From the NCBI GenBank assembly GCA_028713895.1, contig JAQTNH010000001.1, positions 307,808 to 371,807 of the forward strand: a stretch of 64,000 nt of DNA, in the 5' to 3' direction. The DNA is from Candidatus Nanoarchaeia archaeon. GTDB taxonomy: Archaea; Nanobdellota; Nanobdellia; CSSed11-243R1. The translations under genes were made by a program, and so were the position numbers. The notes under the pieces were generated by a model. It did not search any database and was not told the DNA's origin. It saw only the letters and a list, made by a program, of their open reading frames with translations. The first letter of the stretch is position 1, and each line of letters opens with the position of its first letter. Positions 1 through 64,000 of this stretch are shown here, piece after piece.

Positions 1-351
1 GTCCCCTGCCTTTGCAAAGGTCGGGGCCTTGTTCTCCATGAACAATTTTGAAATCTGGAACGGGCCTTCTTTTGAAAGTATGACTGCGGGCATTGAGCCC
101 AGCTTTTCCTTCAGCTGTTCAATATTTTTTTTGTGGGTTGTAAGCTTGTCAAGAGCGTGAAGTATGATTGTCTTCCGGATGACTTTGATGTCCACATCCT
201 TTCGCAATTTCGCGCGCAGGTTGTGGAACTGCTTTCCAGGCATCCCTTTTATGTCTACAACAGCGACAGTGGCTGCGTTCTGCATATCGTGCGCAAGCTG
301 CTCCACCTGCCTTGATTTCCATTCAGGAAGCTTTTTTGTCCGGATTGCCAT
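1..351 (-). CDS. rplP0: 50S ribosomal protein L10/P0, partial (C-terminus off the left edge)
   Basis: Reverse strand from ATG at 351 reads MAIRTKKLPEWKSRQVEQLAHDMQNAATVAVVDIKGMPGKQFHNLRAKLR..., L10-like, directly downstream of L1. Confidence 0.88.
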   Translation of the reverse strand, partial: MAIRTKKLPEWKSRQVEQLAHDMQNAATVAVVDIKGMPGKQFHNLRAKLRKDVDIKVIRKTIILHALDKLTTHKKNIEQLKEKLGSMPAVILSKEGPFQISKLFMENKAPTFAKAGD

Positions 352-356
352 GAGTA

Positions 357-1019
357 TCACTTGAAGTAAACGGGCTCTCCCATTGTAGTTTTGATATAAA
401 CTTTTCTAATCTGCTGCTCTCCGCGCGGAAGCTTGCTTACGATAAGCGCGTAGACAGCGTTAATGTTTTTAGCAAGGTCTTCGTCAGAGAACTTTTCGTT
501 CCCAATCCTGACGCTTACGACCGGCTGCTTTTTGGTCTGAATATGAACTGTATTGTCAAGCTTGTGGCGGATTATTTTCAAATCAACCTTGGGAGGCACA
601 ATGCATCCTGCTTTCGGGCTTGGCATCTTCCCTTTCGGGCCGAGAATCTTACCGAAAACTGTTGCTATGTCTGTCATGATGTTTGACTGCGCAACAAAGT
701 AATCGCAATCGCGTGCGAGCGATTTAATCTCTTTTTTCTTGTTCAGCCACTCCGGGAACTCCTGCTTTACAACTGTTCTGTCAAATACCTCGCTGGACTG
801 CGTTGAAAGATCCTTGTCAACCAGGCCGCAGATTTTTATTTTCTTTCCGTTGTTCACAGGAAGAGTGAAGAACTCATCAACCTTGTTCTCAGGGTTTTTC
901 AAATCGAATTCCTTGAGAAGTATGGAAAAGTCTATTGACTGGGCGAAGTTACGTTTCTTGCTTTCGCGGGCTTTTTTCAAAGCCTCCAATATTTTCGTGT
1001 TTTCCATTTCAGCTTCCAC
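357..1019 (-). CDS. rpl1: 50S ribosomal protein L1
   Basis: 220 aa with GPKGKMPSPKAGCIVPP motif; adjacent to L10 and near L11. Confidence 0.95.
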   Translation of the reverse strand: MEAEMENTKILEALKKARESKKRNFAQSIDFSILLKEFDLKNPENKVDEFFTLPVNNGKKIKICGLVDKDLSTQSSEVFDRTVVKQEFPEWLNKKKEIKSLARDCDYFVAQSNIMTDIATVFGKILGPKGKMPSPKAGCIVPPKVDLKIIRHKLDNTVHIQTKKQPVVSVRIGNEKFSDEDLAKNINAVYALIVSKLPRGEQQIRKVYIKTTMGEPVYFK

Positions 1020-1152
1020 CTAAGTGGTATGATGACAATGCACCAGAACAGAAGTATTGCCTTTTAGTCTGGCGCGGTATCATCGGGCGCTCAAATAAAA
1101 TCTTGGATTGATTGGGGGTTTATAAATCTTGCTAATCAGTGAACTGTAAAGT

Positions 1153-2172
1153 TAACGTCACCTAATAAAGGTTAAGCGAAGGATTTTTCAGTTTAGTAAG
1201 CAACCTCTCTCAGATTAGAGTGGGTGGTCGGGGGAAAGCTGAAGGAGATTAAACTAAGAAGTCGTGGGGGGCTTTTTTCAAACATACGCAAATAGGGGCT
1301 TGACGCCTAAACATTTATATAAAGTTAAACGGCTCTTCATCATATATGGCTGTCAATAGAGAAGAAAGAAGAACTTTTGAAAAAATTAGTAGTTTGTATG
1401 ATAGAGCAAGAATCAGTTATCCAACACAACTTATTGACGATATTGTTACTTATTCTGGAATAAGGCTTAATGGAAGAATTTTAGATGTTGGTTGTGGTAC
1501 TGGTCAGGTAACTCATCTTTTAGCTCAAAGAGGGTATCATGTTACTGGATTGGATGTAGGAAAAGAAATGATAGATGTTGCAAAAGAAAAGTGTTCCGCG
1601 TTCCCAAAAGTTAGTTTCAAAGTTGGAACTTTTGAAGATGCTACATTCTCTGACGCTTCATTAGATATCATTACTTCTGGAATGGCTTGGCACTGGATTA
1701 ATCCAGAACGCAGAGAAGAAAAAGCCTACAGAATTTTAAGAAGTGGGGGAACACTTGCTTTGTTTTGGTCATATCAACGAAAAGAAGAATCCGATTTTGT
1801 GAAAGCTGTTGGTAATGTTCTTGATAAATATGGAGGTGCAAATAGAGGACCAGCAGGATCAAAAGTTAGACAAATTTCTGATACTCTTTATAAAAAATTA
1901 AAGGGAAGTCAATCTTTTAATTCTGTCGAAATGAGGGAATATAATGAAGATTTTGAATTCAGTAAAAAGAGGTATGTTGATTTGATTGTTTCGTATGGTT
2001 GGGTTCAAGTATTATCTGAAGAAAAAAGGAGAAATTTAGTGGATGACTTACAAAAACTGTATAAGAGGTATGAAGAGCCGTTGATTATTCCGTACAAGTA
2101 TGTGTTGGTGTTAGCAAAGAAGAGCTAAAGCCCGAAATAGATGAGCTGTTAACCTAACGTCACTTAAGAATA
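1153..2172. repeat. short direct repeats flanking the methyltransferase gene
   Basis: taacgtcacctaata (1153-1167) and taacgtcacttaagaata (2155-2172), with further similarity just 5' (ctgtaaag / ctgttaac). Confidence 0.55.
1346..2128 (+). CDS. class I SAM-dependent methyltransferase
   Basis: ILDVGCGTGQVTHLLAQRGYHVTGLDVG motif I; TATA-like tttatataaa upstream. Confidence 0.9.
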   Translation: MAVNREERRTFEKISSLYDRARISYPTQLIDDIVTYSGIRLNGRILDVGCGTGQVTHLLAQRGYHVTGLDVGKEMIDVAKEKCSAFPKVSFKVGTFEDATFSDASLDIITSGMAWHWINPERREEKAYRILRSGGTLALFWSYQRKEESDFVKAVGNVLDKYGGANRGPAGSKVRQISDTLYKKLKGSQSFNSVEMREYNEDFEFSKKRYVDLIVSYGWVQVLSEEKRRNLVDDLQKLYKRYEEPLIIPYKYVLVLAKKS

Positions 2173-2211
2173 ATACAAAGTTATAAATATTAACTCGACT
2201 TATTCTAATAT

Positions 2212-2424
2212 ATGTTCCCAGAAAAAGTGCCAACACTTCAGATGTTACAGGATTTGCTTTATCGTGGCGGGGAATCAGAAGAAAAATATGTTCCGAAACC
2301 ACCGTCCTTATTAGAGGGATATGAAGAGGTTCCATTTTGTGTTGGAGAACACGATAAAAATGGATTTCTTATATTTAGAGACCCTACGCCAGAAGAAATG
2401 GCTGCCTATCACAAAAAGGAATAA
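2212..2424 (+). CDS. small hypothetical protein (70 aa)
   Basis: Complete ORF preceded by TATA-like ttataaatatt; no family recognised. Confidence 0.5.
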   Translation: MFPEKVPTLQMLQDLLYRGGESEEKYVPKPPSLLEGYEEVPFCVGEHDKNGFLIFRDPTPEEMAAYHKKE

Positions 2425-2447
2425 TTCTAAGCGGTCTGTCCTGTGTT

Positions 2448-2948
2448 TTACTTAAGCAAACTGTCCCAGTGGCCTTCGTTGACTTCCTTGGTGATGTCCT
2501 TGGGATTCTTTCCCTCGACTGTGATGCCTGCTGAGACGCAGGTTCCAAGAACGTTCTTAACTGCATTCTTCAGAGTGCGCGCGCCCATAGACTCCATCTT
2601 CAGCTTTGCAACCTTGACAATGATTTCCTTTGTTGCATTGCCCACTGTTGCCGGCTTGCCTTCAGTTCCCTCTTTCCATGAGCTTCCGCTGCCTTTCTCA
2701 ACCTTGAGCTCCTTAAGCATAAGCTGGGAAGTCGGGGGGGTGCCTACCTTGAGCTCCCATTTTTTTGTGTCTGGGTAAAGAATTACCTCGACCGGGACCT
2801 TGATTCCCTCGAATGCCTTTGTCGCCTTGTTTATGTCGTCAACGAGAAGCTTCACGTTGATTCCCATTGGCGAGACTTTTGGTGCCAGTGGCGGGCCTGG
2901 CATTGCCTTTCCGCCCTCGATTATTATTTTTATTGATTCTTTTGCCAT
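2448..2948 (-). CDS. rpl11: 50S ribosomal protein L11
   Basis: MAKESIKIIIEGGKAMPGPPLAPKVSPMGINV, L11 signature. Confidence 0.95.
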   Translation of the reverse strand: MAKESIKIIIEGGKAMPGPPLAPKVSPMGINVKLLVDDINKATKAFEGIKVPVEVILYPDTKKWELKVGTPPTSQLMLKELKVEKGSGSSWKEGTEGKPATVGNATKEIIVKVAKLKMESMGARTLKNAVKNVLGTCVSAGITVEGKNPKDITKEVNEGHWDSLLK

Positions 2949-3043
2949 GATATCACTCCATAATATTGAACATTAATCTGTCTAAGAAGCATTTTCCTTT
3001 GTATGTGTAACGTAAAAATCAAATAAAATGGGGTTTTTAAAGT

Positions 3044-3721
3044 TTACTCAGGAGCCCCAGTTCTCTGCTGTTCTATCAAAGGCAGGATATATTTTCGTGA
3101 AGATTTGTTTTTAAATCCAATCTGTTCCTCTGTCATGCCTGCATATTCTCTCGGATACCATGACCATGGCTGTTCTTTTATTTGAATAACCCAAAAATTC
3201 GGGTTTACCTTTCTTTCATTTTCTTTTATCAGCAAAACTGCTAATTTTTCTTCTAAGGTATTTAACCCAAACTTGGATTTCTCTTTTTGATACGCATCAT
3301 AAGAGGTTCCTGTTTCTACACAATCATCCAGACAAAGAACATGTTTTCCGTATAATTTTTTTACGACATCTGACAAATCCTGCATTTCAACAGTACCGGG
3401 TTTTTTATTGTGCCCGTACGCAGAGATATCAACCAAGACTTTTGGTATTTCAATACCCCCTAACAATTTATTTCGGTACAAATCACTAAAATGGCTGTAT
3501 AGTTCATAACCTCCGCGCTCAAAAACACAGAATATGTCTGGCTTGTAACCAGAAGTGTATACCAATGCAAATAACGCATCAATCAATTCCTGGAAATCAT
3601 TAGGCTCTATGTATAAGTCTCCTTTGTCATCTTTTCTAAATGTTACTTCAGGAATAGCTAAACCTAACTTTTCAAATTCCGGATTCACCCTGTAAAGTTC
3701 CGTTTCTAATTGGATTCCCAT
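3044..3721 (-). CDS. phosphoribosyltransferase-domain protein
   Basis: VLCLDDCVETGTSYDAY matches the PRPP-binding loop; type I PRTase-like layout. Confidence 0.75.
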   Translation of the reverse strand: MGIQLETELYRVNPEFEKLGLAIPEVTFRKDDKGDLYIEPNDFQELIDALFALVYTSGYKPDIFCVFERGGYELYSHFSDLYRNKLLGGIEIPKVLVDISAYGHNKKPGTVEMQDLSDVVKKLYGKHVLCLDDCVETGTSYDAYQKEKSKFGLNTLEEKLAVLLIKENERKVNPNFWVIQIKEQPWSWYPREYAGMTEEQIGFKNKSSRKYILPLIEQQRTGAPE

Positions 3722-3751
3722 AATTCATCACAGCCACCTCACAGAAATTAA

Positions 3752-3923
3752 CTATTCAGATTCCTTTTTCTTCCTGCCCTTTCTCTTGGAAGAGAAAGTG
3801 TAAGCTGCCCAAAGAGAACCTATTAATCTGATTCCTTTTCTTCTGCGTCCAAGCCTTTCGCTCCTGTTAGTCGCAAAGCCTTGAGGGAAAACAGATTAGT
3901 CTGATTCCTTTTCTTCTGCGTCC
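3752..3923. repeat. NusG 3'-tail triplication with intervening hairpin elements
   Basis: ttaRtctgattccttttcttctgcgtcc at 3896-3923 and 3823-3850; degraded third copy ctattcagattcctttttcttcc at 3752-3774. Confidence 0.88.
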
Positions 3924-4372
3924 TGCTCTTTCACGACGCGCACAGAGTCAAGCTTGACTGTAATCGGAATCGGGACTGCTGCCTCGAGAAGCTCGACAAT
4001 AACCTCTTCCTTTGCCTTTGTGATGCGCTGAACCCTTGCGCGCTCGCCCTTGAACGGGCCGGACACGATTTCAACGATGTCGCCGGTGTTGATTTTGACC
4101 TGCTCGACTGTGGTTGAAAGGAAGTGCTTGATTTCGTCAAGCCTGACTTCGCCGATAACGCCTTTTGAGTGCGTGACCCCGTAAATAGCCTTGTTGATGT
4201 CGTCTGCATTATCCGCCTCGACAAAGAAGTATCCCTTCACTTCACGCGGCTTTAAGATAGCATAAACTGAAAGTCCGAGCTGCCTGATTTTGAGCAGCAG
4301 TTTGTCTATAACCTGGGACTCGCGCCCTGTTGTTGTCCGTACTGCGAAAATTTTTGCCATTTTTTTAAACAC
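3896..4372 (-). CDS. spt5: transcription elongation factor Spt5/NusG
   Basis: MAKIFAVRTTTGRESQVIDKLL...GDIVEIVSGPFKGERARV (NGN plus KOW). Confidence 0.93.
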   Translation of the reverse strand: MFKKMAKIFAVRTTTGRESQVIDKLLLKIRQLGLSVYAILKPREVKGYFFVEADNADDINKAIYGVTHSKGVIGEVRLDEIKHFLSTTVEQVKINTGDIVEIVSGPFKGERARVQRITKAKEEVIVELLEAAVPIPITVKLDSVRVVKEQDAEEKESD

Positions 4373-4763
4373 CTTTAATCAATTGAAATACCAACTGGAT
4401 TATAAAACCGAGCAAACCGATAGCCAGGATTCCGAGTCCTGAAATCTTTGAAATCTTTGAAAGCTCCTCGATGTCAGGCTTTCGCGAAACAATTATCACG
4501 CGCTTGTATTCAGAGAACCAGTGCCTTAACTTGTCCGGAATCTCGCTGAGCTTCGGCAGCTTTATTTTCGGGAGCTGGAACCCTGATTTTTCCCCTGAAG
4601 TGATAATGTTTGATGTCTGAGGCGCAGTGGACTCTTCCTCTGCTTCAACAACGTCCTCTGTCCTTGTTTCGGTGTGGGAAAGTGTTTGGGCAGGGGATTC
4701 GCCAGGTGCAACTGAAACTGGTGCGCTGTTCCCTGCTGACTCTTTCTTTTCCTCTTCGCTCAT
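4365..4763 (-). CDS. secE: protein translocase SecE/Sec61 gamma with long charged N-terminal extension
   Basis: C-terminal EYKRVIIVSRKPDIEELSKISKISGLGILAIGLLGFIIQLVFQL; position beside NusG. Confidence 0.85.
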   Translation of the reverse strand: MSEEEKKESAGNSAPVSVAPGESPAQTLSHTETRTEDVVEAEEESTAPQTSNIITSGEKSGFQLPKIKLPKLSEIPDKLRHWFSEYKRVIIVSRKPDIEELSKISKISGLGILAIGLLGFIIQLVFQLIKGV

Positions 4764-4829
4764 AAATCATCAATTCCGTTGTGGAAATCCTTCGGATTTC
4801 GTCCGACTGTCTCCTTACAAATCATCAAC
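4760..4829. repeat. FtsZ 3'-tail duplication flanking a 33-bp hairpin repeat
   Basis: tcataaatcatcaa (4760-4773) versus ttacaaatcatcaa (4815-4828), with ATTCCGTTGTGGAAATCCTTCGGATTTCGTCCG at 4773-4805 between. Confidence 0.8.
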
Positions 4830-5960
4830 AAACGTTATCCCGAGCTCGCTCTCGATTTCCTTCTGCTTCTGCGATGACATTGTCTTCTGCCTTCCGAAAA
4901 TCTGCGGCGAGGTTACGCCGGTTACAATCAGAAGCGTGCGGACTGTTTCGCCGAGGTCGTTTGAAATCTGCGCGCCCCAGTTTATTTTTGCGTCATCATC
5001 AAGCTTTTTTGAGACAATTTCAATAACTTTTTTTGCCTCGTCAAGGGACATTGTCGGCCCGCCTGAAACCACGATGAGCGCCCCTTTTGCGCCGCTTATG
5101 TCAACATCAAGCAAGGGATTGCTGATTGCCTTCTCGACAGATTCGACTGCCCGGTTGGTTGAATCGGATTCTCCGACTCCAATCATTGCAACTCCGCCCT
5201 CTTTCATTATTGCGCGGATGTCTGCAAAGTCCCTGTTGATTAACCCGGGCTTTGTGATTAGTTCTGACACGCCTTTGACTGCGTTTGTCAGGATTTCATC
5301 AGCAACCTTGAATGCCGTGTACAATGGCAAGTCCGGGGCGATTTCCAGAAGCTTGTCATTTGGTATTACGATAATTGTGTCTGTGTTTGCCTGCAAACGC
5401 TCCAGTCCGTCAATTGCATTCTCAAGCCTTCGCTTTCCTTCCATTGAGAATGGAAGAGTGACTACTCCGACTGTCAAAGCCCCTAGCTTTTTTGCAATCT
5501 CTGCAACAACCGGCGCTGCGCCTGTGCCTGTTCCTCCGCCTAAGCCGCATGTTATGAAAACCATGTCTGCTGAGCGAAGAGAATCCTTAATTTCTTTTTC
5601 CTGCTCGCGCGCCGATTCCTCTCCGACTTTCGGGTTTGAACCTGCGCCAAGCCCTCCGGAAAGCTCTTTTCCTATGAGAATTTTCTTGTCGCATACGCAG
5701 CAAAGCAAATCCTTAGCATCAGTATTAAGGGCGATAAGCTCGGCCCCCTTGATTCCTATTTCAGCCATGCGTGAGACTGTGTTGTTTCCTGCACCGCCGA
5801 TTCCGATTACCTTTATGGCAGCAGCTTTCTTTGCAAGAAGCTCCTCAAGCTGGTTGTCTATTTCCCGCGTACGGGATAATTCAGGGCGTGGGCCTTTTGT
5901 TCCCACAATATCTTTTATTGCAGCAGCGCGCTTTGCCGCGATTTCCAGAACCTTATCCAT
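4815..5960 (-). CDS. ftsZ: cell division protein FtsZ
   Basis: [15 protein letters not shown] and [16 protein letters not shown] tubulin/FtsZ motifs. Confidence 0.97.
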
Positions 5961-5981
5961 TTTTTAATCACCTTTATAGTA

Positions 5982-6677
5982 TCATTTGTTTGTTTTGGAT
6001 TCAGAACCCTTTTTGTTCTCGATTATTTCTTCTTTTAACTCAACTTCGTCAAAACCTATATACTTTTTGATGTCACTGATAATGACATCCCTTAATTTAT
6101 CGTGAAGCGAAAGCTTTGTTTTGTAGCCGATTGTTGCCTTTTTGCCCTCTTCGTTGAGGGTTATGTTCGCAGGCCCGATGCCTGTGTAAATATCAAACAC
6201 CGCGTCAATTCTGTGCCTTTTGTCAGTGACTATTTTTTTGACTGAAACATTGTAACTAAGCACTTTTCCTGCAAGCGGATGATTGAAATCAATGATGATT
6301 CTCCCTGAACTTGCTGAGATTATATTTCCGATGAGCCCGTCAACATTAATCTGCATGCCTGGCACCGGGTTTATTTTCTGGGACTTAAATGTGCTGGAGG
6401 GAACTATCTTGATGAGCTTAGAGCTCTTTTTTCCAAAGCCGTCATCCGGCTGGATTTCGATGTCAAATGTTTCGCCCTCTTTCTTACCTTCAAGAGCCTT
6501 GTCAATCCCCCTTATCAGCTGGGCCCTTCCGACAATTATAGTAACAGGGCCGTACTTTGTGTTATCCCGGTAAACATTTTCCTTCCTTGCTGTTGCTTCG
6601 TCAGTGATGTCAAAGATTTTCCCGTCCACCCTGCCGATATATTCGATTGTTACGAAATCCCCATTTTTAATTGCCAA
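5982..6677 (-). CDS. FKBP-type (SlyD-like) peptidyl-prolyl isomerase
   Basis: GDFVTIEYIGRVDGKIFD...GKKEGETFDIEIQPDDGFG...IDFNHPLAGKVLSYNV. Confidence 0.93.
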   Translation of the reverse strand: MAIKNGDFVTIEYIGRVDGKIFDITDEATARKENVYRDNTKYGPVTIIVGRAQLIRGIDKALEGKKEGETFDIEIQPDDGFGKKSSKLIKIVPSSTFKSQKINPVPGMQINVDGLIGNIISASSGRIIIDFNHPLAGKVLSYNVSVKKIVTDKRHRIDAVFDIYTGIGPANITLNEEGKKATIGYKTKLSLHDKLRDVIISDIKKYIGFDEVELKEEIIENKKGSESKTNK

Positions 6678-6686
6678 AAAATCACC

Positions 6687-6938
6687 CTACATCTTGAGTT
6701 TGATTGATATTTTAGACGTTCTGATTTTCTTACCGTCGATTTCTGCTTCGTCGGTGTTTATCGTTATCTCTTCTTCCTTTGCGCCGTGTATCTTAAGAAG
6801 CTCTGCAACGTCAACTGCCTTGACAGTTTCACGCGAATGCCCTGTAATCTCTACTTCCTTGGCTTCCTCTAAAATTTTTTTTGCTTCAGAAACAAATTCT
6901 TCAGCGCTTTTTTCCATGGTTACTAAAATGTTTTTCAT
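6687..6938 (-). CDS. Alba-like nucleic-acid-binding protein
   Basis: 83 aa: GHSRETVKAVDVAELLKIHGAKEEEITINTDEAEIDGKKIRTSKISIKLK resembles the Alba core. Confidence 0.65.
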   Translation of the reverse strand: MKNILVTMEKSAEEFVSEAKKILEEAKEVEITGHSRETVKAVDVAELLKIHGAKEEEITINTDEAEIDGKKIRTSKISIKLKM

Positions 6939-7012
6939 TAAAATTCCTCCTCGCTTTAATTCTTTGCTGAATTAAGCAAAAAAAGGGGTATTTTTAAAGG
7001 TTTTGTAAAGAA

Positions 7013-7162
7013 TTATTCCTCGACTTTGATGGCTTCTGCCCTTTCTTTTTTCGAAAACCTTGAGACTACGTCTCGGGGCATCGCGACACAGTCGCAATGG
7101 AAAGTGTAAGCTGCCTAAAGAAAAAGAACTGAAAATATTAGTCTTCGACTTTGATGGCTGCG
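7013..7162. repeat. ferredoxin 3'-tail duplication flanking a hairpin element
   Basis: ttattcctcgactttgatggct (7013-7034) versus ttagtcttcgactttgatggct (7138-7159). Confidence 0.85.
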
Positions 7163-7320
7163 TGCGGACAATTGACCTCGCAAGCCCTGCATAAAATGCA
7201 TTTTGATGCGTCCTTAACCACGACCTGCTCGTTTTCCATGCCATAAACCTGAACAGGGCATACCTCTATGCATTTCTTGCAATTCGTACATTTAGCCTTG
7301 TCAATAGTAACCTTAGCCAT
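7138..7320 (-). CDS. 2x[4Fe-4S] ferredoxin
   Basis: CTNCKKCIEVCP and CILCRACEVNCP. Confidence 0.93.
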   Translation of the reverse strand: MAKVTIDKAKCTNCKKCIEVCPVQVYGMENEQVVVKDASKCILCRACEVNCPHAAIKVED

Positions 7321-7360
7321 TGTAAGAACATCAAAAAGAGGGTTTAAAAAGTTTGGGTTT

Positions 7361-7891
7361 TCAGGAGAGCGGAATCTGCGTGTAACAAAGGCTGTCGCCC
7401 CTGCAGACAGCTGAGAACGGATTTGTCCCTGTAATCAGGGTCATGTTCCTTCCGATAAGCATCGGGACGGGCTCGTCTGCCTTTGATGCAATGACTACTG
7501 CGTCATATTCAACATCCCACCCGAAGACGTGGCGGGTTACGTTGCGGGTTTCATACTCGCTTGCTGATGTTGTGCATGAAATCGGCGTTATTGCAGGGCC
7601 GTAGAGAGCTGAACCGCAGGCTGGAGTGAACAGCGCAGGCTTCATTTCAGAGAATATGTCTATTGTATCATACATTCCGAAAGTAAAATGCAGGGGGAGA
7701 GACATTGGAATAACCTGCGAGTATATTGCTTCGGACAGAACAGGCGATTTTGAGCAGTCAACCTTGGTGCCGTTGGCATAATAAAAAGTTTCTGTTGCCT
7801 GGGTGCATACTGCGGATGCAGACGAAAACGCCAAGCCAAAGAGCAGCGCTGCTATGAAAAGCTTCCATATTTTAAAAGATGTTTTTTCCAT
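7361..7891 (-). CDS. secreted protein with Sec-type signal peptide, pilus-locus associated
   Basis: MEKTSFKIWKLFIAALLFGLAFSSASA signal; several Cys; first ORF of the pilin-rich run. Confidence 0.65.
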   Translation of the reverse strand: MEKTSFKIWKLFIAALLFGLAFSSASAVCTQATETFYYANGTKVDCSKSPVLSEAIYSQVIPMSLPLHFTFGMYDTIDIFSEMKPALFTPACGSALYGPAITPISCTTSASEYETRNVTRHVFGWDVEYDAVVIASKADEPVPMLIGRNMTLITGTNPFSAVCRGDSLCYTQIPLS

Positions 7892-7896
7892 TTTAA

Positions 7897-9165
7897 TCAG
7901 CCCAGTGTTTTGTTGTACAGGAAGGAAGTTGCCATTTGCCCACCTGTGTATGTAAGATTAAATGTGTCAAACTCAGTTTTCCAGTCCAGATTCGTGGAAT
8001 CTGGCTTGTAAGCCCCGCTGTTTTTTTCAGCAATCAGCTTGTTTATTGAGCGTATCATCACGCATTTCATTGCGCTGTCATTGCCAGCGCTTCCTGAATT
8101 GCAGCCCAGGAACCCGTTGGTTCCCTGCTTTGTGTCTATCTCAAGCTGCCCTGTTGAGGGACTATATTTTGTATAAAGCGTACAGGAATATCCGTACGTG
8201 TTTGAAACCTTGGATGAGTCAAGATATGTTGCGCAGGATGTTGTGCCAAGCATGAGAGGCGCATCAGGATAATTCGTTGAGACATAATCCACCAAAAGCC
8301 TGAACGGATGGTCAAGGTCAGATGCATTTTGCGTGCAGTAATCGCTCGGATACGGGTCTGTGTTGCAGTTCTTTTCATTGGCAGAAGCTGTTTTTTTCGC
8401 AATCAAAACATCCTCGTCAACCATAATCGGGAACGGCTTGTCGTCAGAGTCGCTGAACTTTGCATCAAAGACTTTGTCGTTGACAAACTTCTCTGCTGCG
8501 TGCTTTATGTACAAAAACGGGGTGGTTGAATTGCTGTGGATATACGGCTCGAAAGAGTATTCAACCATGGGGTTGCGCGGAGGGAACTTTATTGTTATGT
8601 TTCCGAAATCCCCTGTTGAAGAATATGGGAACCAGCTTATCACAAAATAATTGTCCCCGTAGCCAGAAATTTTCATCAGATAATTGAAATTATAGCTTTG
8701 TCCGGAATAAACTGAAAGCGCGGATGTTATTGTCTCTGACGGAGCCTGGAATATTTCGTTGCCGTATTGCTTAACCAGCTCAACTATGGACTCGTCCGAG
8801 GGTATGCACTTCTGGCCCCCGCTCTGCCAGTATGAAATACTTTTTTCAGGAATGAAAGGCATGAATGTGTTGTTCTTGGCGCCGCATGCGCTTACTGTTG
8901 TTGGAAGCTGCCCTCCGAACGCCCCAATCATGAAGGCGGACTCGTCAAAAGCATAACTGCGCTCCTCATCCATTATTTTTTTTATGAACTCCGCGATTTT
9001 GGAAGCGGAAATCGCATTGAGCTGATAGTTTGCCGCGTGAGACTTTATTTCAAAGTCCTTAGCCATGCCTACAAGCCCGATTACAAGAATCACTGCGATT
9101 GAAAGCGCATAAATGAATGAACTCAGCCCATACACCTGCGCTTTTTTGGAAATTGTTTTTTTCAT
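7897..9165 (-). CDS. class III signal peptide (pilin-like) protein
   Basis: ISKKAQVYGLSSFIYALSIAVILVIGLVG N-terminus, large extracytoplasmic domain. Confidence 0.7.
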   Translation of the reverse strand: MKKTISKKAQVYGLSSFIYALSIAVILVIGLVGMAKDFEIKSHAANYQLNAISASKIAEFIKKIMDEERSYAFDESAFMIGAFGGQLPTTVSACGAKNNTFMPFIPEKSISYWQSGGQKCIPSDESIVELVKQYGNEIFQAPSETITSALSVYSGQSYNFNYLMKISGYGDNYFVISWFPYSSTGDFGNITIKFPPRNPMVEYSFEPYIHSNSTTPFLYIKHAAEKFVNDKVFDAKFSDSDDKPFPIMVDEDVLIAKKTASANEKNCNTDPYPSDYCTQNASDLDHPFRLLVDYVSTNYPDAPLMLGTTSCATYLDSSKVSNTYGYSCTLYTKYSPSTGQLEIDTKQGTNGFLGCNSGSAGNDSAMKCVMIRSINKLIAEKNSGAYKPDSTNLDWKTEFDTFNLTYTGGQMATSFLYNKTLG

Positions 9166-9169
9166 TTTT

Positions 9170-9721
9170 TTACCTTGTCAAAACAAATAATTGTGCATAG
9201 CCTGCGATGCCATAATAGCCATACGGGCTGTAAACAGGCATTGAACAAAGGCGGGTAGCCTCAAAATCATTCGGTATCTTCTTTGCTGCGGCAGGAGTCG
9301 CGATATAGCCCTGTATGCCCAGTATTTTTACAGGCACTGACTGGAGATTGACATTTCCCAGATTGTCCTTGAAATAGTTTATTGTGCTGTTGAACTCAGA
9401 CGATACAGACTCATACTTTGAGGAATCAAGGTATCCGCGAAGCAGGGTATACTGGTTCAGGCTGAGCGAACTAATCTGCTCTGGCGTGTAACCCGCGCGT
9501 ATGTATTCGTCCTTCATCATCGGAAGCAGCATGAAAACGCATTCCTGTTCAGTCTCCGCGTCAATAATCGAAATGAGCCCGTTAAGGGAAAGGCTGCTGA
9601 CAAAAGTGTTCAGGAAAAATACTCCGCCGAGCCCGAGTATTGCTATCAGTAGGAAGCCCACCAATAAGTCAGGGCCGAACTGCGCTTTTTTATTTTTAAA
9701 AATTAATCCCATCAGTCGCAC
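9170..9721 (-). CDS. pilin-like membrane-anchored protein
   Basis: FKNKKAQFGPDLLVGFLLIAILGLGG. Confidence 0.65.
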   Translation of the reverse strand: MRLMGLIFKNKKAQFGPDLLVGFLLIAILGLGGVFFLNTFVSSLSLNGLISIIDAETEQECVFMLLPMMKDEYIRAGYTPEQISSLSLNQYTLLRGYLDSSKYESVSSEFNSTINYFKDNLGNVNLQSVPVKILGIQGYIATPAAAKKIPNDFEATRLCSMPVYSPYGYYGIAGYAQLFVLTR

Positions 9722-10785
9722 ACCTTTCCTGCCTCGGGCGTTATAACCACATTTTCAAGAGTTGTAATCCCGTCGTATTTGTCTCCCTTAATCACGCAGG
9801 ATGCAAATATAAAAATGCCTGGATGCGTCTGGGCGCCTACTTTCAGCATCACAGGAGATATTGTGCGCTTGAGCGTCTCCTGGTCGCTGCAGCCCAAATT
9901 GTATTCCATGCTGTAAGAAGATAAGGGGTTCTCAGGGTCAACATAAACAGGGTCATCCTGAACCCATGTTGATGTCCTGTAATCATTTGAAGGCATAACC
10001 AGATAGGTGTCAAAGACAGTGCGCTCGGGAGTGAGGATATCATAATAGGGTTTTATGTCAGTGCCTTCCTCGCTTGAACCTGTCTGGTATTCACATCGGT
10101 CTACCTTGCATTTTGGATAAACCGGGCTGTCAGAAGCGCACTGGGCTTCAGTGCAGTACTGAATTACGTCCCATCTGCTGCCATATCTTCCAGCACAACG
10201 GTCTGATGCCTGAGAGGGGTCCCCTTCCTGCTTGTGCATGCGAAGGATGAATGAATTTATTTCATGAGCAGAAAAAGTTGCTGTGTTACCAAACCTGTCT
10301 GTGGCTGAGTAGTGCACATACTGGTTTGTGGCCAAATCAAAAACAGCAATGGCATACCTGAAGGATGCGCCGGTACCCTCTTCAGCATCCCAGATTCCTT
10401 CGTCCTGATACTGTTCTTTGTAATCATCATACTTGTCCTTGCGCATGCAGTTGAAAAAATCTATGTCATTGAGCTTTTCAACATCAACAAGCCCGGGATA
10501 AACGCGCGAGCCAAGCAGAAGCTTTCCGTCGTCTGTAAATGCAATCTCCCTTTCGTCTGCAGCAAAGCAGTCTGCGCTTGCGAGCACGCGCTGCTGAGCC
10601 ATCAGGGACATTGTCTCTGCATTAAATTCGTCTGCAGTGAACCTGAGATTTTTTGCCATTGAAAGAAGCGAAAGCACAACAATGAAAAATATGAGCAGGG
10701 CTACAAGGTTCAGGGCGAAAAACGGCAAAACCGCCTGCGCCTTCCTGTTCTGCAATACTGAATTTTTCATAGTCTCACGGTTCAA
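9712..10785 (-). CDS. pilin-like membrane-anchored protein, Cys-rich
   Basis: QNRKAQAVLPFFALNLVALLIFFIVVLSLLS; overlaps neighbouring ORFs as in an operon. Confidence 0.68.
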   Translation of the reverse strand: MNRETMKNSVLQNRKAQAVLPFFALNLVALLIFFIVVLSLLSMAKNLRFTADEFNAETMSLMAQQRVLASADCFAADEREIAFTDDGKLLLGSRVYPGLVDVEKLNDIDFFNCMRKDKYDDYKEQYQDEGIWDAEEGTGASFRYAIAVFDLATNQYVHYSATDRFGNTATFSAHEINSFILRMHKQEGDPSQASDRCAGRYGSRWDVIQYCTEAQCASDSPVYPKCKVDRCEYQTGSSEEGTDIKPYYDILTPERTVFDTYLVMPSNDYRTSTWVQDDPVYVDPENPLSSYSMEYNLGCSDQETLKRTISPVMLKVGAQTHPGIFIFASCVIKGDKYDGITTLENVVITPEAGKVCD

Positions 10786-11920
10786 AATAACTGACTGCAG
10801 TCCCTGTCTTGTCGATTGTAAAGTTGACTTTCATTCCATCAGGGCCTGCGGGATTATAAGCTGCGTTCGCAGTGTTGCCCCACCAGCTTAAATCATAAGT
10901 GCAAGTTTTCGGCATCTGGCTGAAATCAAAACAATAAATTGTGTTTGTGGTGAACTCTTCTCCGCTGAGAACGTACTGGTCATAAGTGGGGATATAATAA
11001 AGTGTTGAAGACATCCAGTCTTCACAAAGGGTTTGTTCTGTTGTCGCATCTTCCATAACCATGTAGTGAGTTACATCAGGGAAAATCATTGCCTTGTAAA
11101 TGCAGAGTTCAGTATTCCCGGATGTGCGCATGAAATATCCCGGCTTCAGGGTTATGCTGCTTTCAAAATTAAAAGAGCCGCTGCAGCGCTGGTATGAAAC
11201 ATTTACAAGATATGCAAGAGGGTCTGTGCTTTGGAGATTAAAAGAGCCTGCAGGCATCAGGGTGTCATAAATTCCCTCGCGGGTTTTTTCAAAGACAACA
11301 CCCTTGTCAGTGACTTCAAGCGCAACTTCAGCCTGCCTGTTGAATTCAAAGTCCCCGAAGTTTGCGAAAGACGAGTACTGGATGTTTGTGCTCTGGGATG
11401 TTGTGCCTGGAAGCGCTTGAGCAAAAGTAACTGATGTCTGCAGTATGTTTGCGTATGGAATATTGCGTGTGCCGCGCTGTATTGAATTCTTTTCTAAAAA
11501 GAGTTCGTAGCCTGATGTGCAAAGGCCTTCGTCATCATAGTCTCCTGACGGGCAAAGCCATGCGTCCGCAGCCTGGACAGCAGGGAACTCAGTTTCAAAA
11601 GAACCCGGCACAATCCTTATCTCTGAAGAGACATTCATGAATCCGTTGAAGCACGAAATTATGTTTGCGCCCTGAACATCCTTTGCCATTTTGCAGTTTG
11701 ATGCGGGAGCATAGATGATTCGTATGCTGTCAGAAGCTGAATACGCGATATCAGTCATTGTTGCAAGGTCATGGGTGAGCAATCCTGCTGTGCGTCCGGC
11801 ATCAGTGACAGGAGAAATCATCGCCCAGGCAAAGATAAGCGCGCCGAGCAGAACTGCAACAGGTACAACTATTGAGCCGAGTATGAGTGCAATATCAACC
11901 TGCGCTTTTCTGTTGTTCAA
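10775..11920 (-). CDS. pilin-like membrane-anchored protein
   Basis: MNNRKAQVDIALILGSIVVPVAVLLGALIFAW. Confidence 0.68.
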   Translation of the reverse strand: MNNRKAQVDIALILGSIVVPVAVLLGALIFAWAMISPVTDAGRTAGLLTHDLATMTDIAYSASDSIRIIYAPASNCKMAKDVQGANIISCFNGFMNVSSEIRIVPGSFETEFPAVQAADAWLCPSGDYDDEGLCTSGYELFLEKNSIQRGTRNIPYANILQTSVTFAQALPGTTSQSTNIQYSSFANFGDFEFNRQAEVALEVTDKGVVFEKTREGIYDTLMPAGSFNLQSTDPLAYLVNVSYQRCSGSFNFESSITLKPGYFMRTSGNTELCIYKAMIFPDVTHYMVMEDATTEQTLCEDWMSSTLYYIPTYDQYVLSGEEFTTNTIYCFDFSQMPKTCTYDLSWWGNTANAAYNPAGPDGMKVNFTIDKTGTAVSYFEP

Positions 11921-11924
11921 GTTA

Positions 11925-12797
11925 TCATTCCTTATAAATCAGCGAACCTGCTCCGTATGTAATCTGGGTCTCCGGATACTCAACACCTTTCAGCGCTGAG
12001 AATTCAAGCTGCGGAAATAATCCGTGCGAGTTCATTGTTGCGTAAGATTCCACGCTTATCAGTATTGTTTCAAAATCCAAATACTCTTCGCTAGAGGCGC
12101 TCAGCCACACCATTGGCTTGCTGTTATAATGGGGTATGCAGGCTTTTGAAGCGCCATCGCTTTCAAGGTAAAAACATCCGTTGTTCAAAAGCGGCTCGCA
12201 GGAAACTATTTTTGTGTTTTTGATGTAGCTGACTGTAACAGAGGACATCTGTGTTGCGAGCCATTCCTCTGCCTTCTGAAGCTCGGCAGCATACCTGTCC
12301 TCAGGCTGAGGTTCAGGGTCCCCAAGCACTATGACATTATAATCAGGAATATTATCTTTTGAACTGTACTCAAGCTTGAAAAGGCATAAGCACGCCTCAT
12401 CAGGCTGAGCGCATTTGGCAAGCTGGTCAGCGCTCTGCAAGTCAATCCTGCTGATAAAAGAATCTGAACCCCGGTCCGCCTTAATGATGGACTCTGCGGA
12501 TTTTGCAGGAACAAAAATAATTGAATACACAAAATCTGAATATCCTGCCATTCTCCACAAGCTCACAGTATTCTCCCCCCCGCTAGTCTGGAAGTTCATT
12601 GCCTGCGCCATTGCAGGGACAAGAACTGAGAGGGATTTTTGGTTCGCAATATCCAGCGTATTGGAGCTTACTGCAGAGACAGCTGTAACAAAGCCAAACA
12701 CAATCATCAGGCATACAACTGTGCCTAACAGAATCTCCGGCAAAAATTTCGTGGTTCCAGAGTCGTCGGATGCTTTTTTGTTCATTTGAATCACCAA
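11925..12797 (-). CDS. pilin-like membrane-anchored protein
   Basis: MNKKASDDSGTTKFLPEILLGTVVCLMIVFGFV; Cys pairs (CLCLFKLEY). Confidence 0.62.
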   Translation of the reverse strand: MVIQMNKKASDDSGTTKFLPEILLGTVVCLMIVFGFVTAVSAVSSNTLDIANQKSLSVLVPAMAQAMNFQTSGGENTVSLWRMAGYSDFVYSIIFVPAKSAESIIKADRGSDSFISRIDLQSADQLAKCAQPDEACLCLFKLEYSSKDNIPDYNVIVLGDPEPQPEDRYAAELQKAEEWLATQMSSVTVSYIKNTKIVSCEPLLNNGCFYLESDGASKACIPHYNSKPMVWLSASSEEYLDFETILISVESYATMNSHGLFPQLEFSALKGVEYPETQITYGAGSLIYKE

Positions 12798-14159
12798 TCA
12801 ATTTAAACCAATCTGCGTGCTGAGGCCGGGCATATAAGACGCAATAAGCGCTCTTGATGTGAGTTCGGGAGATGTGTAGCTCAGGATAATATTCTCAAAA
12901 TTTCCTGAGGCATCTATCGGGCGCACAAATGTGTACGAATCAAATTTGAGAGAGGTGCTGTCCCCAGGCTTAAGCCACATTATAGGATAGTATTCTGACA
13001 GTGAACTTGAGGGAAGGCGCGAAATCTTAATTGCGGGAAGCAGAAGGGTTCCATCGTCTGCCTCGCAGCCAAGCTCGTCTGCGATTTTCCTGCACTGCAA
13101 TACGCTTATCCTGTCTTTAATTGCGGTTTGTGAAAGCGAATCCTTCAGCTCATTGTCCCATTTTTCAAAAATCTGGTTTGTGCTTAACGGAGTAACTGTG
13201 ACTGCATAATTAAAAACTGTGCTGCCGCCATTTGCTATCGCCCATTTACCTGTTGCAGTATCAAAATAAAACGCATTTCCGAAAGAGGGGGAGTCCACTG
13301 AGTTCCAGTACATCAGGCTGTAAGTCGGCAATGTGAAAGACGAGTTAACGACAATGAAATAAGTTTTTAATTGTGTGATGTAAACAGGGGTGTTGAAATC
13401 CACTTTCAACAGGCCGTCCTTGCTGGACTCAAACTGGCTAAATGGTATAGGCACTGAGGCAAGAACATTTGAGGAGTCAGGATAACCATCTGCATCATAA
13501 GAGTAAATACTGACTGTTATCTTTGTGTTTGTAGCTCCTGAGATAAGCGAAGAAATTTTTGAAAAGTCAAATGATGTGTTCAGCCAGACCGAGCTCAGCA
13601 CTCCCTCGGTTGAGGACCTAAAACCCTGCGCGAGGGTGTAAAACCCGAGGTCGTCATAAGGATATGTCCATGTGCTTGCCGCAAGGTTCATGGATGAATT
13701 AAGCGGATAAGCAGGCTGGTGCGGCACTTCTTTTACAATTACGTTTTTACCAGATAAATCTGCAAAAGGGTATGATGCAATCTTTAACAGGCAGTAGCAC
13801 TGGCTGTCAATGCATTTTTTAACGCGCTCTTTTGAATCCTTGTCCACTATGCTGTCAGACAAAACATTCAGGTAAGTTGCTGACTTGGTGCCCAGCGCGC
13901 CGATTGTAAAATAATCATTGCCGTCTGCAAACAAGCTTATGTAGCTCTGGGTGCTGGTTCCCTTGTCGCAGGCTGTTGAAAGCCCAAGTGTGAACTTGTT
14001 AAAATTTTTCAGATATTCTGAGCTTGCCATGAAATCAAGATAAGGGCTTGCGAAGGCAGAGAAGACGCCCATAAGCAAAAGGACAGTTATTGCCCCGCCA
14101 ATTATCATAACCAGCGGTTCAAATGACGCGTTTTTGTTTGAAAATAATGGGGGTTTCAT
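12798..14159 (-). CDS. pilin-like membrane-anchored protein, large ectodomain
   Basis: NKNASFEPLVMIIGGAITVLLLMGVF; abuts 11925..12797. Confidence 0.62.
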   Translation of the reverse strand: MKPPLFSNKNASFEPLVMIIGGAITVLLLMGVFSAFASPYLDFMASSEYLKNFNKFTLGLSTACDKGTSTQSYISLFADGNDYFTIGALGTKSATYLNVLSDSIVDKDSKERVKKCIDSQCYCLLKIASYPFADLSGKNVIVKEVPHQPAYPLNSSMNLAASTWTYPYDDLGFYTLAQGFRSSTEGVLSSVWLNTSFDFSKISSLISGATNTKITVSIYSYDADGYPDSSNVLASVPIPFSQFESSKDGLLKVDFNTPVYITQLKTYFIVVNSSFTLPTYSLMYWNSVDSPSFGNAFYFDTATGKWAIANGGSTVFNYAVTVTPLSTNQIFEKWDNELKDSLSQTAIKDRISVLQCRKIADELGCEADDGTLLLPAIKISRLPSSSLSEYYPIMWLKPGDSTSLKFDSYTFVRPIDASGNFENIILSYTSPELTSRALIASYMPGLSTQIGLN

Positions 14160-14163
14160 TTTA

Positions 14164-14349
14164 TCACGGCAGCAAGGTTGTGACTGCGCCTCCAGATGTT
14201 TCGTTCACAAGCCCGCCTGCCGAGCCAAACGCTTTTGTGAACTGCTCGAATCCTGAAAAGTTCCATACGAGTAGCAATCCGACTATTATTATCATTACAA
14301 CAAGAAAGATAATAAACGTCAATGGAAACTGAACTCCTTTTTTATCCAA
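14164..14349 (-). CDS. minimal pilin-like protein (61 aa)
   Basis: MDKKGVQFPLTFIIFLVVMIIIVGLLLVW. Confidence 0.62.
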   Translation of the reverse strand: MDKKGVQFPLTFIIFLVVMIIIVGLLLVWNFSGFEQFTKAFGSAGGLVNETSGGAVTTLLP

Positions 14350-14407
14350 AATCCCTCACCACTTTTCGTTCTAGAAGGCGCAAGGCCTTCATGTCTCCTG
14401 AGATTAG

Positions 14408-14725
14408 CTATTTGTGAAAATTCTGCAAAAACTTGCCTGTGAAATCCTCTACAACACCGGCTGCGCCTGAAGTCACGTTCTTCTGCGCGCCGAACAGTTT
14501 TTCAAGGACACTGGTCCCCTCGCTTGTCATTCCGAAAACAAAAACCAAAATCAGGGCGAGAAGTATGACTCCGATTACAATGACGCCTATTGCATAAGTC
14601 GGCAAACCCTGACACTTTCTTTCCTGCAGGAAAGAACCTGTGCTAAGAAAGAACTGTTTACAGCGATTAACCACGTTTTTCATGGGATAAATAAAGAAAT
14701 GAGGATAAATAAGCCTTTCTGCCAA
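14408..14725 (-). CDS. pilin-like protein (N-terminus carries a repeat-derived segment)
   Basis: ERKCQGLPTYAIGVIVIGVILLALILVFVFG; start codon uncertain (14725 or internal Met). Confidence 0.6.
   Translation of the reverse strand: MAERLIYPHFFIYPMKNVVNRCKQFFLSTGSFLQERKCQGLPTYAIGVIVIGVILLALILVFVFGMTSEGTSVLEKLFGAQKNVTSGAAGVVEDFTGKFLQNFHK
14608..14653. repeat. diverged family-B hairpin inside a pilin N-terminus
   Basis: ccctgacactttctttcctgcaggaaagaacctgtgctaagaaagaac. Confidence 0.5.
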
Positions 14726-14758
14726 TAAACCGAATCAAAATAGAAAATAAAAAAGAAA

Positions 14759-15142
14759 CTACGGCTGGCACTTAAGCTGTTTCTGCACGCTGTTCTTGAA
14801 TATCACAAAACATGGCTCAATTGAAGCGCAGCTCTGCGATGTTCCGCCCTGGATGTCCTGTGAAACACAGTATTTGTCTGTTTTCAAAAGCAGGGAAAAA
14901 CCAGATGTGCCTGTCAGCTGTCCGGCTACAGTGTCTCCGCTGACTGCAAAGTCAACAGTGGATGCTGTGCGCTGGTAATTTGCACATATCTGCTTGCAGT
15001 TTGCTGAGAATGTTGCAGGAGAAATTGCGCTCGTGAAGGAGATTCCTCCGCCGATAACAAAGCCCACTGCCAAAATCAGGATAAGAATTGCTATTGCTGC
15101 CAAGACGATGAAGTTGATTGGCAAACCTTGTGCTTTACTCAT
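14759..15142 (-). CDS. class III signal peptide protein, Cys-rich
   Basis: MSKAQGLPINFIVLAAIAILILILAVGFV; paralogous to 15195..15560. Confidence 0.75.
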   Translation of the reverse strand: MSKAQGLPINFIVLAAIAILILILAVGFVIGGGISFTSAISPATFSANCKQICANYQRTASTVDFAVSGDTVAGQLTGTSGFSLLLKTDKYCVSQDIQGGTSQSCASIEPCFVIFKNSVQKQLKCQP

Positions 15143-15194
15143 TATACCACCTCATTAGTAATATTTGAAAGAAAATGCAAAGTTAAAAGCTTTA

Positions 15195-15560
15195 CTAAGA
15201 GCAGACTGGCAAAGGCGTGATAGCTGTGCTGCATTTGACAGCGCAGTCTCCGTCGCTGAAAGCAAGCGTGCAGGGCGAAAGAGTTGTGCAGTCAACAGGA
15301 GAGCTGAACCCCTTGATGTCCTGCTTTGCGCAATAATTTTTGTCCATTGTGGCTATTCCGACAGCTTTGGTTTCGTCAACTGCAGCGCGCTGTTTTGCAA
15401 AGCAGATTACTGAACAGGAGTTTGCCGCAGTCTGGGAATTTATCGCCTCGGTGCGGAATCCGCTGAAAATGAACATGACTATGATTATGAGCACTATGAC
15501 CGCGATTGCCGCGATTACGATGAAGTTCAGTGGAAGTTCTGCCGCTTTTTTATTTGTCAT
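15195..15560 (-). CDS. class III signal peptide protein, Cys-rich
   Basis: MTNKKAAELPLNFIVIAAIAVIVLIIIVMFIFSG. Confidence 0.75.
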   Translation of the reverse strand: MTNKKAAELPLNFIVIAAIAVIVLIIIVMFIFSGFRTEAINSQTAANSCSVICFAKQRAAVDETKAVGIATMDKNYCAKQDIKGFSSPVDCTTLSPCTLAFSDGDCAVKCSTAITPLPVCS

Positions 15561-15573
15561 TCTGTATCACCTT

Positions 15574-15975
15574 TCAGCTCCAACTGCAGCCTGTAACTGC
15601 GGTGCATGCAGTTTGAGTTGTTAGAGTTGAACATGTAACTGAGATTGTGCCGCTACAGGTGTTTGAGCCGCTATTCCAAGTGCAGTATGCGCTTAGACAA
15701 TTAGCCTGTTGGTCGTTATATATTGAGCATAACTTTGTTCCAGTGCCTTTGCAGCTTTCAGCCGCTGCTGAACCGCTTCCGCTTAAAAAAGTGTCTGCTT
15801 CAGTGCCAAGCTGCTCAATGCCTGTTGCAGCAGCGCCCTGGCTTGTTTCTATCTGCCCCGCGCCTTTTGAAAACTGCATGAAAAAGAAAATCCCCACAGC
15901 GACAAGTACGATGATGACAATGATTACCACTATGATTGTTGACATTGGCAGTTCCATAGCCTTTTTATTTTTCAT
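15574..15975 (-). CDS. class III signal peptide protein, Cys-rich
   Basis: MKNKKAMELPMSTIIVVIIVIIVLVAVGIFFF; C-terminal CLSAYCTWNSGSNTC. Confidence 0.75.
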   Translation of the reverse strand: MKNKKAMELPMSTIIVVIIVIIVLVAVGIFFFMQFSKGAGQIETSQGAAATGIEQLGTEADTFLSGSGSAAAESCKGTGTKLCSIYNDQQANCLSAYCTWNSGSNTCSGTISVTCSTLTTQTACTAVTGCSWS

Positions 15976-15993
15976 TTTTTATCACCTTCAACA

Positions 15994-16323
15994 TTAACAC
16001 TGTGAACATACAGTGATTCCTGCCGCGCTCCAGTCGCATGAAGCCGTGTCTACCTTGTTTTTGCAGGCATCGCACAGCGCTTCTTTCGGACAGGCAACAC
16101 CGCTGCAATCAAAACCCGAACTCATCCCTGACGCCCAGAGATTACAATTGGCAACATCAGTTGCGCTTGAGCCGATTGAAAGCTGGTCACTTGCAGTTGT
16201 TTTTCCAGACTGGCTGGTTGTTATTGCAAAGATGACAAGCACTGAAATCGCAATCACGGTTATCACCACCAGAACAACTGTGCTCATTGGAAGTTCCTGC
16301 GCTTTTTTCATTTTAATCAACAA
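15994..16323 (-). CDS. class III signal peptide protein, Cys-rich
   Basis: MKKAQELPMSTVVLVVITVIAISVLVIFAI. Confidence 0.75.
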   Translation of the reverse strand: MLIKMKKAQELPMSTVVLVVITVIAISVLVIFAITTSQSGKTTASDQLSIGSSATDVANCNLWASGMSSGFDCSGVACPKEALCDACKNKVDTASCDWSAAGITVCSQC

Positions 16324-16733
16324 TCCCCGAGAGTTGGCGTGAATAATTTGGCTGCTGGCGTGCAGTCAATGCACCAGCATGCTTCAGCAGTATCCGTACG
16401 CAAGAAATAATCGCATATTGCCTGTTTCGGGCAGGCTCCGTCAGCTGCAGTTGCGCCGCATGGTTTTGCGGGAAGTATCCCTGAAGCCCAGGCGCTGCAT
16501 TTTGCGTTCTGGGTCGCGGTCACCCCTATTTCCTGCTGCCCCTTTACTGTCTGCTGCCCAGTTGAGAACTGTCCGAAGAAAAAGACAGTCACAACAGAAA
16601 GCACGATAAGGACTATGACTATGATTACGACTGTTGTCATCGGAAGCCCCTGTCCGCGTTTTTCAAGAAGGTGCCTGAGCTTCTCAAACAGCGACTTTCC
16701 CTTTCGTGAACGCAATAATTTCTTTTTTGCCAT
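16317..16733 (-). CDS. class III signal peptide protein, Cys-rich
   Basis: KRGQGLPMTTVVIIVIVLIVLSVVTVFFFG. Confidence 0.72.
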   Translation of the reverse strand: MAKKKLLRSRKGKSLFEKLRHLLEKRGQGLPMTTVVIIVIVLIVLSVVTVFFFGQFSTGQQTVKGQQEIGVTATQNAKCSAWASGILPAKPCGATAADGACPKQAICDYFLRTDTAEACWCIDCTPAAKLFTPTLGDC

Positions 16734-16774
16734 CTCCTCACCTTTAAATCCTAAAACCTCTGTTTTAAAATAGT

Positions 16775-16945
16775 TTATGTTGATGCAGCAATTGTCGGGC
16801 CCTGGCCTGAAAGGAACTCAAGGGTCTTGGCAATCAAATCAAGCTTTGAAACTGCAAGCCCGATGACAACCGCAAGTATTATGACTACCAAAACCAAAAT
16901 CAGTATTTCTCTGGATGCAAGGTCTATTGCGCCGCGTTTATCCAT
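16775..16945 (-). CDS. minimal pilin-like protein
   Basis: MDKRGAIDLASREILILVLVVIILAVVIGLAVSKLDLIAKTLEFLSGQGPTIAAST; internal start preferred over 16999. Confidence 0.62.
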   Translation of the reverse strand: MDKRGAIDLASREILILVLVVIILAVVIGLAVSKLDLIAKTLEFLSGQGPTIAAST

Positions 16946-16949
16946 TGTT

Positions 16950-17117
16950 TCATGCTCCCGGGACAAGTGTATTGCCGATGTTCGTGATATTCTCAACACT
17001 TGACGCTCCCTGGCTGCTAATCATAATCCCAATCACAACGATAATCATCACCACAATCACAAAGAGGGCGAGCATCACTATTGTGCTCATGCTCAGCTCA
17101 ATCGCAGCTTTTGACAT
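16950..17117 (-). CDS. minimal pilin-like protein (55 aa; below the cutoff of the ORF track)
   Basis: Reverse strand reads MSKAAIELSMSTIVMLALFVIVVMIIVVIGIMISSQGASSVENITNIGNTLVPGA*, overlapping the upstream ORF as TAATG. Confidence 0.65.
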   Translation of the reverse strand: MSKAAIELSMSTIVMLALFVIVVMIIVVIGIMISSQGASSVENITNIGNTLVPGA

Positions 17118-17317
17118 TATCCGCCTCCGTGCTTGACCTGTTCAAGAGTGCTCACGATTCCCTGCACGTTTTCTCCGCCGCTCCTGCTTACTGTGGTTAT
17201 GAACACCAGAATAACTGCAAGCCCTATCACCACCAGAAGGATGGTGATTACTGTCGCGGAAACTCCGCGCCTGTTAAGCCCGACAAATAATTTTTTAAAA
17301 AGATTTTTTAGCCCCAT
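17117..17317 (-). CDS. minimal pilin-like protein
   Basis: LNRRGVSATVITILLVVIGLAVILVFITTVSRSGGENVQ. Confidence 0.65.
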   Translation of the reverse strand: MGLKNLFKKLFVGLNRRGVSATVITILLVVIGLAVILVFITTVSRSGGENVQGIVSTLEQVKHGGG

Positions 17318-17475
17318 TTGAATCCGCTCCAGTCAGTTGCATAATTGAACAGCCCGCTTTCCCCTATCTGCTGTTTGAAAATCAAAGCGAGTATTATAAT
17401 GACGGCGAGCAGTATTATCGCCCCTATCAGAATCATGATTGTGCTTGGCGGCTGAAGCCCGTGTTTGTTTGTCAT
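17308..17475 (-). CDS. minimal pilin-like protein
   Basis: MTNKHGLQPPSTIMILIGAIILLAVIIILALIF. Confidence 0.6.
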   Translation of the reverse strand: MTNKHGLQPPSTIMILIGAIILLAVIIILALIFKQQIGESGLFNYATDWSGFKWG

Positions 17476-17477
17476 GT

Positions 17478-18869
17478 TCAATACTCCGGAGTGCATCCTG
17501 CATTTGTGCAGCTCTGTCCGTCTGCCATTGCGCCGCAGTTCGTGGCCTGCAAATCAGCCATGCTTCCTGTCGAGCCCTCGCAGCGCCCTGTGCTGCTTGC
17601 GCCCATTGCTGTTGACACCTGTGTGCAACCGACATCTGCGCAGGCGTCAATAAAAATCTGCTTGTCATATGTCTTTCCGCTTATCACAAAAACATCGCAG
17701 GCGTCAGACGCGGTTTTCTCGCAGTAATCCCCGCACTTTGCTGTTGCTGGAGTCCCTGTGCAGCCTGAAATTTCAGTGATGCACCTGCTGGAATCGCATT
17801 TGTATCCGGCATCGCAATCAGCATCAACTGCGCATTCAGACTCGTCTACATTGACAGGCACGTCATCCCCGCTCCATGTGAACGGGTCGCAGTTCTTGTC
17901 ATAGGTCAGGTCTGTTTTAAGGCACCAGTATATCTCATCATAAGCGCCGGGCATCTGGTCAGCGCGGCTGGAACAGTCTTCCTTGTCTGGATTGCATCCT
18001 GGGAAAGGATTTGATTTTATGTCGCAGTCAGAATCTTCCCATCCGCCTGAACCATCATCAGCATATTTTATGAAAAGCACACCTTTCTTGAAAGAGCTGA
18101 ACCAGTAGTCCTGATTGTTGTTCCAGTCTCCTGTAGTGCCTGTTGCCGTGAATGCATCAGCGCCTGTCAGGACTATTCGCGGCCCTGCATGCCTTGCATT
18201 TTGTTTTTCAAGCTCAGGATACCCAAGCTTGTTCCAGTAAGTAATATCTGAAAAAGAATAATTTGCATGCGTCATGAAATCAAGAAGCTCGTAAAAGTCG
18301 GTTGATTCGTTCAGATTAAATGCTATTGTGAAGCAGGTTCGCGGGTTCGGGGGCGTCTTTCCGCTGGTTGGATTATATTTTCCTGCAGTATACATATCCC
18401 AGCAGTCAACAGTCCTTATGGCAACTTCCTTGAAGAAAGTGTTTTTTGTCATCCCCTTGTCTGATTCGCACGGGGTGCTGTATTTCATGTCAATAGCAGA
18501 ATTCTGGCAGGAAAAAAGCGGAATGCTTGCCTCGAGCTCTTTAAGATTGCTGCTTATTTTTCCAAGAGTGCCCTCCTCAACATCAGTAACAAGCCCCACA
18601 ACTTTATCCTTAACCCAGCCGATGACTCCTGAGCCCCCGCTGGTGCTTTCCTCAGCAACATCATACAAGCTCCACATTATGTGAAGCGGAACTCCGCGCG
18701 CATATGCGCCTGCTGTTGTCATTGTCGGGCAGAAAAATGACATTGATGCTGGAAATATGCCAGACTGAAAAATGAAGATTATCCCAATAGTGAGAGACAC
18801 CACTATGATTATCAGCGAAGACAAAATTCCGAGGCCGCCCTGCGCCTTTTTATTTAAAACTTTTTTCAT
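17478..18869 (-). CDS. pilin-like protein with large Cys-rich ectodomain
   Basis: LNKKAQGGLGILSSLIIIVVSLTIGIIFIF; ECAVDADCDAGYKCDSSRC segment. Confidence 0.7.
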   Translation of the reverse strand: MKKVLNKKAQGGLGILSSLIIIVVSLTIGIIFIFQSGIFPASMSFFCPTMTTAGAYARGVPLHIMWSLYDVAEESTSGGSGVIGWVKDKVVGLVTDVEEGTLGKISSNLKELEASIPLFSCQNSAIDMKYSTPCESDKGMTKNTFFKEVAIRTVDCWDMYTAGKYNPTSGKTPPNPRTCFTIAFNLNESTDFYELLDFMTHANYSFSDITYWNKLGYPELEKQNARHAGPRIVLTGADAFTATGTTGDWNNNQDYWFSSFKKGVLFIKYADDGSGGWEDSDCDIKSNPFPGCNPDKEDCSSRADQMPGAYDEIYWCLKTDLTYDKNCDPFTWSGDDVPVNVDESECAVDADCDAGYKCDSSRCITEISGCTGTPATAKCGDYCEKTASDACDVFVISGKTYDKQIFIDACADVGCTQVSTAMGASSTGRCEGSTGSMADLQATNCGAMADGQSCTNAGCTPEY

Positions 18870-19861
18870 ATCGCCTCAATACACACTACAACCGCGTCAT
18901 GCGCGTATTCCCATGGTGAATTCCCGGATATGCCGTCATGCACTATGTCTCCCTGGCGCTCTTCATCTGAATATTCCCCCATGTGAATCCAGGACTCCCT
19001 GTTCTCTTTTGCCAAATCAGAATATGCTTTTGCATCATTATACAAGGCTGGGTAACAGATGCTCGTGCCTGCAGTGTACAAGTCATATTTGTGGTCATCC
19101 TTGTACATGATATAGACTATTGAGTCCTTGATGCTGCATCCGCTGAAGCTCGCAAAATTATTGCCCTTGGACTCACCTGCGCAGTAAAGATACAGGCGCA
19201 TTTCTTCGTCATTGCCCTTAAACCAGTCGGTCTTGTTCGGATACATTTTCAGAAGCGCATCATAGGCATCATTGAAAGTAACTGATTTGTCAAGATGGGT
19301 TTCAAGAATGAAAATAGCTCGCGGGTTCGGGGGGTCTGCGCCTGCAAGAGGGTCATATCTCCCGTTGCCCATTATATCGCGCGCATCAATCAGGCTTCCG
19401 GCCAAAACTTTGTAAAACTCTTCAGGAGCGGATTCTTTTCCAGCCTCAACTTTGCCGATGTCAACTGTGCTTGGGGGACAGACAAGGGGAAAAGTTGAAA
19501 GCAGTTCAAGGGAGAATGCATCTGCTTGGTCAATCCCCTCCATGTAACCTCCATAGGCAGCACCTGCGACTCCCGGGGCCCCAAGAACTCCTCCAGCAGG
19601 TATAAGAACAATTGCAGCGATGATTCCGTATGCTGTGCCGTAGATTGATGCATACGTAGATGAAAGGACATTTATAATCTTCATAATCACTTCAAGCAGG
19701 ATTCCGCGGGAATATGATGACGCTGTGCATGCAAGACTGTAAACTGATGTTTTTGCAGGGCCTGCAACTCCCTGCGCCAAAAGAAGATAAAGGACTATGA
19801 CAGAGACTGTCACTGCAATCACAAGCCCTATTACAGTTTCAAAAAATGCTTTCTTGTTCAC
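18866..19861 (-). CDS. pilin-like protein, paralogue of 17478..18869
   Basis: MNKKAFFETVIGLVIAVTVSVIVLYLLLAQG; shared YDP..G..PPNPRA.F motif. Confidence 0.68.
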   Translation of the reverse strand: MNKKAFFETVIGLVIAVTVSVIVLYLLLAQGVAGPAKTSVYSLACTASSYSRGILLEVIMKIINVLSSTYASIYGTAYGIIAAIVLIPAGGVLGAPGVAGAAYGGYMEGIDQADAFSLELLSTFPLVCPPSTVDIGKVEAGKESAPEEFYKVLAGSLIDARDIMGNGRYDPLAGADPPNPRAIFILETHLDKSVTFNDAYDALLKMYPNKTDWFKGNDEEMRLYLYCAGESKGNNFASFSGCSIKDSIVYIMYKDDHKYDLYTAGTSICYPALYNDAKAYSDLAKENRESWIHMGEYSDEERQGDIVHDGISGNSPWEYAHDAVVVCIEAI

Positions 19862-20116
19862 TTATTTTCCCCCGCCAAGTATATCCCAGATGTATGTCCC
19901 GAAGCTTGATGCCGGGCCGGCTGCCTGCTGCGGAGAAAGCTTCCACCACAGCAGAGCCGCGACAAGCGCGACAACAACTATGAAAAATATTATTGCGACA
20001 ATCATTTTTACATTAAATTCAGTTCCCTGCTCCTCAAAGCCTTTTTTTTGGGAAAGCAAAGCATTTAGGGAAAAGAAACCTTCAGATTTTTTTATGCCCT
20101 TCTTGTTCATTTCCAT
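19862..20116 (-). CDS. small membrane protein of the pilus locus
   Basis: MEMNKKGIKK...NVKMIVAIIFFIVVVALVAALLWWK. Confidence 0.58.
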   Translation of the reverse strand: MEMNKKGIKKSEGFFSLNALLSQKKGFEEQGTEFNVKMIVAIIFFIVVVALVAALLWWKLSPQQAAGPASSFGTYIWDILGGGK

Positions 20117-20121
20117 TGCCC

Positions 20122-20787
20122 CTATTTGAAACATACCCCGTAATCCTGCGCTTCATTCTCGGAAGGCGCGATGCCTGGAACAGAGGAGTCTGCTGTGAAC
20201 TGCAGCGTGCACGGAACAAGAGCGGATGTGTCAATCTCCAGGTACTGCGTGCTTATTATGCGTTCGGAGCCGGACTGGATATCGGCCGGGGTTGTGCCGC
20301 TCCAGACATCCCTGGTTTGCTGGTACATGTGCACTGTTGCTTTTGCAGGCTCCATTCCGTTGTTAGTGACTTTCAGCGTGACAATCGCATATTTTGCATT
20401 TGTTTTCGGGAAATTCGCAGTGCATCCTGATGTGCAGGCATCTTTTGCGGATTTTGCAGGGTCCTCAGTGGGCGAACCAAATTTTGCATCGCAGCGCGCA
20501 TTGCATTCAGCGTAGCTGTCAGTTGAAATGCTTTCTACAGAAACAAGCATTGCAAGGCTGTCTGCTGTGCCCATGTGCGCTGCAGGGGAATAAAGAAGCC
20601 ATTTGACTCCTGTGTAACAAAGAAGCTGGTCATATGAGATGAAGGTGCCTGTGAAAAGCGAAATGACAACGACAGTGCTTATTATCAAAGACATGAACAA
20701 TCCTGCGAACACAATACCCTTTCTGCCCCTTTCTTTAGAAAAGAAAGGTGTAAGCTGCCCCAAAGAAACTAATATAGATTTCTTCAT
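20122..20787 (-). CDS. pilin-like secreted protein with repeat-derived N-terminal segment
   Basis: MKKSILVSLGQLTPFFSKERGRKGIVFAGLFMSLIISTVVVISLF; Cys-rich ectodomain. Confidence 0.62.
   Translation of the reverse strand: MKKSILVSLGQLTPFFSKERGRKGIVFAGLFMSLIISTVVVISLFTGTFISYDQLLCYTGVKWLLYSPAAHMGTADSLAMLVSVESISTDSYAECNARCDAKFGSPTEDPAKSAKDACTSGCTANFPKTNAKYAIVTLKVTNNGMEPAKATVHMYQQTRDVWSGTTPADIQSGSERIISTQYLEIDTSALVPCTLQFTADSSVPGIAPSENEAQDYGVCFK
20723..20769. repeat. dispersed hairpin repeat (family B) inside a coding region
   Basis: ctgcccctttctttagaaaagaaaggtgtaagctgccccaaagaaac. Confidence 0.85.
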
Positions 20788-20952
20788 GCGAACTCACCCT
20801 GCCCTTTTTTCTTCAAAAGAGAAAAGCGTAAGCTGCGGAAAAGAGAACATATCATCCTGCTCATGCGAACTCACCCCTGCCCTCTTTTCTCGCAAGAAAA
20901 GAGTGTAAGCTGCCCAGAAAAGAGGCATTTACGTATTTCATGCGAACTCACC
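20784..20952. repeat. two tandem 77-bp units: hairpin element plus duplicated TadC-gene tail
   Basis: tcatgcgaactcacc at 20784-20798, 20861-20875 and 20938-20952, separated by hairpin elements (20799-20848, 20877-20926). Confidence 0.92.
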
Positions 20953-23004
20953 AAGTGTTATTGCGATGCGCGCCATGCTTCCAAATCCGATTGTGACCAC
21001 GAGTGTTATGATAAGATAAACAGTCATTGATATAAAAAGCGAACGCTGTATGCTGTCAAGCATCTGCACCCTGTCATCGCCGTACTCAATCTTGCTCGCA
21101 AGCACAGTGGAGATGACAACAATCTCGACAAGATATATCCCGACAACTATCTGGAAAATCGGCAGGGGTATTGTGCTGCTCATCTGGAAGAACCCGAATG
21201 CCATGGAGCCCCCAAGGGAAGAGCCGCCTCCGAGAGTCGAGGGAAGGGATGCTGCGGTTGTTGCGCTGGTGATTTTTTCTCCGAGCACCGAGAGTATAAT
21301 CATAATCATCGCTGTCAAGCCGACAATTATCCCTGAGATAAGGGGCGCGATGAACGCTGTCTGGAACTTGATTGTTGAAATTGTCTCTGCAAGCACATCG
21401 CGGATTTTTTCCTCGATGCGGTGCACTGACTGGAGATAAGTCGAAATGTGCATGAGCGAGGTTGCCGCAACTTCCTGCGACTCCTTTGTTGACTCGATGA
21501 AAATTTTCATGACGCTCTTGATAAGGGCGGACGGGTAAAACACAAGCGCCCCGTAGACGCTGTCAAAAATTGCGCGCTTCAAATCCATACCGAGCTTCTG
21601 CATGTTGTTAACAACCTGGTGGATGAAATCCGCAATGTTTGAGTTCTTCATTGTCTGGGCTGTCTTCAGCATTGCAACTTCAGCAGGAACGCCCTCGGAC
21701 AAGCGGTTCCCTATCTGGAAAACTGCGTAGGAGAAATCATCCTCTGTGCTGCGGATTGCCTTGCGGATTGCAACACGTGGCCCGGTCGCGAGCTTGCAGA
21801 AAAATGCTATTGCAAACCCGAGAGCTGCAACCAGAAACATCGAGAAAAATATGTCGTTCTCAGAGGGCATCGCAGACTGGAAGTATAAAGCATAAACAAA
21901 GTAAACAGAACTGAACAAAAGGAAAACAATGACTGCGGGAATAATTGCGTGCACAGGCTTTCCAAACAGGATAAACTTGTTGCGCGGCGGAGCATCAGGG
22001 TGGTTCTCAACATCAATCTGCTGGAATGCTGCAGGGCGCGTTGCAAGAACCTGATAAATCAAAATGATTACAACGCCAGGAAGTATTATGTCGTACAATA
22101 TGAAAAGCGTCGTCGGATTAACGACATCCGCCATGAATGCGCCAATCAACGGGAGCATGACAAGCCCCATGATTGGGAGGGTGATGCCGAGCATGAAAAT
22201 TGCGGAGACTGGGGTTCGCAGGTTGTTGACATAGTGCACCATTGTCTCGTAAGTGCCGTCAAGGATGCGCTTCAATGCCTGGTCAAGCATGTTCAGCCGG
22301 CGCTCCTCGCTTGTCTGCACCAGGGAAGTTTCAATGAGATAAACTGAATCCACAAAAGCGTCATTGTAATCGCGCCACTGCTCAAGATAGTGGCTCAGGG
22401 CGTCAATGATGTCAACATATTTCTTGACAGAAACATCCCAGAGAAGTTTTGCGAGGTCGTCTGCAAGCGGGCCTTCAAGGTTCTCTGCAGCGAACTTCAC
22501 TGCAGCCTCGAGATTGGAAACGTTCTTCATGTAAATGACAATGTAAAGCACAGCCATTATCATCTCCGTGCCGACGCGGGAGCGGCGTATCATCAGGAGA
22601 CGCTGCGGATAACTGCGGAAATAAAAGAATGCAATCACTGCGCTAAGCATCAGGGTGACTGCAAAAAGCATCGAGATGAAAAGGAAACCTGCGCCCAAAA
22701 GGAATAGTGCCATGAACGCAAGCAGCGCGAATGCCATTGAGTCCTCTGCAGTGAGGTTCATGTTGAATGCCTTGAAAATTGTGTCTATCTCGCTCTTTTT
22801 CGGCTCATTGACTTTGTACTTGATGAAGCTGCCTGCAAATTTTGCGAGCTTTTCATATAGCATGCGTATGCGGTTCTTTCCTCCGGAGAAAATCTTGAAC
22901 TCGCGCGAAGTAATGTCCTCTGGGGTGCTGCCTCTTTTTTCAGAGATGTAATCGTTCAAGAGCCTTGAAGCGATTTCTTTTTCAGGTTGTTCTTTTTTAG
23001 CCAT
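20938..23004 (-). CDS. archaeal pilus/archaellum assembly membrane protein (FlaJ/TadC-like, apparently two fused T2SF-type modules)
   Basis: Start MAKKEQPEKEIASRLL at 23004; two similar hydrophobic modules; adjacent to the ATPase. Confidence 0.82.
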   Translation of the reverse strand: MAKKEQPEKEIASRLLNDYISEKRGSTPEDITSREFKIFSGGKNRIRMLYEKLAKFAGSFIKYKVNEPKKSEIDTIFKAFNMNLTAEDSMAFALLAFMALFLLGAGFLFISMLFAVTLMLSAVIAFFYFRSYPQRLLMIRRSRVGTEMIMAVLYIVIYMKNVSNLEAAVKFAAENLEGPLADDLAKLLWDVSVKKYVDIIDALSHYLEQWRDYNDAFVDSVYLIETSLVQTSEERRLNMLDQALKRILDGTYETMVHYVNNLRTPVSAIFMLGITLPIMGLVMLPLIGAFMADVVNPTTLFILYDIILPGVVIILIYQVLATRPAAFQQIDVENHPDAPPRNKFILFGKPVHAIIPAVIVFLLFSSVYFVYALYFQSAMPSENDIFFSMFLVAALGFAIAFFCKLATGPRVAIRKAIRSTEDDFSYAVFQIGNRLSEGVPAEVAMLKTAQTMKNSNIADFIHQVVNNMQKLGMDLKRAIFDSVYGALVFYPSALIKSVMKIFIESTKESQEVAATSLMHISTYLQSVHRIEEKIRDVLAETISTIKFQTAFIAPLISGIIVGLTAMIMIILSVLGEKITSATTAASLPSTLGGGSSLGGSMAFGFFQMSSTIPLPIFQIVVGIYLVEIVVISTVLASKIEYGDDRVQMLDSIQRSLFISMTVYLIITLVVTIGFGSMARIAITLGEFA

Positions 23005-23005
23005 T

Positions 23006-25315
23006 TTATTCCCTTGATGATTCAGCAATCCTTGATTTGAGCCATGTTTCGAATTCGCGCAGGACATCCCTCTTGTCGGGATACCCGTTCTCTGTGCTAA
23101 GCCTGCTGAAAATGTTGTGGAACGCGTCGTTCGCCTCGACAACAAAATTTGATTCAAGCAGCCCCTTCGGGCCCTCGATGAGCCTGGTTTTGTTCGCATA
23201 GTTTACCAGCATCTCTTTCAGCTCTCCGCGGAGAACAATGTTCTCCCATACGCGGTCCCAGTTCCCTGCCCAGTCCCGCACGCGCGATGCGATTGACTTG
23301 ACAATCTCTGAGCCGCCCTCAAGCAAATCTTTTGTAGCGTCAATGCGGTCGTTCTTTGCATCATAAGACATGAGGTTGACAAACCCGCCCTCTGTCATCG
23401 GGTCATTCTCCCATTTCTTGCGGACTTCTGTAATGTTGACAAGGCGGCGGTTCTCGGTAATCTGCCCTGGCGAACGGACTTTTCCTGCGATAAGAATAAT
23501 GTCTGTCGCCTTGAAGGATGTGCGCGGAACCTTCAAATCATTTACAACCCTGTCGAACACGCCGTATGGCGAGTCGCCGTGGATTGTCCCTGCAACAACA
23601 TTTGCAAGCGCGCCGATTCTCATTGATTCGTAAAGAGCAAGAGCTTCCTTTGAACGGACCTCTCCTATGATGAGAGCGGAGTCTCCAAGACGCAGCGAGG
23701 TGCGGATTCCATCCTCTGCAGAGAGCTCTGCCTTTTCTCCGACAATTGCAGAACGGACTTTCAGGGGAAGGATGTTGTACCCCAAATTCTTGAGATACTC
23801 ATCAGGAAGTTCAAGGGTGTCCTCAACTGTGATGACACGGTACTTGCGCATGATTTCAACCATGAGGGATGAAAGCAGGGAAGTTTTTCCGCTTCCCCTG
23901 GTTCCAGCGACAAGCACTGTGCGCGCCCCGTCAACAAGGAACGAAATCAGTCCTGCTGCAAGCGGAGTCATATTCTTGTTGTTTATGAAAAGCGGAAGTG
24001 TCCACGGGCGCTCCCTGTGCTGGCGGAATGCAAAAGCATAGCCAGTGGGCGAAAGAGGATTTTGGATTATTGAACTTCGCGCTGCCGCAACATCAGGGAT
24101 ATTAAGCTCGGTGTCAAGCACAGGATTTGCCTCGTCAAGAGGGCGTCCTGAAATCAAACGGAACCTTGACGCCCATGAGTCTGCCTCGCGGCGGTTTGGG
24201 ATTATGTTTGTATCGCACTCGCCGAATTTCGCATGCTTTACGAAAATAGGAGAGGAGCCTACAGGAGCATTGATGTAAATGTCCTCTATCTGCCTGTCCT
24301 GCAGAAGAACCTCAATCATCCCGAATCCGACAGTCAGGCGCACAAGAATTTTTGCGAGCTTCTGAATCTGCACGTATGAAATTGCTATCCCGCGCTTTGC
24401 CGCGACCTGGGTGATAAGGTCCTGCGCGATATTAAAGAAAACAGAACGCATGCGCTGGGGGTCAATGAACTCCTCCTCGCTCGGCTTGTAGCGCGCCATG
24501 ACTTCGCGCGCCTCATCAAGAAGAACGTATTCATCCTCGCTCAGCTGGAACTCGGGCGGAAGAACATGGTAACGCATCCTTATCTGTTTCGGAAGCTTGA
24601 GAATGGAAACATCCGCTTTCAAATCCTTGCCGACTGAATAGGACTCTATCTCCTCTGAAAATGTCGGGGGCTCAGCCTGCAGGCGCGTGAACATGAAGTT
24701 CGGGCTTATCATCGGCTCGAACATCTTGAAGTAAATGTCGCGCTCGCCTACCTTGTATCCGGCTATGTAAGGCTTTGCAAGCTTCACCAAATCAGTCTTT
24801 TCAAGAGTGCTTATGATTTCATCAAGGACTGAAATGAATATTTTTACAGGCTCCTGGAACTTTTTCTCGTAAGTATCCAGCTGCGCAACCTTTTCGCGCT
24901 TTGTGCGGATGAGAGTGACGTATGCGCCGATTGGGTCTGACTTAAGCTGGTCAATCACTATGCGCTTGAGCAGGGATATGAACTCAGGATAAAGGAACAT
25001 TGTATTTGAATCGGAAAGCCCGATTTTATGCGGGTTAAGAATATTCTTCTCCTTGATGAAATAGATGTATGCGTCTGCAATCTGGTTGAGAAGATTCACC
25101 TGCTCAAGAGGGTAGACATAATTCCGCTCAGCCTTGTAGGTTATTGTGGTGACTGTGCCGGTTTCAACCAGAAGGTCAACTGTGCGGGACATGCATTCAG
25201 GGCTGTTTTCAAGCGAAGGATAAAACGGACAGCCAAAGGTACTGACAATAAGGTTTGCCTCATTCCCTTCCCGCTGAACCTCGTAATCAAAACACTTGTT
25301 CTGCTGGTTTTCCAA
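23006..25315 (-). CDS. type II/IV secretion system ATPase (FlaI/TadA/VirB11 family)
   Basis: AGTRGSGKTSLLSSLMVEIM Walker A; RVITVEDTLELP; RLGDSALIIGEVRSKEALALYESMRIGALANVVAGTIHGDS. Confidence 0.93.
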   Translation of the reverse strand: MENQQNKCFDYEVQREGNEANLIVSTFGCPFYPSLENSPECMSRTVDLLVETGTVTTITYKAERNYVYPLEQVNLLNQIADAYIYFIKEKNILNPHKIGLSDSNTMFLYPEFISLLKRIVIDQLKSDPIGAYVTLIRTKREKVAQLDTYEKKFQEPVKIFISVLDEIISTLEKTDLVKLAKPYIAGYKVGERDIYFKMFEPMISPNFMFTRLQAEPPTFSEEIESYSVGKDLKADVSILKLPKQIRMRYHVLPPEFQLSEDEYVLLDEAREVMARYKPSEEEFIDPQRMRSVFFNIAQDLITQVAAKRGIAISYVQIQKLAKILVRLTVGFGMIEVLLQDRQIEDIYINAPVGSSPIFVKHAKFGECDTNIIPNRREADSWASRFRLISGRPLDEANPVLDTELNIPDVAAARSSIIQNPLSPTGYAFAFRQHRERPWTLPLFINNKNMTPLAAGLISFLVDGARTVLVAGTRGSGKTSLLSSLMVEIMRKYRVITVEDTLELPDEYLKNLGYNILPLKVRSAIVGEKAELSAEDGIRTSLRLGDSALIIGEVRSKEALALYESMRIGALANVVAGTIHGDSPYGVFDRVVNDLKVPRTSFKATDIILIAGKVRSPGQITENRRLVNITEVRKKWENDPMTEGGFVNLMSYDAKNDRIDATKDLLEGGSEIVKSIASRVRDWAGNWDRVWENIVLRGELKEMLVNYANKTRLIEGPKGLLESNFVVEANDAFHNIFSRLSTENGYPDKRDVLREFETWLKSRIAESSRE

Positions 25316-25410
25316 TCCCTCACCTACCGAAAACTACTTTTTTACTTTGTATATGCCAATATATTTATATTAACATATAGTTATATAATTTTAGTAAGGT
25401 GGGATGATAA

Positions 25411-25833
25411 ATGGCGAATTTAGTAGGCGGTAATGTAAAACAAACACCGGAAATGATTGTAATGCAACAGCAGCAGGAATCAAGGCGCACTGCTGAGCTT
25501 AACGAGCGCACACGGCTTCTTGAGGAACGCGGCAAACAATTGATGCAGAAACTGCAGGTTATAGACGAAACCAGCCAGAAAAAAATAATAGACCTGAAGG
25601 AAAAGCTGCAGTCGGTTGAAAGCCAGATATCTGGGCTGCGCAAAGAATTCGAGGAAAGCAAGGAAATAATCCGGAGAATCATGAAAGAGCTGGAGCAGAC
25701 AGCCAAACTGAGCGATGTGAAAGTTCTGGAAAAATACATAAACATGGTTGATATTACAAGACTGATAAACAAGGAGGATGTTCTCAGGATAGTGGAGGAA
25801 CACACTGAAGAGCACCACCGCAAAAAAAAGTAA
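25411..25833 (+). CDS. coiled-coil protein
   Basis: Charged heptad-rich 140 aa; divergent from the ATPase with TATA-like sequences between. Confidence 0.6.
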   Translation: MANLVGGNVKQTPEMIVMQQQQESRRTAELNERTRLLEERGKQLMQKLQVIDETSQKKIIDLKEKLQSVESQISGLRKEFEESKEIIRRIMKELEQTAKLSDVKVLEKYINMVDITRLINKEDVLRIVEEHTEEHHRKKK

Positions 25834-25845
25834 TGGAGCTGAAAA

Positions 25846-26628
25846 ATGGCATTTTTTAATTTTGGAAAAGGAAATGAAAACGCGATGGGCGCAAATGTTC
25901 CCGTGTCGCAGTTTCTTTCAATGAAAGCGCAGGGAATGAACAACTCCCAGATTGCAAACCAGCTCAGGGCTGCAGGATTCTCGCTCACACAGATAAGAGA
26001 CGCAATGGCGCAGGCGGAAATAAAGAGCGCTGTAGTTCCCGGAGGTGCTGATATGGGATTTAATCCGAATGTTCAAACAGGAGGGCCGCTGCCCGAAATG
26101 ATGCCAGAGGAAAACATGATGCAGAGCAATATGCCGCAGATGCCTGGCGAAGAGATGCAAAACCCAGGAATGGAGCAGATGGAAATGCCTCCGCTGCCTG
26201 ATGTGCCTGCAGCGCCGCTAGGGATGGAAATGCAGCAGCCACAAAATTATCCGATGCAGCAACAGTATCCTGCACAGCAGAGAGGGGCTGCGCCAGAACA
26301 GATAATCAATGAGCTCCAGCGGGTTATTGAAGAAATAATCGAGGAAAAATGGAGCGGTGTTGATGACAAGCTTAATGCCCTTGAAGTGTGGAAAGCGAAG
26401 CTCGAGGGAAACATAAGCGAATCAAACAACAGGATAGGCGCGCTAAACCAGCGGCTGGATTCCATTTCAAAAGGGATGTTTGAGAAAACAGAGTCATACC
26501 AGGGGACAATGGAAGATGTCAACACGCAGATGGAAGCTGTTGAAAAGCTGATGGGCAAGCTTGTGCCGAGCCTTGCAGAAGAAATCAAAGAGCTGCGGGA
26601 TGTTGTTGAAAAACTTAAAAAACATTAA
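25846..26628 (+). CDS. coiled-coil protein with UBA-like N-terminal helix and Met/Pro/Gln-rich linker
   Basis: MKAQGMNNSQIANQLRAAGFSLTQIRDAMAQAE, then MPQMPGEEMQNPGMEQM, then coiled coil. Confidence 0.6.
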   Translation: MAFFNFGKGNENAMGANVPVSQFLSMKAQGMNNSQIANQLRAAGFSLTQIRDAMAQAEIKSAVVPGGADMGFNPNVQTGGPLPEMMPEENMMQSNMPQMPGEEMQNPGMEQMEMPPLPDVPAAPLGMEMQQPQNYPMQQQYPAQQRGAAPEQIINELQRVIEEIIEEKWSGVDDKLNALEVWKAKLEGNISESNNRIGALNQRLDSISKGMFEKTESYQGTMEDVNTQMEAVEKLMGKLVPSLAEEIKELRDVVEKLKKH

Positions 26629-26639
26629 GGCAAACGAAA

Positions 26640-26795
26640 ATGAACGCTGACAAAATTTTGACTGCAGTAATCATCGCCACAGTCATGTATCTCATCCTTA
26701 ACATTTTCCTTAACCAGCAATTTTCTGCGGGAATCGCAGCAGCCGGCGCTGTGCTGATGACAATGCTGTGCAGAGACTTAAGAAAAAAACATTAA
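26640..26795 (+). CDS. 51-aa two-helix membrane protein
   Basis: Reads MNADKILTAVIIATVMYLILNIFLNQQFSAGIAAAGAVLMTMLCRDLRKKH*. Confidence 0.5.
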   Translation: MNADKILTAVIIATVMYLILNIFLNQQFSAGIAAAGAVLMTMLCRDLRKKH

Positions 26796-26796
26796 A

Positions 26797-27462
26797 TTAT
26801 TTCTTGGGCAGGTTCCAGCGCGAGACAATGAAAACAATCAGCGCGAGCAGGGGAATAGTAATCATTACGCCTATGACGCGCGGGTGCATCACAAGGCAAA
26901 GGATTCCGCCCTGTCCGAAGAATAATATAGGGGCAAGATACCTGCCCTGAAGCGTGCAGTGATACTCATAGCGCAGAGGGATGTCGTGGAACGGGTTCCC
27001 TGTAAGGTTCGCTGAAAGCTCGCTCTCAATCAGGGTTGTGTTCTGCAGGGAATAAAGCTCGTACATTTCGTGAACATCATCATAATAAATTTTCCACCCT
27101 GCAAAGAAAACAAACGCAATGCTGATTATTGTGATTGTCCAAATCAGGATTTTTGTAGTCTTTTCGTTCTCCTTCTGCATGAAAGTCTCCATCTTGAACC
27201 CCAGCAGGAACAGGATAAGAAAAATTGCGGCGAGGAGTATTATCAGGAGCGCAAAGTAAGGGATTATCTGAACCATGTATTTGAATGCGCCTGAAAATGC
27301 GAACAACAGCCCTATGACAAACGCGATAACACTGTTGATTGTTGCGCTGCCAGTAAGGAACTTTGTTTTTGAAAGCACCCCGTAAAAGAGCGCGAAAACA
27401 AGAAGGAAGCTTAAAAGAAAATTAAAAAGTTCGGCAAAAAAACCAAAAAGAAACTCCATCAA
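26797..27462 (-). CDS. polytopic membrane protein (paralogue A)
   Basis: FNFLLSFLLVFALFYGVLSKTKFLTG...INSVIAFVIG shared with 27472 and 28684 ORFs. Confidence 0.65.
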   Translation of the reverse strand: MMEFLFGFFAELFNFLLSFLLVFALFYGVLSKTKFLTGSATINSVIAFVIGLLFAFSGAFKYMVQIIPYFALLIILLAAIFLILFLLGFKMETFMQKENEKTTKILIWTITIISIAFVFFAGWKIYYDDVHEMYELYSLQNTTLIESELSANLTGNPFHDIPLRYEYHCTLQGRYLAPILFFGQGGILCLVMHPRVIGVMITIPLLALIVFIVSRWNLPKK

Positions 27463-27471
27463 GTTGCTCCG

Positions 27472-28083
27472 CTAATGCTTCTTCGAAACATAAACTATGA
27501 GGAAGGTTGACAAAGCAAGTATGCCCAGCAGCACAACTGTGCCGAGAACCTTTGGATTTCCCATGATGCACGCCATTGCGCGCTGTCCGGTCAGGTGCTC
27601 AAAGTCGCAGGTTTCAGGGCCTGGAAGAACAACCTCGTTAACAATCACTTCCCCGGATGCGCCTTCAGTTATGTTCACTGTCTGCTCTCCGGACGCCATG
27701 TTGCTGAGGGTTGAGCCATAAAGCTGCCCAATAACATAAAGCACGAAAATCACCGCAATGAGTATGATTGTGATTGTCGGGCCTTTTGACTCGAAAAGCC
27801 ATTCGGATTTTGCCCCGAAAAACAGGAATACCAAAAACAGCAGGAACAATATTACAAACAGGCTTGCCATGTACGGCGTCAGAGCCATCAGGAACTTTCC
27901 TGCTCCTGAAAGCGCAACCATGAAACCCATTACAGCTGCGACGACTGCATTTACGCTCGGAGATTCGCTGAGAATCTTTGTCTTGGCGAGCAGGCCGTAA
28001 ACCAGGGCGAACACCAGCAAAAACGGAAGGAAAAATGCAAATATGTCTGAAAATATTCCGATTGATTCAAGCAGTGTTGCCAT
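27472..28083 (-). CDS. polytopic membrane protein (paralogue B)
   Basis: FAFFLPFLLVFALVYGLLAKTKILSESPSVNAVVAAVMG. Confidence 0.65.
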   Translation of the reverse strand: MATLLESIGIFSDIFAFFLPFLLVFALVYGLLAKTKILSESPSVNAVVAAVMGFMVALSGAGKFLMALTPYMASLFVILFLLFLVFLFFGAKSEWLFESKGPTITIILIAVIFVLYVIGQLYGSTLSNMASGEQTVNITEGASGEVIVNEVVLPGPETCDFEHLTGQRAMACIMGNPKVLGTVVLLGILALSTFLIVYVSKKH

Positions 28084-28097
28084 GATTTATCTCCTGT

Positions 28098-28673
28098 TCA
28101 TCTTGTAACTTTAAGGAACCCAGCATTGTTTGTATCAGGCCCCTTGAACAAGAAGTACAATCCTCCGATTATCACTAATGCGACTATGACTACAGCTACA
28201 TCCTCGTTTGTAATGCCGAACCCTGTCACTCCGCGAATCTGCGAAAGGATTCCTGCGCTTTCAAGTGCAGGCGCTGCGAATACCCATGTAAGCCATATAA
28301 TTACAGCAAAGACTGCGATTGCAATCGGAATTGAAATACCCATCCCCTTGTCCTTGAATTTATTAGGAGCAAGGAAAACAAGCACAAGCATAACGCCTAA
28401 GATGGCCATTATTGCAAGCCCGATGTTTGGGAACAGCTTTGATACCATGATTGTAACAAATACGCTGCTTGCTGTAAAGTAACCTATCACAACTGCAGAT
28501 ATCAATGCAAGCGGGCGATTGGTCTTGAAGAACTCAATCAGCTGCACGATTGAAAATACAAGCACTGCAGTTATCAAAAATGTTGTAAAGAAAAGTATTG
28601 GCTCTACTCCGCTGGGCACTATAGCCTTAAGAACGTCCCATACTGTTGACAAAACTTCGGTTATTACTGACAT
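28098..28673 (-). CDS. polytopic membrane protein
   Basis: 191 aa, multiple TM helices; within the same gene run. Confidence 0.6.
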   Translation of the reverse strand: MSVITEVLSTVWDVLKAIVPSGVEPILFFTTFLITAVLVFSIVQLIEFFKTNRPLALISAVVIGYFTASSVFVTIMVSKLFPNIGLAIMAILGVMLVLVFLAPNKFKDKGMGISIPIAIAVFAVIIWLTWVFAAPALESAGILSQIRGVTGFGITNEDVAVVIVALVIIGGLYFLFKGPDTNNAGFLKVTR

Positions 28674-28683
28674 TTTTAATCAC

Positions 28684-29229
28684 CTATTTTGAAGGAGCTG
28701 TTTTATTCTCAGGCTTCCCCCCTTTAAACATAACATAAAGCACAATTATTAAGATTATGCCTATGAGTATTAATGCGTAATCAACATTGCTCAGGCCGAA
28801 AATGTTGAAGAATGACTGCCAGCCAAGAGCATAGTACATCACTATGAAGACCACGAATCCCACCAAACCGACTGCAAGGTTCCTCATGACAGGGTTTTCC
28901 TTGAAAGCTGCTGTGACGTCTCCGCCATAAACCATTGAGCCGAGAATCAAAAAGCCCAGCAGCACGATTGTGATGAATCCAACCCACGGCAGGAACTGGT
29001 TCAAAGCAAGCAGGACCCAGGAAGTTGTTGTTGCAATCATTGCGATTACAAACGCGACAACTGCATTGATGTCGCGGCGCTCTTTTCCAGGCTCGCTCTC
29101 AAAAATCTTTGACTTCGCAAGGATTGCATAAATCACTGCGAAGAACAAAAGGAATGGCAGCAGGAAGTCAAAAAAGCCGAGAGTCCTCAGTGTCTTGATT
29201 CCGCCCAAAATTATTGATTCGTCAACCAT
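28684..29229 (-). CDS. polytopic membrane protein (paralogue C)
   Basis: FFDFLLPFLLFFAVIYAILAKSKIFESEPG...INAVVAFVIAMI. Confidence 0.65.
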   Translation of the reverse strand: MVDESIILGGIKTLRTLGFFDFLLPFLLFFAVIYAILAKSKIFESEPGKERRDINAVVAFVIAMIATTTSWVLLALNQFLPWVGFITIVLLGFLILGSMVYGGDVTAAFKENPVMRNLAVGLVGFVVFIVMYYALGWQSFFNIFGLSNVDYALILIGIILIIVLYVMFKGGKPENKTAPSK

Positions 29230-29245
29230 TTTTCAGTCACCTGTT

Positions 29246-30691
29246 CTATTTCATCCAGTTGGATGGTATTTTTCCCTTATACTTAGAAGGGTTTCCTCCG
29301 CCTGCTCTTGCTTTGTTTTTGACTACTCTTTGTATGTGTTGCGCTTTTTGCCCGACTGCCTGAGAAGATGCAGCTGAAGTTGATTTCAGAGCATTGTCTA
29401 TCCGCACAAGCAATGCCCTTGCATTGGCAATACGGGTTTCTATGTTCCTGAGCTTCAGCCTGTACTGGTTCTCAAGAGTCGCAACAGTTGTATCATGGTC
29501 CTTGACTCTGGTCAAAGTCGCTATTACTTTGCCAGCATTACTTTCCGCAGAATTCAGCGCAGCCAGCATCTTTGCAGGGTTGCCTTCTGTTGCTGCAGCC
29601 CTGTATCTGCCAACAGCCATGCGAATATCTGAGAATTCAGCTTTTTTCTCCCGCTCTTCGGTTTCATGCGCTGTTTTGAATTGTTTGAACGCCCAATCAT
29701 CATATTTTTCTATGCCTACAAGCTCGTTAAGGTCTCTTTCCAGCTCAATTATTGCCCTGTCAAGAGCGGTTTTATCTGCCGCAATAATCCTTGCTGCATT
29801 TTGTTCCCTGTCCCTTGAAAGCTCATTTGCCAGTCGCCTGGCCTCGTTGGATTGTTTTCTCAAATCCCGAACAAGCTTTGCCTGAACTCCGAAAACTGGA
29901 GCTCTCCGCCCAAACCTGTTTGTAAAACGCTGGGATGTCTTTCTCCTTTTTGAAAGACCGTCATACAATGTCCTCCATGAAGTCGGGTTCATTGTTTTTA
30001 AAGTGTCAAAAGCCTGCTGTACATATGTGGCATATTTCTGCGACATGTCAGGGTTGTTAACATAGGATTTTGCTTTCTGGATTATGTTCCTGAACTGTTC
30101 AAACCGCTCGGCATATGATTTGTTGTATCCTGCAAGGGCAAAGACTTTGTTTGCCATTTCAGACTCTTCAGATTCCATGTCTTTTATGCCGCTTATTGTC
30201 TGGTCAGCTTCGTACAAAGACTGGCGGCCCTCTGCCGCAAGCAGCCTGCCTGCTCCCGCAACTTTTTCAGCTTCGCCTGAGATCGCCGTGTATTCAGCAG
30301 CGCTCCTCTTAGCCATTCCCCAGATTCCAAGCCACACTATCACTGCAAATACTATTGCTATTATCAGGAAGAACAGCCCGAACAACCCTGCGACTGCCGG
30401 AACCCATCCAAGATTGGTTCCAAGAAAAGCGAATGAAACTGCGAGCACGACAGATGCCTTGCGCATGAAAGACATTCCGCTGCTGTCATCGCCCCCAAGG
30501 CGGTCCTTCAGAAGCCTGTCGAGAATGAAAAACCTGAATGCGACATAGAACAGTATCCCGAAGAGTATTAATGTAACTGTAACCGAAAGCGTTTCTACTT
30601 TTTGCACGACAGGATTCAGCCAGTTAAGGAAGAAATACCAACTGTCCCATATCATCGTAAGAGTGCCTGATAACGCAGTTTGCATAGCCAT
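29246..30691 (-). CDS. membrane protein with long cytoplasmic helical domain
   Basis: Start MAMQTALSGTLTMIWDSWYFFLNWLNPVV; N-terminal TM helices then long charged helical region. Confidence 0.6.
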   Translation of the reverse strand: MAMQTALSGTLTMIWDSWYFFLNWLNPVVQKVETLSVTVTLILFGILFYVAFRFFILDRLLKDRLGGDDSSGMSFMRKASVVLAVSFAFLGTNLGWVPAVAGLFGLFFLIIAIVFAVIVWLGIWGMAKRSAAEYTAISGEAEKVAGAGRLLAAEGRQSLYEADQTISGIKDMESEESEMANKVFALAGYNKSYAERFEQFRNIIQKAKSYVNNPDMSQKYATYVQQAFDTLKTMNPTSWRTLYDGLSKRRKTSQRFTNRFGRRAPVFGVQAKLVRDLRKQSNEARRLANELSRDREQNAARIIAADKTALDRAIIELERDLNELVGIEKYDDWAFKQFKTAHETEEREKKAEFSDIRMAVGRYRAAATEGNPAKMLAALNSAESNAGKVIATLTRVKDHDTTVATLENQYRLKLRNIETRIANARALLVRIDNALKSTSAASSQAVGQKAQHIQRVVKNKARAGGGNPSKYKGKIPSNWMK

Positions 30692-30820
30692 TTTGAATAC
30701 ACCTTTTAAGTTATTTTTCTTGTTAATTCTAAACAATTTATTTATTAAAAAGGTTTGTTTTTAAAGCAAATAAGCGAAAAAATACAAAAAAACAGAATAA
30801 AAAAGCAAAATAAGGAAAAA

Positions 30821-31921
30821 TTAGTCCTGGTTTATGCGGGTCTCGCGCAGGTCTGGCATAGGCTCGTGCGTATAATCCGGCCTGATAACCATAGGCTCTG
30901 CTACCTGAGGTTCAGTCTCTGCCTCGTCCCAGTTTTTTGGCTCTTCGTCAACGCTGTCATTTTCCAAATTCTCGTCTTGAACAGTTTGCTCTGCCACTCT
31001 TTTGGACTTCCTTTTTGGTTTTGTTTCAGTGTCATCCTCAATCAATTCGTCTTCTCCAAATTCTGGGGCATCTCTTGAATATGTTCCGCTGCCAAGATGT
31101 GTTTTGCCCTTTTTTACGAAAAGATTGTATACTCTATTCTTTGTTTCGCCTACTCTTGCGATATCTTCAAGTTTTTCAGCGAAATCTTTTTTCATTGAAT
31201 ACTCAGGCTCGCTCACTCGTTTAGGATTGTGTCCGCTTAACCAGCCCAAAACTTTAAGCTCATTGAACTCTTTTTGTGAATATCCTTTGCCTGCTTTTTT
31301 AGCAATAAGAACACCTTTCTCAAAGTATTGCACTTCTTCCGGGCTTCCTTTTCCCCATTTGTCAACAAATTTTGCCTGGCATGCTGTGTACTGCGCACAT
31401 TCAGCATCCTCGATAAGGTCGGTAAGCCCTGCCTTAACAAGCTTTGTTGAACCTGTTGAGATAACTTTATTCTGCCCTGCTGGATGTGGTCCAGCGCCAA
31501 AGTACACTCCGTGTTTTTCCCCAGAAACGTACAAGTCTGCCTTGTTTGGAATCTTGTCTATCTCTTTTTCAACAGCTTCGCCGTATCTCTTACATTTCGT
31601 ATGTTTTGCAAGCTCTTTTGCTTTTCCTATCCTTCGGTCCATAACCCATTGGTTTATGGTTTGGCTAAAAGGAAGCCACTGCGGAATATAATTTTTCGAA
31701 ACAAGCCCGATTTTGTCTATATTGTTGCTGAATTCGCATCCATTGCACAGTGCGCTGTAGGGAATAGTTTTAACATGAGTTTCGCCGTCAAGACCATGCT
31801 GTCTCACGACCTTTGTTTTGTCCTCTAATCGTGCTGGTTTTACATAAGTCTCATTATTGTATGCAGTACGCCCGCTTATTTTATCGCTTAAATATGTGTA
31901 TAATCTCTTTATTGGATTCAT
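30821..31921 (-). CDS. hypothetical protein, acidic C-terminus
   Basis: Complete 366 aa ORF, co-directional with neighbours. Confidence 0.55.
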   Translation of the reverse strand: MNPIKRLYTYLSDKISGRTAYNNETYVKPARLEDKTKVVRQHGLDGETHVKTIPYSALCNGCEFSNNIDKIGLVSKNYIPQWLPFSQTINQWVMDRRIGKAKELAKHTKCKRYGEAVEKEIDKIPNKADLYVSGEKHGVYFGAGPHPAGQNKVISTGSTKLVKAGLTDLIEDAECAQYTACQAKFVDKWGKGSPEEVQYFEKGVLIAKKAGKGYSQKEFNELKVLGWLSGHNPKRVSEPEYSMKKDFAEKLEDIARVGETKNRVYNLFVKKGKTHLGSGTYSRDAPEFGEDELIEDDTETKPKRKSKRVAEQTVQDENLENDSVDEEPKNWDEAETEPQVAEPMVIRPDYTHEPMPDLRETRINQD

Positions 31922-31923
31922 TT

Positions 31924-32889
31924 TTAGTCACCCTCTGTTGATTCTTCTTGTGTTTCATCTTGTTCATCATCAATGTTCCTGACTCCGTATATAAGTGCGG
32001 TGGCAATTTTGTTTATCCCATGCCGTTTGGGAGTCAAAATCTCTGGAACATAAGCTAAAACTTCCTGGTTGTCTCCTTCTCCGCGGAAATATATACCGGA
32101 CAGACGAGGTGAAGCTCTAATCGAATTTTTGCCGTCTTCGTCAGTGAATATAACTACAAGCTTAGCGTTTTCTAATTCTTCGTCAGACGCTGCTAATTCG
32201 AGGTCATTGCATTTTATCCCAAAGACAATGTTTTTAAGAACCTGATTGGATGTTTCTAAAGCCGAAGCATCCTTTTTTTGCAAGAGGTCTATTTTGTCAT
32301 TACTCTTGCCAACAACGTCATAAATGTTTATTGCATCGACACTTTCTATCGCGTCATACGCTTTGGTTTCCAAAACTTGGATTACGTAAACAAGATTATT
32401 CAAACTGTCTTTTTCACATTTCTTTTCCAACATTTGGTTTAAATAAGACTTTTCGTTGTTTGTCAGATAGTCTGGCTGTTTTGCTTGATTCGCTGTTTCA
32501 GTTACTACCTTTTCAAGTTCAATGTTTTTTTGCGCGATTCCGTTATAAGCAGTTTTAAGTTTTTCTGTGTTGTTATTTAATTTAGCCATGTTTTGGCGGT
32601 CTGTTGTAAGCGCATTAAACAACTGGGTTACGTCATCGGAAATTTTGGCTAATTTAGCGTCATATTTTGTTTTATCCTGTTTATACTCTTCGTTGTGTCT
32701 GTCTACCTTTTGGTCTATAGCTATGGTACGTTCATAAACATCATCAAACTTTTTATCGACTTTTCCAAATGCCTGTCTTGTTTCAATCTGGTCTGGTGTG
32801 AGCTGTTTTTGGACAGGTTTATCTGTGCGATTATCCCTGTTAAGCTTGAATATGGATGGTTTTCCTTTGGTTTCCTTTGTTTTTAACAT
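31924..32889 (-). CDS. coiled-coil hypothetical protein
   Basis: Start MLKTKETKGKPSIFK; long heptad region. Confidence 0.58.
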   Translation of the reverse strand: MLKTKETKGKPSIFKLNRDNRTDKPVQKQLTPDQIETRQAFGKVDKKFDDVYERTIAIDQKVDRHNEEYKQDKTKYDAKLAKISDDVTQLFNALTTDRQNMAKLNNNTEKLKTAYNGIAQKNIELEKVVTETANQAKQPDYLTNNEKSYLNQMLEKKCEKDSLNNLVYVIQVLETKAYDAIESVDAINIYDVVGKSNDKIDLLQKKDASALETSNQVLKNIVFGIKCNDLELAASDEELENAKLVVIFTDEDGKNSIRASPRLSGIYFRGEGDNQEVLAYVPEILTPKRHGINKIATALIYGVRNIDDEQDETQEESTEGD

Positions 32890-32945
32890 TTTATCACCTT
32901 TGAATAGTAACTCTCCCAGTTTCATTACTTAAGAGTAGTTAATTG

Positions 32946-34664
32946 TTATTTATAAACCTTTGTTTTTTCAGGTATCAGCAAAATTTCGACATTTCCCTCG
33001 ACTATATCTGTTGAACAGTCCAATGTCCTGCCAAATACAAAGGGCTCATTATCGCGCGAACGTATGGTGTACTCGCCTGAGCCCATATCTACAATACCCG
33101 CACGCATTGTTTTTTCGAACTTTACCTGCTTTGTTTTTCCATCTTTGTGAAAAACAGTCATATATGCCCTGTAAGGTTTGAAACCTGAAGCGTCTACTTT
33201 TGTGTCAATTTCTATAGCATAAGTTCTGCCCAGCTGTGGCGTGGAAACCTGCTTAATTTCTTCGCCAACTTTTTCAACAACACGAAGTTTGGGCCTGCTC
33301 AAGTTTGTAACAAGCTCGCAAAGAGTGACAGAGACATCAGTGCCCTTGAGAAGAGCTATTTTGCCAACAGACGCATGATACACATCATCCTGCAGGCATT
33401 CAATCGTATTCTCATAGTCTTCAATCATGTCCTCGTTGCCAAAAATAGTTTCATAAAGCTCTGAAATTGCTTCTTTTAGTATCAGCCTCTTGCAATCCAG
33501 ACTCAGGTTATCGCGTTCCAGCTCTGTGACTTTTTTGGCAAGTTCTTCAAAAGCATAGGGTGGTGGAGGTGGAGGAAGCTTAAGCTCATTGTCAGCCAAA
33601 CCTTCGCTTTTCTCATCTGCAGGTTTTTCGTCTGGCAGAGACTGCGCCTTAAGCAATGCTTCCAGCTTTGTTATCTGGGCTGTGGCGGTTTCTGCTCTAG
33701 CTTTGAGGTCAGTAATCTGATTTTTGTATTCCTCTTCCTTGGCGTCAAACTCCTTTTTATATGCAGCTTCACCTGTTTTGTATTGCGCCTCAATTCCCTT
33801 CCTGGCTTCCTTAAGTTCGTTTACTTCTTTTGTAAGCTGTTCTTTGTCCTTAAGCAACACTTCGGTCTGGGTGTTATTTTTAACGCTTTTGAGATCGGGG
33901 GATATTTTCCCATCAAATACGACATAACCTGCTTCGCACAGTTCAGCCTGGAGCGCTTCATAAGTTTGGTTGGTTTTGTTTTTGGAACGTTCGGCTTCAA
34001 GACGTTTGTTTTCAACGCCAGCTATGTCATCCTCTTTCCGCTTGACTTCCTCTTCCAAGGCCAATATCTTTGTTTCAAATTCAGTTTCCTTTTTTTCAAA
34101 CTCTTTTTTGTCGTTATTTGCTTGGATTTTTAAACCCTCAATTGTTTTTTGATATGTTTGAACATCTTTTTTGTATGTTTCGTTTTGCTTGTCTCTGGAA
34201 TCCTGAATCTGTTTTAGTTGCAACCCTATCCGTTCAAGATTAGCTTTGAACTCATTTTCCTTGTCTCCTAACTTTTGTGACAAATTAGCATTAGCTTCAA
34301 CTTCTTTTTCCAAACTTCCCTGTACCTGCTTCAATCCCAAGTCCAATCTTTTGTTGTCTTCTACCAAAGCGCTATATGCCGGGATTGGCAAAATCTTCAA
34401 AACAGGCTCATGTGTTTCATAATCAACTACATCATCACCTGATATACGTGCAATATCTTTTTCTTTCCTGTTAACAATCGTACAGCCGTCGTATGCGCGT
34501 GCATTCTGTGGAAGATTAACACCCAAATTGTTTTCGGCAGAAGGGTCCCTTACTTTTGGTTTTTTTAAAGGTTCGTCAGAATTCTTAGCCTCTCCCTTTA
34601 CAGGCTTTTTACATTCTTCCTTAGCTGAATTGATATCAAAAGTTCCGAAACTGGATTTTCCCAT
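32946..34664 (-). CDS. long coiled-coil hypothetical protein
   Basis: 572 aa with extended Glu/Lys coiled coil and globular C-terminal domain. Confidence 0.6.
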   Translation of the reverse strand: MGKSSFGTFDINSAKEECKKPVKGEAKNSDEPLKKPKVRDPSAENNLGVNLPQNARAYDGCTIVNRKEKDIARISGDDVVDYETHEPVLKILPIPAYSALVEDNKRLDLGLKQVQGSLEKEVEANANLSQKLGDKENEFKANLERIGLQLKQIQDSRDKQNETYKKDVQTYQKTIEGLKIQANNDKKEFEKKETEFETKILALEEEVKRKEDDIAGVENKRLEAERSKNKTNQTYEALQAELCEAGYVVFDGKISPDLKSVKNNTQTEVLLKDKEQLTKEVNELKEARKGIEAQYKTGEAAYKKEFDAKEEEYKNQITDLKARAETATAQITKLEALLKAQSLPDEKPADEKSEGLADNELKLPPPPPPYAFEELAKKVTELERDNLSLDCKRLILKEAISELYETIFGNEDMIEDYENTIECLQDDVYHASVGKIALLKGTDVSVTLCELVTNLSRPKLRVVEKVGEEIKQVSTPQLGRTYAIEIDTKVDASGFKPYRAYMTVFHKDGKTKQVKFEKTMRAGIVDMGSGEYTIRSRDNEPFVFGRTLDCSTDIVEGNVEILLIPEKTKVYK

Positions 34665-34775
34665 TTATATTGCACCCCTATCGTGACTATAGTTTTTTGT
34701 TACTTAACAATGGTGTATTCAGTGCTGGGGGATATTTAAATCTATCGGTTCAAGGCAACCTTTTTAAAACAGGCG

Positions 34776-35189
34776 ATGCGTATTGGGATTATGAAACTCA
34801 AAATGAAGTCAATTGTGCCGCTGTTCCTGGCATTGGTGTTCTTTGTGTCAATATTCGGAGTGTTCACGCAGAGCGGAAGCACAAAAGGCAAGGCGCAGAT
34901 TGTAATAAGCTTCGGGCTGCCGGATATGACTGAGCAGAAAGAGTTCAGCATAGCGGGAAATGTGACTGCGCTTGAGCTTCTGTCAAGCTATGCAAGCTAT
35001 GTTGAAGCAGACCACGGGGATGTGCGGTGCATTGCTGACTACTGCAGCACAAACAGGAGCGAATGGAAGTTCTATGTGAACAACAATATCCCTGAAGAAA
35101 GCGCTGAGAAGTATGTGGTTAAAGACGGGGACTTGATGACGTTCAGATATGAAGAAATAAAGAAAACCACTGTGAATGAAACGGTTTAA
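34776..35189 (+). CDS. secreted DUF4430-like (transcobalamin C-terminal-like) protein
   Basis: Signal peptide then FSIAGNVTALELLSSYA...EWKFYVNNNIPEESAEKYVVKDGDLMTFRYE. Confidence 0.6.
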   Translation: MRIGIMKLKMKSIVPLFLALVFFVSIFGVFTQSGSTKGKAQIVISFGLPDMTEQKEFSIAGNVTALELLSSYASYVEADHGDVRCIADYCSTNRSEWKFYVNNNIPEESAEKYVVKDGDLMTFRYEEIKKTTVNETV

Positions 35190-35473
35190 ACTTCAGGCCC
35201 AGCTGATTTCTTTTTCTTGAGACATTTTGATTTTCCCCTAAGGGGCTCTATTTTGATTTCTGCGCCGCACTTTTCGCAATTAAAAGAGAATGGGAGATGA
35301 TACTCTGAGGTTATGATTCCGTGATGCCTGCATTTTCCGCAAACGTAGCTTATGTGCATGGTTGTTACTTCATCCTTTGGCACCCAGATTGTAAACTTGT
35401 TCCCGTTGTCAAGCGCCCTGCGTGAGAAATAATGGCATTCTTCCATTGATTCGGGCTCTTTTATGTCAGACAC
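35186..35473 (-). CDS. zinc-ribbon protein
   Basis: CGKCRHHG...CEKCGAEI. Confidence 0.6.
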   Translation of the reverse strand: MSDIKEPESMEECHYFSRRALDNGNKFTIWVPKDEVTTMHISYVCGKCRHHGIITSEYHLPFSFNCEKCGAEIKIEPLRGKSKCLKKKKSAGPEV

Positions 35474-35762
35474 TGTGCATCACCTGCTTTTCGTAGACAT
35501 ATTTTGTAAATAAAAATCCTGCGATTCCAAAAAATACGAGCAAACCGTAGCCAACGAGGCTCTGCAGAGACGGGGCTGCGGAATAAGCCACGTCCGGATT
35601 GGCGAGCTCCTCGACTGTGTCGAAGGTTATCACGCTGAACTGCGAATTGATGGACTCTGCGTAGCTGTTCATTATTGCGAACACCCCGACTATTATGAAA
35701 AGCGAAAAAATTGAATAAGTGAAGTACCATTTCGGGCTGTGGCTCATCCTTATTCTGTCCAT
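35466..35762 (-). CDS. small two-TM membrane protein
   Basis: 98 aa with two hydrophobic segments; overlaps the zinc-ribbon ORF start. Confidence 0.5.
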   Translation of the reverse strand: MDRIRMSHSPKWYFTYSIFSLFIIVGVFAIMNSYAESINSQFSVITFDTVEELANPDVAYSAAPSLQSLVGYGLLVFFGIAGFLFTKYVYEKQVMHSV

Positions 35763-35869
35763 AACCTAAAAGATGAAACCTGTTTTAATAACCCTTTCGC
35801 TGTCAAAAGCAGGCATGCAGTAGCCTTATAGTTCAAAAAGTAAAGTTTTTAAACGCAGGAAAACTTGCT

Positions 35870-35940
35870 TGTATCGGGATGATGACGAAGTGAGACACCC
35901 ACTGATACAAGATGATGAACAGGGTAACTTCCGAAACCCC
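35870..35940 (+). ncRNA. candidate C/D-box sRNA (2'-O-methylation guide)
   Basis: C box gATGATGA (35878-35885), D' CTGA (35902-35905), C' GATGATGA (35911-35918), D-like CCGA (35931-35934); 16/5/12 nt spacing; TATA-like tttttaaa upstream; T6 run downstream. Confidence 0.75.
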
Positions 35941-36001
35941 AATAATCTTTTTTCTTGCAAGAAAAAACATTAATGAAAAAAGAACATATTAAAAAGCATT
36001 A

Positions 36002-36190
36002 ATGGAAAGAAACTTAAAACTGAAACTTCTAAGATTTAATATGGCATTTGACGCAATTATCGCATTTGTAGTAAAGTACTGGTGGGCGTTCCTTATCGCC
36101 CTCGGAGTAATCGCCTTTGCAATCTTTGCAAGGAAAGGAATTCTTGGAGCACGACTCAAGTCGCTTTTTTCATGGCCGCCTGAACCGTAG
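36002..36190 (+). CDS. small single-TM protein
   Basis: AFDAIIAFVVKYWWAFLIALGVIAFAIFARKG. Confidence 0.5.
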   Translation: MERNLKLKLLRFNMAFDAIIAFVVKYWWAFLIALGVIAFAIFARKGILGARLKSLFSWPPEP

Positions 36191-36192
36191 AA

Positions 36193-37167
36193 TCATCGTT
36201 TTCTTTGTTTGAGCCTGTTTGCAATATCAAAAGCTATCTTCCGGGTAAGTTCACGTTTGAATGAATCAATACTCAGTTCCTGACTCTCTTCAGCCTCTTC
36301 TATGCCAGTAATCCTGAACTTTGTAAGCTCGTCCCCGCGTTCCTCGTTCAGAAACAGCAGCGCTTCAGAACACTTGGCATGTGCGGAGTCCCATTTTTCC
36401 TCTTTCAGGAACTGCTTGATTTTTTGCAGATTAGAAATTATTTTAGCCAGCTTGTTCTCGTCTTTCTTTGTCAGCTTTTCCTTAGTCTGTTCCTCGCCTT
36501 TTATTTTTTTATTAAGCTTTTTTCCGGCTTCTTCCAGGTTCTCCAGCTGCTTTTCTTCGCGTTCCTGTTTTTGTTCGCTTGCAAATATCTGGCTGTATTT
36601 CCGTTCTTTGCCTTCTTCCTGTTTTGTTTCGTTTTCATCTTTTTTTGTTATCCTTTCTTCGCTGTTCAAGGTATTACCCAGCCTGCTAATCATTTTTATT
36701 TCCTGTTTTTCAGTTTTTTCCTCAGCTTCTTCACGCTGTTTCAGAGTCTCTGCCAAGGTTATATTGTAATTAACATAGGGATCTAATGCAAGCACATATG
36801 CTTTTGTCCTGAACGGGTTTGTTGCAGCATTTTTGCGCAGATAATCAAGGCTGGACTCAAGATTTGAAAGCCTCATGCGCAGGCTTGCACCGGTGAAGCT
36901 TGCGGATTTAATCGTGTTCTTCTCAATCTCTTCACCCTTGATTTCGTTTACTATCCGTTTAGATTCCAAGCCAAGAGCCTCAAAAAGAGTCATGTTGTCC
37001 CTTAATTGGGATTTGTCTATCCCTGCAGCGCCCTTATATTTTCCTGCTTGAATTCCAAAGAATGCCACTATCAAGAGTACCGCGATAATACCAAAAAAAG
37101 CGATAAACATCAGGTTCATATCAGAATAAATTGCTTTTTTGAATAAAAATGTTTGCTTAAACAGCAA
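36193..37167 (-). CDS. TM-anchored coiled-coil protein
   Basis: MNLMFIAFFGIIAVLLIVAFFG then Glu/Lys-rich helical region. Confidence 0.58.
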   Translation of the reverse strand: MLFKQTFLFKKAIYSDMNLMFIAFFGIIAVLLIVAFFGIQAGKYKGAAGIDKSQLRDNMTLFEALGLESKRIVNEIKGEEIEKNTIKSASFTGASLRMRLSNLESSLDYLRKNAATNPFRTKAYVLALDPYVNYNITLAETLKQREEAEEKTEKQEIKMISRLGNTLNSEERITKKDENETKQEEGKERKYSQIFASEQKQEREEKQLENLEEAGKKLNKKIKGEEQTKEKLTKKDENKLAKIISNLQKIKQFLKEEKWDSAHAKCSEALLFLNEERGDELTKFRITGIEEAEESQELSIDSFKRELTRKIAFDIANRLKQRKR

Positions 37168-37199
37168 AACATAAAAACAGCCAAGAGATTGAGTGTATT

Positions 37200-38603
37200 A
37201 TGGTTTTGAAAGTATACAATACGCTTACGAAGAAAAAGGAAACATTCAAGCCCCTGAACCAAAAAGAGGTGCGGATGTATGTGTGCGGGCCGACAATCTA
37301 CAACTTCGCGCACATAGGCAACTTCAGGGCGTACCTATTTGCAGACATTTTGAGGCGCTACCTGAAATACAGCGGGTACGCTGTAAAAGAAGTCATGAAT
37401 CTCACTGATGTTGATGACAAAACCATAAGGGACTCGCGCAGGGACGAAGTTCCACTCAAGCAGTTCACAGCAAAATACGAAAAAGCATTCATTGATGACA
37501 TGAGGACACTTAATATAGAAAAGCCAGAAGTGATGCCCAAAGCAACCGAGCACATCAAGGAAATGGTTGAGCTGGTAAAGAAGCTAATTGCAAAGGGAAT
37601 CGCTTACAAGGGCGAAGACGGCTCAGTCTATTACAGCATAAAGAAGTTCAAGGAGTATGGAAAACTGTCAGGTGTGGATTTGGCAAGCCTGAAAGCAGGA
37701 GCGCGAGTGAAGCAGGATGATTATGAAAAAGAGCAGGCGCAGGACTTTGTGCTGTGGAAAGCATGGGATGACAATGACGGAGATGTTTACTGGAACACTG
37801 AGATAGGCAAAGGACGCCCGGGCTGGCATCTTGAATGCTCGGCAATGTCAATGAAATACCTTGGCGAAACATTTGACATTCACACAGGCGGAATTGATTT
37901 GATATTCCCGCACCATGAAAACGAGATTGCGCAGAGCGAAGGCGCCACCGGAAAAAAATTCGTCAACTTTTGGCTGCACAATGCATGGGTGCTGGTTGAC
38001 GGCAAAAAGATGTCAAAACGATTTGGCAACTTTTACACGCCGCGGGACTTGTTTGCGAAGGGATACTCTTCAAAAGCGCTGCGATACCTTCTGATGAATG
38101 CGCAGTACAGGACTGAGCTGAACTTCACAGAAACAGGGCTGAAGGATGCTGAAACAACTGTGCAGCGAATGATTCAGTCCATGGATAGGTTGGATGAGGC
38201 AAAAGCAACAGGCAAGTACAGCAAAGAGCTGGAAAAATCCCTTGCTGAAGCGAAAGAAAAGTTCGAAGACGCAATGAATGATGATTTGAACACGCCACTG
38301 GCATTTGCAGGTATTCATGAACTAATCACAAAGACAAACAAGGCGCTGGACGAGAATAGCCTTGACAAAAAGAATGTCGAGGAAATAAAAAAGCAGATGG
38401 AACGCTTCGATACAGTTCTTGGCGTGCTGGAACATGAAAAGGAAAAAGTTTCGGCAGAAATAAAGAAGCTTGTTGAGGAGCGCGAGAAAGCCAGAACTGA
38501 AAAAGATTTCAAAAAGAGCGACAAAATAAGAGAAAGCATAAAGGCGCTTGGCTGGGATGTACAGGACACGCCAGACGGGCAGAAAGTAAGAAAAGCAAAT
38601 TGA
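37200..38603 (+). CDS. cysS: cysteinyl-tRNA synthetase
   Basis: MYVCGPTIYNFAHIGNFRAYLFADILRR; GWHLECSAMSMKYLG; KMSKRFGN. Confidence 0.97.
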   Translation: MVLKVYNTLTKKKETFKPLNQKEVRMYVCGPTIYNFAHIGNFRAYLFADILRRYLKYSGYAVKEVMNLTDVDDKTIRDSRRDEVPLKQFTAKYEKAFIDDMRTLNIEKPEVMPKATEHIKEMVELVKKLIAKGIAYKGEDGSVYYSIKKFKEYGKLSGVDLASLKAGARVKQDDYEKEQAQDFVLWKAWDDNDGDVYWNTEIGKGRPGWHLECSAMSMKYLGETFDIHTGGIDLIFPHHENEIAQSEGATGKKFVNFWLHNAWVLVDGKKMSKRFGNFYTPRDLFAKGYSSKALRYLLMNAQYRTELNFTETGLKDAETTVQRMIQSMDRLDEAKATGKYSKELEKSLAEAKEKFEDAMNDDLNTPLAFAGIHELITKTNKALDENSLDKKNVEEIKKQMERFDTVLGVLEHEKEKVSAEIKKLVEEREKARTEKDFKKSDKIRESIKALGWDVQDTPDGQKVRKAN

Positions 38604-38616
38604 TTCTAGTGAGACA

Positions 38617-39030
38617 ATGAAACTGGTAAGCGGATGTTTAATCGGGGTAAAATGCAGTTACAATGGCAAAGCCAGGCCGAACAAGAAACTGATTGAAATG
38701 TTCAAAATGGGAGAACTGCTTCCTGTGTGCCCGGAAATGCTTGGAGGGCTTCCATCGCCGCGCGAACCTAATGAACAGAAAGGCAAGAAAGTCTTTACCA
38801 AGTCAGGCAGAGATGTTACAAAAGAATTCGCGAAGGGCGCAAAAGAAGTAATGGCTCTTGTCAAGAAGTACAACATAAAAGAAGCGATATTAAAGGCGCG
38901 AAGCCCGAGCTGCGGAAGCGGAAAAGTTTACGACGGCACGTTTTCAGGCAAACTCATTGATGGGGACGGCGTGCTAGCGTCAATTTTAAAAAGGAAAGGA
39001 ATCAAGGTTATAACAGAGGAAGAAGTTTAG
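38617..39030 (+). CDS. DUF523 family protein
   Basis: KLVSGCLIGVKCSYNGKARPNKKL...LLPVCPEMLGGLPSPREPNE...ILKARSPSCGSGKVYDGTFSG. Confidence 0.88.
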   Translation: MKLVSGCLIGVKCSYNGKARPNKKLIEMFKMGELLPVCPEMLGGLPSPREPNEQKGKKVFTKSGRDVTKEFAKGAKEVMALVKKYNIKEAILKARSPSCGSGKVYDGTFSGKLIDGDGVLASILKRKGIKVITEEEV

Positions 39031-39053
39031 TAATCATGCTCCTAAAAGGAGAT

Positions 39054-39210
39054 GGAACAGCGCTGCGGGGTTGGCAGATCAGTTAACGAGATTAAACAAA
39101 AGTTTGTCTTGGCTGAATGCATTCGGCTGCAAATGCCACCAGACGTTAAGCCTGGGATGCAGTAGCACAACCCGAAGTAGATGAGTGCAACTCTCATACC
39201 CCGCTGTTCC
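39054..39210 (+). ncRNA. structured RNA candidate, unassigned
   Basis: GGAACAGCG (39054-39062) pairs perfectly with CGCTGTTCC (39202-39210); internal hairpins GCTGAATGCATTCGGC, CCAG..CTGG, ATGAG-TGCAACT-CTCAT; followed by attttttatattttt. Confidence 0.45.
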
Positions 39211-39294
39211 ATTTTTTATATTTTTCAAAAGACAAATAGTCGTTAAGATGCTCAAAAAGTAAAGTATATAAATTTGATATATTTTTGATATATC

Positions 39295-39582
39295 ATGGCA
39301 GACACAGTACAGGTGCTCACGCACTACCCAAAACAGCTGATAAAAGAGCTGGATGAACTGGTAGCTAAAGGACATTATGCCTCGCGTACAGATGCATTGC
39401 GGGATTCAGTACGCATGCTTGTACGGACGCAGCGCGGGATAATGCAGACTGACAAAACAGGGCTTGAACTCCAGAAAGAGGGAAACAGAAAGATGCACGA
39501 GCGTTATCTTAAACTCGCTGGAGGAGACTGGGAAAAAGCTAAAAGGATTTTACTGGATGACTTAAAGAAAATCAAGATTTGA
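39295..39582 (+). CDS. ribbon-helix-helix (CopG/ParD-like) DNA-binding protein, possible antitoxin
   Basis: VQVLTHYPKQLIKELDELVAKGHYASRTDALRDSVRMLV; TATA-like tatataaa upstream. Confidence 0.72.
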   Translation: MADTVQVLTHYPKQLIKELDELVAKGHYASRTDALRDSVRMLVRTQRGIMQTDKTGLELQKEGNRKMHERYLKLAGGDWEKAKRILLDDLKKIKI

Positions 39583-40024
39583 GAACGTCTTCAGGATAAA
39601 CAGCTGTCACGCCTTCCTCATTTGCAAGCGCACGGAGTTCTTCGTCTCTTGTAACTAATAATGCTCCTGCTTTTTTAGCTAGAAGAAAGTTAACTAAATC
39701 TTCCCAGTCAACAGTTTCATATTTGTATCTGTATTTCTTAAGGAGCGCTTCTGCTTTTGCTATAACCTCTGCGTCAACATTGATTAACTCCAGTTTTCCG
39801 AGAGTTTTGTATTCTGCCAATTTTTCATCCAGCAGTGCTCCAAACAGTTTACTGTTATGTTGTACCAGCTTTACCAAAAAGTCTGAAACAACAAGAATGC
39901 AGTCCTCTTCTTTAATTTTATTAAAAAGTTCTTCTGCACGAAGACCTGCTGGAATTACTTTCTTTACAGTTTCATCTTTCCAGAAGTTGTAATAAATGTT
40001 TGCATCGAGATAGAGCTTTTGCAT
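39572..40024 (-). CDS. PIN-domain protein (VapC-like)
   Basis: LYLDANIYYNFW...DCILVVSDFLV...VDWEDLVNFLLAKKAGALLVTRDEEL. Confidence 0.75.
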   Translation of the reverse strand: MQKLYLDANIYYNFWKDETVKKVIPAGLRAEELFNKIKEEDCILVVSDFLVKLVQHNSKLFGALLDEKLAEYKTLGKLELINVDAEVIAKAEALLKKYRYKYETVDWEDLVNFLLAKKAGALLVTRDEELRALANEEGVTAVYPEDVLKS

Positions 40025-40087
40025 GAAAGGAGTTTATTCGCCAGAGGTTTATGGCTTTTAGGGTGTTGTCCAGTATGTCCAGTAATA

Positions 40088-40138
40088 CCGCCTTTTTCTC
40101 TTTGCAAAAGAGAAAAATGTAGGCTGCCAAAAAGAGAA
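40088..40138. repeat. dispersed hairpin repeat (family B), intergenic
   Basis: ccgcctttttctctttgcaaaagagaaaaatgtaggctgccaaaaagagaa. Confidence 0.8.
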
Positions 40139-40160
40139 ATAATTTACAAAAGAAACATTA

Positions 40161-40790
40161 ATGAAAGAAAAGAATCCTTGTGAAGTTATGAAAGCAGTCT
40201 GTCTTTTGTCTGGCGGAATTGACTCGCCTGTTGCAGCGCACATGATGCTGAAGAAAGGGATAGACGTCGTTCTGCTTAACTGCAGCTACGGGGAAAAGCC
40301 TGCGGAAAAAGTATTGAAGCTGCGGAATGTTTTGGGAAAAAGGATTACACTGTATTCTGCTGACATGACGCCCTGCTGGAAAACTTTTGCAGAGAAGCTC
40401 AGCAGGAAGCACACGTGCCTGTTCTGCAAGCGAATGATGTACAGGCTTGCTAAAAAGCTGGCAAAGGAAATCGGGGCAGACGTTTTGATTACTGGAGAAA
40501 ACATGGGGCAGGTTGCGAGCCAGACGCTTGTCAACATGGCTGTGAATGATTCTGCAATAAACATGTTTGTTGTGCGGCCACTGCTTGCAATGGACAAGCA
40601 GGAAATAATAAAGATTGCAAAAGGAATCGGGACTTACGAATTGTCAATCCATGATGCTGGATGCTGCCCGTATGTTCCGAATGAGCCTTCAACGCAGGCA
40701 AAGATTGAATTCATTGAAAGCGAGGAAGCCAAGATTGATATAAAAGAATTACTTGAAAAGATTGAATTCAAGACGGCAAAAAAAAATTAA
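40161..40790 (+). CDS. ThiI-like PP-loop sulfurtransferase lacking a THUMP domain
   Basis: MKAVCLLSGGIDSPVAAHMM PP-loop; LITGENMGQVASQTLVNM; CCPYVPNEPST. Confidence 0.85.
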   Translation: MKEKNPCEVMKAVCLLSGGIDSPVAAHMMLKKGIDVVLLNCSYGEKPAEKVLKLRNVLGKRITLYSADMTPCWKTFAEKLSRKHTCLFCKRMMYRLAKKLAKEIGADVLITGENMGQVASQTLVNMAVNDSAINMFVVRPLLAMDKQEIIKIAKGIGTYELSIHDAGCCPYVPNEPSTQAKIEFIESEEAKIDIKELLEKIEFKTAKKN

Positions 40791-40806
40791 AATAAAAAAG
40801 AAAAAA

Positions 40807-41889
40807 TCAACCGCAGGTTGCGGCTGTGTTTGCCCCTGTGCCTTCATAACCGAATCCTGGCGCTGGTGCTGCTGCTGAAAGATTTGTGCTGCACTCTGCC
40901 GGCGCGGTTGTGAATGCCCCGCAGACTGCCTCCAACAAGCTTGCTGAATCGCGTCCTGCGCCTGAATCAACACCGTTAATGATAAGTGTTGGCGAGCCAC
41001 CGACGCTGTATTTCTCATTGTCAGCCAGGTATATGTTCATCTTTGGGAAACGCCCGCTTAACCATGTGCTCTGGTCATTGAACAGGCTTGTTACGTTGAA
41101 TTCATTGTCCGTATCATTTATGCATTTGTTCAAAGCCGCAGTGTCAATCGCTGTGCTTGCCAGACATGCTGTTGTGTTTCCATCCTTAAGGAAGCAGGAC
41201 AGGTAGTCAAGGTATTTGTCATTCATCTCAGTCTGGATGCAGTACTGGACAAGTTCCTCGTCAACCTCGGTTTTTCCGTGCATTGCATAGTAAACCCACT
41301 TGATTTCGAAGTCAATCTTGTCTCCAAGCAGTTCGGCTACAGGAAGAATCCCTTTTTCCATCTGGGTCCCGTATGGGCAGTGAGTCATTACGAAAAGCTC
41401 AACTGTTGGCGTGTCTGACTTTGCCATTTCAGCTGCCGCAGGTTCCTGCGTTTCAGAAGGCGTTTGTTCTTCATTTGCATTCTTGTCAATCACGACAGGG
41501 AAAATCATGCTTCCGTCTTTTGTGACATAAACTGTTGTGTTCTCTCCCTGGATGTCAAGTATTAAAGCATAAACTCCGTTCTTTTCCTCGACGCTTGTTA
41601 CTGTTGCGGTTGTGCCGAAATTTTCGTTTAGATAAGCTACAGTTTTCTCAGCAACATAATCCTTGTCTGAGCTGATAGACCCCCCTCTTAGTGAGAGAAG
41701 CATTACAGCCACAAGAAGCAGTGCGAGAACCACTGTTGCAAACTGGAATACCTTAAGTTTTGAAATATGTATCCTTGGTAATCTGGGTTTTGATTCGTTT
41801 TCCATTTTTTCCTCCTTTGTAGGCGATTTATTAGTAATTTCAAGATTAGAATTTTCTGATGTAGTGTCTTTTTTTTCTTCATCCGCCAT
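40807..41889 (-). CDS. membrane-anchored DsbA/thioredoxin-fold protein
   Basis: TM helix; TVELFVMTHCPYGTQMEKGILP; GGSPTLIINGV. Confidence 0.75.
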   Translation of the reverse strand: MADEEKKDTTSENSNLEITNKSPTKEEKMENESKPRLPRIHISKLKVFQFATVVLALLLVAVMLLSLRGGSISSDKDYVAEKTVAYLNENFGTTATVTSVEEKNGVYALILDIQGENTTVYVTKDGSMIFPVVIDKNANEEQTPSETQEPAAAEMAKSDTPTVELFVMTHCPYGTQMEKGILPVAELLGDKIDFEIKWVYYAMHGKTEVDEELVQYCIQTEMNDKYLDYLSCFLKDGNTTACLASTAIDTAALNKCINDTDNEFNVTSLFNDQSTWLSGRFPKMNIYLADNEKYSVGGSPTLIINGVDSGAGRDSASLLEAVCGAFTTAPAECSTNLSAAAPAPGFGYEGTGANTAATCG

Positions 41890-41914
41890 TATATAACACC
41901 CCTGTAATAATTTG

Positions 41915-42586
41915 TTACTGTCCGTTTTGCCTTATAAAGTCTTTGAGTTGCTCCACTGTCATTTCACCGCAAACTGCTTTCCCTGTTTTTGTTGCGTAGA
42001 ATGCAGGGACTCCAAGTGAACCGCATGAATTTGTTATGTTTTCTGCATGCATCACCATTGTCTGCTGGTTTGTTTCATTGTGCCAGACCTCAAGCTTCTG
42101 TATAAAGACTCCAGTCTCTGTTTCTACTTGAGCTACAACAGGCTCCATCTTCAAACAGTGCGGACATTCAGCTCCGTAGAATTCAACGAACTCTCCGGTG
42201 ATTGTGCAAATTTGGGCATTGTTATTGACGCTCTCGCCAAGCATTGGAGTGAACACGCAGTTCTCAGGATGCTGCGGGTCGCAGGTGTGGTACACTGCGA
42301 GATTGTACACGCTGTATCCTGTGTAAGCCATGCTTGCCAGGAAAAGGATTACAAAGATAAAGGAGATTGCTGTGAAATATTTGTTTGTGAAATTTGCAAT
42401 GCGGGGGAACCCCATAAGCTTTGCAATAATTTTTGTCTTCATCTTCTGGTCAAAGTCGCTCTGGCAGGGGCGAAAAGTCATGAGCCTGAATGTGCAGTGG
42501 AACGCTTCAAGCGCATATGAACGATATGCTGCGCTGAATATTCCCATTATACCGAAAACTACCATCGCGATTATGCAGAGCACCAT
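41915..42586 (-). CDS. membrane-anchored thioredoxin-like protein
   Basis: TM segments; GEFVEFYGAECPHCLKMEPVV; SLGVPAFYATKTGK. Confidence 0.75.
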   Translation of the reverse strand: MVLCIIAMVVFGIMGIFSAAYRSYALEAFHCTFRLMTFRPCQSDFDQKMKTKIIAKLMGFPRIANFTNKYFTAISFIFVILFLASMAYTGYSVYNLAVYHTCDPQHPENCVFTPMLGESVNNNAQICTITGEFVEFYGAECPHCLKMEPVVAQVETETGVFIQKLEVWHNETNQQTMVMHAENITNSCGSLGVPAFYATKTGKAVCGEMTVEQLKDFIRQNGQ

Positions 42587-42661
42587 AATTAAAACATCAC
42601 TTCAAGGTTATTTAAACATTTCTTAGCAAAACATATATAGGGTGCATTTATTCTCTCAAGT

Positions 42662-43870
42662 ATGGATGTTTACAAAATCAGGGAAGACTTTCCATTCTTG
42701 AAGCGCATGGTAAAAGGGAAACCCATAATCTATTTTGACAATTCGGCAAGCAACCAAAAGCCGGCAGTTGTAATTGACGCGCTCAGGGATTTCTATGCGA
42801 ACCATAATGCAAACATACACAGAGGCGTGCACATTCTTTCGCAGGAAGCATCTGAACTTTATGAAAAGGCGCATGACAAAGCCGCCAAATTCATCGGGGC
42901 GCACGGAAGAGAAGAGATTATTTTCACGCGAAATGCAACAGAATCAATCAACCTGGTTTCGCACACATTGGATTTCAAAGCAGGGGATGAAATTATAATC
43001 TCTGAGATGGAGCACCACTCAAACATTGTGCCATGGCTCATGCTCAAGGAAAAGGGAATCAAGCTGAAATATATCCCTGTGAGCGAAAAGGGCGAGCTTG
43101 TGATTTCAGAACTGGAAAAAATGATTACAAAGAATACAAAGCTCATCAGCGTAGTGCACATGAGCAACTTTTTAGGGACTGTGAACCCTGTCGAGGAGAT
43201 AGGAAAAATCGCACACAAGCACAATATTCTTTTCATGGTTGACGGAGCGCAGTCAGCGCCGCACATGCCGATTAATGTAAAAAAGATAGGATGCGACTTT
43301 TTCGCGTTCTCAGGGCACAAGATGTGCGGGCCTACCGGGATTGGCGTGCTTTACGGCAGGAAAGATTTGCTGAAAGAGATGAAACCTTTCCTCGGCGGCG
43401 GAGACATGATAAGCACTGTTGCATATGACTCGTTCAAGCCGAACGAACTTCCGTGGAAATTCGAGGCAGGCACACCGAATGTTGCAGACGGCTATGCTTT
43501 CGGAGTTGCGGTGGATTACCTTTCAAAAATCGGAATGCAGAATGTCTGGAAGCATGAATGTGAGCTCGGGAGATATGCCTACGAAAAGATGGCGGAGCTC
43601 GGGAAAATAACGATTTACGGGCCTGAGCCTGAAAAGCGGGGCGGAGTAATCTCATTTTCAATCAAGGGGCTTGAGCCGCATGATATTGCGGGACTGCTTA
43701 ATGAGCGGGCAAACATCGCAGTGCGAAGCGGATTCCACTGCGTTGAGCCGCTGCACAGAAAGTACGGGCTGCCCAAAGGAAGCTGCAGAGCTTCGTTCTA
43801 CGTTTACAATACAAAGGAAGAGATTGACAAATTCATTGATGAGCTTAAAATTCTTGTTAAAACATTTTGA
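42662..43870 (+). CDS. sufS: cysteine desulfurase (SufS-like)
   Basis: IYFDNSASNQKPAVVIDAL; FFAFSGHKMCGPTGIGVLYG; RSGFHCVEPLHRKYG. Confidence 0.92.
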   Translation: MDVYKIREDFPFLKRMVKGKPIIYFDNSASNQKPAVVIDALRDFYANHNANIHRGVHILSQEASELYEKAHDKAAKFIGAHGREEIIFTRNATESINLVSHTLDFKAGDEIIISEMEHHSNIVPWLMLKEKGIKLKYIPVSEKGELVISELEKMITKNTKLISVVHMSNFLGTVNPVEEIGKIAHKHNILFMVDGAQSAPHMPINVKKIGCDFFAFSGHKMCGPTGIGVLYGRKDLLKEMKPFLGGGDMISTVAYDSFKPNELPWKFEAGTPNVADGYAFGVAVDYLSKIGMQNVWKHECELGRYAYEKMAELGKITIYGPEPEKRGGVISFSIKGLEPHDIAGLLNERANIAVRSGFHCVEPLHRKYGLPKGSCRASFYVYNTKEEIDKFIDELKILVKTF

Positions 43871-43884
43871 TAGAAGGTGAAACA

Positions 43885-44064
43885 ATGGTGAAGGTTGACA
43901 AAAATAAATGCATCGGGTGCGGGCTTTGCGCGTCGGTCTGCCCGGAAGTTTTTGAAATGGGCCCAGACGGAAAGTCCCATGTTAAAGATGCAAAAGCATG
44001 CAAGGGCAATGAAAAGTGCAAAGAAGCTGCAGAAGGATGCCCTGTAAGCGCAATTACACTATGA
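43885..44064 (+). CDS. ferredoxin
   Basis: MVKVDKNKCIGCGLCASVCPEVFEMGPDG. Confidence 0.9.
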   Translation: MVKVDKNKCIGCGLCASVCPEVFEMGPDGKSHVKDAKACKGNEKCKEAAEGCPVSAITL

Positions 44065-44066
44065 TT

Positions 44067-44366
44067 CTACCATCTTTTTGAGAAGCTGTCAATGTGCCTG
44101 AAGCACATTACCAATTCCTTTCCTTTCGGAGTAAGAGAATATTCAACACGCGGAGGGCGTTCTGCAAAATATTTCTTGTCAAGAACCCTGTATTTTGTAA
44201 GCTCAAGCAGTCGCTCGGACAAAGTCTTGGGGCTTATGCCTGTCAATTCGTCCACAAGCTGGTTAAACCTTTTTTTGGGGGCGTTGTTAAGCGAATCAAG
44301 CAAACGCAGTGTCCATTTTTTGCTAAGTGTTTCGAGAATAACCACTGATGCTGGTTTAGATGCCAT
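44067..44366 (-). CDS. HxlR-type winged-helix regulator
   Basis: MASKPASVVILETLSKKWTLRLLDSLNNAPKKRFNQLVDELTGISPKTLSERLLEL. Confidence 0.8.
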   Translation of the reverse strand: MASKPASVVILETLSKKWTLRLLDSLNNAPKKRFNQLVDELTGISPKTLSERLLELTKYRVLDKKYFAERPPRVEYSLTPKGKELVMCFRHIDSFSKRW

Positions 44367-44454
44367 TTTAGTCACATAAAGAGTATACTTTGTGAAGTAT
44401 TTAAAGCTTACGCTGGGCACAAGTATTAAAAACAAAACGCTATTTGTGTTGAAT

Positions 44455-45276
44455 ATGGATGCGATTCTTGCACGATACGGGGAACTCTGGCTGAAATCAG
44501 GATGGGTCAAGCGCCAGATGCAGAAAATGCTGGCTGCCAACATAAGCATCTGCCTGAAACGCAATAAAATAAAGTTTGATGCAATAAGAACTGAACAGGC
44601 AGGCATAGTAATCTCAACAAAAGACAAAAAGGCGCTTAAAATCCTGAAAAATGTCTTTGGGATAACAAGCTATTCCTCAGTCCATGTTATTGAGAAGGAT
44701 TTTGATAAAATAAAAGAGAAAGCACTGGAGCTTTACAAAAGAGCCAGGAAAAATTCCACATTCAGGGTGACTGCAAAGCGCGCAGACAAAAAGTTCCCTA
44801 TAGAATCCCAGACGCTGGCTGCAAAAATTGGCGCGTACATCATCCAAAAGACAGGCGCAAAAGTAAAAATGAAAAACGCGGATGTAGATGTGCAAGTAAA
44901 AATCAGCGACAGGGCGTATCTTTATTCTGAAAAGATATTGGGCGCGGGAGGAATGCCTATCGGCTCGCAGCAGAGAGTGCTTTGCATTGTGCGAAAAAAG
45001 AAAGAGCTGGACGCGTGCATGAAGATGATGCGGCGCGGATGCCTTGTAAGCATAATCAGGTTTGGCAAATGCGCAATCAAAAAGTTTGAAAAGGAGCATT
45101 ACAACTGCAGCGAAAAACTCAGGGTACTTAAATCAAAAAGCAGGGATGAATATGCCGCTGCGATAGACGCTGCGAAAGAAATCGGGGCGCGGGCAATTGT
45201 CTCGACAGACAGCATCAAAAAAATGGCGGAAGAAAGGCAAAAGCACAACTTCCTGATGCTGAACCCAATAATTTAA
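44455..45276 (+). CDS. THUMP-domain ThiI-like protein with degenerate PP-loop region
   Basis: MDAILARYGELWLKSGWVKRQMQKML (ThiI N-terminus) and GAGGMPIGSQQRVLCIV, but SGGIDS is missing. Confidence 0.8.
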   Translation: MDAILARYGELWLKSGWVKRQMQKMLAANISICLKRNKIKFDAIRTEQAGIVISTKDKKALKILKNVFGITSYSSVHVIEKDFDKIKEKALELYKRARKNSTFRVTAKRADKKFPIESQTLAAKIGAYIIQKTGAKVKMKNADVDVQVKISDRAYLYSEKILGAGGMPIGSQQRVLCIVRKKKELDACMKMMRRGCLVSIIRFGKCAIKKFEKEHYNCSEKLRVLKSKSRDEYAAAIDAAKEIGARAIVSTDSIKKMAEERQKHNFLMLNPII

Positions 45277-45301
45277 ATTATAGAAGATACTGGTTATAAT
45301 C

Positions 45302-45679
45302 ATGAATAAAAAAGCCCAAGCCACAGGATATGCAGTACCTGTAATTATGATATTCTTAGCAATATTTCTTGTGCTGTTCATTGTGCTGGTATACCCGTCA
45401 GAGCGCGCAAAAATTCTTGCGTATGACAGCGAGGCAGGCACATATTCGGTAAAAATAACAGGGAACGGGTTCGCCCCGGCTGAGCTTGAGGTGTCAAAAG
45501 GGGCGCGGGTTTCATGGGTGAACCTTGACAGTTCAAGCCACACAATAACATTCCTTGATTCGCGAAGCAATGTGATATACAAAGGCGGAAGCTATTCAAA
45601 AGTTTTCAATGAGGAAGGCTCGTACACTTATTCAAGCGAACTGAACCCTGGATTCAGGGGAACAATCATTGTCAGGTAA
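45302..45679 (+). CDS. cupredoxin-like protein with pilin-like N-terminus, apparently missing most Cu ligands
   Basis: MNKKAQATGYAVPVIMIF; GFAPAELEVSKGARVSWVNLDSSSHTITF...YTYSSELNPGFRGTIIVR. Confidence 0.75.
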   Translation: MNKKAQATGYAVPVIMIFLAIFLVLFIVLVYPSERAKILAYDSEAGTYSVKITGNGFAPAELEVSKGARVSWVNLDSSSHTITFLDSRSNVIYKGGSYSKVFNEEGSYTYSSELNPGFRGTIIVR

Positions 45680-45715
45680 AAAAGCTTATAAATAGACGTT
45701 GTGTCGGTTTTCTAC

Positions 45716-46015
45716 ATGTTGGATCTAACACTTTTACAGCTGAGAGTTCTGTGGGAAATAAGCAAGAAGTCCAGATGCGGCTATGAACTGATGAAGCTCG
45801 GCAAAAAGAAAATCACACAGGGGACAATGTATCCGCTGCTCCAGTCGCTGGAAAAGCCGGGCGTCATAGTAGGGATGCACAGCGGCACAAGGCAGAAAAA
45901 GTATTACAGAATAACAGCTGAAGGAGAAAAAGTTCTTAAGAATTCATGCAAGAAACTCTGCGAAGTGTACAAGGACATATTCAGGGAATATGTCTGCTCA
46001 AGGTGCAAAAAATGA
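45716..46015 (+). CDS. PadR-like winged-helix transcriptional regulator
   Basis: MLDLTLLQLRVLWEISKKSRCGYELMKLGKKKITQGTMYPLLQSLEKPGVI. Confidence 0.78.
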   Translation: MLDLTLLQLRVLWEISKKSRCGYELMKLGKKKITQGTMYPLLQSLEKPGVIVGMHSGTRQKKYYRITAEGEKVLKNSCKKLCEVYKDIFREYVCSRCKK

Positions 46016-47166
46016 AAACAATCTATCTGGACCATGCAGCCACAACAGCAGTTGACGGGACTGTGCTAAAAGAAATGCTGCCGTACTTCTCAAGGAGATT
46101 CGGAAATGCCTCGACGCTCTACACCCTAGGACACGAGTCCAGGGAAGCGGTTGAAAGAGCGCGCAAGCAGATTGCAAAACTGATAAACGCAGAGCCGAAT
46201 GAAATCTTTTTCACATCAGGCGGAACCGAGTCAGACAACACTGCGCTGAAGGGAGCGTTCCTTGCGAATGCGGGGAAGAAACATATAATCACAACAAAGA
46301 TAGAACATCCCGCAATCCTCCAGACATGCAAGTGGATTGAAAAGCAGGGCGGCAGAGTCACATATTTACACGTTGATGCTAACGGCATTGTGAATCCCCA
46401 GAGCGTTGCGAATGCGATAGGCGAGGACACACTGCTGGTTTCGATAATGCATGCTAACAACGAGATAGGAACAATACAACCTATTGAAGAAATTGCAAGG
46501 ATATGCAGGGAAAAGAAAGTGATGTTCCACACAGATGCGGTGCAGACATTCGGAAAGATTCCGATTGATGTCAAGAAGATGAACATTGACATGCTTTCTG
46601 CGAGCTCGCACAAGATTTACGGGCCAAAAGGAACAGGGATTCTTTTCAAGCGGAACAAAATCTGGATTGACGCGCTGATGCACGGAGGCGGACAGGAGCG
46701 CGGGCTGCGCAGCGGAACCGAGAATGTCGCGGGAATTGTCGGGTTCGGCAAGGCAGCAGAAATTGCGATGCAGAAGATGAAGAGCGAGGGAGAGCGCGAG
46801 AAAAAGCTGCGGGACAAAATTATCAATGGCCTGCTGAAGATTCCAAAGAGCAGGCTGAACGGGCATCCGACAAAGCGCCTGCCTGGAAATGTCAATATTT
46901 CTTTTGAGGGAATTGAGGGGGAATCAATGGTGCTTATGCTTAACGAGAAAGGAATCTGCTCATCAACAGGCTCGGCATGCTCGACAGGAAGCCTGGAGCC
47001 AAGCCACGTTTTGCTTGCAATCGGAATGACGCATGAGCAGGCGCACGGCTCCTTGAGGCTGACGCTTGGCAGGGAAACAAGCGCAAAGGATGTTGGTTAC
47101 GTGCTCAAGGCTGTTCCGGAGATTGTTGACAAACTGCGGAGCATGTCAGCGACATGGAGAGAATAA
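46012..47166 (+). CDS. iscS: cysteine desulfurase (IscS/NifS)
   Basis: MKTIYLDHAATTAVDG; SASSHKIYGPKGTGILF; SSTGSACSTGSLEPSHVL. Confidence 0.95.
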   Translation: MKTIYLDHAATTAVDGTVLKEMLPYFSRRFGNASTLYTLGHESREAVERARKQIAKLINAEPNEIFFTSGGTESDNTALKGAFLANAGKKHIITTKIEHPAILQTCKWIEKQGGRVTYLHVDANGIVNPQSVANAIGEDTLLVSIMHANNEIGTIQPIEEIARICREKKVMFHTDAVQTFGKIPIDVKKMNIDMLSASSHKIYGPKGTGILFKRNKIWIDALMHGGGQERGLRSGTENVAGIVGFGKAAEIAMQKMKSEGEREKKLRDKIINGLLKIPKSRLNGHPTKRLPGNVNISFEGIEGESMVLMLNEKGICSSTGSACSTGSLEPSHVLLAIGMTHEQAHGSLRLTLGRETSAKDVGYVLKAVPEIVDKLRSMSATWRE

Positions 47167-47167
47167 A

Positions 47168-47539
47168 ATGGAAAAAATTGAATACTCAAAAAAAGTGATG
47201 CAGCACTTCCTGCACCCGAAGCACTTCGGCGAGATAAAAGACGCGGATGCGGTAGGAGAAGCAGGAAACATAAAGTGCGGAGACATCATGCATCTTTACA
47301 TCAAGGTCGCGGATGGAAAAATTAGCGATGCGAAGTTCAAGACACTCGGCTGCGCAGCTGCAATAGCCTCTTCGGATGTTATGTGCGAACTGGTAATCGG
47401 GAAAACAATTGAGAAAGCAAGCAAGGTCACGAACAAGGACATTGTTGATTATCTCGGCGTTTTGCCAACACTCAAGCTCCACTGCTCAGTGCTTGGAATG
47501 GAAACTCTGCATGATGCCTTAAAGAAACTAAGAAAATAG
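47168..47539 (+). CDS. iscU: Fe-S scaffold IscU/NifU-N
   Basis: VMQHFLHPKHFGEIKDADAVGEAGNIKCGD; TLGCAAAIASSDVMCEL; KLHCSVLG. Confidence 0.95.
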   Translation: MEKIEYSKKVMQHFLHPKHFGEIKDADAVGEAGNIKCGDIMHLYIKVADGKISDAKFKTLGCAAAIASSDVMCELVIGKTIEKASKVTNKDIVDYLGVLPTLKLHCSVLGMETLHDALKKLRK

Positions 47540-48829
47540 GATGTTGCTTCGCTCGTTCGCTTTCTGGATGACTTCGTCCTGACTTACAGTGAGAACTTTC
47601 CGGTATCGCATAAGGACTTTTCCATCAATGATTGTATCATGGACATCTGCGCCAGATGCTGAGTAGACGATGTTTGAAATCAAATTGTCTCTTCGCAGCG
47701 GATTAATCATGAGCTGGTTGACGTTGAGAGTGATGATGTCGGCAAGTTTGTCAGGTTCTATTCTTCCGGCGTTAATCCGCAGAGCGTCTGCGCCATTGCA
47801 GGTTGCCATGTCAAGAACATCCTGCGCTGTTACAAGAGAAGCGTCTCCAACGCTGAGCTTCTGGATTATTGCTGCCATTTTCATGTCCTCGAACATGTTG
47901 AGGTTGTTGTTTGAAGCTGCAGAGTCGGTGCCGAGTCCTGCGTGGATTTCTTTTAAGCCATGCCATGGCGGAATGCCGGACGCGAGCTTCAGGTTTGAGA
48001 CTGGACAATTCACTACTTTTGTCTTGGTGCCTTTGAGCATCTGCCACTCAGTATCATTGACCCAGACAGCGTGCGCCATTATTACGTTGCTGTCAAGGAT
48101 TCCCATGTCATGCAGGCGCACAACAGGGCGCTTGCCAAACTGTTCAACGCTGTCGCTCACTTCCTTTTTTGTCTCGGAAACGTGAATGTGATATGGCGCA
48201 TGCTCATTGTCAGCGATTTCTTTTGCCTTGAGCAGAAGCTCTTCAGAACAAGCGTAAGGAGCGTGAGGCGCGACTGCAAATGTTATTTTTGAATCGTGCA
48301 TGCTCCTGATGAAGTCCCTAATCCTGAGCGTCTCCTTTAGTTCTGATTTTCTTTTTTCCTCGTCAAATCCAGAGCCGTACTTGTTCAAATCAATCAGGCC
48401 GTAGCCGATAAAGCCGCGGATGCCGATTGTTTGCGCGCATTTTGCAATGATATCGGAACTGAAATACATGTCATTGAAGCAGGTGGTGCCTGTCTTGACC
48501 ATCTCAAGGAAAGCAAGCATTGAGCCCCATTTGACATCCTCAGGCTGGAACTTTGCCTCGATTGGCCAGACTTTTTTGCTGAGCCAGTCAACAAGCTTCA
48601 AATCATCGCTGTAGCCTTTCAGAAGATTCATTGCGCTGTGCGTGTGAAGATTTATGAGCCCGGGCATGACAATATTCCTTGAACAGTCAATTTCCTCGTC
48701 ACCCTTCAAATGCTCGCCAATCTCGCTGATTGTGTTGCCTTCTATGAGGATGTCCTTGTTCTCAAGAACCTCGCGCCCGCTATTCTGCGTTATAATATAG
48801 CGGGCGTTCTTCAGCAAAAGGGATGACAT
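47528..48829 (-). CDS. amidohydrolase, S-adenosylhomocysteine/5'-methylthioadenosine deaminase-like
   Basis: MPGLINLHTHSAMNLLKGYSDDL; HVSETKKEV; LGTDSAASNNNLNMFEDMK. Confidence 0.9.
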   Translation of the reverse strand: MSSLLLKNARYIITQNSGREVLENKDILIEGNTISEIGEHLKGDEEIDCSRNIVMPGLINLHTHSAMNLLKGYSDDLKLVDWLSKKVWPIEAKFQPEDVKWGSMLAFLEMVKTGTTCFNDMYFSSDIIAKCAQTIGIRGFIGYGLIDLNKYGSGFDEEKRKSELKETLRIRDFIRSMHDSKITFAVAPHAPYACSEELLLKAKEIADNEHAPYHIHVSETKKEVSDSVEQFGKRPVVRLHDMGILDSNVIMAHAVWVNDTEWQMLKGTKTKVVNCPVSNLKLASGIPPWHGLKEIHAGLGTDSAASNNNLNMFEDMKMAAIIQKLSVGDASLVTAQDVLDMATCNGADALRINAGRIEPDKLADIITLNVNQLMINPLRRDNLISNIVYSASGADVHDTIIDGKVLMRYRKVLTVSQDEVIQKANERSNILFS

Positions 48830-48855
48830 AATAAAAAGAAAGAGAAAAAATCAAA

Positions 48856-50199
48856 TTAAAAATGTTTGTATTTGCGGACTAAGATGAATCCGCCTGCGCC
48901 AAGCACTGCTGCAAGAACGTATGCGATGTCGCTGAATTCCGGGACACTGCTTCCGCCACCTTCGCCACCGCTTCCGCCTCCCTGGTTAGGTATCTTGCCC
49001 ACAAGCACGCCGTTCATCTGTGTTTCTGTCTTTTCAGAAGGAATCTCATATCCCCCGCATGCTTCGGATATGTCAGAAATCTGTGTCGCATCCGGACATC
49101 TGTAGACTCCTGCCAGGGTATATCCCGCCCCTGTGTTTATCGGAACATAAATCCAGTCGTCCTGCCAAACGCCAGCATTTGGAGGCAGTGCATTCCATAT
49201 AGCCCACGGTGTGGCTGGGTGCAGAAATGTTTTAAATTGTGTTCCATCAAAGTCAGTTGTAAGTGATGGTAACGCTATGTCAAGTGATGCCGCAGAAAGA
49301 TCCAGGTCTAAAACAGCAGAGTACTCGCTTTGAGCATCTTTGACATCCACACTTTGCAGACTTGTTTTTGAAGTCTGGGTAGCATCACTTTGGTCAGATG
49401 ACCATTCGAATGTGATATCCCCATCTTGCGCTATTATACTCTGGCCCTCTTCTGTTGTGCCCTCATTTGCCTTAACACCGTAGATAAGCCAGGGCAGATT
49501 AAACTGGTCTAATGAGCCCATGTAATCCCCTGAGAATACACCTATCGAAGTCACACTGAACACTTTTGTTCCTATATTGATAGTCGCTGTGTCTGCTAAA
49601 CTTCCGTCAGCTAAATCGTAAACGTCAACTTTGAAGTCTTTGGTTGAAGCGGTATAACTCATTTTTATGATGTAATCTGTATTGGCTTTTATTGCGTCTG
49701 TTACGCCTCCACCTGAAACATCAGGGCCTGAATTTCCATTGCTGTCATAAAACATTATCTGCATTGTTGCATTTGGATGAGGCTGATTCCATGCTGGAAT
49801 GTATACGCTAAAAACATTTTTCAATTCGTAGTATTGAGCTGGCGTTGAACTGGCACCATTTGTAAATCCAAAGGATGCTATTGCGCCTCCAGTACCCGCT
49901 TGGAAATCAGCTGGCGTTTTTATTCTGAACTCGCCATAAAAGTCACTGGCCTGGGTAAATGTTTGTCCTGTGCTAAACCAATAGTTTTCCCAATCAGTCC
50001 ATTCCGCGCCATAGAATCTTGTGCTCAGATAGCTGTTTCCGCCGCCAGATGGCAGTGTGAAATGATTTCCTGATGCGGGTATAACTGAATAGTCAGTGCC
50101 TATTGCGTCATTATATTTGCTTACATAAACAGACTGTGCATTTGCTGCGCCAAGTGTTATCAGCGCTGCAAAAAGAATTGCTAAAATAAGTTTTTTCAT
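48856..50199 (-). CDS. secreted protein with PEF-CTERM-like C-terminal sorting signal
   Basis: Signal peptide MKKLILAILFAALITLGAANA; C-terminus GGSGGEGGGSSVPEFSDIAYVLAAVLGAGGFILVRKYKHF. Confidence 0.7.
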   Translation of the reverse strand: MKKLILAILFAALITLGAANAQSVYVSKYNDAIGTDYSVIPASGNHFTLPSGGGNSYLSTRFYGAEWTDWENYWFSTGQTFTQASDFYGEFRIKTPADFQAGTGGAIASFGFTNGASSTPAQYYELKNVFSVYIPAWNQPHPNATMQIMFYDSNGNSGPDVSGGGVTDAIKANTDYIIKMSYTASTKDFKVDVYDLADGSLADTATINIGTKVFSVTSIGVFSGDYMGSLDQFNLPWLIYGVKANEGTTEEGQSIIAQDGDITFEWSSDQSDATQTSKTSLQSVDVKDAQSEYSAVLDLDLSAASLDIALPSLTTDFDGTQFKTFLHPATPWAIWNALPPNAGVWQDDWIYVPINTGAGYTLAGVYRCPDATQISDISEACGGYEIPSEKTETQMNGVLVGKIPNQGGGSGGEGGGSSVPEFSDIAYVLAAVLGAGGFILVRKYKHF

Positions 50200-50309
50200 A
50201 TTTTTTCCTCCGTTATTGAGTTTTAGTTAAAAACATTAGTGCACAGCAATATTTAAGCTTTTTTAGGGGAGAAATCACTAGGGCTGAGTAAACAATAAAA
50301 TAAAAAAGA

Positions 50310-53300
50310 TTATCGCCTTTTTCTCATGAGCATATAGTATACTACTGATGTTATCGCAACGAACGCAATAAAGGCAAAGATATGCAATAAATAATTAGTT
50401 CTTGCTGTAACTGCCTGTCCTTGCGCTGCTGCTTGCCCTTCAGTTGCTGAAGACTGTTCTGCCGGCTGTTCTCCTGCTGCTGTCTGCTGTGACGGCTGCG
50501 CTAACCTGTTAAATGTCAAGGCTGCTTTTCCAAACTCTATCTTGTCAAGGGCAACTGAGATGTCTGCTGCGCCATTTGCGTCAAGGTCAACCTGTTTTGT
50601 ACTGCTCATTGCGACAGTCACTGAAACCTGCTCGGAGCTGAACCACAGCACAGCATAATCTGTGCCAAGAGATATCAGCTCTGCTGAATGGCTGTTGCCG
50701 TTTGATGTAAACAGAATTTTGTCTCTGACAACCATTGTTGTTGTAAGTGTGTCTGTTGTCCAGTTTATTTCTGTGCCGTATGCCGGCGCAATGCTTGCAG
50801 CGCCGCCAGAGAGTGAGGGTGATACAGCCTGTGCGACAGGTGATGAGCCGAAGATTCCAAAGCCTGAGAAGTGGGTTGTGTTTGCCCAGACATAATTGGC
50901 TGCTGTGTCAACACCGCCATTTCCGTTCGCTTCACTGAATATTTCCCAGACACATGTTCCTGTTGTGTTGTTGCAGTACTCTATAACAAGCGAGCTTTCG
51001 TTAAGCCCTGCTGCTGCGACTCCAGCATCAGTGTAATAAATCTTGATTATTGCCCAGTCGCCTGATGCCAGCTCTGTCGCATTAAATTCAATCCAAGTCC
51101 CCAATCCCTCAAGAGAGAATCCTGAAGCCCCGCCTGGAAGCGCATCATAAGTGACTGCATCCATTGTTCCGGTGTAGCCTGTGCTTGAGTATACTGTTGT
51201 TTCGAAACCCGCATCTGATTCGCCGATTGTTCCGTTCTCCCCTGCGCCAATGCTAAGGTCTCCTGAAAATGAGCTTGTCTGGCTGGACGAAGCATTAAAT
51301 TCTTCGCCATTAACTGTGATTGTGCAGTCCTCAGCAGTCATGCTTCCGCCAAGTTTTGAAAGCCAGCCGTTTGCAATTGAAACGTTATTGTTTCGGCAGG
51401 TTACTGTCTGGTTTATAGTCCATTCAACTGAGTCCCCTCCGCCATCCAAAATCCCGTATACGCCATTGTTTTCGAAATTTCCATTAACCAGATTAACGTG
51501 TGAAGTGCTGTCAACATAAAGCCCTGATGCCACAGGCGCTCCGCAGGCATCAATTGCGCCGTCATTGTTTGATGTAAAATCCGTATTGATTACATTCAGT
51601 ATTGAATTTGAAGTCGCCTGTATGCCCTCGCAGTTATAACTAACGTCATTGTCTTTGATTGTATTATTTTCGGATTCTGTTGAAACTATCCCCAGCAGGT
51701 TTGATTTAATTGTGTTCCCTGTTACAGTGTTGTATGAAGACTCAATGGCAATGTCTATGCCATGACCCACCCCGTCTATGTTGTCAGTTACTGTATTAGA
51801 AGACACCTCGGTGCCTGAAGAATAAACAACCCTTATCCCCACGTCAGCATATTTTACAGTGTTATCCGAAATGACACAGCCCTCCGCGTTTCTGATTGCT
51901 ATGCCATACACGCCGATGTGGCGAACAGTATTGTTGAGGATGTTATTGTAATTGTAATTGCCGCTGAGTATTCCGTTATCAAATCCCAGGACTTCACAGT
52001 TTTTGACTGTGACGTTGTTGGCTTTTATGTTAATCCCAGTATATCTTTCCGGACCGTATATAGTGTATCCTGCACAATCAAGTGTGACATTGTCTGCGCC
52101 AACTGTGATTCCATTGGAACCTGAACAGTACATATTGTCATCCAATGTGTAGTCGTCCTCAACCAGAAGACTGCAGTCAGTGGAAGGGCATCCATATACA
52201 CAGCTGCCTGACTCATAAATCGGGCAATTATCCAGTGTTATGTTGTCTGCTCCTGTAACAGATTCCCCGACATAGACTGTGTTGTTGGTGCATTCAACAG
52301 GTTCAGTTACTGTCCAGTGCACAGACAGGACTGCGCTGTCATAGATGCCGTATGCAGGGTATGCACTCTCTCCGTTGTTTATGAAATTTCCATTCTCCAG
52401 ATAAACAATTGAATTGTCAGAATAAAGCCCTCCATTCCAGTTGGACACAAAATCATTGTCTGAAAGATTTATGTAATCGTCATTCAAAATATAAATGCCG
52501 TAGTATGCGCCGCTATTGTTGCGGCCGTTTTTTGAGATGTAGTTCCCGGAAATCATGCTATGCGTTTCAACATCGCCCCCGTCCAAATAAATCCCCTCAT
52601 AAGTGTTGTTGGTTATGTTGTTATCTGTTACCTGCAAGTTAGTGTAAGCGGATGCTTCAATCCCGTAACCTGTTCCGTCTGTGATGTTGTTATTTTTTAT
52701 AAGAACGCTGTCAGAGCCGTAAACATAAACGCCTGCTTCGCCGCCGCAGTTGTCATCTATGTTGCAACCGTCTATGGTTGAGTTATTGCCGGCGTAAATG
52801 TAAACCGCGGCTTTTTTGTTGTTATGCATAAAAATTCCGAAAACTGTATTGTTGGCAGAACTGCTTAATGATACGCCACCGTTGCAGGATGAGCCCAGAT
52901 TGTTGTTCCCAACCTCTCCGCCAGTGAGGGTGTTGTAATTTGAATCGGACAGATAAATCCCATTGCATGAATTGTTAAGCACAAGACTGCCCTCAAAATT
53001 GTTGCTGTATGAATTGTCAAGTATAATGCCTGCATCATTGAAGCTGACATCATTGCCCAGAAATTCTGAATTGTTAACGCCTAAAAGATGCATGCCTGTT
53101 GCAAGCGCAATGTTATAATACACTTCATTGTCCTGGATGGAATCATTTTCTGAATCAGCGATGTACATGCCAGTGGCATACGAATGTATGACACAGTTTT
53201 TGACGGTTACGTTGGAATACCCGTTGATAGTCAGCCCGGCTCCGCTCGAAGAACCTGTGAGGTTGTATCCTGCGCAGTCAAGGGTGATATCGTCTGCACC

Positions 53301-53495
53301 AATATTAATGCCGCCTGTACAGCCGGTTAAATCCTCGCTTACAGTAAATGTCCTGCTTTCGTTTATTATAACAGTCCCTGGCAAGCTGCAATTACAGGGA
53401 GTGGTTCCGCCGCAAAAATTAAACGCAACAGCGTTTGCAGCGCTGAAAAGAGCGGCTATAATAAATGATACAAAGATTATTTTCAGAAATTTCAT
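50310..53495 (-). CDS. NosD-like right-handed beta-helix surface protein with C-terminal TM
   Basis: Repeated ITLDCAGYNLTG / NNTI..N..Y.N..GI motifs; C-terminal HIFAFIAFVAITSVVYYMLMRKRR; start MKFLKIIFVSFIIAALFSAANA. Confidence 0.8.
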   Translation of the reverse strand: MKFLKIIFVSFIIAALFSAANAVAFNFCGGTTPCNCSLPGTVIINESRTFTVSEDLTGCTGGINIGADDITLDCAGYNLTGSSSGAGLTINGYSNVTVKNCVIHSYATGMYIADSENDSIQDNEVYYNIALATGMHLLGVNNSEFLGNDVSFNDAGIILDNSYSNNFEGSLVLNNSCNGIYLSDSNYNTLTGGEVGNNNLGSSCNGGVSLSSSANNTVFGIFMHNNKKAAVYIYAGNNSTIDGCNIDDNCGGEAGVYVYGSDSVLIKNNNITDGTGYGIEASAYTNLQVTDNNITNNTYEGIYLDGGDVETHSMISGNYISKNGRNNSGAYYGIYILNDDYINLSDNDFVSNWNGGLYSDNSIVYLENGNFINNGESAYPAYGIYDSAVLSVHWTVTEPVECTNNTVYVGESVTGADNITLDNCPIYESGSCVYGCPSTDCSLLVEDDYTLDDNMYCSGSNGITVGADNVTLDCAGYTIYGPERYTGINIKANNVTVKNCEVLGFDNGILSGNYNYNNILNNTVRHIGVYGIAIRNAEGCVISDNTVKYADVGIRVVYSSGTEVSSNTVTDNIDGVGHGIDIAIESSYNTVTGNTIKSNLLGIVSTESENNTIKDNDVSYNCEGIQATSNSILNVINTDFTSNNDGAIDACGAPVASGLYVDSTSHVNLVNGNFENNGVYGILDGGGDSVEWTINQTVTCRNNNVSIANGWLSKLGGSMTAEDCTITVNGEEFNASSSQTSSFSGDLSIGAGENGTIGESDAGFETTVYSSTGYTGTMDAVTYDALPGGASGFSLEGLGTWIEFNATELASGDWAIIKIYYTDAGVAAAGLNESSLVIEYCNNTTGTCVWEIFSEANGNGGVDTAANYVWANTTHFSGFGIFGSSPVAQAVSPSLSGGAASIAPAYGTEINWTTDTLTTTMVVRDKILFTSNGNSHSAELISLGTDYAVLWFSSEQVSVTVAMSSTKQVDLDANGAADISVALDKIEFGKAALTFNRLAQPSQQTAAGEQPAEQSSATEGQAAAQGQAVTARTNYLLHIFAFIAFVAITSVVYYMLMRKRR

Positions 53496-53551
53496 TATTT
53501 CACCCCAGCGGACATTAGAAATTTTAAGGCAGGTTGGCATTTTAAAGGTTT

Positions 53552-53656
53552 TTAATCCTTGTCTTTTGGCTTGAAAAAATTCATGAAAAGCCATGCGATA
53601 ACTGCAATGACTCCGGAGAAAAGGATTGCGCCTCCGACGATTGTTGCGGTATCCAC
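53552..53656 (-). CDS. 34-aa single-TM micro-ORF (GTG start), coupled to the upstream radical SAM gene
   Basis: Reads (M)DTATIVGGAILFSGVIAVIAWLFMNFFKPKDKD*; GTG overlaps the preceding TAG stop. Confidence 0.45.
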   Translation of the reverse strand: MDTATIVGGAILFSGVIAVIAWLFMNFFKPKDKD

Positions 53657-55200
53657 TACATCACCTTTGAAAACTTGTTTTCAATTACCTTGCGGTAGCC
53701 GAGAGTGTTGTAAGCACAGAAGGGGATGATGCGCAAGTCTGGTGTGGCGACTCCGACAACGCAGCTCTGCAGACGGTTGATGTCAAAGTTGTAACAGTCC
53801 TGGAAATGCATTGCACCGATGTAAAAAGTGCGGAGCATTATTTTTTTGAGGGACTCGTAGCTGCCTTTAGCCAATATTTCCAGCAGAAGAGAATTTATGT
53901 TGAAGCCGGCTGGCTTGCGCGCATTATTAATGCTTTTGTTGAGAGCAGAGTACAGGCGGGCATAGGAAAGCGTTTTTGCAAGAACACCCTTGTGCGCTTT
54001 GAGATATTCTGCTTCGCTGCTTATTGATCTCATAAGATTGGGCACGTCAATGAACTGCGGGAACGGGTAAAGCTTTTGCCCGTCCTTTGAAACATAAATG
54101 ATTGTTCCAGAGCCGCACTTGGGGTTCATTGAGAATTTCGGCTGCTGCCTGCCTTTTAATTGTTCAGCAAGGAAGCTCAGAGGGGCGACACAGGTTGCAG
54201 GCAGGATGTCGGATGCCTTGACATTGTAATCTGCGTAAATCTCACAGGTTTGTTTTTCAATGTCCCTCATGAGCATGTCAATTGTGTAGCGGTGCTTCTG
54301 AAGATTGCCTTTTGTCATGTTTCCGGAAAAGGAGACTGGCTGGAAATTGATTCCGCGGATTATATCCATGTTGTTGATTCCGAAGCGGATAATCTCCCCG
54401 ATTTCCTGATTGTTGAAGCTGCGGATTATTGTCGGGACAAGGACGATTGAATCAAAGCCGGCAGCGCGGCAATTGCCAAGAATCTGCGGCATCTGCTTAA
54501 GATTTTCAGGGTTGGTTTTTTCAGAGACTCCATTGAACTTAAGATAAATTGTTTTCAGTCCGGCTTTGCGCAGGCGCTTTGCAAGATTTGCGTCCTCAGC
54601 AAGCCGGAGCCCGTTTGTTGCGAGCTGAATCTGCCTGATTCCCCTCTCGTGCGCATGCGCGACCAGAGCGACAATTTCCCTGCGCATGGTTGGCTCGCCC
54701 CCAGTGAACTGGACTGCCGGAATCTTGTACGGCTTGTAATCTGCAAGCATGTCAATCATTTTTGTGAGCTCTTCATAAGTTGGCTCGTAAAGCGTGCTGG
54801 TTGCGCCATAATGAGCATAACAATATGGGCAGTTGAGATTGCAGCGGTTTGTCACCTCGATGTTGACTATCAGGGGGACAGACTTGTGCGCTGCGCAAAG
54901 CCCGCAATCCAGAGGGCAGCTGCGCGAACATGGTTTTGCGTTTTCGGATTTGTCTCCCTCGACTGCGCAATCCCTAAGCTTTGAGTACCAGCCGGCGTCT
55001 TCGGATAAAAGTTCCTTGAATTCTCCGTGCTGCTTGCAGGTTTTTATCAGGAATACATTATTGTCCTCTTTGACAATTTCCGCAGCTATCAGGTTAAGCT
55101 TTTTTTCTTCCATGCACTTCGGGCAGACGCTTTTGGTTCGCTCAAGCAGCCCTTTCGCCTTCGGAAAAGCGCTGGCGGAAATGCTGTTATTGTTGTTCAT
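53656..55200 (-). CDS. radical SAM protein, COG1964/MJ0619-like (tetraether synthase Tes-related candidate)
   Basis: CPKCMEEKKLNLIAAEIVKEDNNVFLIKTCKQHGEFKELL...CPLDCGLCAAHKS...EVTNRCNLNCPYCYAHYG. Confidence 0.75.
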   Translation of the reverse strand: MNNNNSISASAFPKAKGLLERTKSVCPKCMEEKKLNLIAAEIVKEDNNVFLIKTCKQHGEFKELLSEDAGWYSKLRDCAVEGDKSENAKPCSRSCPLDCGLCAAHKSVPLIVNIEVTNRCNLNCPYCYAHYGATSTLYEPTYEELTKMIDMLADYKPYKIPAVQFTGGEPTMRREIVALVAHAHERGIRQIQLATNGLRLAEDANLAKRLRKAGLKTIYLKFNGVSEKTNPENLKQMPQILGNCRAAGFDSIVLVPTIIRSFNNQEIGEIIRFGINNMDIIRGINFQPVSFSGNMTKGNLQKHRYTIDMLMRDIEKQTCEIYADYNVKASDILPATCVAPLSFLAEQLKGRQQPKFSMNPKCGSGTIIYVSKDGQKLYPFPQFIDVPNLMRSISSEAEYLKAHKGVLAKTLSYARLYSALNKSINNARKPAGFNINSLLLEILAKGSYESLKKIMLRTFYIGAMHFQDCYNFDINRLQSCVVGVATPDLRIIPFCAYNTLGYRKVIENKFSKVM

Positions 55201-55208
55201 TGTTTCAC

Positions 55209-55469
55209 CTATGCTGTAAAATGCTTTGTTAATTTTGTTTCAAAAAGTTTGAGCTTCAGGCCGATATCAAGATATGCCCACGCGATTATGAAAGCCTCGA
55301 ATGCCTGGACATACTTTTCAAAATCATAAAAGTGCTTGCCGTCCTTAAAATAATTCTTTGCGAAGTCGTAGAACTCCTGAGCATGAGGCTTGTTAAGGAC
55401 TTTTATCTCTGCGAAAATCTCAGCCATCCGCTTCATCTCTTTTGCCGCTTCAGATTGAATATCACTCAT
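55209..55469 (-). CDS. DUF357 family protein
   Basis: YFKDGKHFYDFEKYVQAFEAFIIAWAYLDIGLKL. Confidence 0.8.
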   Translation of the reverse strand: MSDIQSEAAKEMKRMAEIFAEIKVLNKPHAQEFYDFAKNYFKDGKHFYDFEKYVQAFEAFIIAWAYLDIGLKLKLFETKLTKHFTA

Positions 55470-56059
55470 TTTATTTTCACCAAGTCTCCATGTCCTGGTA
55501 TAATCCAGTCTGCAATTTTTAATATTTTTTTACGGCTCTTGTTATACTCATTTTTGTCCCAGCAACTTTCTGGTATCCTACTTAAATCCAAGTATTTTTC
55601 TGAGCTTATAGCGTCGCCAGCAACTACTATAGTTCCCTCTCTGGTCTCAACAGCTACAGAAATATTATCCACTGTATGGCCTGGAGTTAACAATGTTTTA
55701 ACCCCTTTCATGACTGTGTAACCATCCAAATTCACTTTCTCAATAAAGTAACTGTTAACATAAAATTTGATACCTGGATTGCTGAGGTTATGTTTTACCA
55801 AAATTTCTGCATTTTTAAATAAGCCTGCATTTGCTGAATGGTCCAGATGAGTGTGTGTTATTATTACGCAATCGATATCCTCTGGAGTCAGATTTTCTTT
55901 TTTTAAGGAATCTACTAATCTGTCTCTGTCCATAAAAGAACCTGTATCAACAATTATGTTTTTATCCCCCCGGACAAGCGTAGAAGTTGAGGCCACCATA
56001 CTTTTTCCTTCGTTAATCCTATCATGTTTTCCTACAAACAAAATTTTAACTTTGTTCAT
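55466..56059 (-). CDS. metallo-beta-lactamase-fold hydrolase
   Basis: VIITHTHLDHSANAGLF; LLTPGHTVDNISV; IIPGHGDLVKI. Confidence 0.9.
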   Translation of the reverse strand: MNKVKILFVGKHDRINEGKSMVASTSTLVRGDKNIIVDTGSFMDRDRLVDSLKKENLTPEDIDCVIITHTHLDHSANAGLFKNAEILVKHNLSNPGIKFYVNSYFIEKVNLDGYTVMKGVKTLLTPGHTVDNISVAVETREGTIVVAGDAISSEKYLDLSRIPESCWDKNEYNKSRKKILKIADWIIPGHGDLVKIK

Positions 56060-56681
56060 TTTCCACCAGCTTCTTCACATCATTAGGCTTGATTTTGAGC
56101 TTTGAAAAGATTTCGGTTTCAAGATTTTTCCATATAACCAGGTGGGGCTCGTCATCCCCGAGCTTGTATCTTTTCTTCAAATCTTCCATGCGTTCCTGCA
56201 GTGTCACAATCCTGTCGTGCATCACGCGGCTGTCAGCATAGCAGACAATCTTTGCTTCCCATGATGGATTTTTGCTCTTGTTCAGCTCGCTGAATCCGTG
56301 CATTTTGCAGATGTGCCCCAGCTCGGGATATCCCTCTTCTGTGAGAATCTCTTCTGCCTCAACCCAGTGAATGTCCCTGCGCTTCTCAATTATTGTCCTG
56401 CTCTTTGCGATATCATGCAGGAGCGAAGCCATGTCGACAACATTAAGATTCACTTTCTCGCCGGACTTAACCAGCTTTTTTGCGAGAAAGACTGCTACGC
56501 GGTTTACCTGCATGGAATGCGCCAGGATGTTCGGCAATATCCTGTATTTCTCCAAAAGCGCAATCGCCTGTTCGCGATTAGGCAGTTTGAATTCGTTGCT
56601 GAAGCCCTTCGGACTTCGTCCGATTCCTGTGCTGAAATCCCTTGGATTTCGTCCGGCTGTGGGGATTTTCATGTGTACCAC
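56046..56681 (-). CDS. HD-domain hydrolase
   Basis: ILAHSMQVNRVAVFLAKKL...MASLLHDIAKSR...HWVEAEEIL; N-terminus contains in-frame repeat. Confidence 0.82.
   Translation of the reverse strand: MVHMKIPTAGRNPRDFSTGIGRSPKGFSNEFKLPNREQAIALLEKYRILPNILAHSMQVNRVAVFLAKKLVKSGEKVNLNVVDMASLLHDIAKSRTIIEKRRDIHWVEAEEILTEEGYPELGHICKMHGFSELNKSKNPSWEAKIVCYADSRVMHDRIVTLQERMEDLKKRYKLGDDEPHLVIWKNLETEIFSKLKIKPNDVKKLVENEQS
56591..56655. repeat. tandem pair of the 33-bp hairpin repeat (family C) in an HD-domain CDS
   Basis: attcgttgctgaagcccttcggacttcgtccg then attcctgtgctgaaatcccttggatttcgtccg. Confidence 0.85.
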
Positions 56682-57707
56682 TCAAAAGAATTTTGACAGG
56701 CCTGTCTGGCTCTTTTGTTTGTTATTCTCCTCTATCTGATTAAGCTGGGATTCAATGCGCTCAAGGCTGAAGTCGTGCTTGTCAACCATCAGCTTGATGA
56801 CTGATTCCCTGTCAACAGGCTTCCATTCAAGCCTGTATTCATTGGTTGTTTCGGGATTCTTGAACCACTCAAAAATCTTTTCCGCAGGGATATCAAAATC
56901 CCATTTGACATGCTCAAGAACTTTTTTTAATGTGCTGTGCTCTCTTACGAGAGCAAGAGACTTCTTTGGGCCGTAGCCAAGAACGCCGGGGCAGTAGTCT
57001 GTGCCGATAAGCATCGCCATTGTGATTAGCTGCTCCTGATTTATTTCCAGAGATTTCAATGCAGCCGAGAGCTCGATAAGTTCAGGCTTGACTGTTTTGA
57101 AGCCGAGCTTTCCCGGAAGCTTTTTCTTTCCTGTGACTGAGAGGTTTCGCACCAGACGCTTTGAACCGAATACAAGCGAGTCCCAGTCCTGTGATGCGCA
57201 TGCCCAGAAATCGTTTTTGGAAACCATGTGCGCTATCTGCGCTTCGCCTTCGCTTGGAGCGTGCACAGAGGGCACGCCCATTGCATTGAGCAGAGCCTCT
57301 GCATCAGCTATCATGTCGTGGGTAAGGTGCGCTGTCTGCTGCGCATATTTGCGCGCCTCTTCCTCTGTCTTGGCGTGCCTGAGCCTGTATTCCGCTTCTT
57401 CCTTGCGCTTCTTCCGCAGCTCGATTGTGCGCGCCTTGAATTCTGGAGGCTTTCCATCCCAGACATAGCACGGGAAAATGTTTTCCCTGAGAAGATTTGA
57501 TGTGCGGTTGAAAAGCCCTGAGATGTGCGAGGTTATCCTCCCTTTGCTGTCTTTCAAAGGCTCGCCCTGCTTCTCGCCAGTCCAGACAAGGATTGTTGAA
57601 AGAAACTGGTAGGCCCAGTTGTACGCGTCTATGCCTATCCTTTTTCCGGCTAAATTTTTCATTTCAATCGGCTCAACAGGAATGAGCTCGCGCAGGTTTA
57701 CACCCAT
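56682..57707 (-). CDS. fen: flap endonuclease 1
   Basis: GVNLRELIP...RIGIDAYNWAYQFLSTI...MGVPSVHAPSEGEAQIAHM...LIGTDYCPGVLGYGPKK. Confidence 0.96.
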   Translation of the reverse strand: MGVNLRELIPVEPIEMKNLAGKRIGIDAYNWAYQFLSTILVWTGEKQGEPLKDSKGRITSHISGLFNRTSNLLRENIFPCYVWDGKPPEFKARTIELRKKRKEEAEYRLRHAKTEEEARKYAQQTAHLTHDMIADAEALLNAMGVPSVHAPSEGEAQIAHMVSKNDFWACASQDWDSLVFGSKRLVRNLSVTGKKKLPGKLGFKTVKPELIELSAALKSLEINQEQLITMAMLIGTDYCPGVLGYGPKKSLALVREHSTLKKVLEHVKWDFDIPAEKIFEWFKNPETTNEYRLEWKPVDRESVIKLMVDKHDFSLERIESQLNQIEENNKQKSQTGLSKFF

Positions 57708-57760
57708 ATAAAATCATAGTTATGCAAAGTATTTAAGATTAAAGATTTTTGGTTATTAAT

Positions 57761-58669
57761 ATGGTATTGGAGAGCATTATCACCCCTAAAAGCGCACATA
57801 AAGCGCCGCAGATGAATTTTGTGCTGGGTTTCATGTATTCGGCGATTGCAATCGTGCTGGCATTTTTCATATTCCCGTCTGACCCGAGCCTTTCAGTCAT
57901 ATTTCTTACCACGCTCGCAGCGCTGCCATTGCTGATTAATGTATTGACTGACGAGCAGGAAGAGTCCATGGCTGAGCTGAAAGTCAACAACAGGCTTCCG
58001 CTCATTAAAAGCCACCTGGATGTATTCATGGTTTTTGCATGGATGTTCGCAGGATTTCTTGCATGTTTTATCATAGTTTACATATTTTTTCCGCCGAGCT
58101 TTGTCAAAATCATATTTTCGGACCAGATTGAAACAATACAGTCCATCGTCGGGACCAGCGGGTTCTTTACAGGGCCTGCAGCAGAAGTCAGCGGAAACGC
58201 AATAAATTCCGCTGCAGTCACAGCTGAAGAAGGGCTAAAGGTAATCCTGATAAACAATTTCAAGGTGCTCTTATTTGCACTGCTGTTCTCGTTCCTTTAC
58301 GGAGCAGGAGCAATATTCATACTTGCATGGAACGCAAGCATTCTTGCGGTTGCAATGGGCTCGCTTGTCAAGACAAAAATTGCCGCGTTAGGGTCGCTTG
58401 CGGGATTCGGGCTCATAGCTGCATATTTCCAGGCTGGAGGAGTTTCAGCATTAAGATATCTTATCCACGGGATTCCCGAGATAAGCGCTTACTTCTTCGG
58501 AGCTGTAGCAGGGGGCATAATTTCTGCCGCTGTTGTGCGAAGCGATTACAGGGATCCCAAATTTTATGAAATCGTCCTTGATTCGATAGATTTAATAGCA
58601 TTTGCATCACTACTCTTAATAATAGGTGCTCTCATAGAAGTGGGCATTACGCCATTATTTTTTAGCTAG
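57761..58669 (+). CDS. SpoIIM-like (stage II sporulation protein M family) membrane protein
   Basis: NNFKVLLFALLFSFLYGAGAIFILAWNASILAVAMG; YLIHGIPEISAYFFGAVAGGIISAAV. Confidence 0.82.
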   Translation: MVLESIITPKSAHKAPQMNFVLGFMYSAIAIVLAFFIFPSDPSLSVIFLTTLAALPLLINVLTDEQEESMAELKVNNRLPLIKSHLDVFMVFAWMFAGFLACFIIVYIFFPPSFVKIIFSDQIETIQSIVGTSGFFTGPAAEVSGNAINSAAVTAEEGLKVILINNFKVLLFALLFSFLYGAGAIFILAWNASILAVAMGSLVKTKIAALGSLAGFGLIAAYFQAGGVSALRYLIHGIPEISAYFFGAVAGGIISAAVVRSDYRDPKFYEIVLDSIDLIAFASLLLIIGALIEVGITPLFFS

Positions 58670-58686
58670 AAACAGAGGGATGGAAG

Positions 58687-61293
58687 TTGGAAGAAAACAA
58701 AACCACTGAGGAAGAAGTTTCAATTGACGTAAAACACGTAATCGCATGGCTGAGCAGCCACAAAAAAGTCGTCGTGTGGGGGCTGCTGCTTTTAATAATC
58801 GGGCTGGCATTTTTTTCAAGGATACAAAACATACCGCTGCTTGAAGGGAAATACCTTGTAAGCCCTGACGACCCTTACTATTTTTTAAGAGCATCCAACA
58901 CCATTTATGAAACTGGCAGCCTGCCTGAAAATGACACCTTGAGATATTACCCGGACGGGCAGGATACAAAGGCTGAAAACAACTTCATGGCGTATCTTGC
59001 AGGATACTCGCTAAAAGCTGTAAAGATATTTGCGCCGTCTGCAACAATGTTTGACATTGCCGCATGGATGGCTCCGACACTGCTTGTAATCGGGCTTGTT
59101 GGTTTCTTCCTGCTGTCAAGAGAGATATTTGAGGATGACAGGATTGCGCTGATTGCAACAGGCTTCCTCGCGTTTTCATCTGCAATATTTTTCAGGACAA
59201 CAGCAGGCTTCCTTGAGAAGGAGCCTATACTCCTGCCGATGTTCTGCTTTGCAATGCTGTTCTTTGTGATGGCATACAAAAGAACCGGCACGCCAAGGTA
59301 TATCTGGGCTGCCATCGGGGGACTGTTCACTGCGCTTGCAGGATTCGCTTCAGGGCTTTTCGCATTCATCTACCTATACATCGGCTTGTTTGTACTGGCT
59401 GAAGTTGCACTGCAAAAGATGAACAAAGAAAAATTGTTCGTACTTGCAATCTGGTTCGGAGTTACCACCGTAATACTTTCGCTGCTTACAACGAAATATG
59501 GTTCGCTGCTGCAGCCTTTCTCACTGTTTGCACCAATGCAGTTTAAGATTGTGCTTGCCGCATTGGTTATAGCAGCGATATACTGCTTTGTTCCGCAGCC
59601 AAAATCCCTTGGAGCCATACCAAAGGGAGTTTATGCGGTAATGGTCGGGGGGTTGGTGTTATTTGCGGGCGGAATCATCATACTGGGCTTTGACGGGATG
59701 TCAGAAATATTCTCGTCAATCGGGACAAAGTTGCTCAACCCGGCAGGCACTGACAGGATGTCGCTGAGTGTAAGCGAAAACCAGGCGCCAACATTTATTG
59801 GAAGGGGCTGGTGGGGAACATTCGGCGTAAGTTTTGTGATACCAATAGTAAACCAGCCTGTAACGATAGGGATACTGTTCCTGCTGTTCGCTGCAGGAAG
59901 CCTGGTCCTGTTCTACAATGAATTCAAGTTCTCAAAATACAGGTGGATACTGCTGGCTGCTTTTGCACTGTTCATGAGCTCGCTCATCTTTGAAAATATC
60001 GGGAGCAATAATTTCGGGTGGATTGAAATCCTGCTTGGAAACCAGCTGGTTTATACAGGCTTGTTCGCGGGAATCCTCCTTATGTTCCTTTTCCTTGAAA
60101 GGGACAAGGACGAAAAGTTCTCAAAAATAAATTCAATCCTGCTTTTCGTGCTCATGTGGTTCACAGTTTCAACTGTAGCTGCGAACGGAGCAGTAAGGCT
60201 GTTCTTCATGCTTGCGTTCTCGCTCATGCTTATTGCAGCATACTTTGTTGTATGGTGCATTGACAGGATAAAACAGGTTGAGAAATATGCGTGGCTGCAA
60301 TATGTTGTTTACGCAGTTGCAATACTGATAGTAGCAGCAAGCTTTAATGTGGCTTACCAGTCAAACAAGAACATGTATCCAGGGCTTGCAAACTGGTACG
60401 AAGCAACGGGCTGGATTGCAAATAATACAGAACCCTCGGATGTATTCACAAGCTGGTGGGATTACGGATATCTTATACAGACAATGGGCGGACGCGCGAC
60501 TGTGGGAGACCCAGCCAACTTCTATGCAATGCGAAATTATGACATAGGCGGATACCTGTTCAACTCCAAGAATAATTCGGAAGCGCTGAAATTTTTGGAC
60601 AAGTACTCGCAGCCGGATTACCTGCTGATATGCACAGAGGATGTCTTTAAGTTCTACCAGATTGCACGGCTTGGAAGCCTCAGCACACTTTATGGGGAAC
60701 TGCCAGAGGGACAGACGCTGGGAAGGGAAGCTTATTTCTCGTCATATGCCCTGAAGGATGTCAAAAAAATAGTTCCAAACACGATATATGAAAGCGACAA
60801 GTATCCCAGCATAGCCATACTTGAGCCCACATCAGGGCCGAGCCAGCTGCTTGAAACATTCAGGAGCGGTTCAAACCTTTTTGACGGCGACACAACATTC
60901 ATAACAGGCTATCTGGCGCTTTTTGATGAGAACCAGAGCTACGGGCCGCTGCTTGTACAGCTGTATGACAGCCTGACGCAGCGCAGCGAGATTCTTCCTG
61001 CAGGATGCGAATGCATACAAAAACAGGGCTGCTTTGATTTGAACATCAGCAATGCAGCGCCGGTATGCTACATAAATTACAAAAACGGGGCAATATTGAA
61101 TGTGCCGTACAAAGCGCGAAATGTGCTGTTCACTGATTTGTACCTGCTTGACAGGGATGTGCCTGGATTCGAAAAGGTTTACACCAACAGCGTGCCTATG
61201 ACAATTGATTCGATACACGGGCAGGGAACAAATGTCCAAATCTACAAATACAACTACACTGAACTGGAAAATAATCCGGGGAGGTTTGAGTAA
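58687..61293 (+). CDS. aglB: oligosaccharyltransferase STT3/AglB (TTG start)
   Basis: PDDPYYFLRASNTIYE; SWWDYGYLIQTMGGRATVGDPANF; multi-TM. Confidence 0.9.
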   Translation: MEENKTTEEEVSIDVKHVIAWLSSHKKVVVWGLLLLIIGLAFFSRIQNIPLLEGKYLVSPDDPYYFLRASNTIYETGSLPENDTLRYYPDGQDTKAENNFMAYLAGYSLKAVKIFAPSATMFDIAAWMAPTLLVIGLVGFFLLSREIFEDDRIALIATGFLAFSSAIFFRTTAGFLEKEPILLPMFCFAMLFFVMAYKRTGTPRYIWAAIGGLFTALAGFASGLFAFIYLYIGLFVLAEVALQKMNKEKLFVLAIWFGVTTVILSLLTTKYGSLLQPFSLFAPMQFKIVLAALVIAAIYCFVPQPKSLGAIPKGVYAVMVGGLVLFAGGIIILGFDGMSEIFSSIGTKLLNPAGTDRMSLSVSENQAPTFIGRGWWGTFGVSFVIPIVNQPVTIGILFLLFAAGSLVLFYNEFKFSKYRWILLAAFALFMSSLIFENIGSNNFGWIEILLGNQLVYTGLFAGILLMFLFLERDKDEKFSKINSILLFVLMWFTVSTVAANGAVRLFFMLAFSLMLIAAYFVVWCIDRIKQVEKYAWLQYVVYAVAILIVAASFNVAYQSNKNMYPGLANWYEATGWIANNTEPSDVFTSWWDYGYLIQTMGGRATVGDPANFYAMRNYDIGGYLFNSKNNSEALKFLDKYSQPDYLLICTEDVFKFYQIARLGSLSTLYGELPEGQTLGREAYFSSYALKDVKKIVPNTIYESDKYPSIAILEPTSGPSQLLETFRSGSNLFDGDTTFITGYLALFDENQSYGPLLVQLYDSLTQRSEILPAGCECIQKQGCFDLNISNAAPVCYINYKNGAILNVPYKARNVLFTDLYLLDRDVPGFEKVYTNSVPMTIDSIHGQGTNVQIYKYNYTELENNPGRFE

Positions 61294-62333
61294 TGGACAG
61301 CTTCTGGTCGCTTGGAATCGCAATGGCTGCGGCTTTTTTGGGAACGCTTGTGATAACACCCAAATTCATCCGGCTGCTTGAGCTGGAAGGAATAACCGGC
61401 AGGGACATGATGAAAAAAGACAAGCCTGTTGTCGCTGAGATGGGCGCGCCGGTTGTGCTGTTCGGATTTCTCAGCGGGATTTTTATTTTTATTGCAGGGC
61501 ACACGTTCATATCGCACTTCCTTACAACAGAAAACCTGCTGACCATGCTCGCAGTTGTTTCAACAATAATGATAATAACATTTATCGGCGTGCTTGACGA
61601 GCTCACCTGCCTTATAAAAGAAAGGGAGGGCAAGGGCTTGTTCGAGAAGTTCAAGCGCAAGGGGCTGAGCCAGTGGATGCAGTCCATACTGCCGTTTCCA
61701 GCAGCGATTCCGCTGATGGCAATAAGCGCAGGGGTTTCAACAATCAGCATCCCTTTTTTGGGAAACCTAAATCTTGGAATAATTTATCCCCTTGTACTTG
61801 TGCCTATTGCAATTGTCGGCACGAGCAATGCAACAAACATGCTCGCAGGATTCAACGGCATGCAGGCTGGAATGGGAATCGTAATGATGGCTTTCCTCGG
61901 GATATTTGCATACATCAACGGCTCGACAACAGCGCTTGTGCTTGCGCTTGTATTCGCAGCGTCTCTTCTGGCGTTTTGGATTTACAACAGGTATCCTGCC
62001 AAGATATTCCCAGGAGGGCTTGATTATCTTGTGGGAACTATGGTAGGATGCATCGCGATTGTAGGGAACATTGAAAAATTTGCGCTGATTTGCTTTGCAC
62101 CGTGGTTTTTGGAACTGCTTTTGAAAGCACGAAGCGGGTTCAAGGCAGAGAACTTCGGGGTGCTGCAGAAAGACGGGACGCTCAAGGCGCCGTATGAAAA
62201 AAACTATTCACTGCTTCACATCATAATGCATGCCGGCAGGTTCAGGGAATGGCAGGTAAGCGCAATAATGACTGGGATTGTATTTGTGTGGTGCAGCGCA
62301 GTATCGCTCGTATTCTGGCTCAAGCTTGTTTAA
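61293..62333 (+). CDS. UDP-GlcNAc:polyprenyl-phosphate GlcNAc-1-P transferase-like (GT family 4)
   Basis: GRDMMKKDKPVVAEMGAPVVLFGFL; TSNATNMLAGFNGMQAGMG. Confidence 0.88.
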   Translation: MDSFWSLGIAMAAAFLGTLVITPKFIRLLELEGITGRDMMKKDKPVVAEMGAPVVLFGFLSGIFIFIAGHTFISHFLTTENLLTMLAVVSTIMIITFIGVLDELTCLIKEREGKGLFEKFKRKGLSQWMQSILPFPAAIPLMAISAGVSTISIPFLGNLNLGIIYPLVLVPIAIVGTSNATNMLAGFNGMQAGMGIVMMAFLGIFAYINGSTTALVLALVFAASLLAFWIYNRYPAKIFPGGLDYLVGTMVGCIAIVGNIEKFALICFAPWFLELLLKARSGFKAENFGVLQKDGTLKAPYEKNYSLLHIIMHAGRFREWQVSAIMTGIVFVWCSAVSLVFWLKLV

Positions 62334-63552
62334 TAAAGATGTTCTTCAGTTTATAGCCAAACACAACGAACAGAACCGCAGCCAGATAAACAAGATTTGA
62401 GAATACTAATATTTTGGCGACAGCCAGCAGGCTGCCATGCATGAACACTATCAGCGCAGTCTCCAGTACAAAAACTGCAGCCAGGGGGATTAAAAACATT
62501 TTTTTGTCCTGGGCAAGCAGATAGAATGACAGAAGCAATGAAAATGCAAGCAGTATCGAGCTTATGCCAAAAAGCGGGAGAAGTTCAGCAGCCGCAGCAT
62601 ATCCGCTCCCAAAAAACAAGTTAACAAGAAACTTTGAAAAGAATGTGTATGCTACAAAAACACAAACACTCATCAGCGCCATAAGATTAAGGCTGTCCCT
62701 GAGCACGTGTTTATGCTCTTGTTTGGACATATGAAGTTCTGAAATCTTCGGAAACATCACAAAAGCGAGATTGATTGCGACGCAGAACAAAACTTTTCCG
62801 AAAAAAGATGCCAGATTGTAGAACCCCACCAAGTCTGCATTAAAATAATGTTTTACCAAGATTACGTCAATGCTAATCATTGATGTCAGGAACAAAACTG
62901 TCAGCAGTATGGGCCATGAATCCAAGAAAAATTTAAAATTTAAGCTTAAATCTTTTATTGAAAATTTGAGTTTTGTCTGGGGTATGGAGACTATAAACGC
63001 AAATGCATAGCCTGATATGAATGCGCCAACAGCTCCATAAACGCGCAGCCCAAGCAGAACTGCAAGAATGCCTATGCCCAGTTTAACAACAGCATCCACT
63101 ATAATGCTTATGCTCAGATGCCCGAACTTTTGAACTCCCTGGAGGTAACCACGCGTTATTGAAAGCAGGAACAAAAAAGGGAGCAGCAATGCACTGAAAA
63201 TCAAAAGGTATCTGGAATCAAAATGAAAAAACTGGTTTAAAGCATCATTAAACACAAAAAGCAGTGCAAATATTACCGCTGAAAAGACAAGGGTGTTGAA
63301 CGTTATGTTAGATATTTTGGCTTCTAAGTCCTCGAGAGAATTGTTGCCAGAAACCAGTTTTGACACTGCTGTCTGCAATGAGTTCTGAACGATTGCCAGC
63401 AAACTGAAAATGGCTATTATTGTTCCAAAGACGCCAAACTCAGCAGGGGTAAGATGTCTCCCGATTAAAAAATAGAAAATGTATACTATGGCGGCATTGA
63501 TTATTGCTGCGCCTACATACAAAAATCCGTGCTTGAATACCGAACTTTGCAT
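62320..63552 (-). CDS. Wzx-type polysaccharide flippase (MATE/MOP superfamily)
   Basis: MQSSVFKHGFLYVGAAIINAAIVYIFYFLIGRHLTPAEFGVFGTIIAIFSLLA; multiple TM; start chosen downstream of the ORF-track Met. Confidence 0.82.
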   Translation of the reverse strand: MQSSVFKHGFLYVGAAIINAAIVYIFYFLIGRHLTPAEFGVFGTIIAIFSLLAIVQNSLQTAVSKLVSGNNSLEDLEAKISNITFNTLVFSAVIFALLFVFNDALNQFFHFDSRYLLIFSALLLPFLFLLSITRGYLQGVQKFGHLSISIIVDAVVKLGIGILAVLLGLRVYGAVGAFISGYAFAFIVSIPQTKLKFSIKDLSLNFKFFLDSWPILLTVLFLTSMISIDVILVKHYFNADLVGFYNLASFFGKVLFCVAINLAFVMFPKISELHMSKQEHKHVLRDSLNLMALMSVCVFVAYTFFSKFLVNLFFGSGYAAAAELLPLFGISSILLAFSLLLSFYLLAQDKKMFLIPLAAVFVLETALIVFMHGSLLAVAKILVFSNLVYLAAVLFVVFGYKLKNIFIKQA

Positions 63553-63622
63553 GGTAACCCTAACAAAAAAGTCATTTAAATAGTTGGTTAAATTTATATA
63601 ACCCAGCCATCTTTTTAGAGGA

Positions 63623-64000
63623 ATGGAAACCAAAATATTCGATGAATTGTTAAAACATAAATACGAAATACTGCTCGGAGTCATTGTTATTGTTTCCCTG
63701 TTTGTCGGCATCAAATATATAGGCATTGACAGCGTGTGGCCGGATGAAGCGTTTTATGCCTGGAATGGATACCAGCTCGTAAGAGAACCTTTCCAGATAA
63801 CTGACGAGATGTTAAAAACCCCTTTGTATGTTCCTTTTCTGCTCATAGGACTCCTAAGCATTTTTGTGGATAAACTCATAGCTGCAAAACTGACAGTGCT
63901 GCTGTTCAGCATTGTCGGCATAATCGCCACGTATTATATAGGAAAAATGCTGAAGAATGAACTTGTGGGAATCATAGCTGCAGGTTTTATGGCTTTCAAT
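63623..64000 (+). CDS. GT39/ArnT-like membrane glycosyltransferase, partial (runs off right edge)
   Basis: METKIFDELLKHKYEILLGVIVIVSLFVGIKYIGIDSVWPDEAFYAWNGYQLVREPF; TATA-like tttatataa upstream. Confidence 0.7.
   Translation, partial: METKIFDELLKHKYEILLGVIVIVSLFVGIKYIGIDSVWPDEAFYAWNGYQLVREPFQITDEMLKTPLYVPFLLIGLLSIFVDKLIAAKLTVLLFSIVGIIATYYIGKMLKNELVGIIAAGFMAFN

Follow-up and report, generated by a model that had tools for sequence, protein, structure and literature searches.

An array of repeated gene tails and hairpins between a TadC/FlaJ-like and a pilin-like gene, together with corresponding loci in relatives, was very probably produced by a mobile hairpin element that inserts with a long target-site duplication. 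The array lies in a stretch of 64,000 nucleotides, here called the window, from a Candidatus Nanoarchaeia archaeon (genome G000; 1.07 Mb, 89.5% complete). The element would be small (about 50-100 bp) and non-autonomous, and each insertion would duplicate a stretch of its target. The array would then represent two successive insertions at one junction; a further, third copy lies just inside the next gene. Small genomes with overlapping genes offer little space for insertions. A long target-site duplication gives entry to a gene junction while both genes stay unbroken: where the element lands on a gene's last codons, the gene end remains complete and a spare copy lies past the element, and such spare tails mark the insertion.

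Duplicated gene tails

The TadC/FlaJ-like gene is an open reading frame on the minus strand (20938-23067; its 5' end is unfixed and the open frame reaches 23199). It ends with the tail GGTGAGTTCGCATGA (T1, 20938-20952). The following features are all on the minus strand: insert 1 (20876-20937) with a hairpin element match at 20877-20929 (R1 63.6 bits), tail copy T2 (20861-20875) with the same letters as T1, insert 2 (20799-20860) with an element match at 20799-20852 (R1 68.6 bits), and tail copy T3 (20784-20798). The ORF list confirms that the ATGA in T3 is the start of the next gene (20122-20787, minus strand), an ORF for a pilin-like small membrane protein (MKKSIL...). The sequence-only reading had described three identical 15-bp tails 77 bp apart (20784, 20861, 20938), diverged hairpins between them and this use of the third tail as start codon. 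All of this is borne out, and the two inserts, each of 62 bp, differ by substitutions as well as indels. It had overlooked a third hairpin element, which the pilin-like gene carries in frame within its 5' end (20723-20774, minus strand, R1 62.9 bits), so that the N-terminus of the protein reads MKKSILVSLGQLTPFFSKERGRKG.... Compared with relatives, this element lengthens the N-terminus, the signal-peptide region, in frame.

The three exact copies of GGTGAGTTCGCATGA at 77-bp spacing are the only ones in the 1.07-Mb genome, and Tandem Repeats Finder reports a single array here with a period of 77, 75% matches and 6% indels. First-order Markov simulation of the window, run 60 times, never produced an exact 15-mer recurring within 200 bp. 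A chance repeat is ruled out by this genome search, the simulations and the scan of ORF ends given below. Each insert leaves an open mini-ORF of 26 codons from ATGA to the next TGA, which may preserve translational coupling. The TadC/FlaJ-like gene has orthologues in 38 of 40 relatives and no Pfam match; the gene upstream of it is a T2SSE-type ATPase. Counterparts of the pilin-like gene are found downstream of the TadC-like gene in two relatives, G004 and G001.

Two further genes of the window, both on the minus strand, show the same arrangement. The NusG/Spt5-like gene (3896-4372; Spt5-NGN and KOW domains) ends with T1 at 3896-3922. It is followed by a family-B hairpin insert (3850-3895), T2 (3823-3849; 26/27 identical to T1), a family-A hairpin element (3774-3822; R1 63.1 bits) and a diverged T3 with a 1-nt insertion (3752-3774). 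In the 4Fe-4S ferredoxin gene (frame 7138-7434), T1 (7138-7161) is separated by a long-loop copy of the element together with its left flank (7036-7137; R1 44.7 bits at 7036-7130) from a diverged T2 (7013-7036), with AIKVEE versus AIKVED before the stop. The sequence GGCAGCTTACAC occurs exactly 4 times in the genome, always within the window and on the minus strand, and at its sites at 3798 and 7104 the tail of the upstream gene is likewise repeated past the element.

We scanned ORF ends for last 18 bp that recur nearby at 16/18 or better. Among 292 ORF ends in the window, only the NusG-like, ferredoxin and TadC-like genes are clear outliers, each with a hairpin insert; outside it, 1526 ORF ends from 360 kb of sequence yielded one more clear case at C1:800017, where a family-B array lies. 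A scan at peptide level added C1:70466 (WVDNYGK/WVDKYGK, each before a stop) and, less clearly, 478647 and 505279. These last three loci (L161, L169, L170) carry short inserts outside the main family, two of them at stop/start overlaps. In the Ca. Iainarchaeum STA_60 MAG (G060), the duplicated stretch is a gene tail at L244 (CDNCI(R/K)TGFID and stop) and L253 (REISIRRR and stop), a gene start at L262, and at L245 a stretch that looks like the end of an opposite-strand gene. A tRNA-Arg 3' end is duplicated at L139 in G007 and a tail ending in ...GWFD and stop at L158 in G031.

By hand count over L244, L253, ferredoxin and NusG, 13 of 15 differences between tail copies fall at third codon positions. 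The bias is suggestive; it looks as though each copy was coding for some of its history. It is not predicted for a purely neutral spare copy and is a point against the target-site duplication account. Constitutive translation of the spare tail does not follow from it: when L244 is polarised with an outgroup, the spare copy carries only 4 changes, 3 at third positions and 1 at a second position, which is not decisive.

Target-site duplication and mobility

The direct repeat begins exactly at the GGCAG end of the element. This right end (stem-GGCAG) meets the downstream target copy without a gap, whereas the left end is ragged. Abutting 14-mers that match at 13 or more of 14 positions, here called near-perfect, were compared with a control in which flanks were swapped between elements. 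They are present at 5/24 copies in G000 (control 0.9%), 4/37 in G060 (0.08%) and 4/50 elsewhere (0.12%), which pools to 13/111 copies against about 0.1-0.9%. The duplicated target measures about 15-36 bases, with ~15 bp visible at tadC and 35-36 bp in the clearest cases.

Relatives provide empty sites. In G004 and G001, GGTGAATTTGCATGA forms the end of the TadC-like gene, which runs straight into the overlapping start of the next gene and has no element there; that these two relatives are only 64-66% identical in the protein is a further point against the account. The orthologous sites of L244 in G063 and of L253 in G063 and G064 likewise hold one tail and no element. Alignment with empty-site orthologues, the check proposed with the sequence-only reading, thus returned element-free sites with a single tail. 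At the gene start of L262, G060 and G063 carry separate insertions 18 bp apart while G064 is empty; the direct repeats are 36 bp and 35 bp long, and the 35-bp copy in G063 is exact. The element is therefore mobile, since independent insertions with a similar duplication length have occurred at one gene. Dispersed homologous copies and empty orthologous sites, as expected of a non-autonomous element, are both present. Of the two readings offered earlier, insertion with a target-site duplication over the last codons plus stop is thus supported by the single-tail empty sites, the repeat abutting a fixed end and the insertions in two species.

The other reading, an element dedicated to rebuilding gene ends, is unneeded, since L262, at a gene start, and L139, at a tRNA 3' end, show the same duplication. 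At a stop/start overlap, an insertion would survive only if the duplication left the upstream gene with its end and the downstream gene with its start. We infer that junction insertions survive by selection in packed operons; gene ends would appear regenerated because target-site duplication acts together with this selection, and no special mechanism is required. Clear duplications are absent in about 80% of copies. This frequency, which the earlier reading had proposed to measure, speaks against the strong version of rebuilding but not against plain insertion followed by decay. It does weigh on the target-site duplication account, which has to attribute the copies lacking a clear duplication to old insertions or to a different route.

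Element structure and distribution

The element is laid out as TTTCTCTTT-SSGCAGCTTACRC-stem-loop-GGGCAG, and 12 aligned copies follow the order X1 - SSGCAGCTTACRC - X2 - loop - X' - GGGCAG. The X2/X' stem is base paired; 6 of its 9 pairs covary through changes on both sides. X1 resembles X2 (6.75 bases versus 5.80 with other elements), a modest excess between two arms that are both pyrimidine-rich. Judged by eye in copies with both target copies, terminal inverted repeats are absent: the right end is GGGCAG, and no CTGCCC stands at the left end beside T1. The stem bears no GTAG or CGTC tag, the element ends being SSGCAGCTTACRC and GGGCAG. A known Rfam RNA family is ruled out for the window, where no match exceeds the gathering score. 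A sister family B has the ends CGCCAGCG...GGCTG. By eye, left core and right end seem to covary, as CYTAC/GGCRG, CGCC/GGCTG and CGCG/GGCTC.

With the covariance model, ~22 full-length copies are found in G000 at E below 1e-3 and 45 matches in G060, and further copies occur in relatives of the same family and of other families. A scan of GTDB genomes with the core pattern returned 25 loci, mostly in Candidatus Diapherotrites / Ca. Iainarchaeum MAGs; on this distribution, the archaeon of the window would most likely belong to the same DPANN group. Core-pattern matches in Vibrio/Photobacterium are probably an unrelated motif, as none of 3 loci tested matched the covariance model. Viral contigs gave no match, which rules out viral carriage of the element.

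All 22 copies in G000 with E below 1e-3 lie on the minus strand of the 956-kb contig C1 (64-912 kb). This single orientation is independent of the direction of neighbouring genes, also for the copies in the window. It is not predicted by simple transposition and is another point against the target-site duplication account. A replichore cause was considered and set aside; GC skew, sampled in 20 stretches, is weak and lacks a clear switch. One further copy in the window (40088-40143, minus strand, R1 64.3 bits) has no recognisable target duplication. Near it, at ~40055-40090, lies TTTTAGGGTGTTGTCCAGTATGTCCAGTA, which recurs in similar form in L051 and L089 and may be one end of a different repeat or of an insertion sequence. 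In G060, many copies (loci L235-L268) are preceded by the conserved, TATA-box-like TTGTTTATCAAAAGTTTA. At L140 in G009, near-identical element copies stand in tandem with ACAACAACC between them.

In two other Diapherotrites genomes, G042 and G056, the element is found inside 16S, 23S and tRNA genes. These insertions start with CTGCC at the upstream junction and are antisense to the orientation of the window copies. Intron-like insertions with this junction are L120 (G042:C2), L121, L125, L133 and L134 (G056). From the sites they occupy, the insertions in rRNA and tRNA genes are probably spliced introns.

Routes of insertion and known elements

As for the chemistry, the best fit is a short hairpin RNA that undergoes target-primed reverse transcription by an enzyme acting in trans. 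We favour it because of the precise 3' hairpin end, the ragged 5' end, the variable target-site duplication and the lack of inverted repeats; it remains a tentative choice and the least certain part of our explanation. SINE-like retroelements share the constant 3' hairpin, the ragged 5' end and the variable duplication, and the enzyme in trans would be a further likeness. To our knowledge, none has been described in archaea. The partner expected of such an element was not found: G000, at 89.5% completeness, and G060 have no match to the reverse transcriptase family PF00078, and only G056 has one. A Cas1-family integrase (PF01867), as casposon- or CRISPR-type integration would require, is likewise without a match in G000 or G060. 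No significant element copy lies alongside the Y1, reverse transcriptase or Cas1 loci, which rules out an autonomous partner at these places, and no mobilising enzyme emerged among these three families, which also counts against the account.

A DDE-type insertion sequence could instead mobilise the element in trans. Long and variable duplications are known for IS1549 and IS1634, where they measure 8 to 514 bp and vary from copy to copy (PMC2266710). These insertion sequences are 1.5-2 kb long and have a transposase and inverted ends (PMC2266710); our element of about 60 bp has neither. The absence of terminal inverted repeats, with GGGCAG at the right and no CTGCCC at the left beside T1, makes this route unlikely. 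It also separates the element from MITEs, which are likewise small, non-autonomous and placed between target duplications; here the duplication is long and variable.

Improbable, too, is an element acting at the RNA level, that is, an archaeal intron spliced also from mRNA, with both tails used as coding sequence. The same element forms the ends of presumed introns in tRNA and rRNA genes elsewhere, and the predominance of third-position differences would fit. However, no bulge-helix-bulge motif is evident by eye at the tadC or NusG copies, the presumed intron copies in G042 and G056 run in the orientation opposite to that of the window copies, and introns do not produce flanking duplicates on their own.

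A Y1 transposase that moves a single-stranded hairpin at replication forks, as in IS200/IS605 or REP elements, is very improbable. The REP and tagged palindromic repeats (GTAG- and CGTC-tagged, including Rickettsia palindromic elements) are likewise short hairpins with conserved ends and many intergenic copies, some near stop codons or in frame within genes (PMC3733652). The shared strand of all 22 significant copies on contig C1 would suit this route, as would the Y1 genes of G060, G063 and G064. In contrast to REP, our element has another end sequence, target duplications of 15-36 bp, a core plus repeated arm in place of a simple tagged stem, and a host genome with no Y1 gene. The gene is also absent from G004, G002, G042 and G056, and the existing Y1 genes have no significant element copy adjoining them. 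A further objection is that we know of no target duplication at Y1 insertions.

Local tandem duplication, in which slippage or unequal crossing over multiplied a 77-bp unit of tail and hairpin whose copies later diverged, with no movement, would explain the exact period and identical tails and could have produced the second step of the array, but it deserves very little credence as the general cause, since a lone element already lies between two tails at ferredoxin, L244 and L253, the NusG inserts belong to different families, and the empty sites and independent insertions contradict it.

Integrative elements in tRNA genes and in the 3' ends of protein genes restore the gene 3' end with a duplicated copy. 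The likeness to the insertions described here ends there, as the ~60-bp element has no integrase or att homology and targets gene starts too. The literature searched contained no described element of this kind.

The hairpin also shares a feature with archaeal tRNA and rRNA introns, for which transposition has been proposed (PMC3293823) and direct repeats close to the intron borders have been described (PMC11782384). Its CTGCC end coincides with presumed intron junctions in other Diapherotrites genomes. In contrast to introns, the window copies lie at the ends of protein genes, in the opposite orientation and with duplicated exon sequence on both sides. Insertions may have given rise to introns, or introns may be the source from which the element spreads. 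Possible, though doubtful, is a prokaryotic counterpart of eukaryotic introners: a lineage-wide, retroposon-like Diapherotrites hairpin that inserts by target priming, reaches gene ends through long duplications and is a source of tRNA and rRNA introns. The shared hairpin makes the origin of archaeal introns testable by comparison of closely related Diapherotrites genomes. Rfam tRNA matches in G060 contain the element at L236, L241 and L243 and adjoin it at L235 and at the first element of L236; in several MAGs, copies adjoin tRNA ends within about a base.
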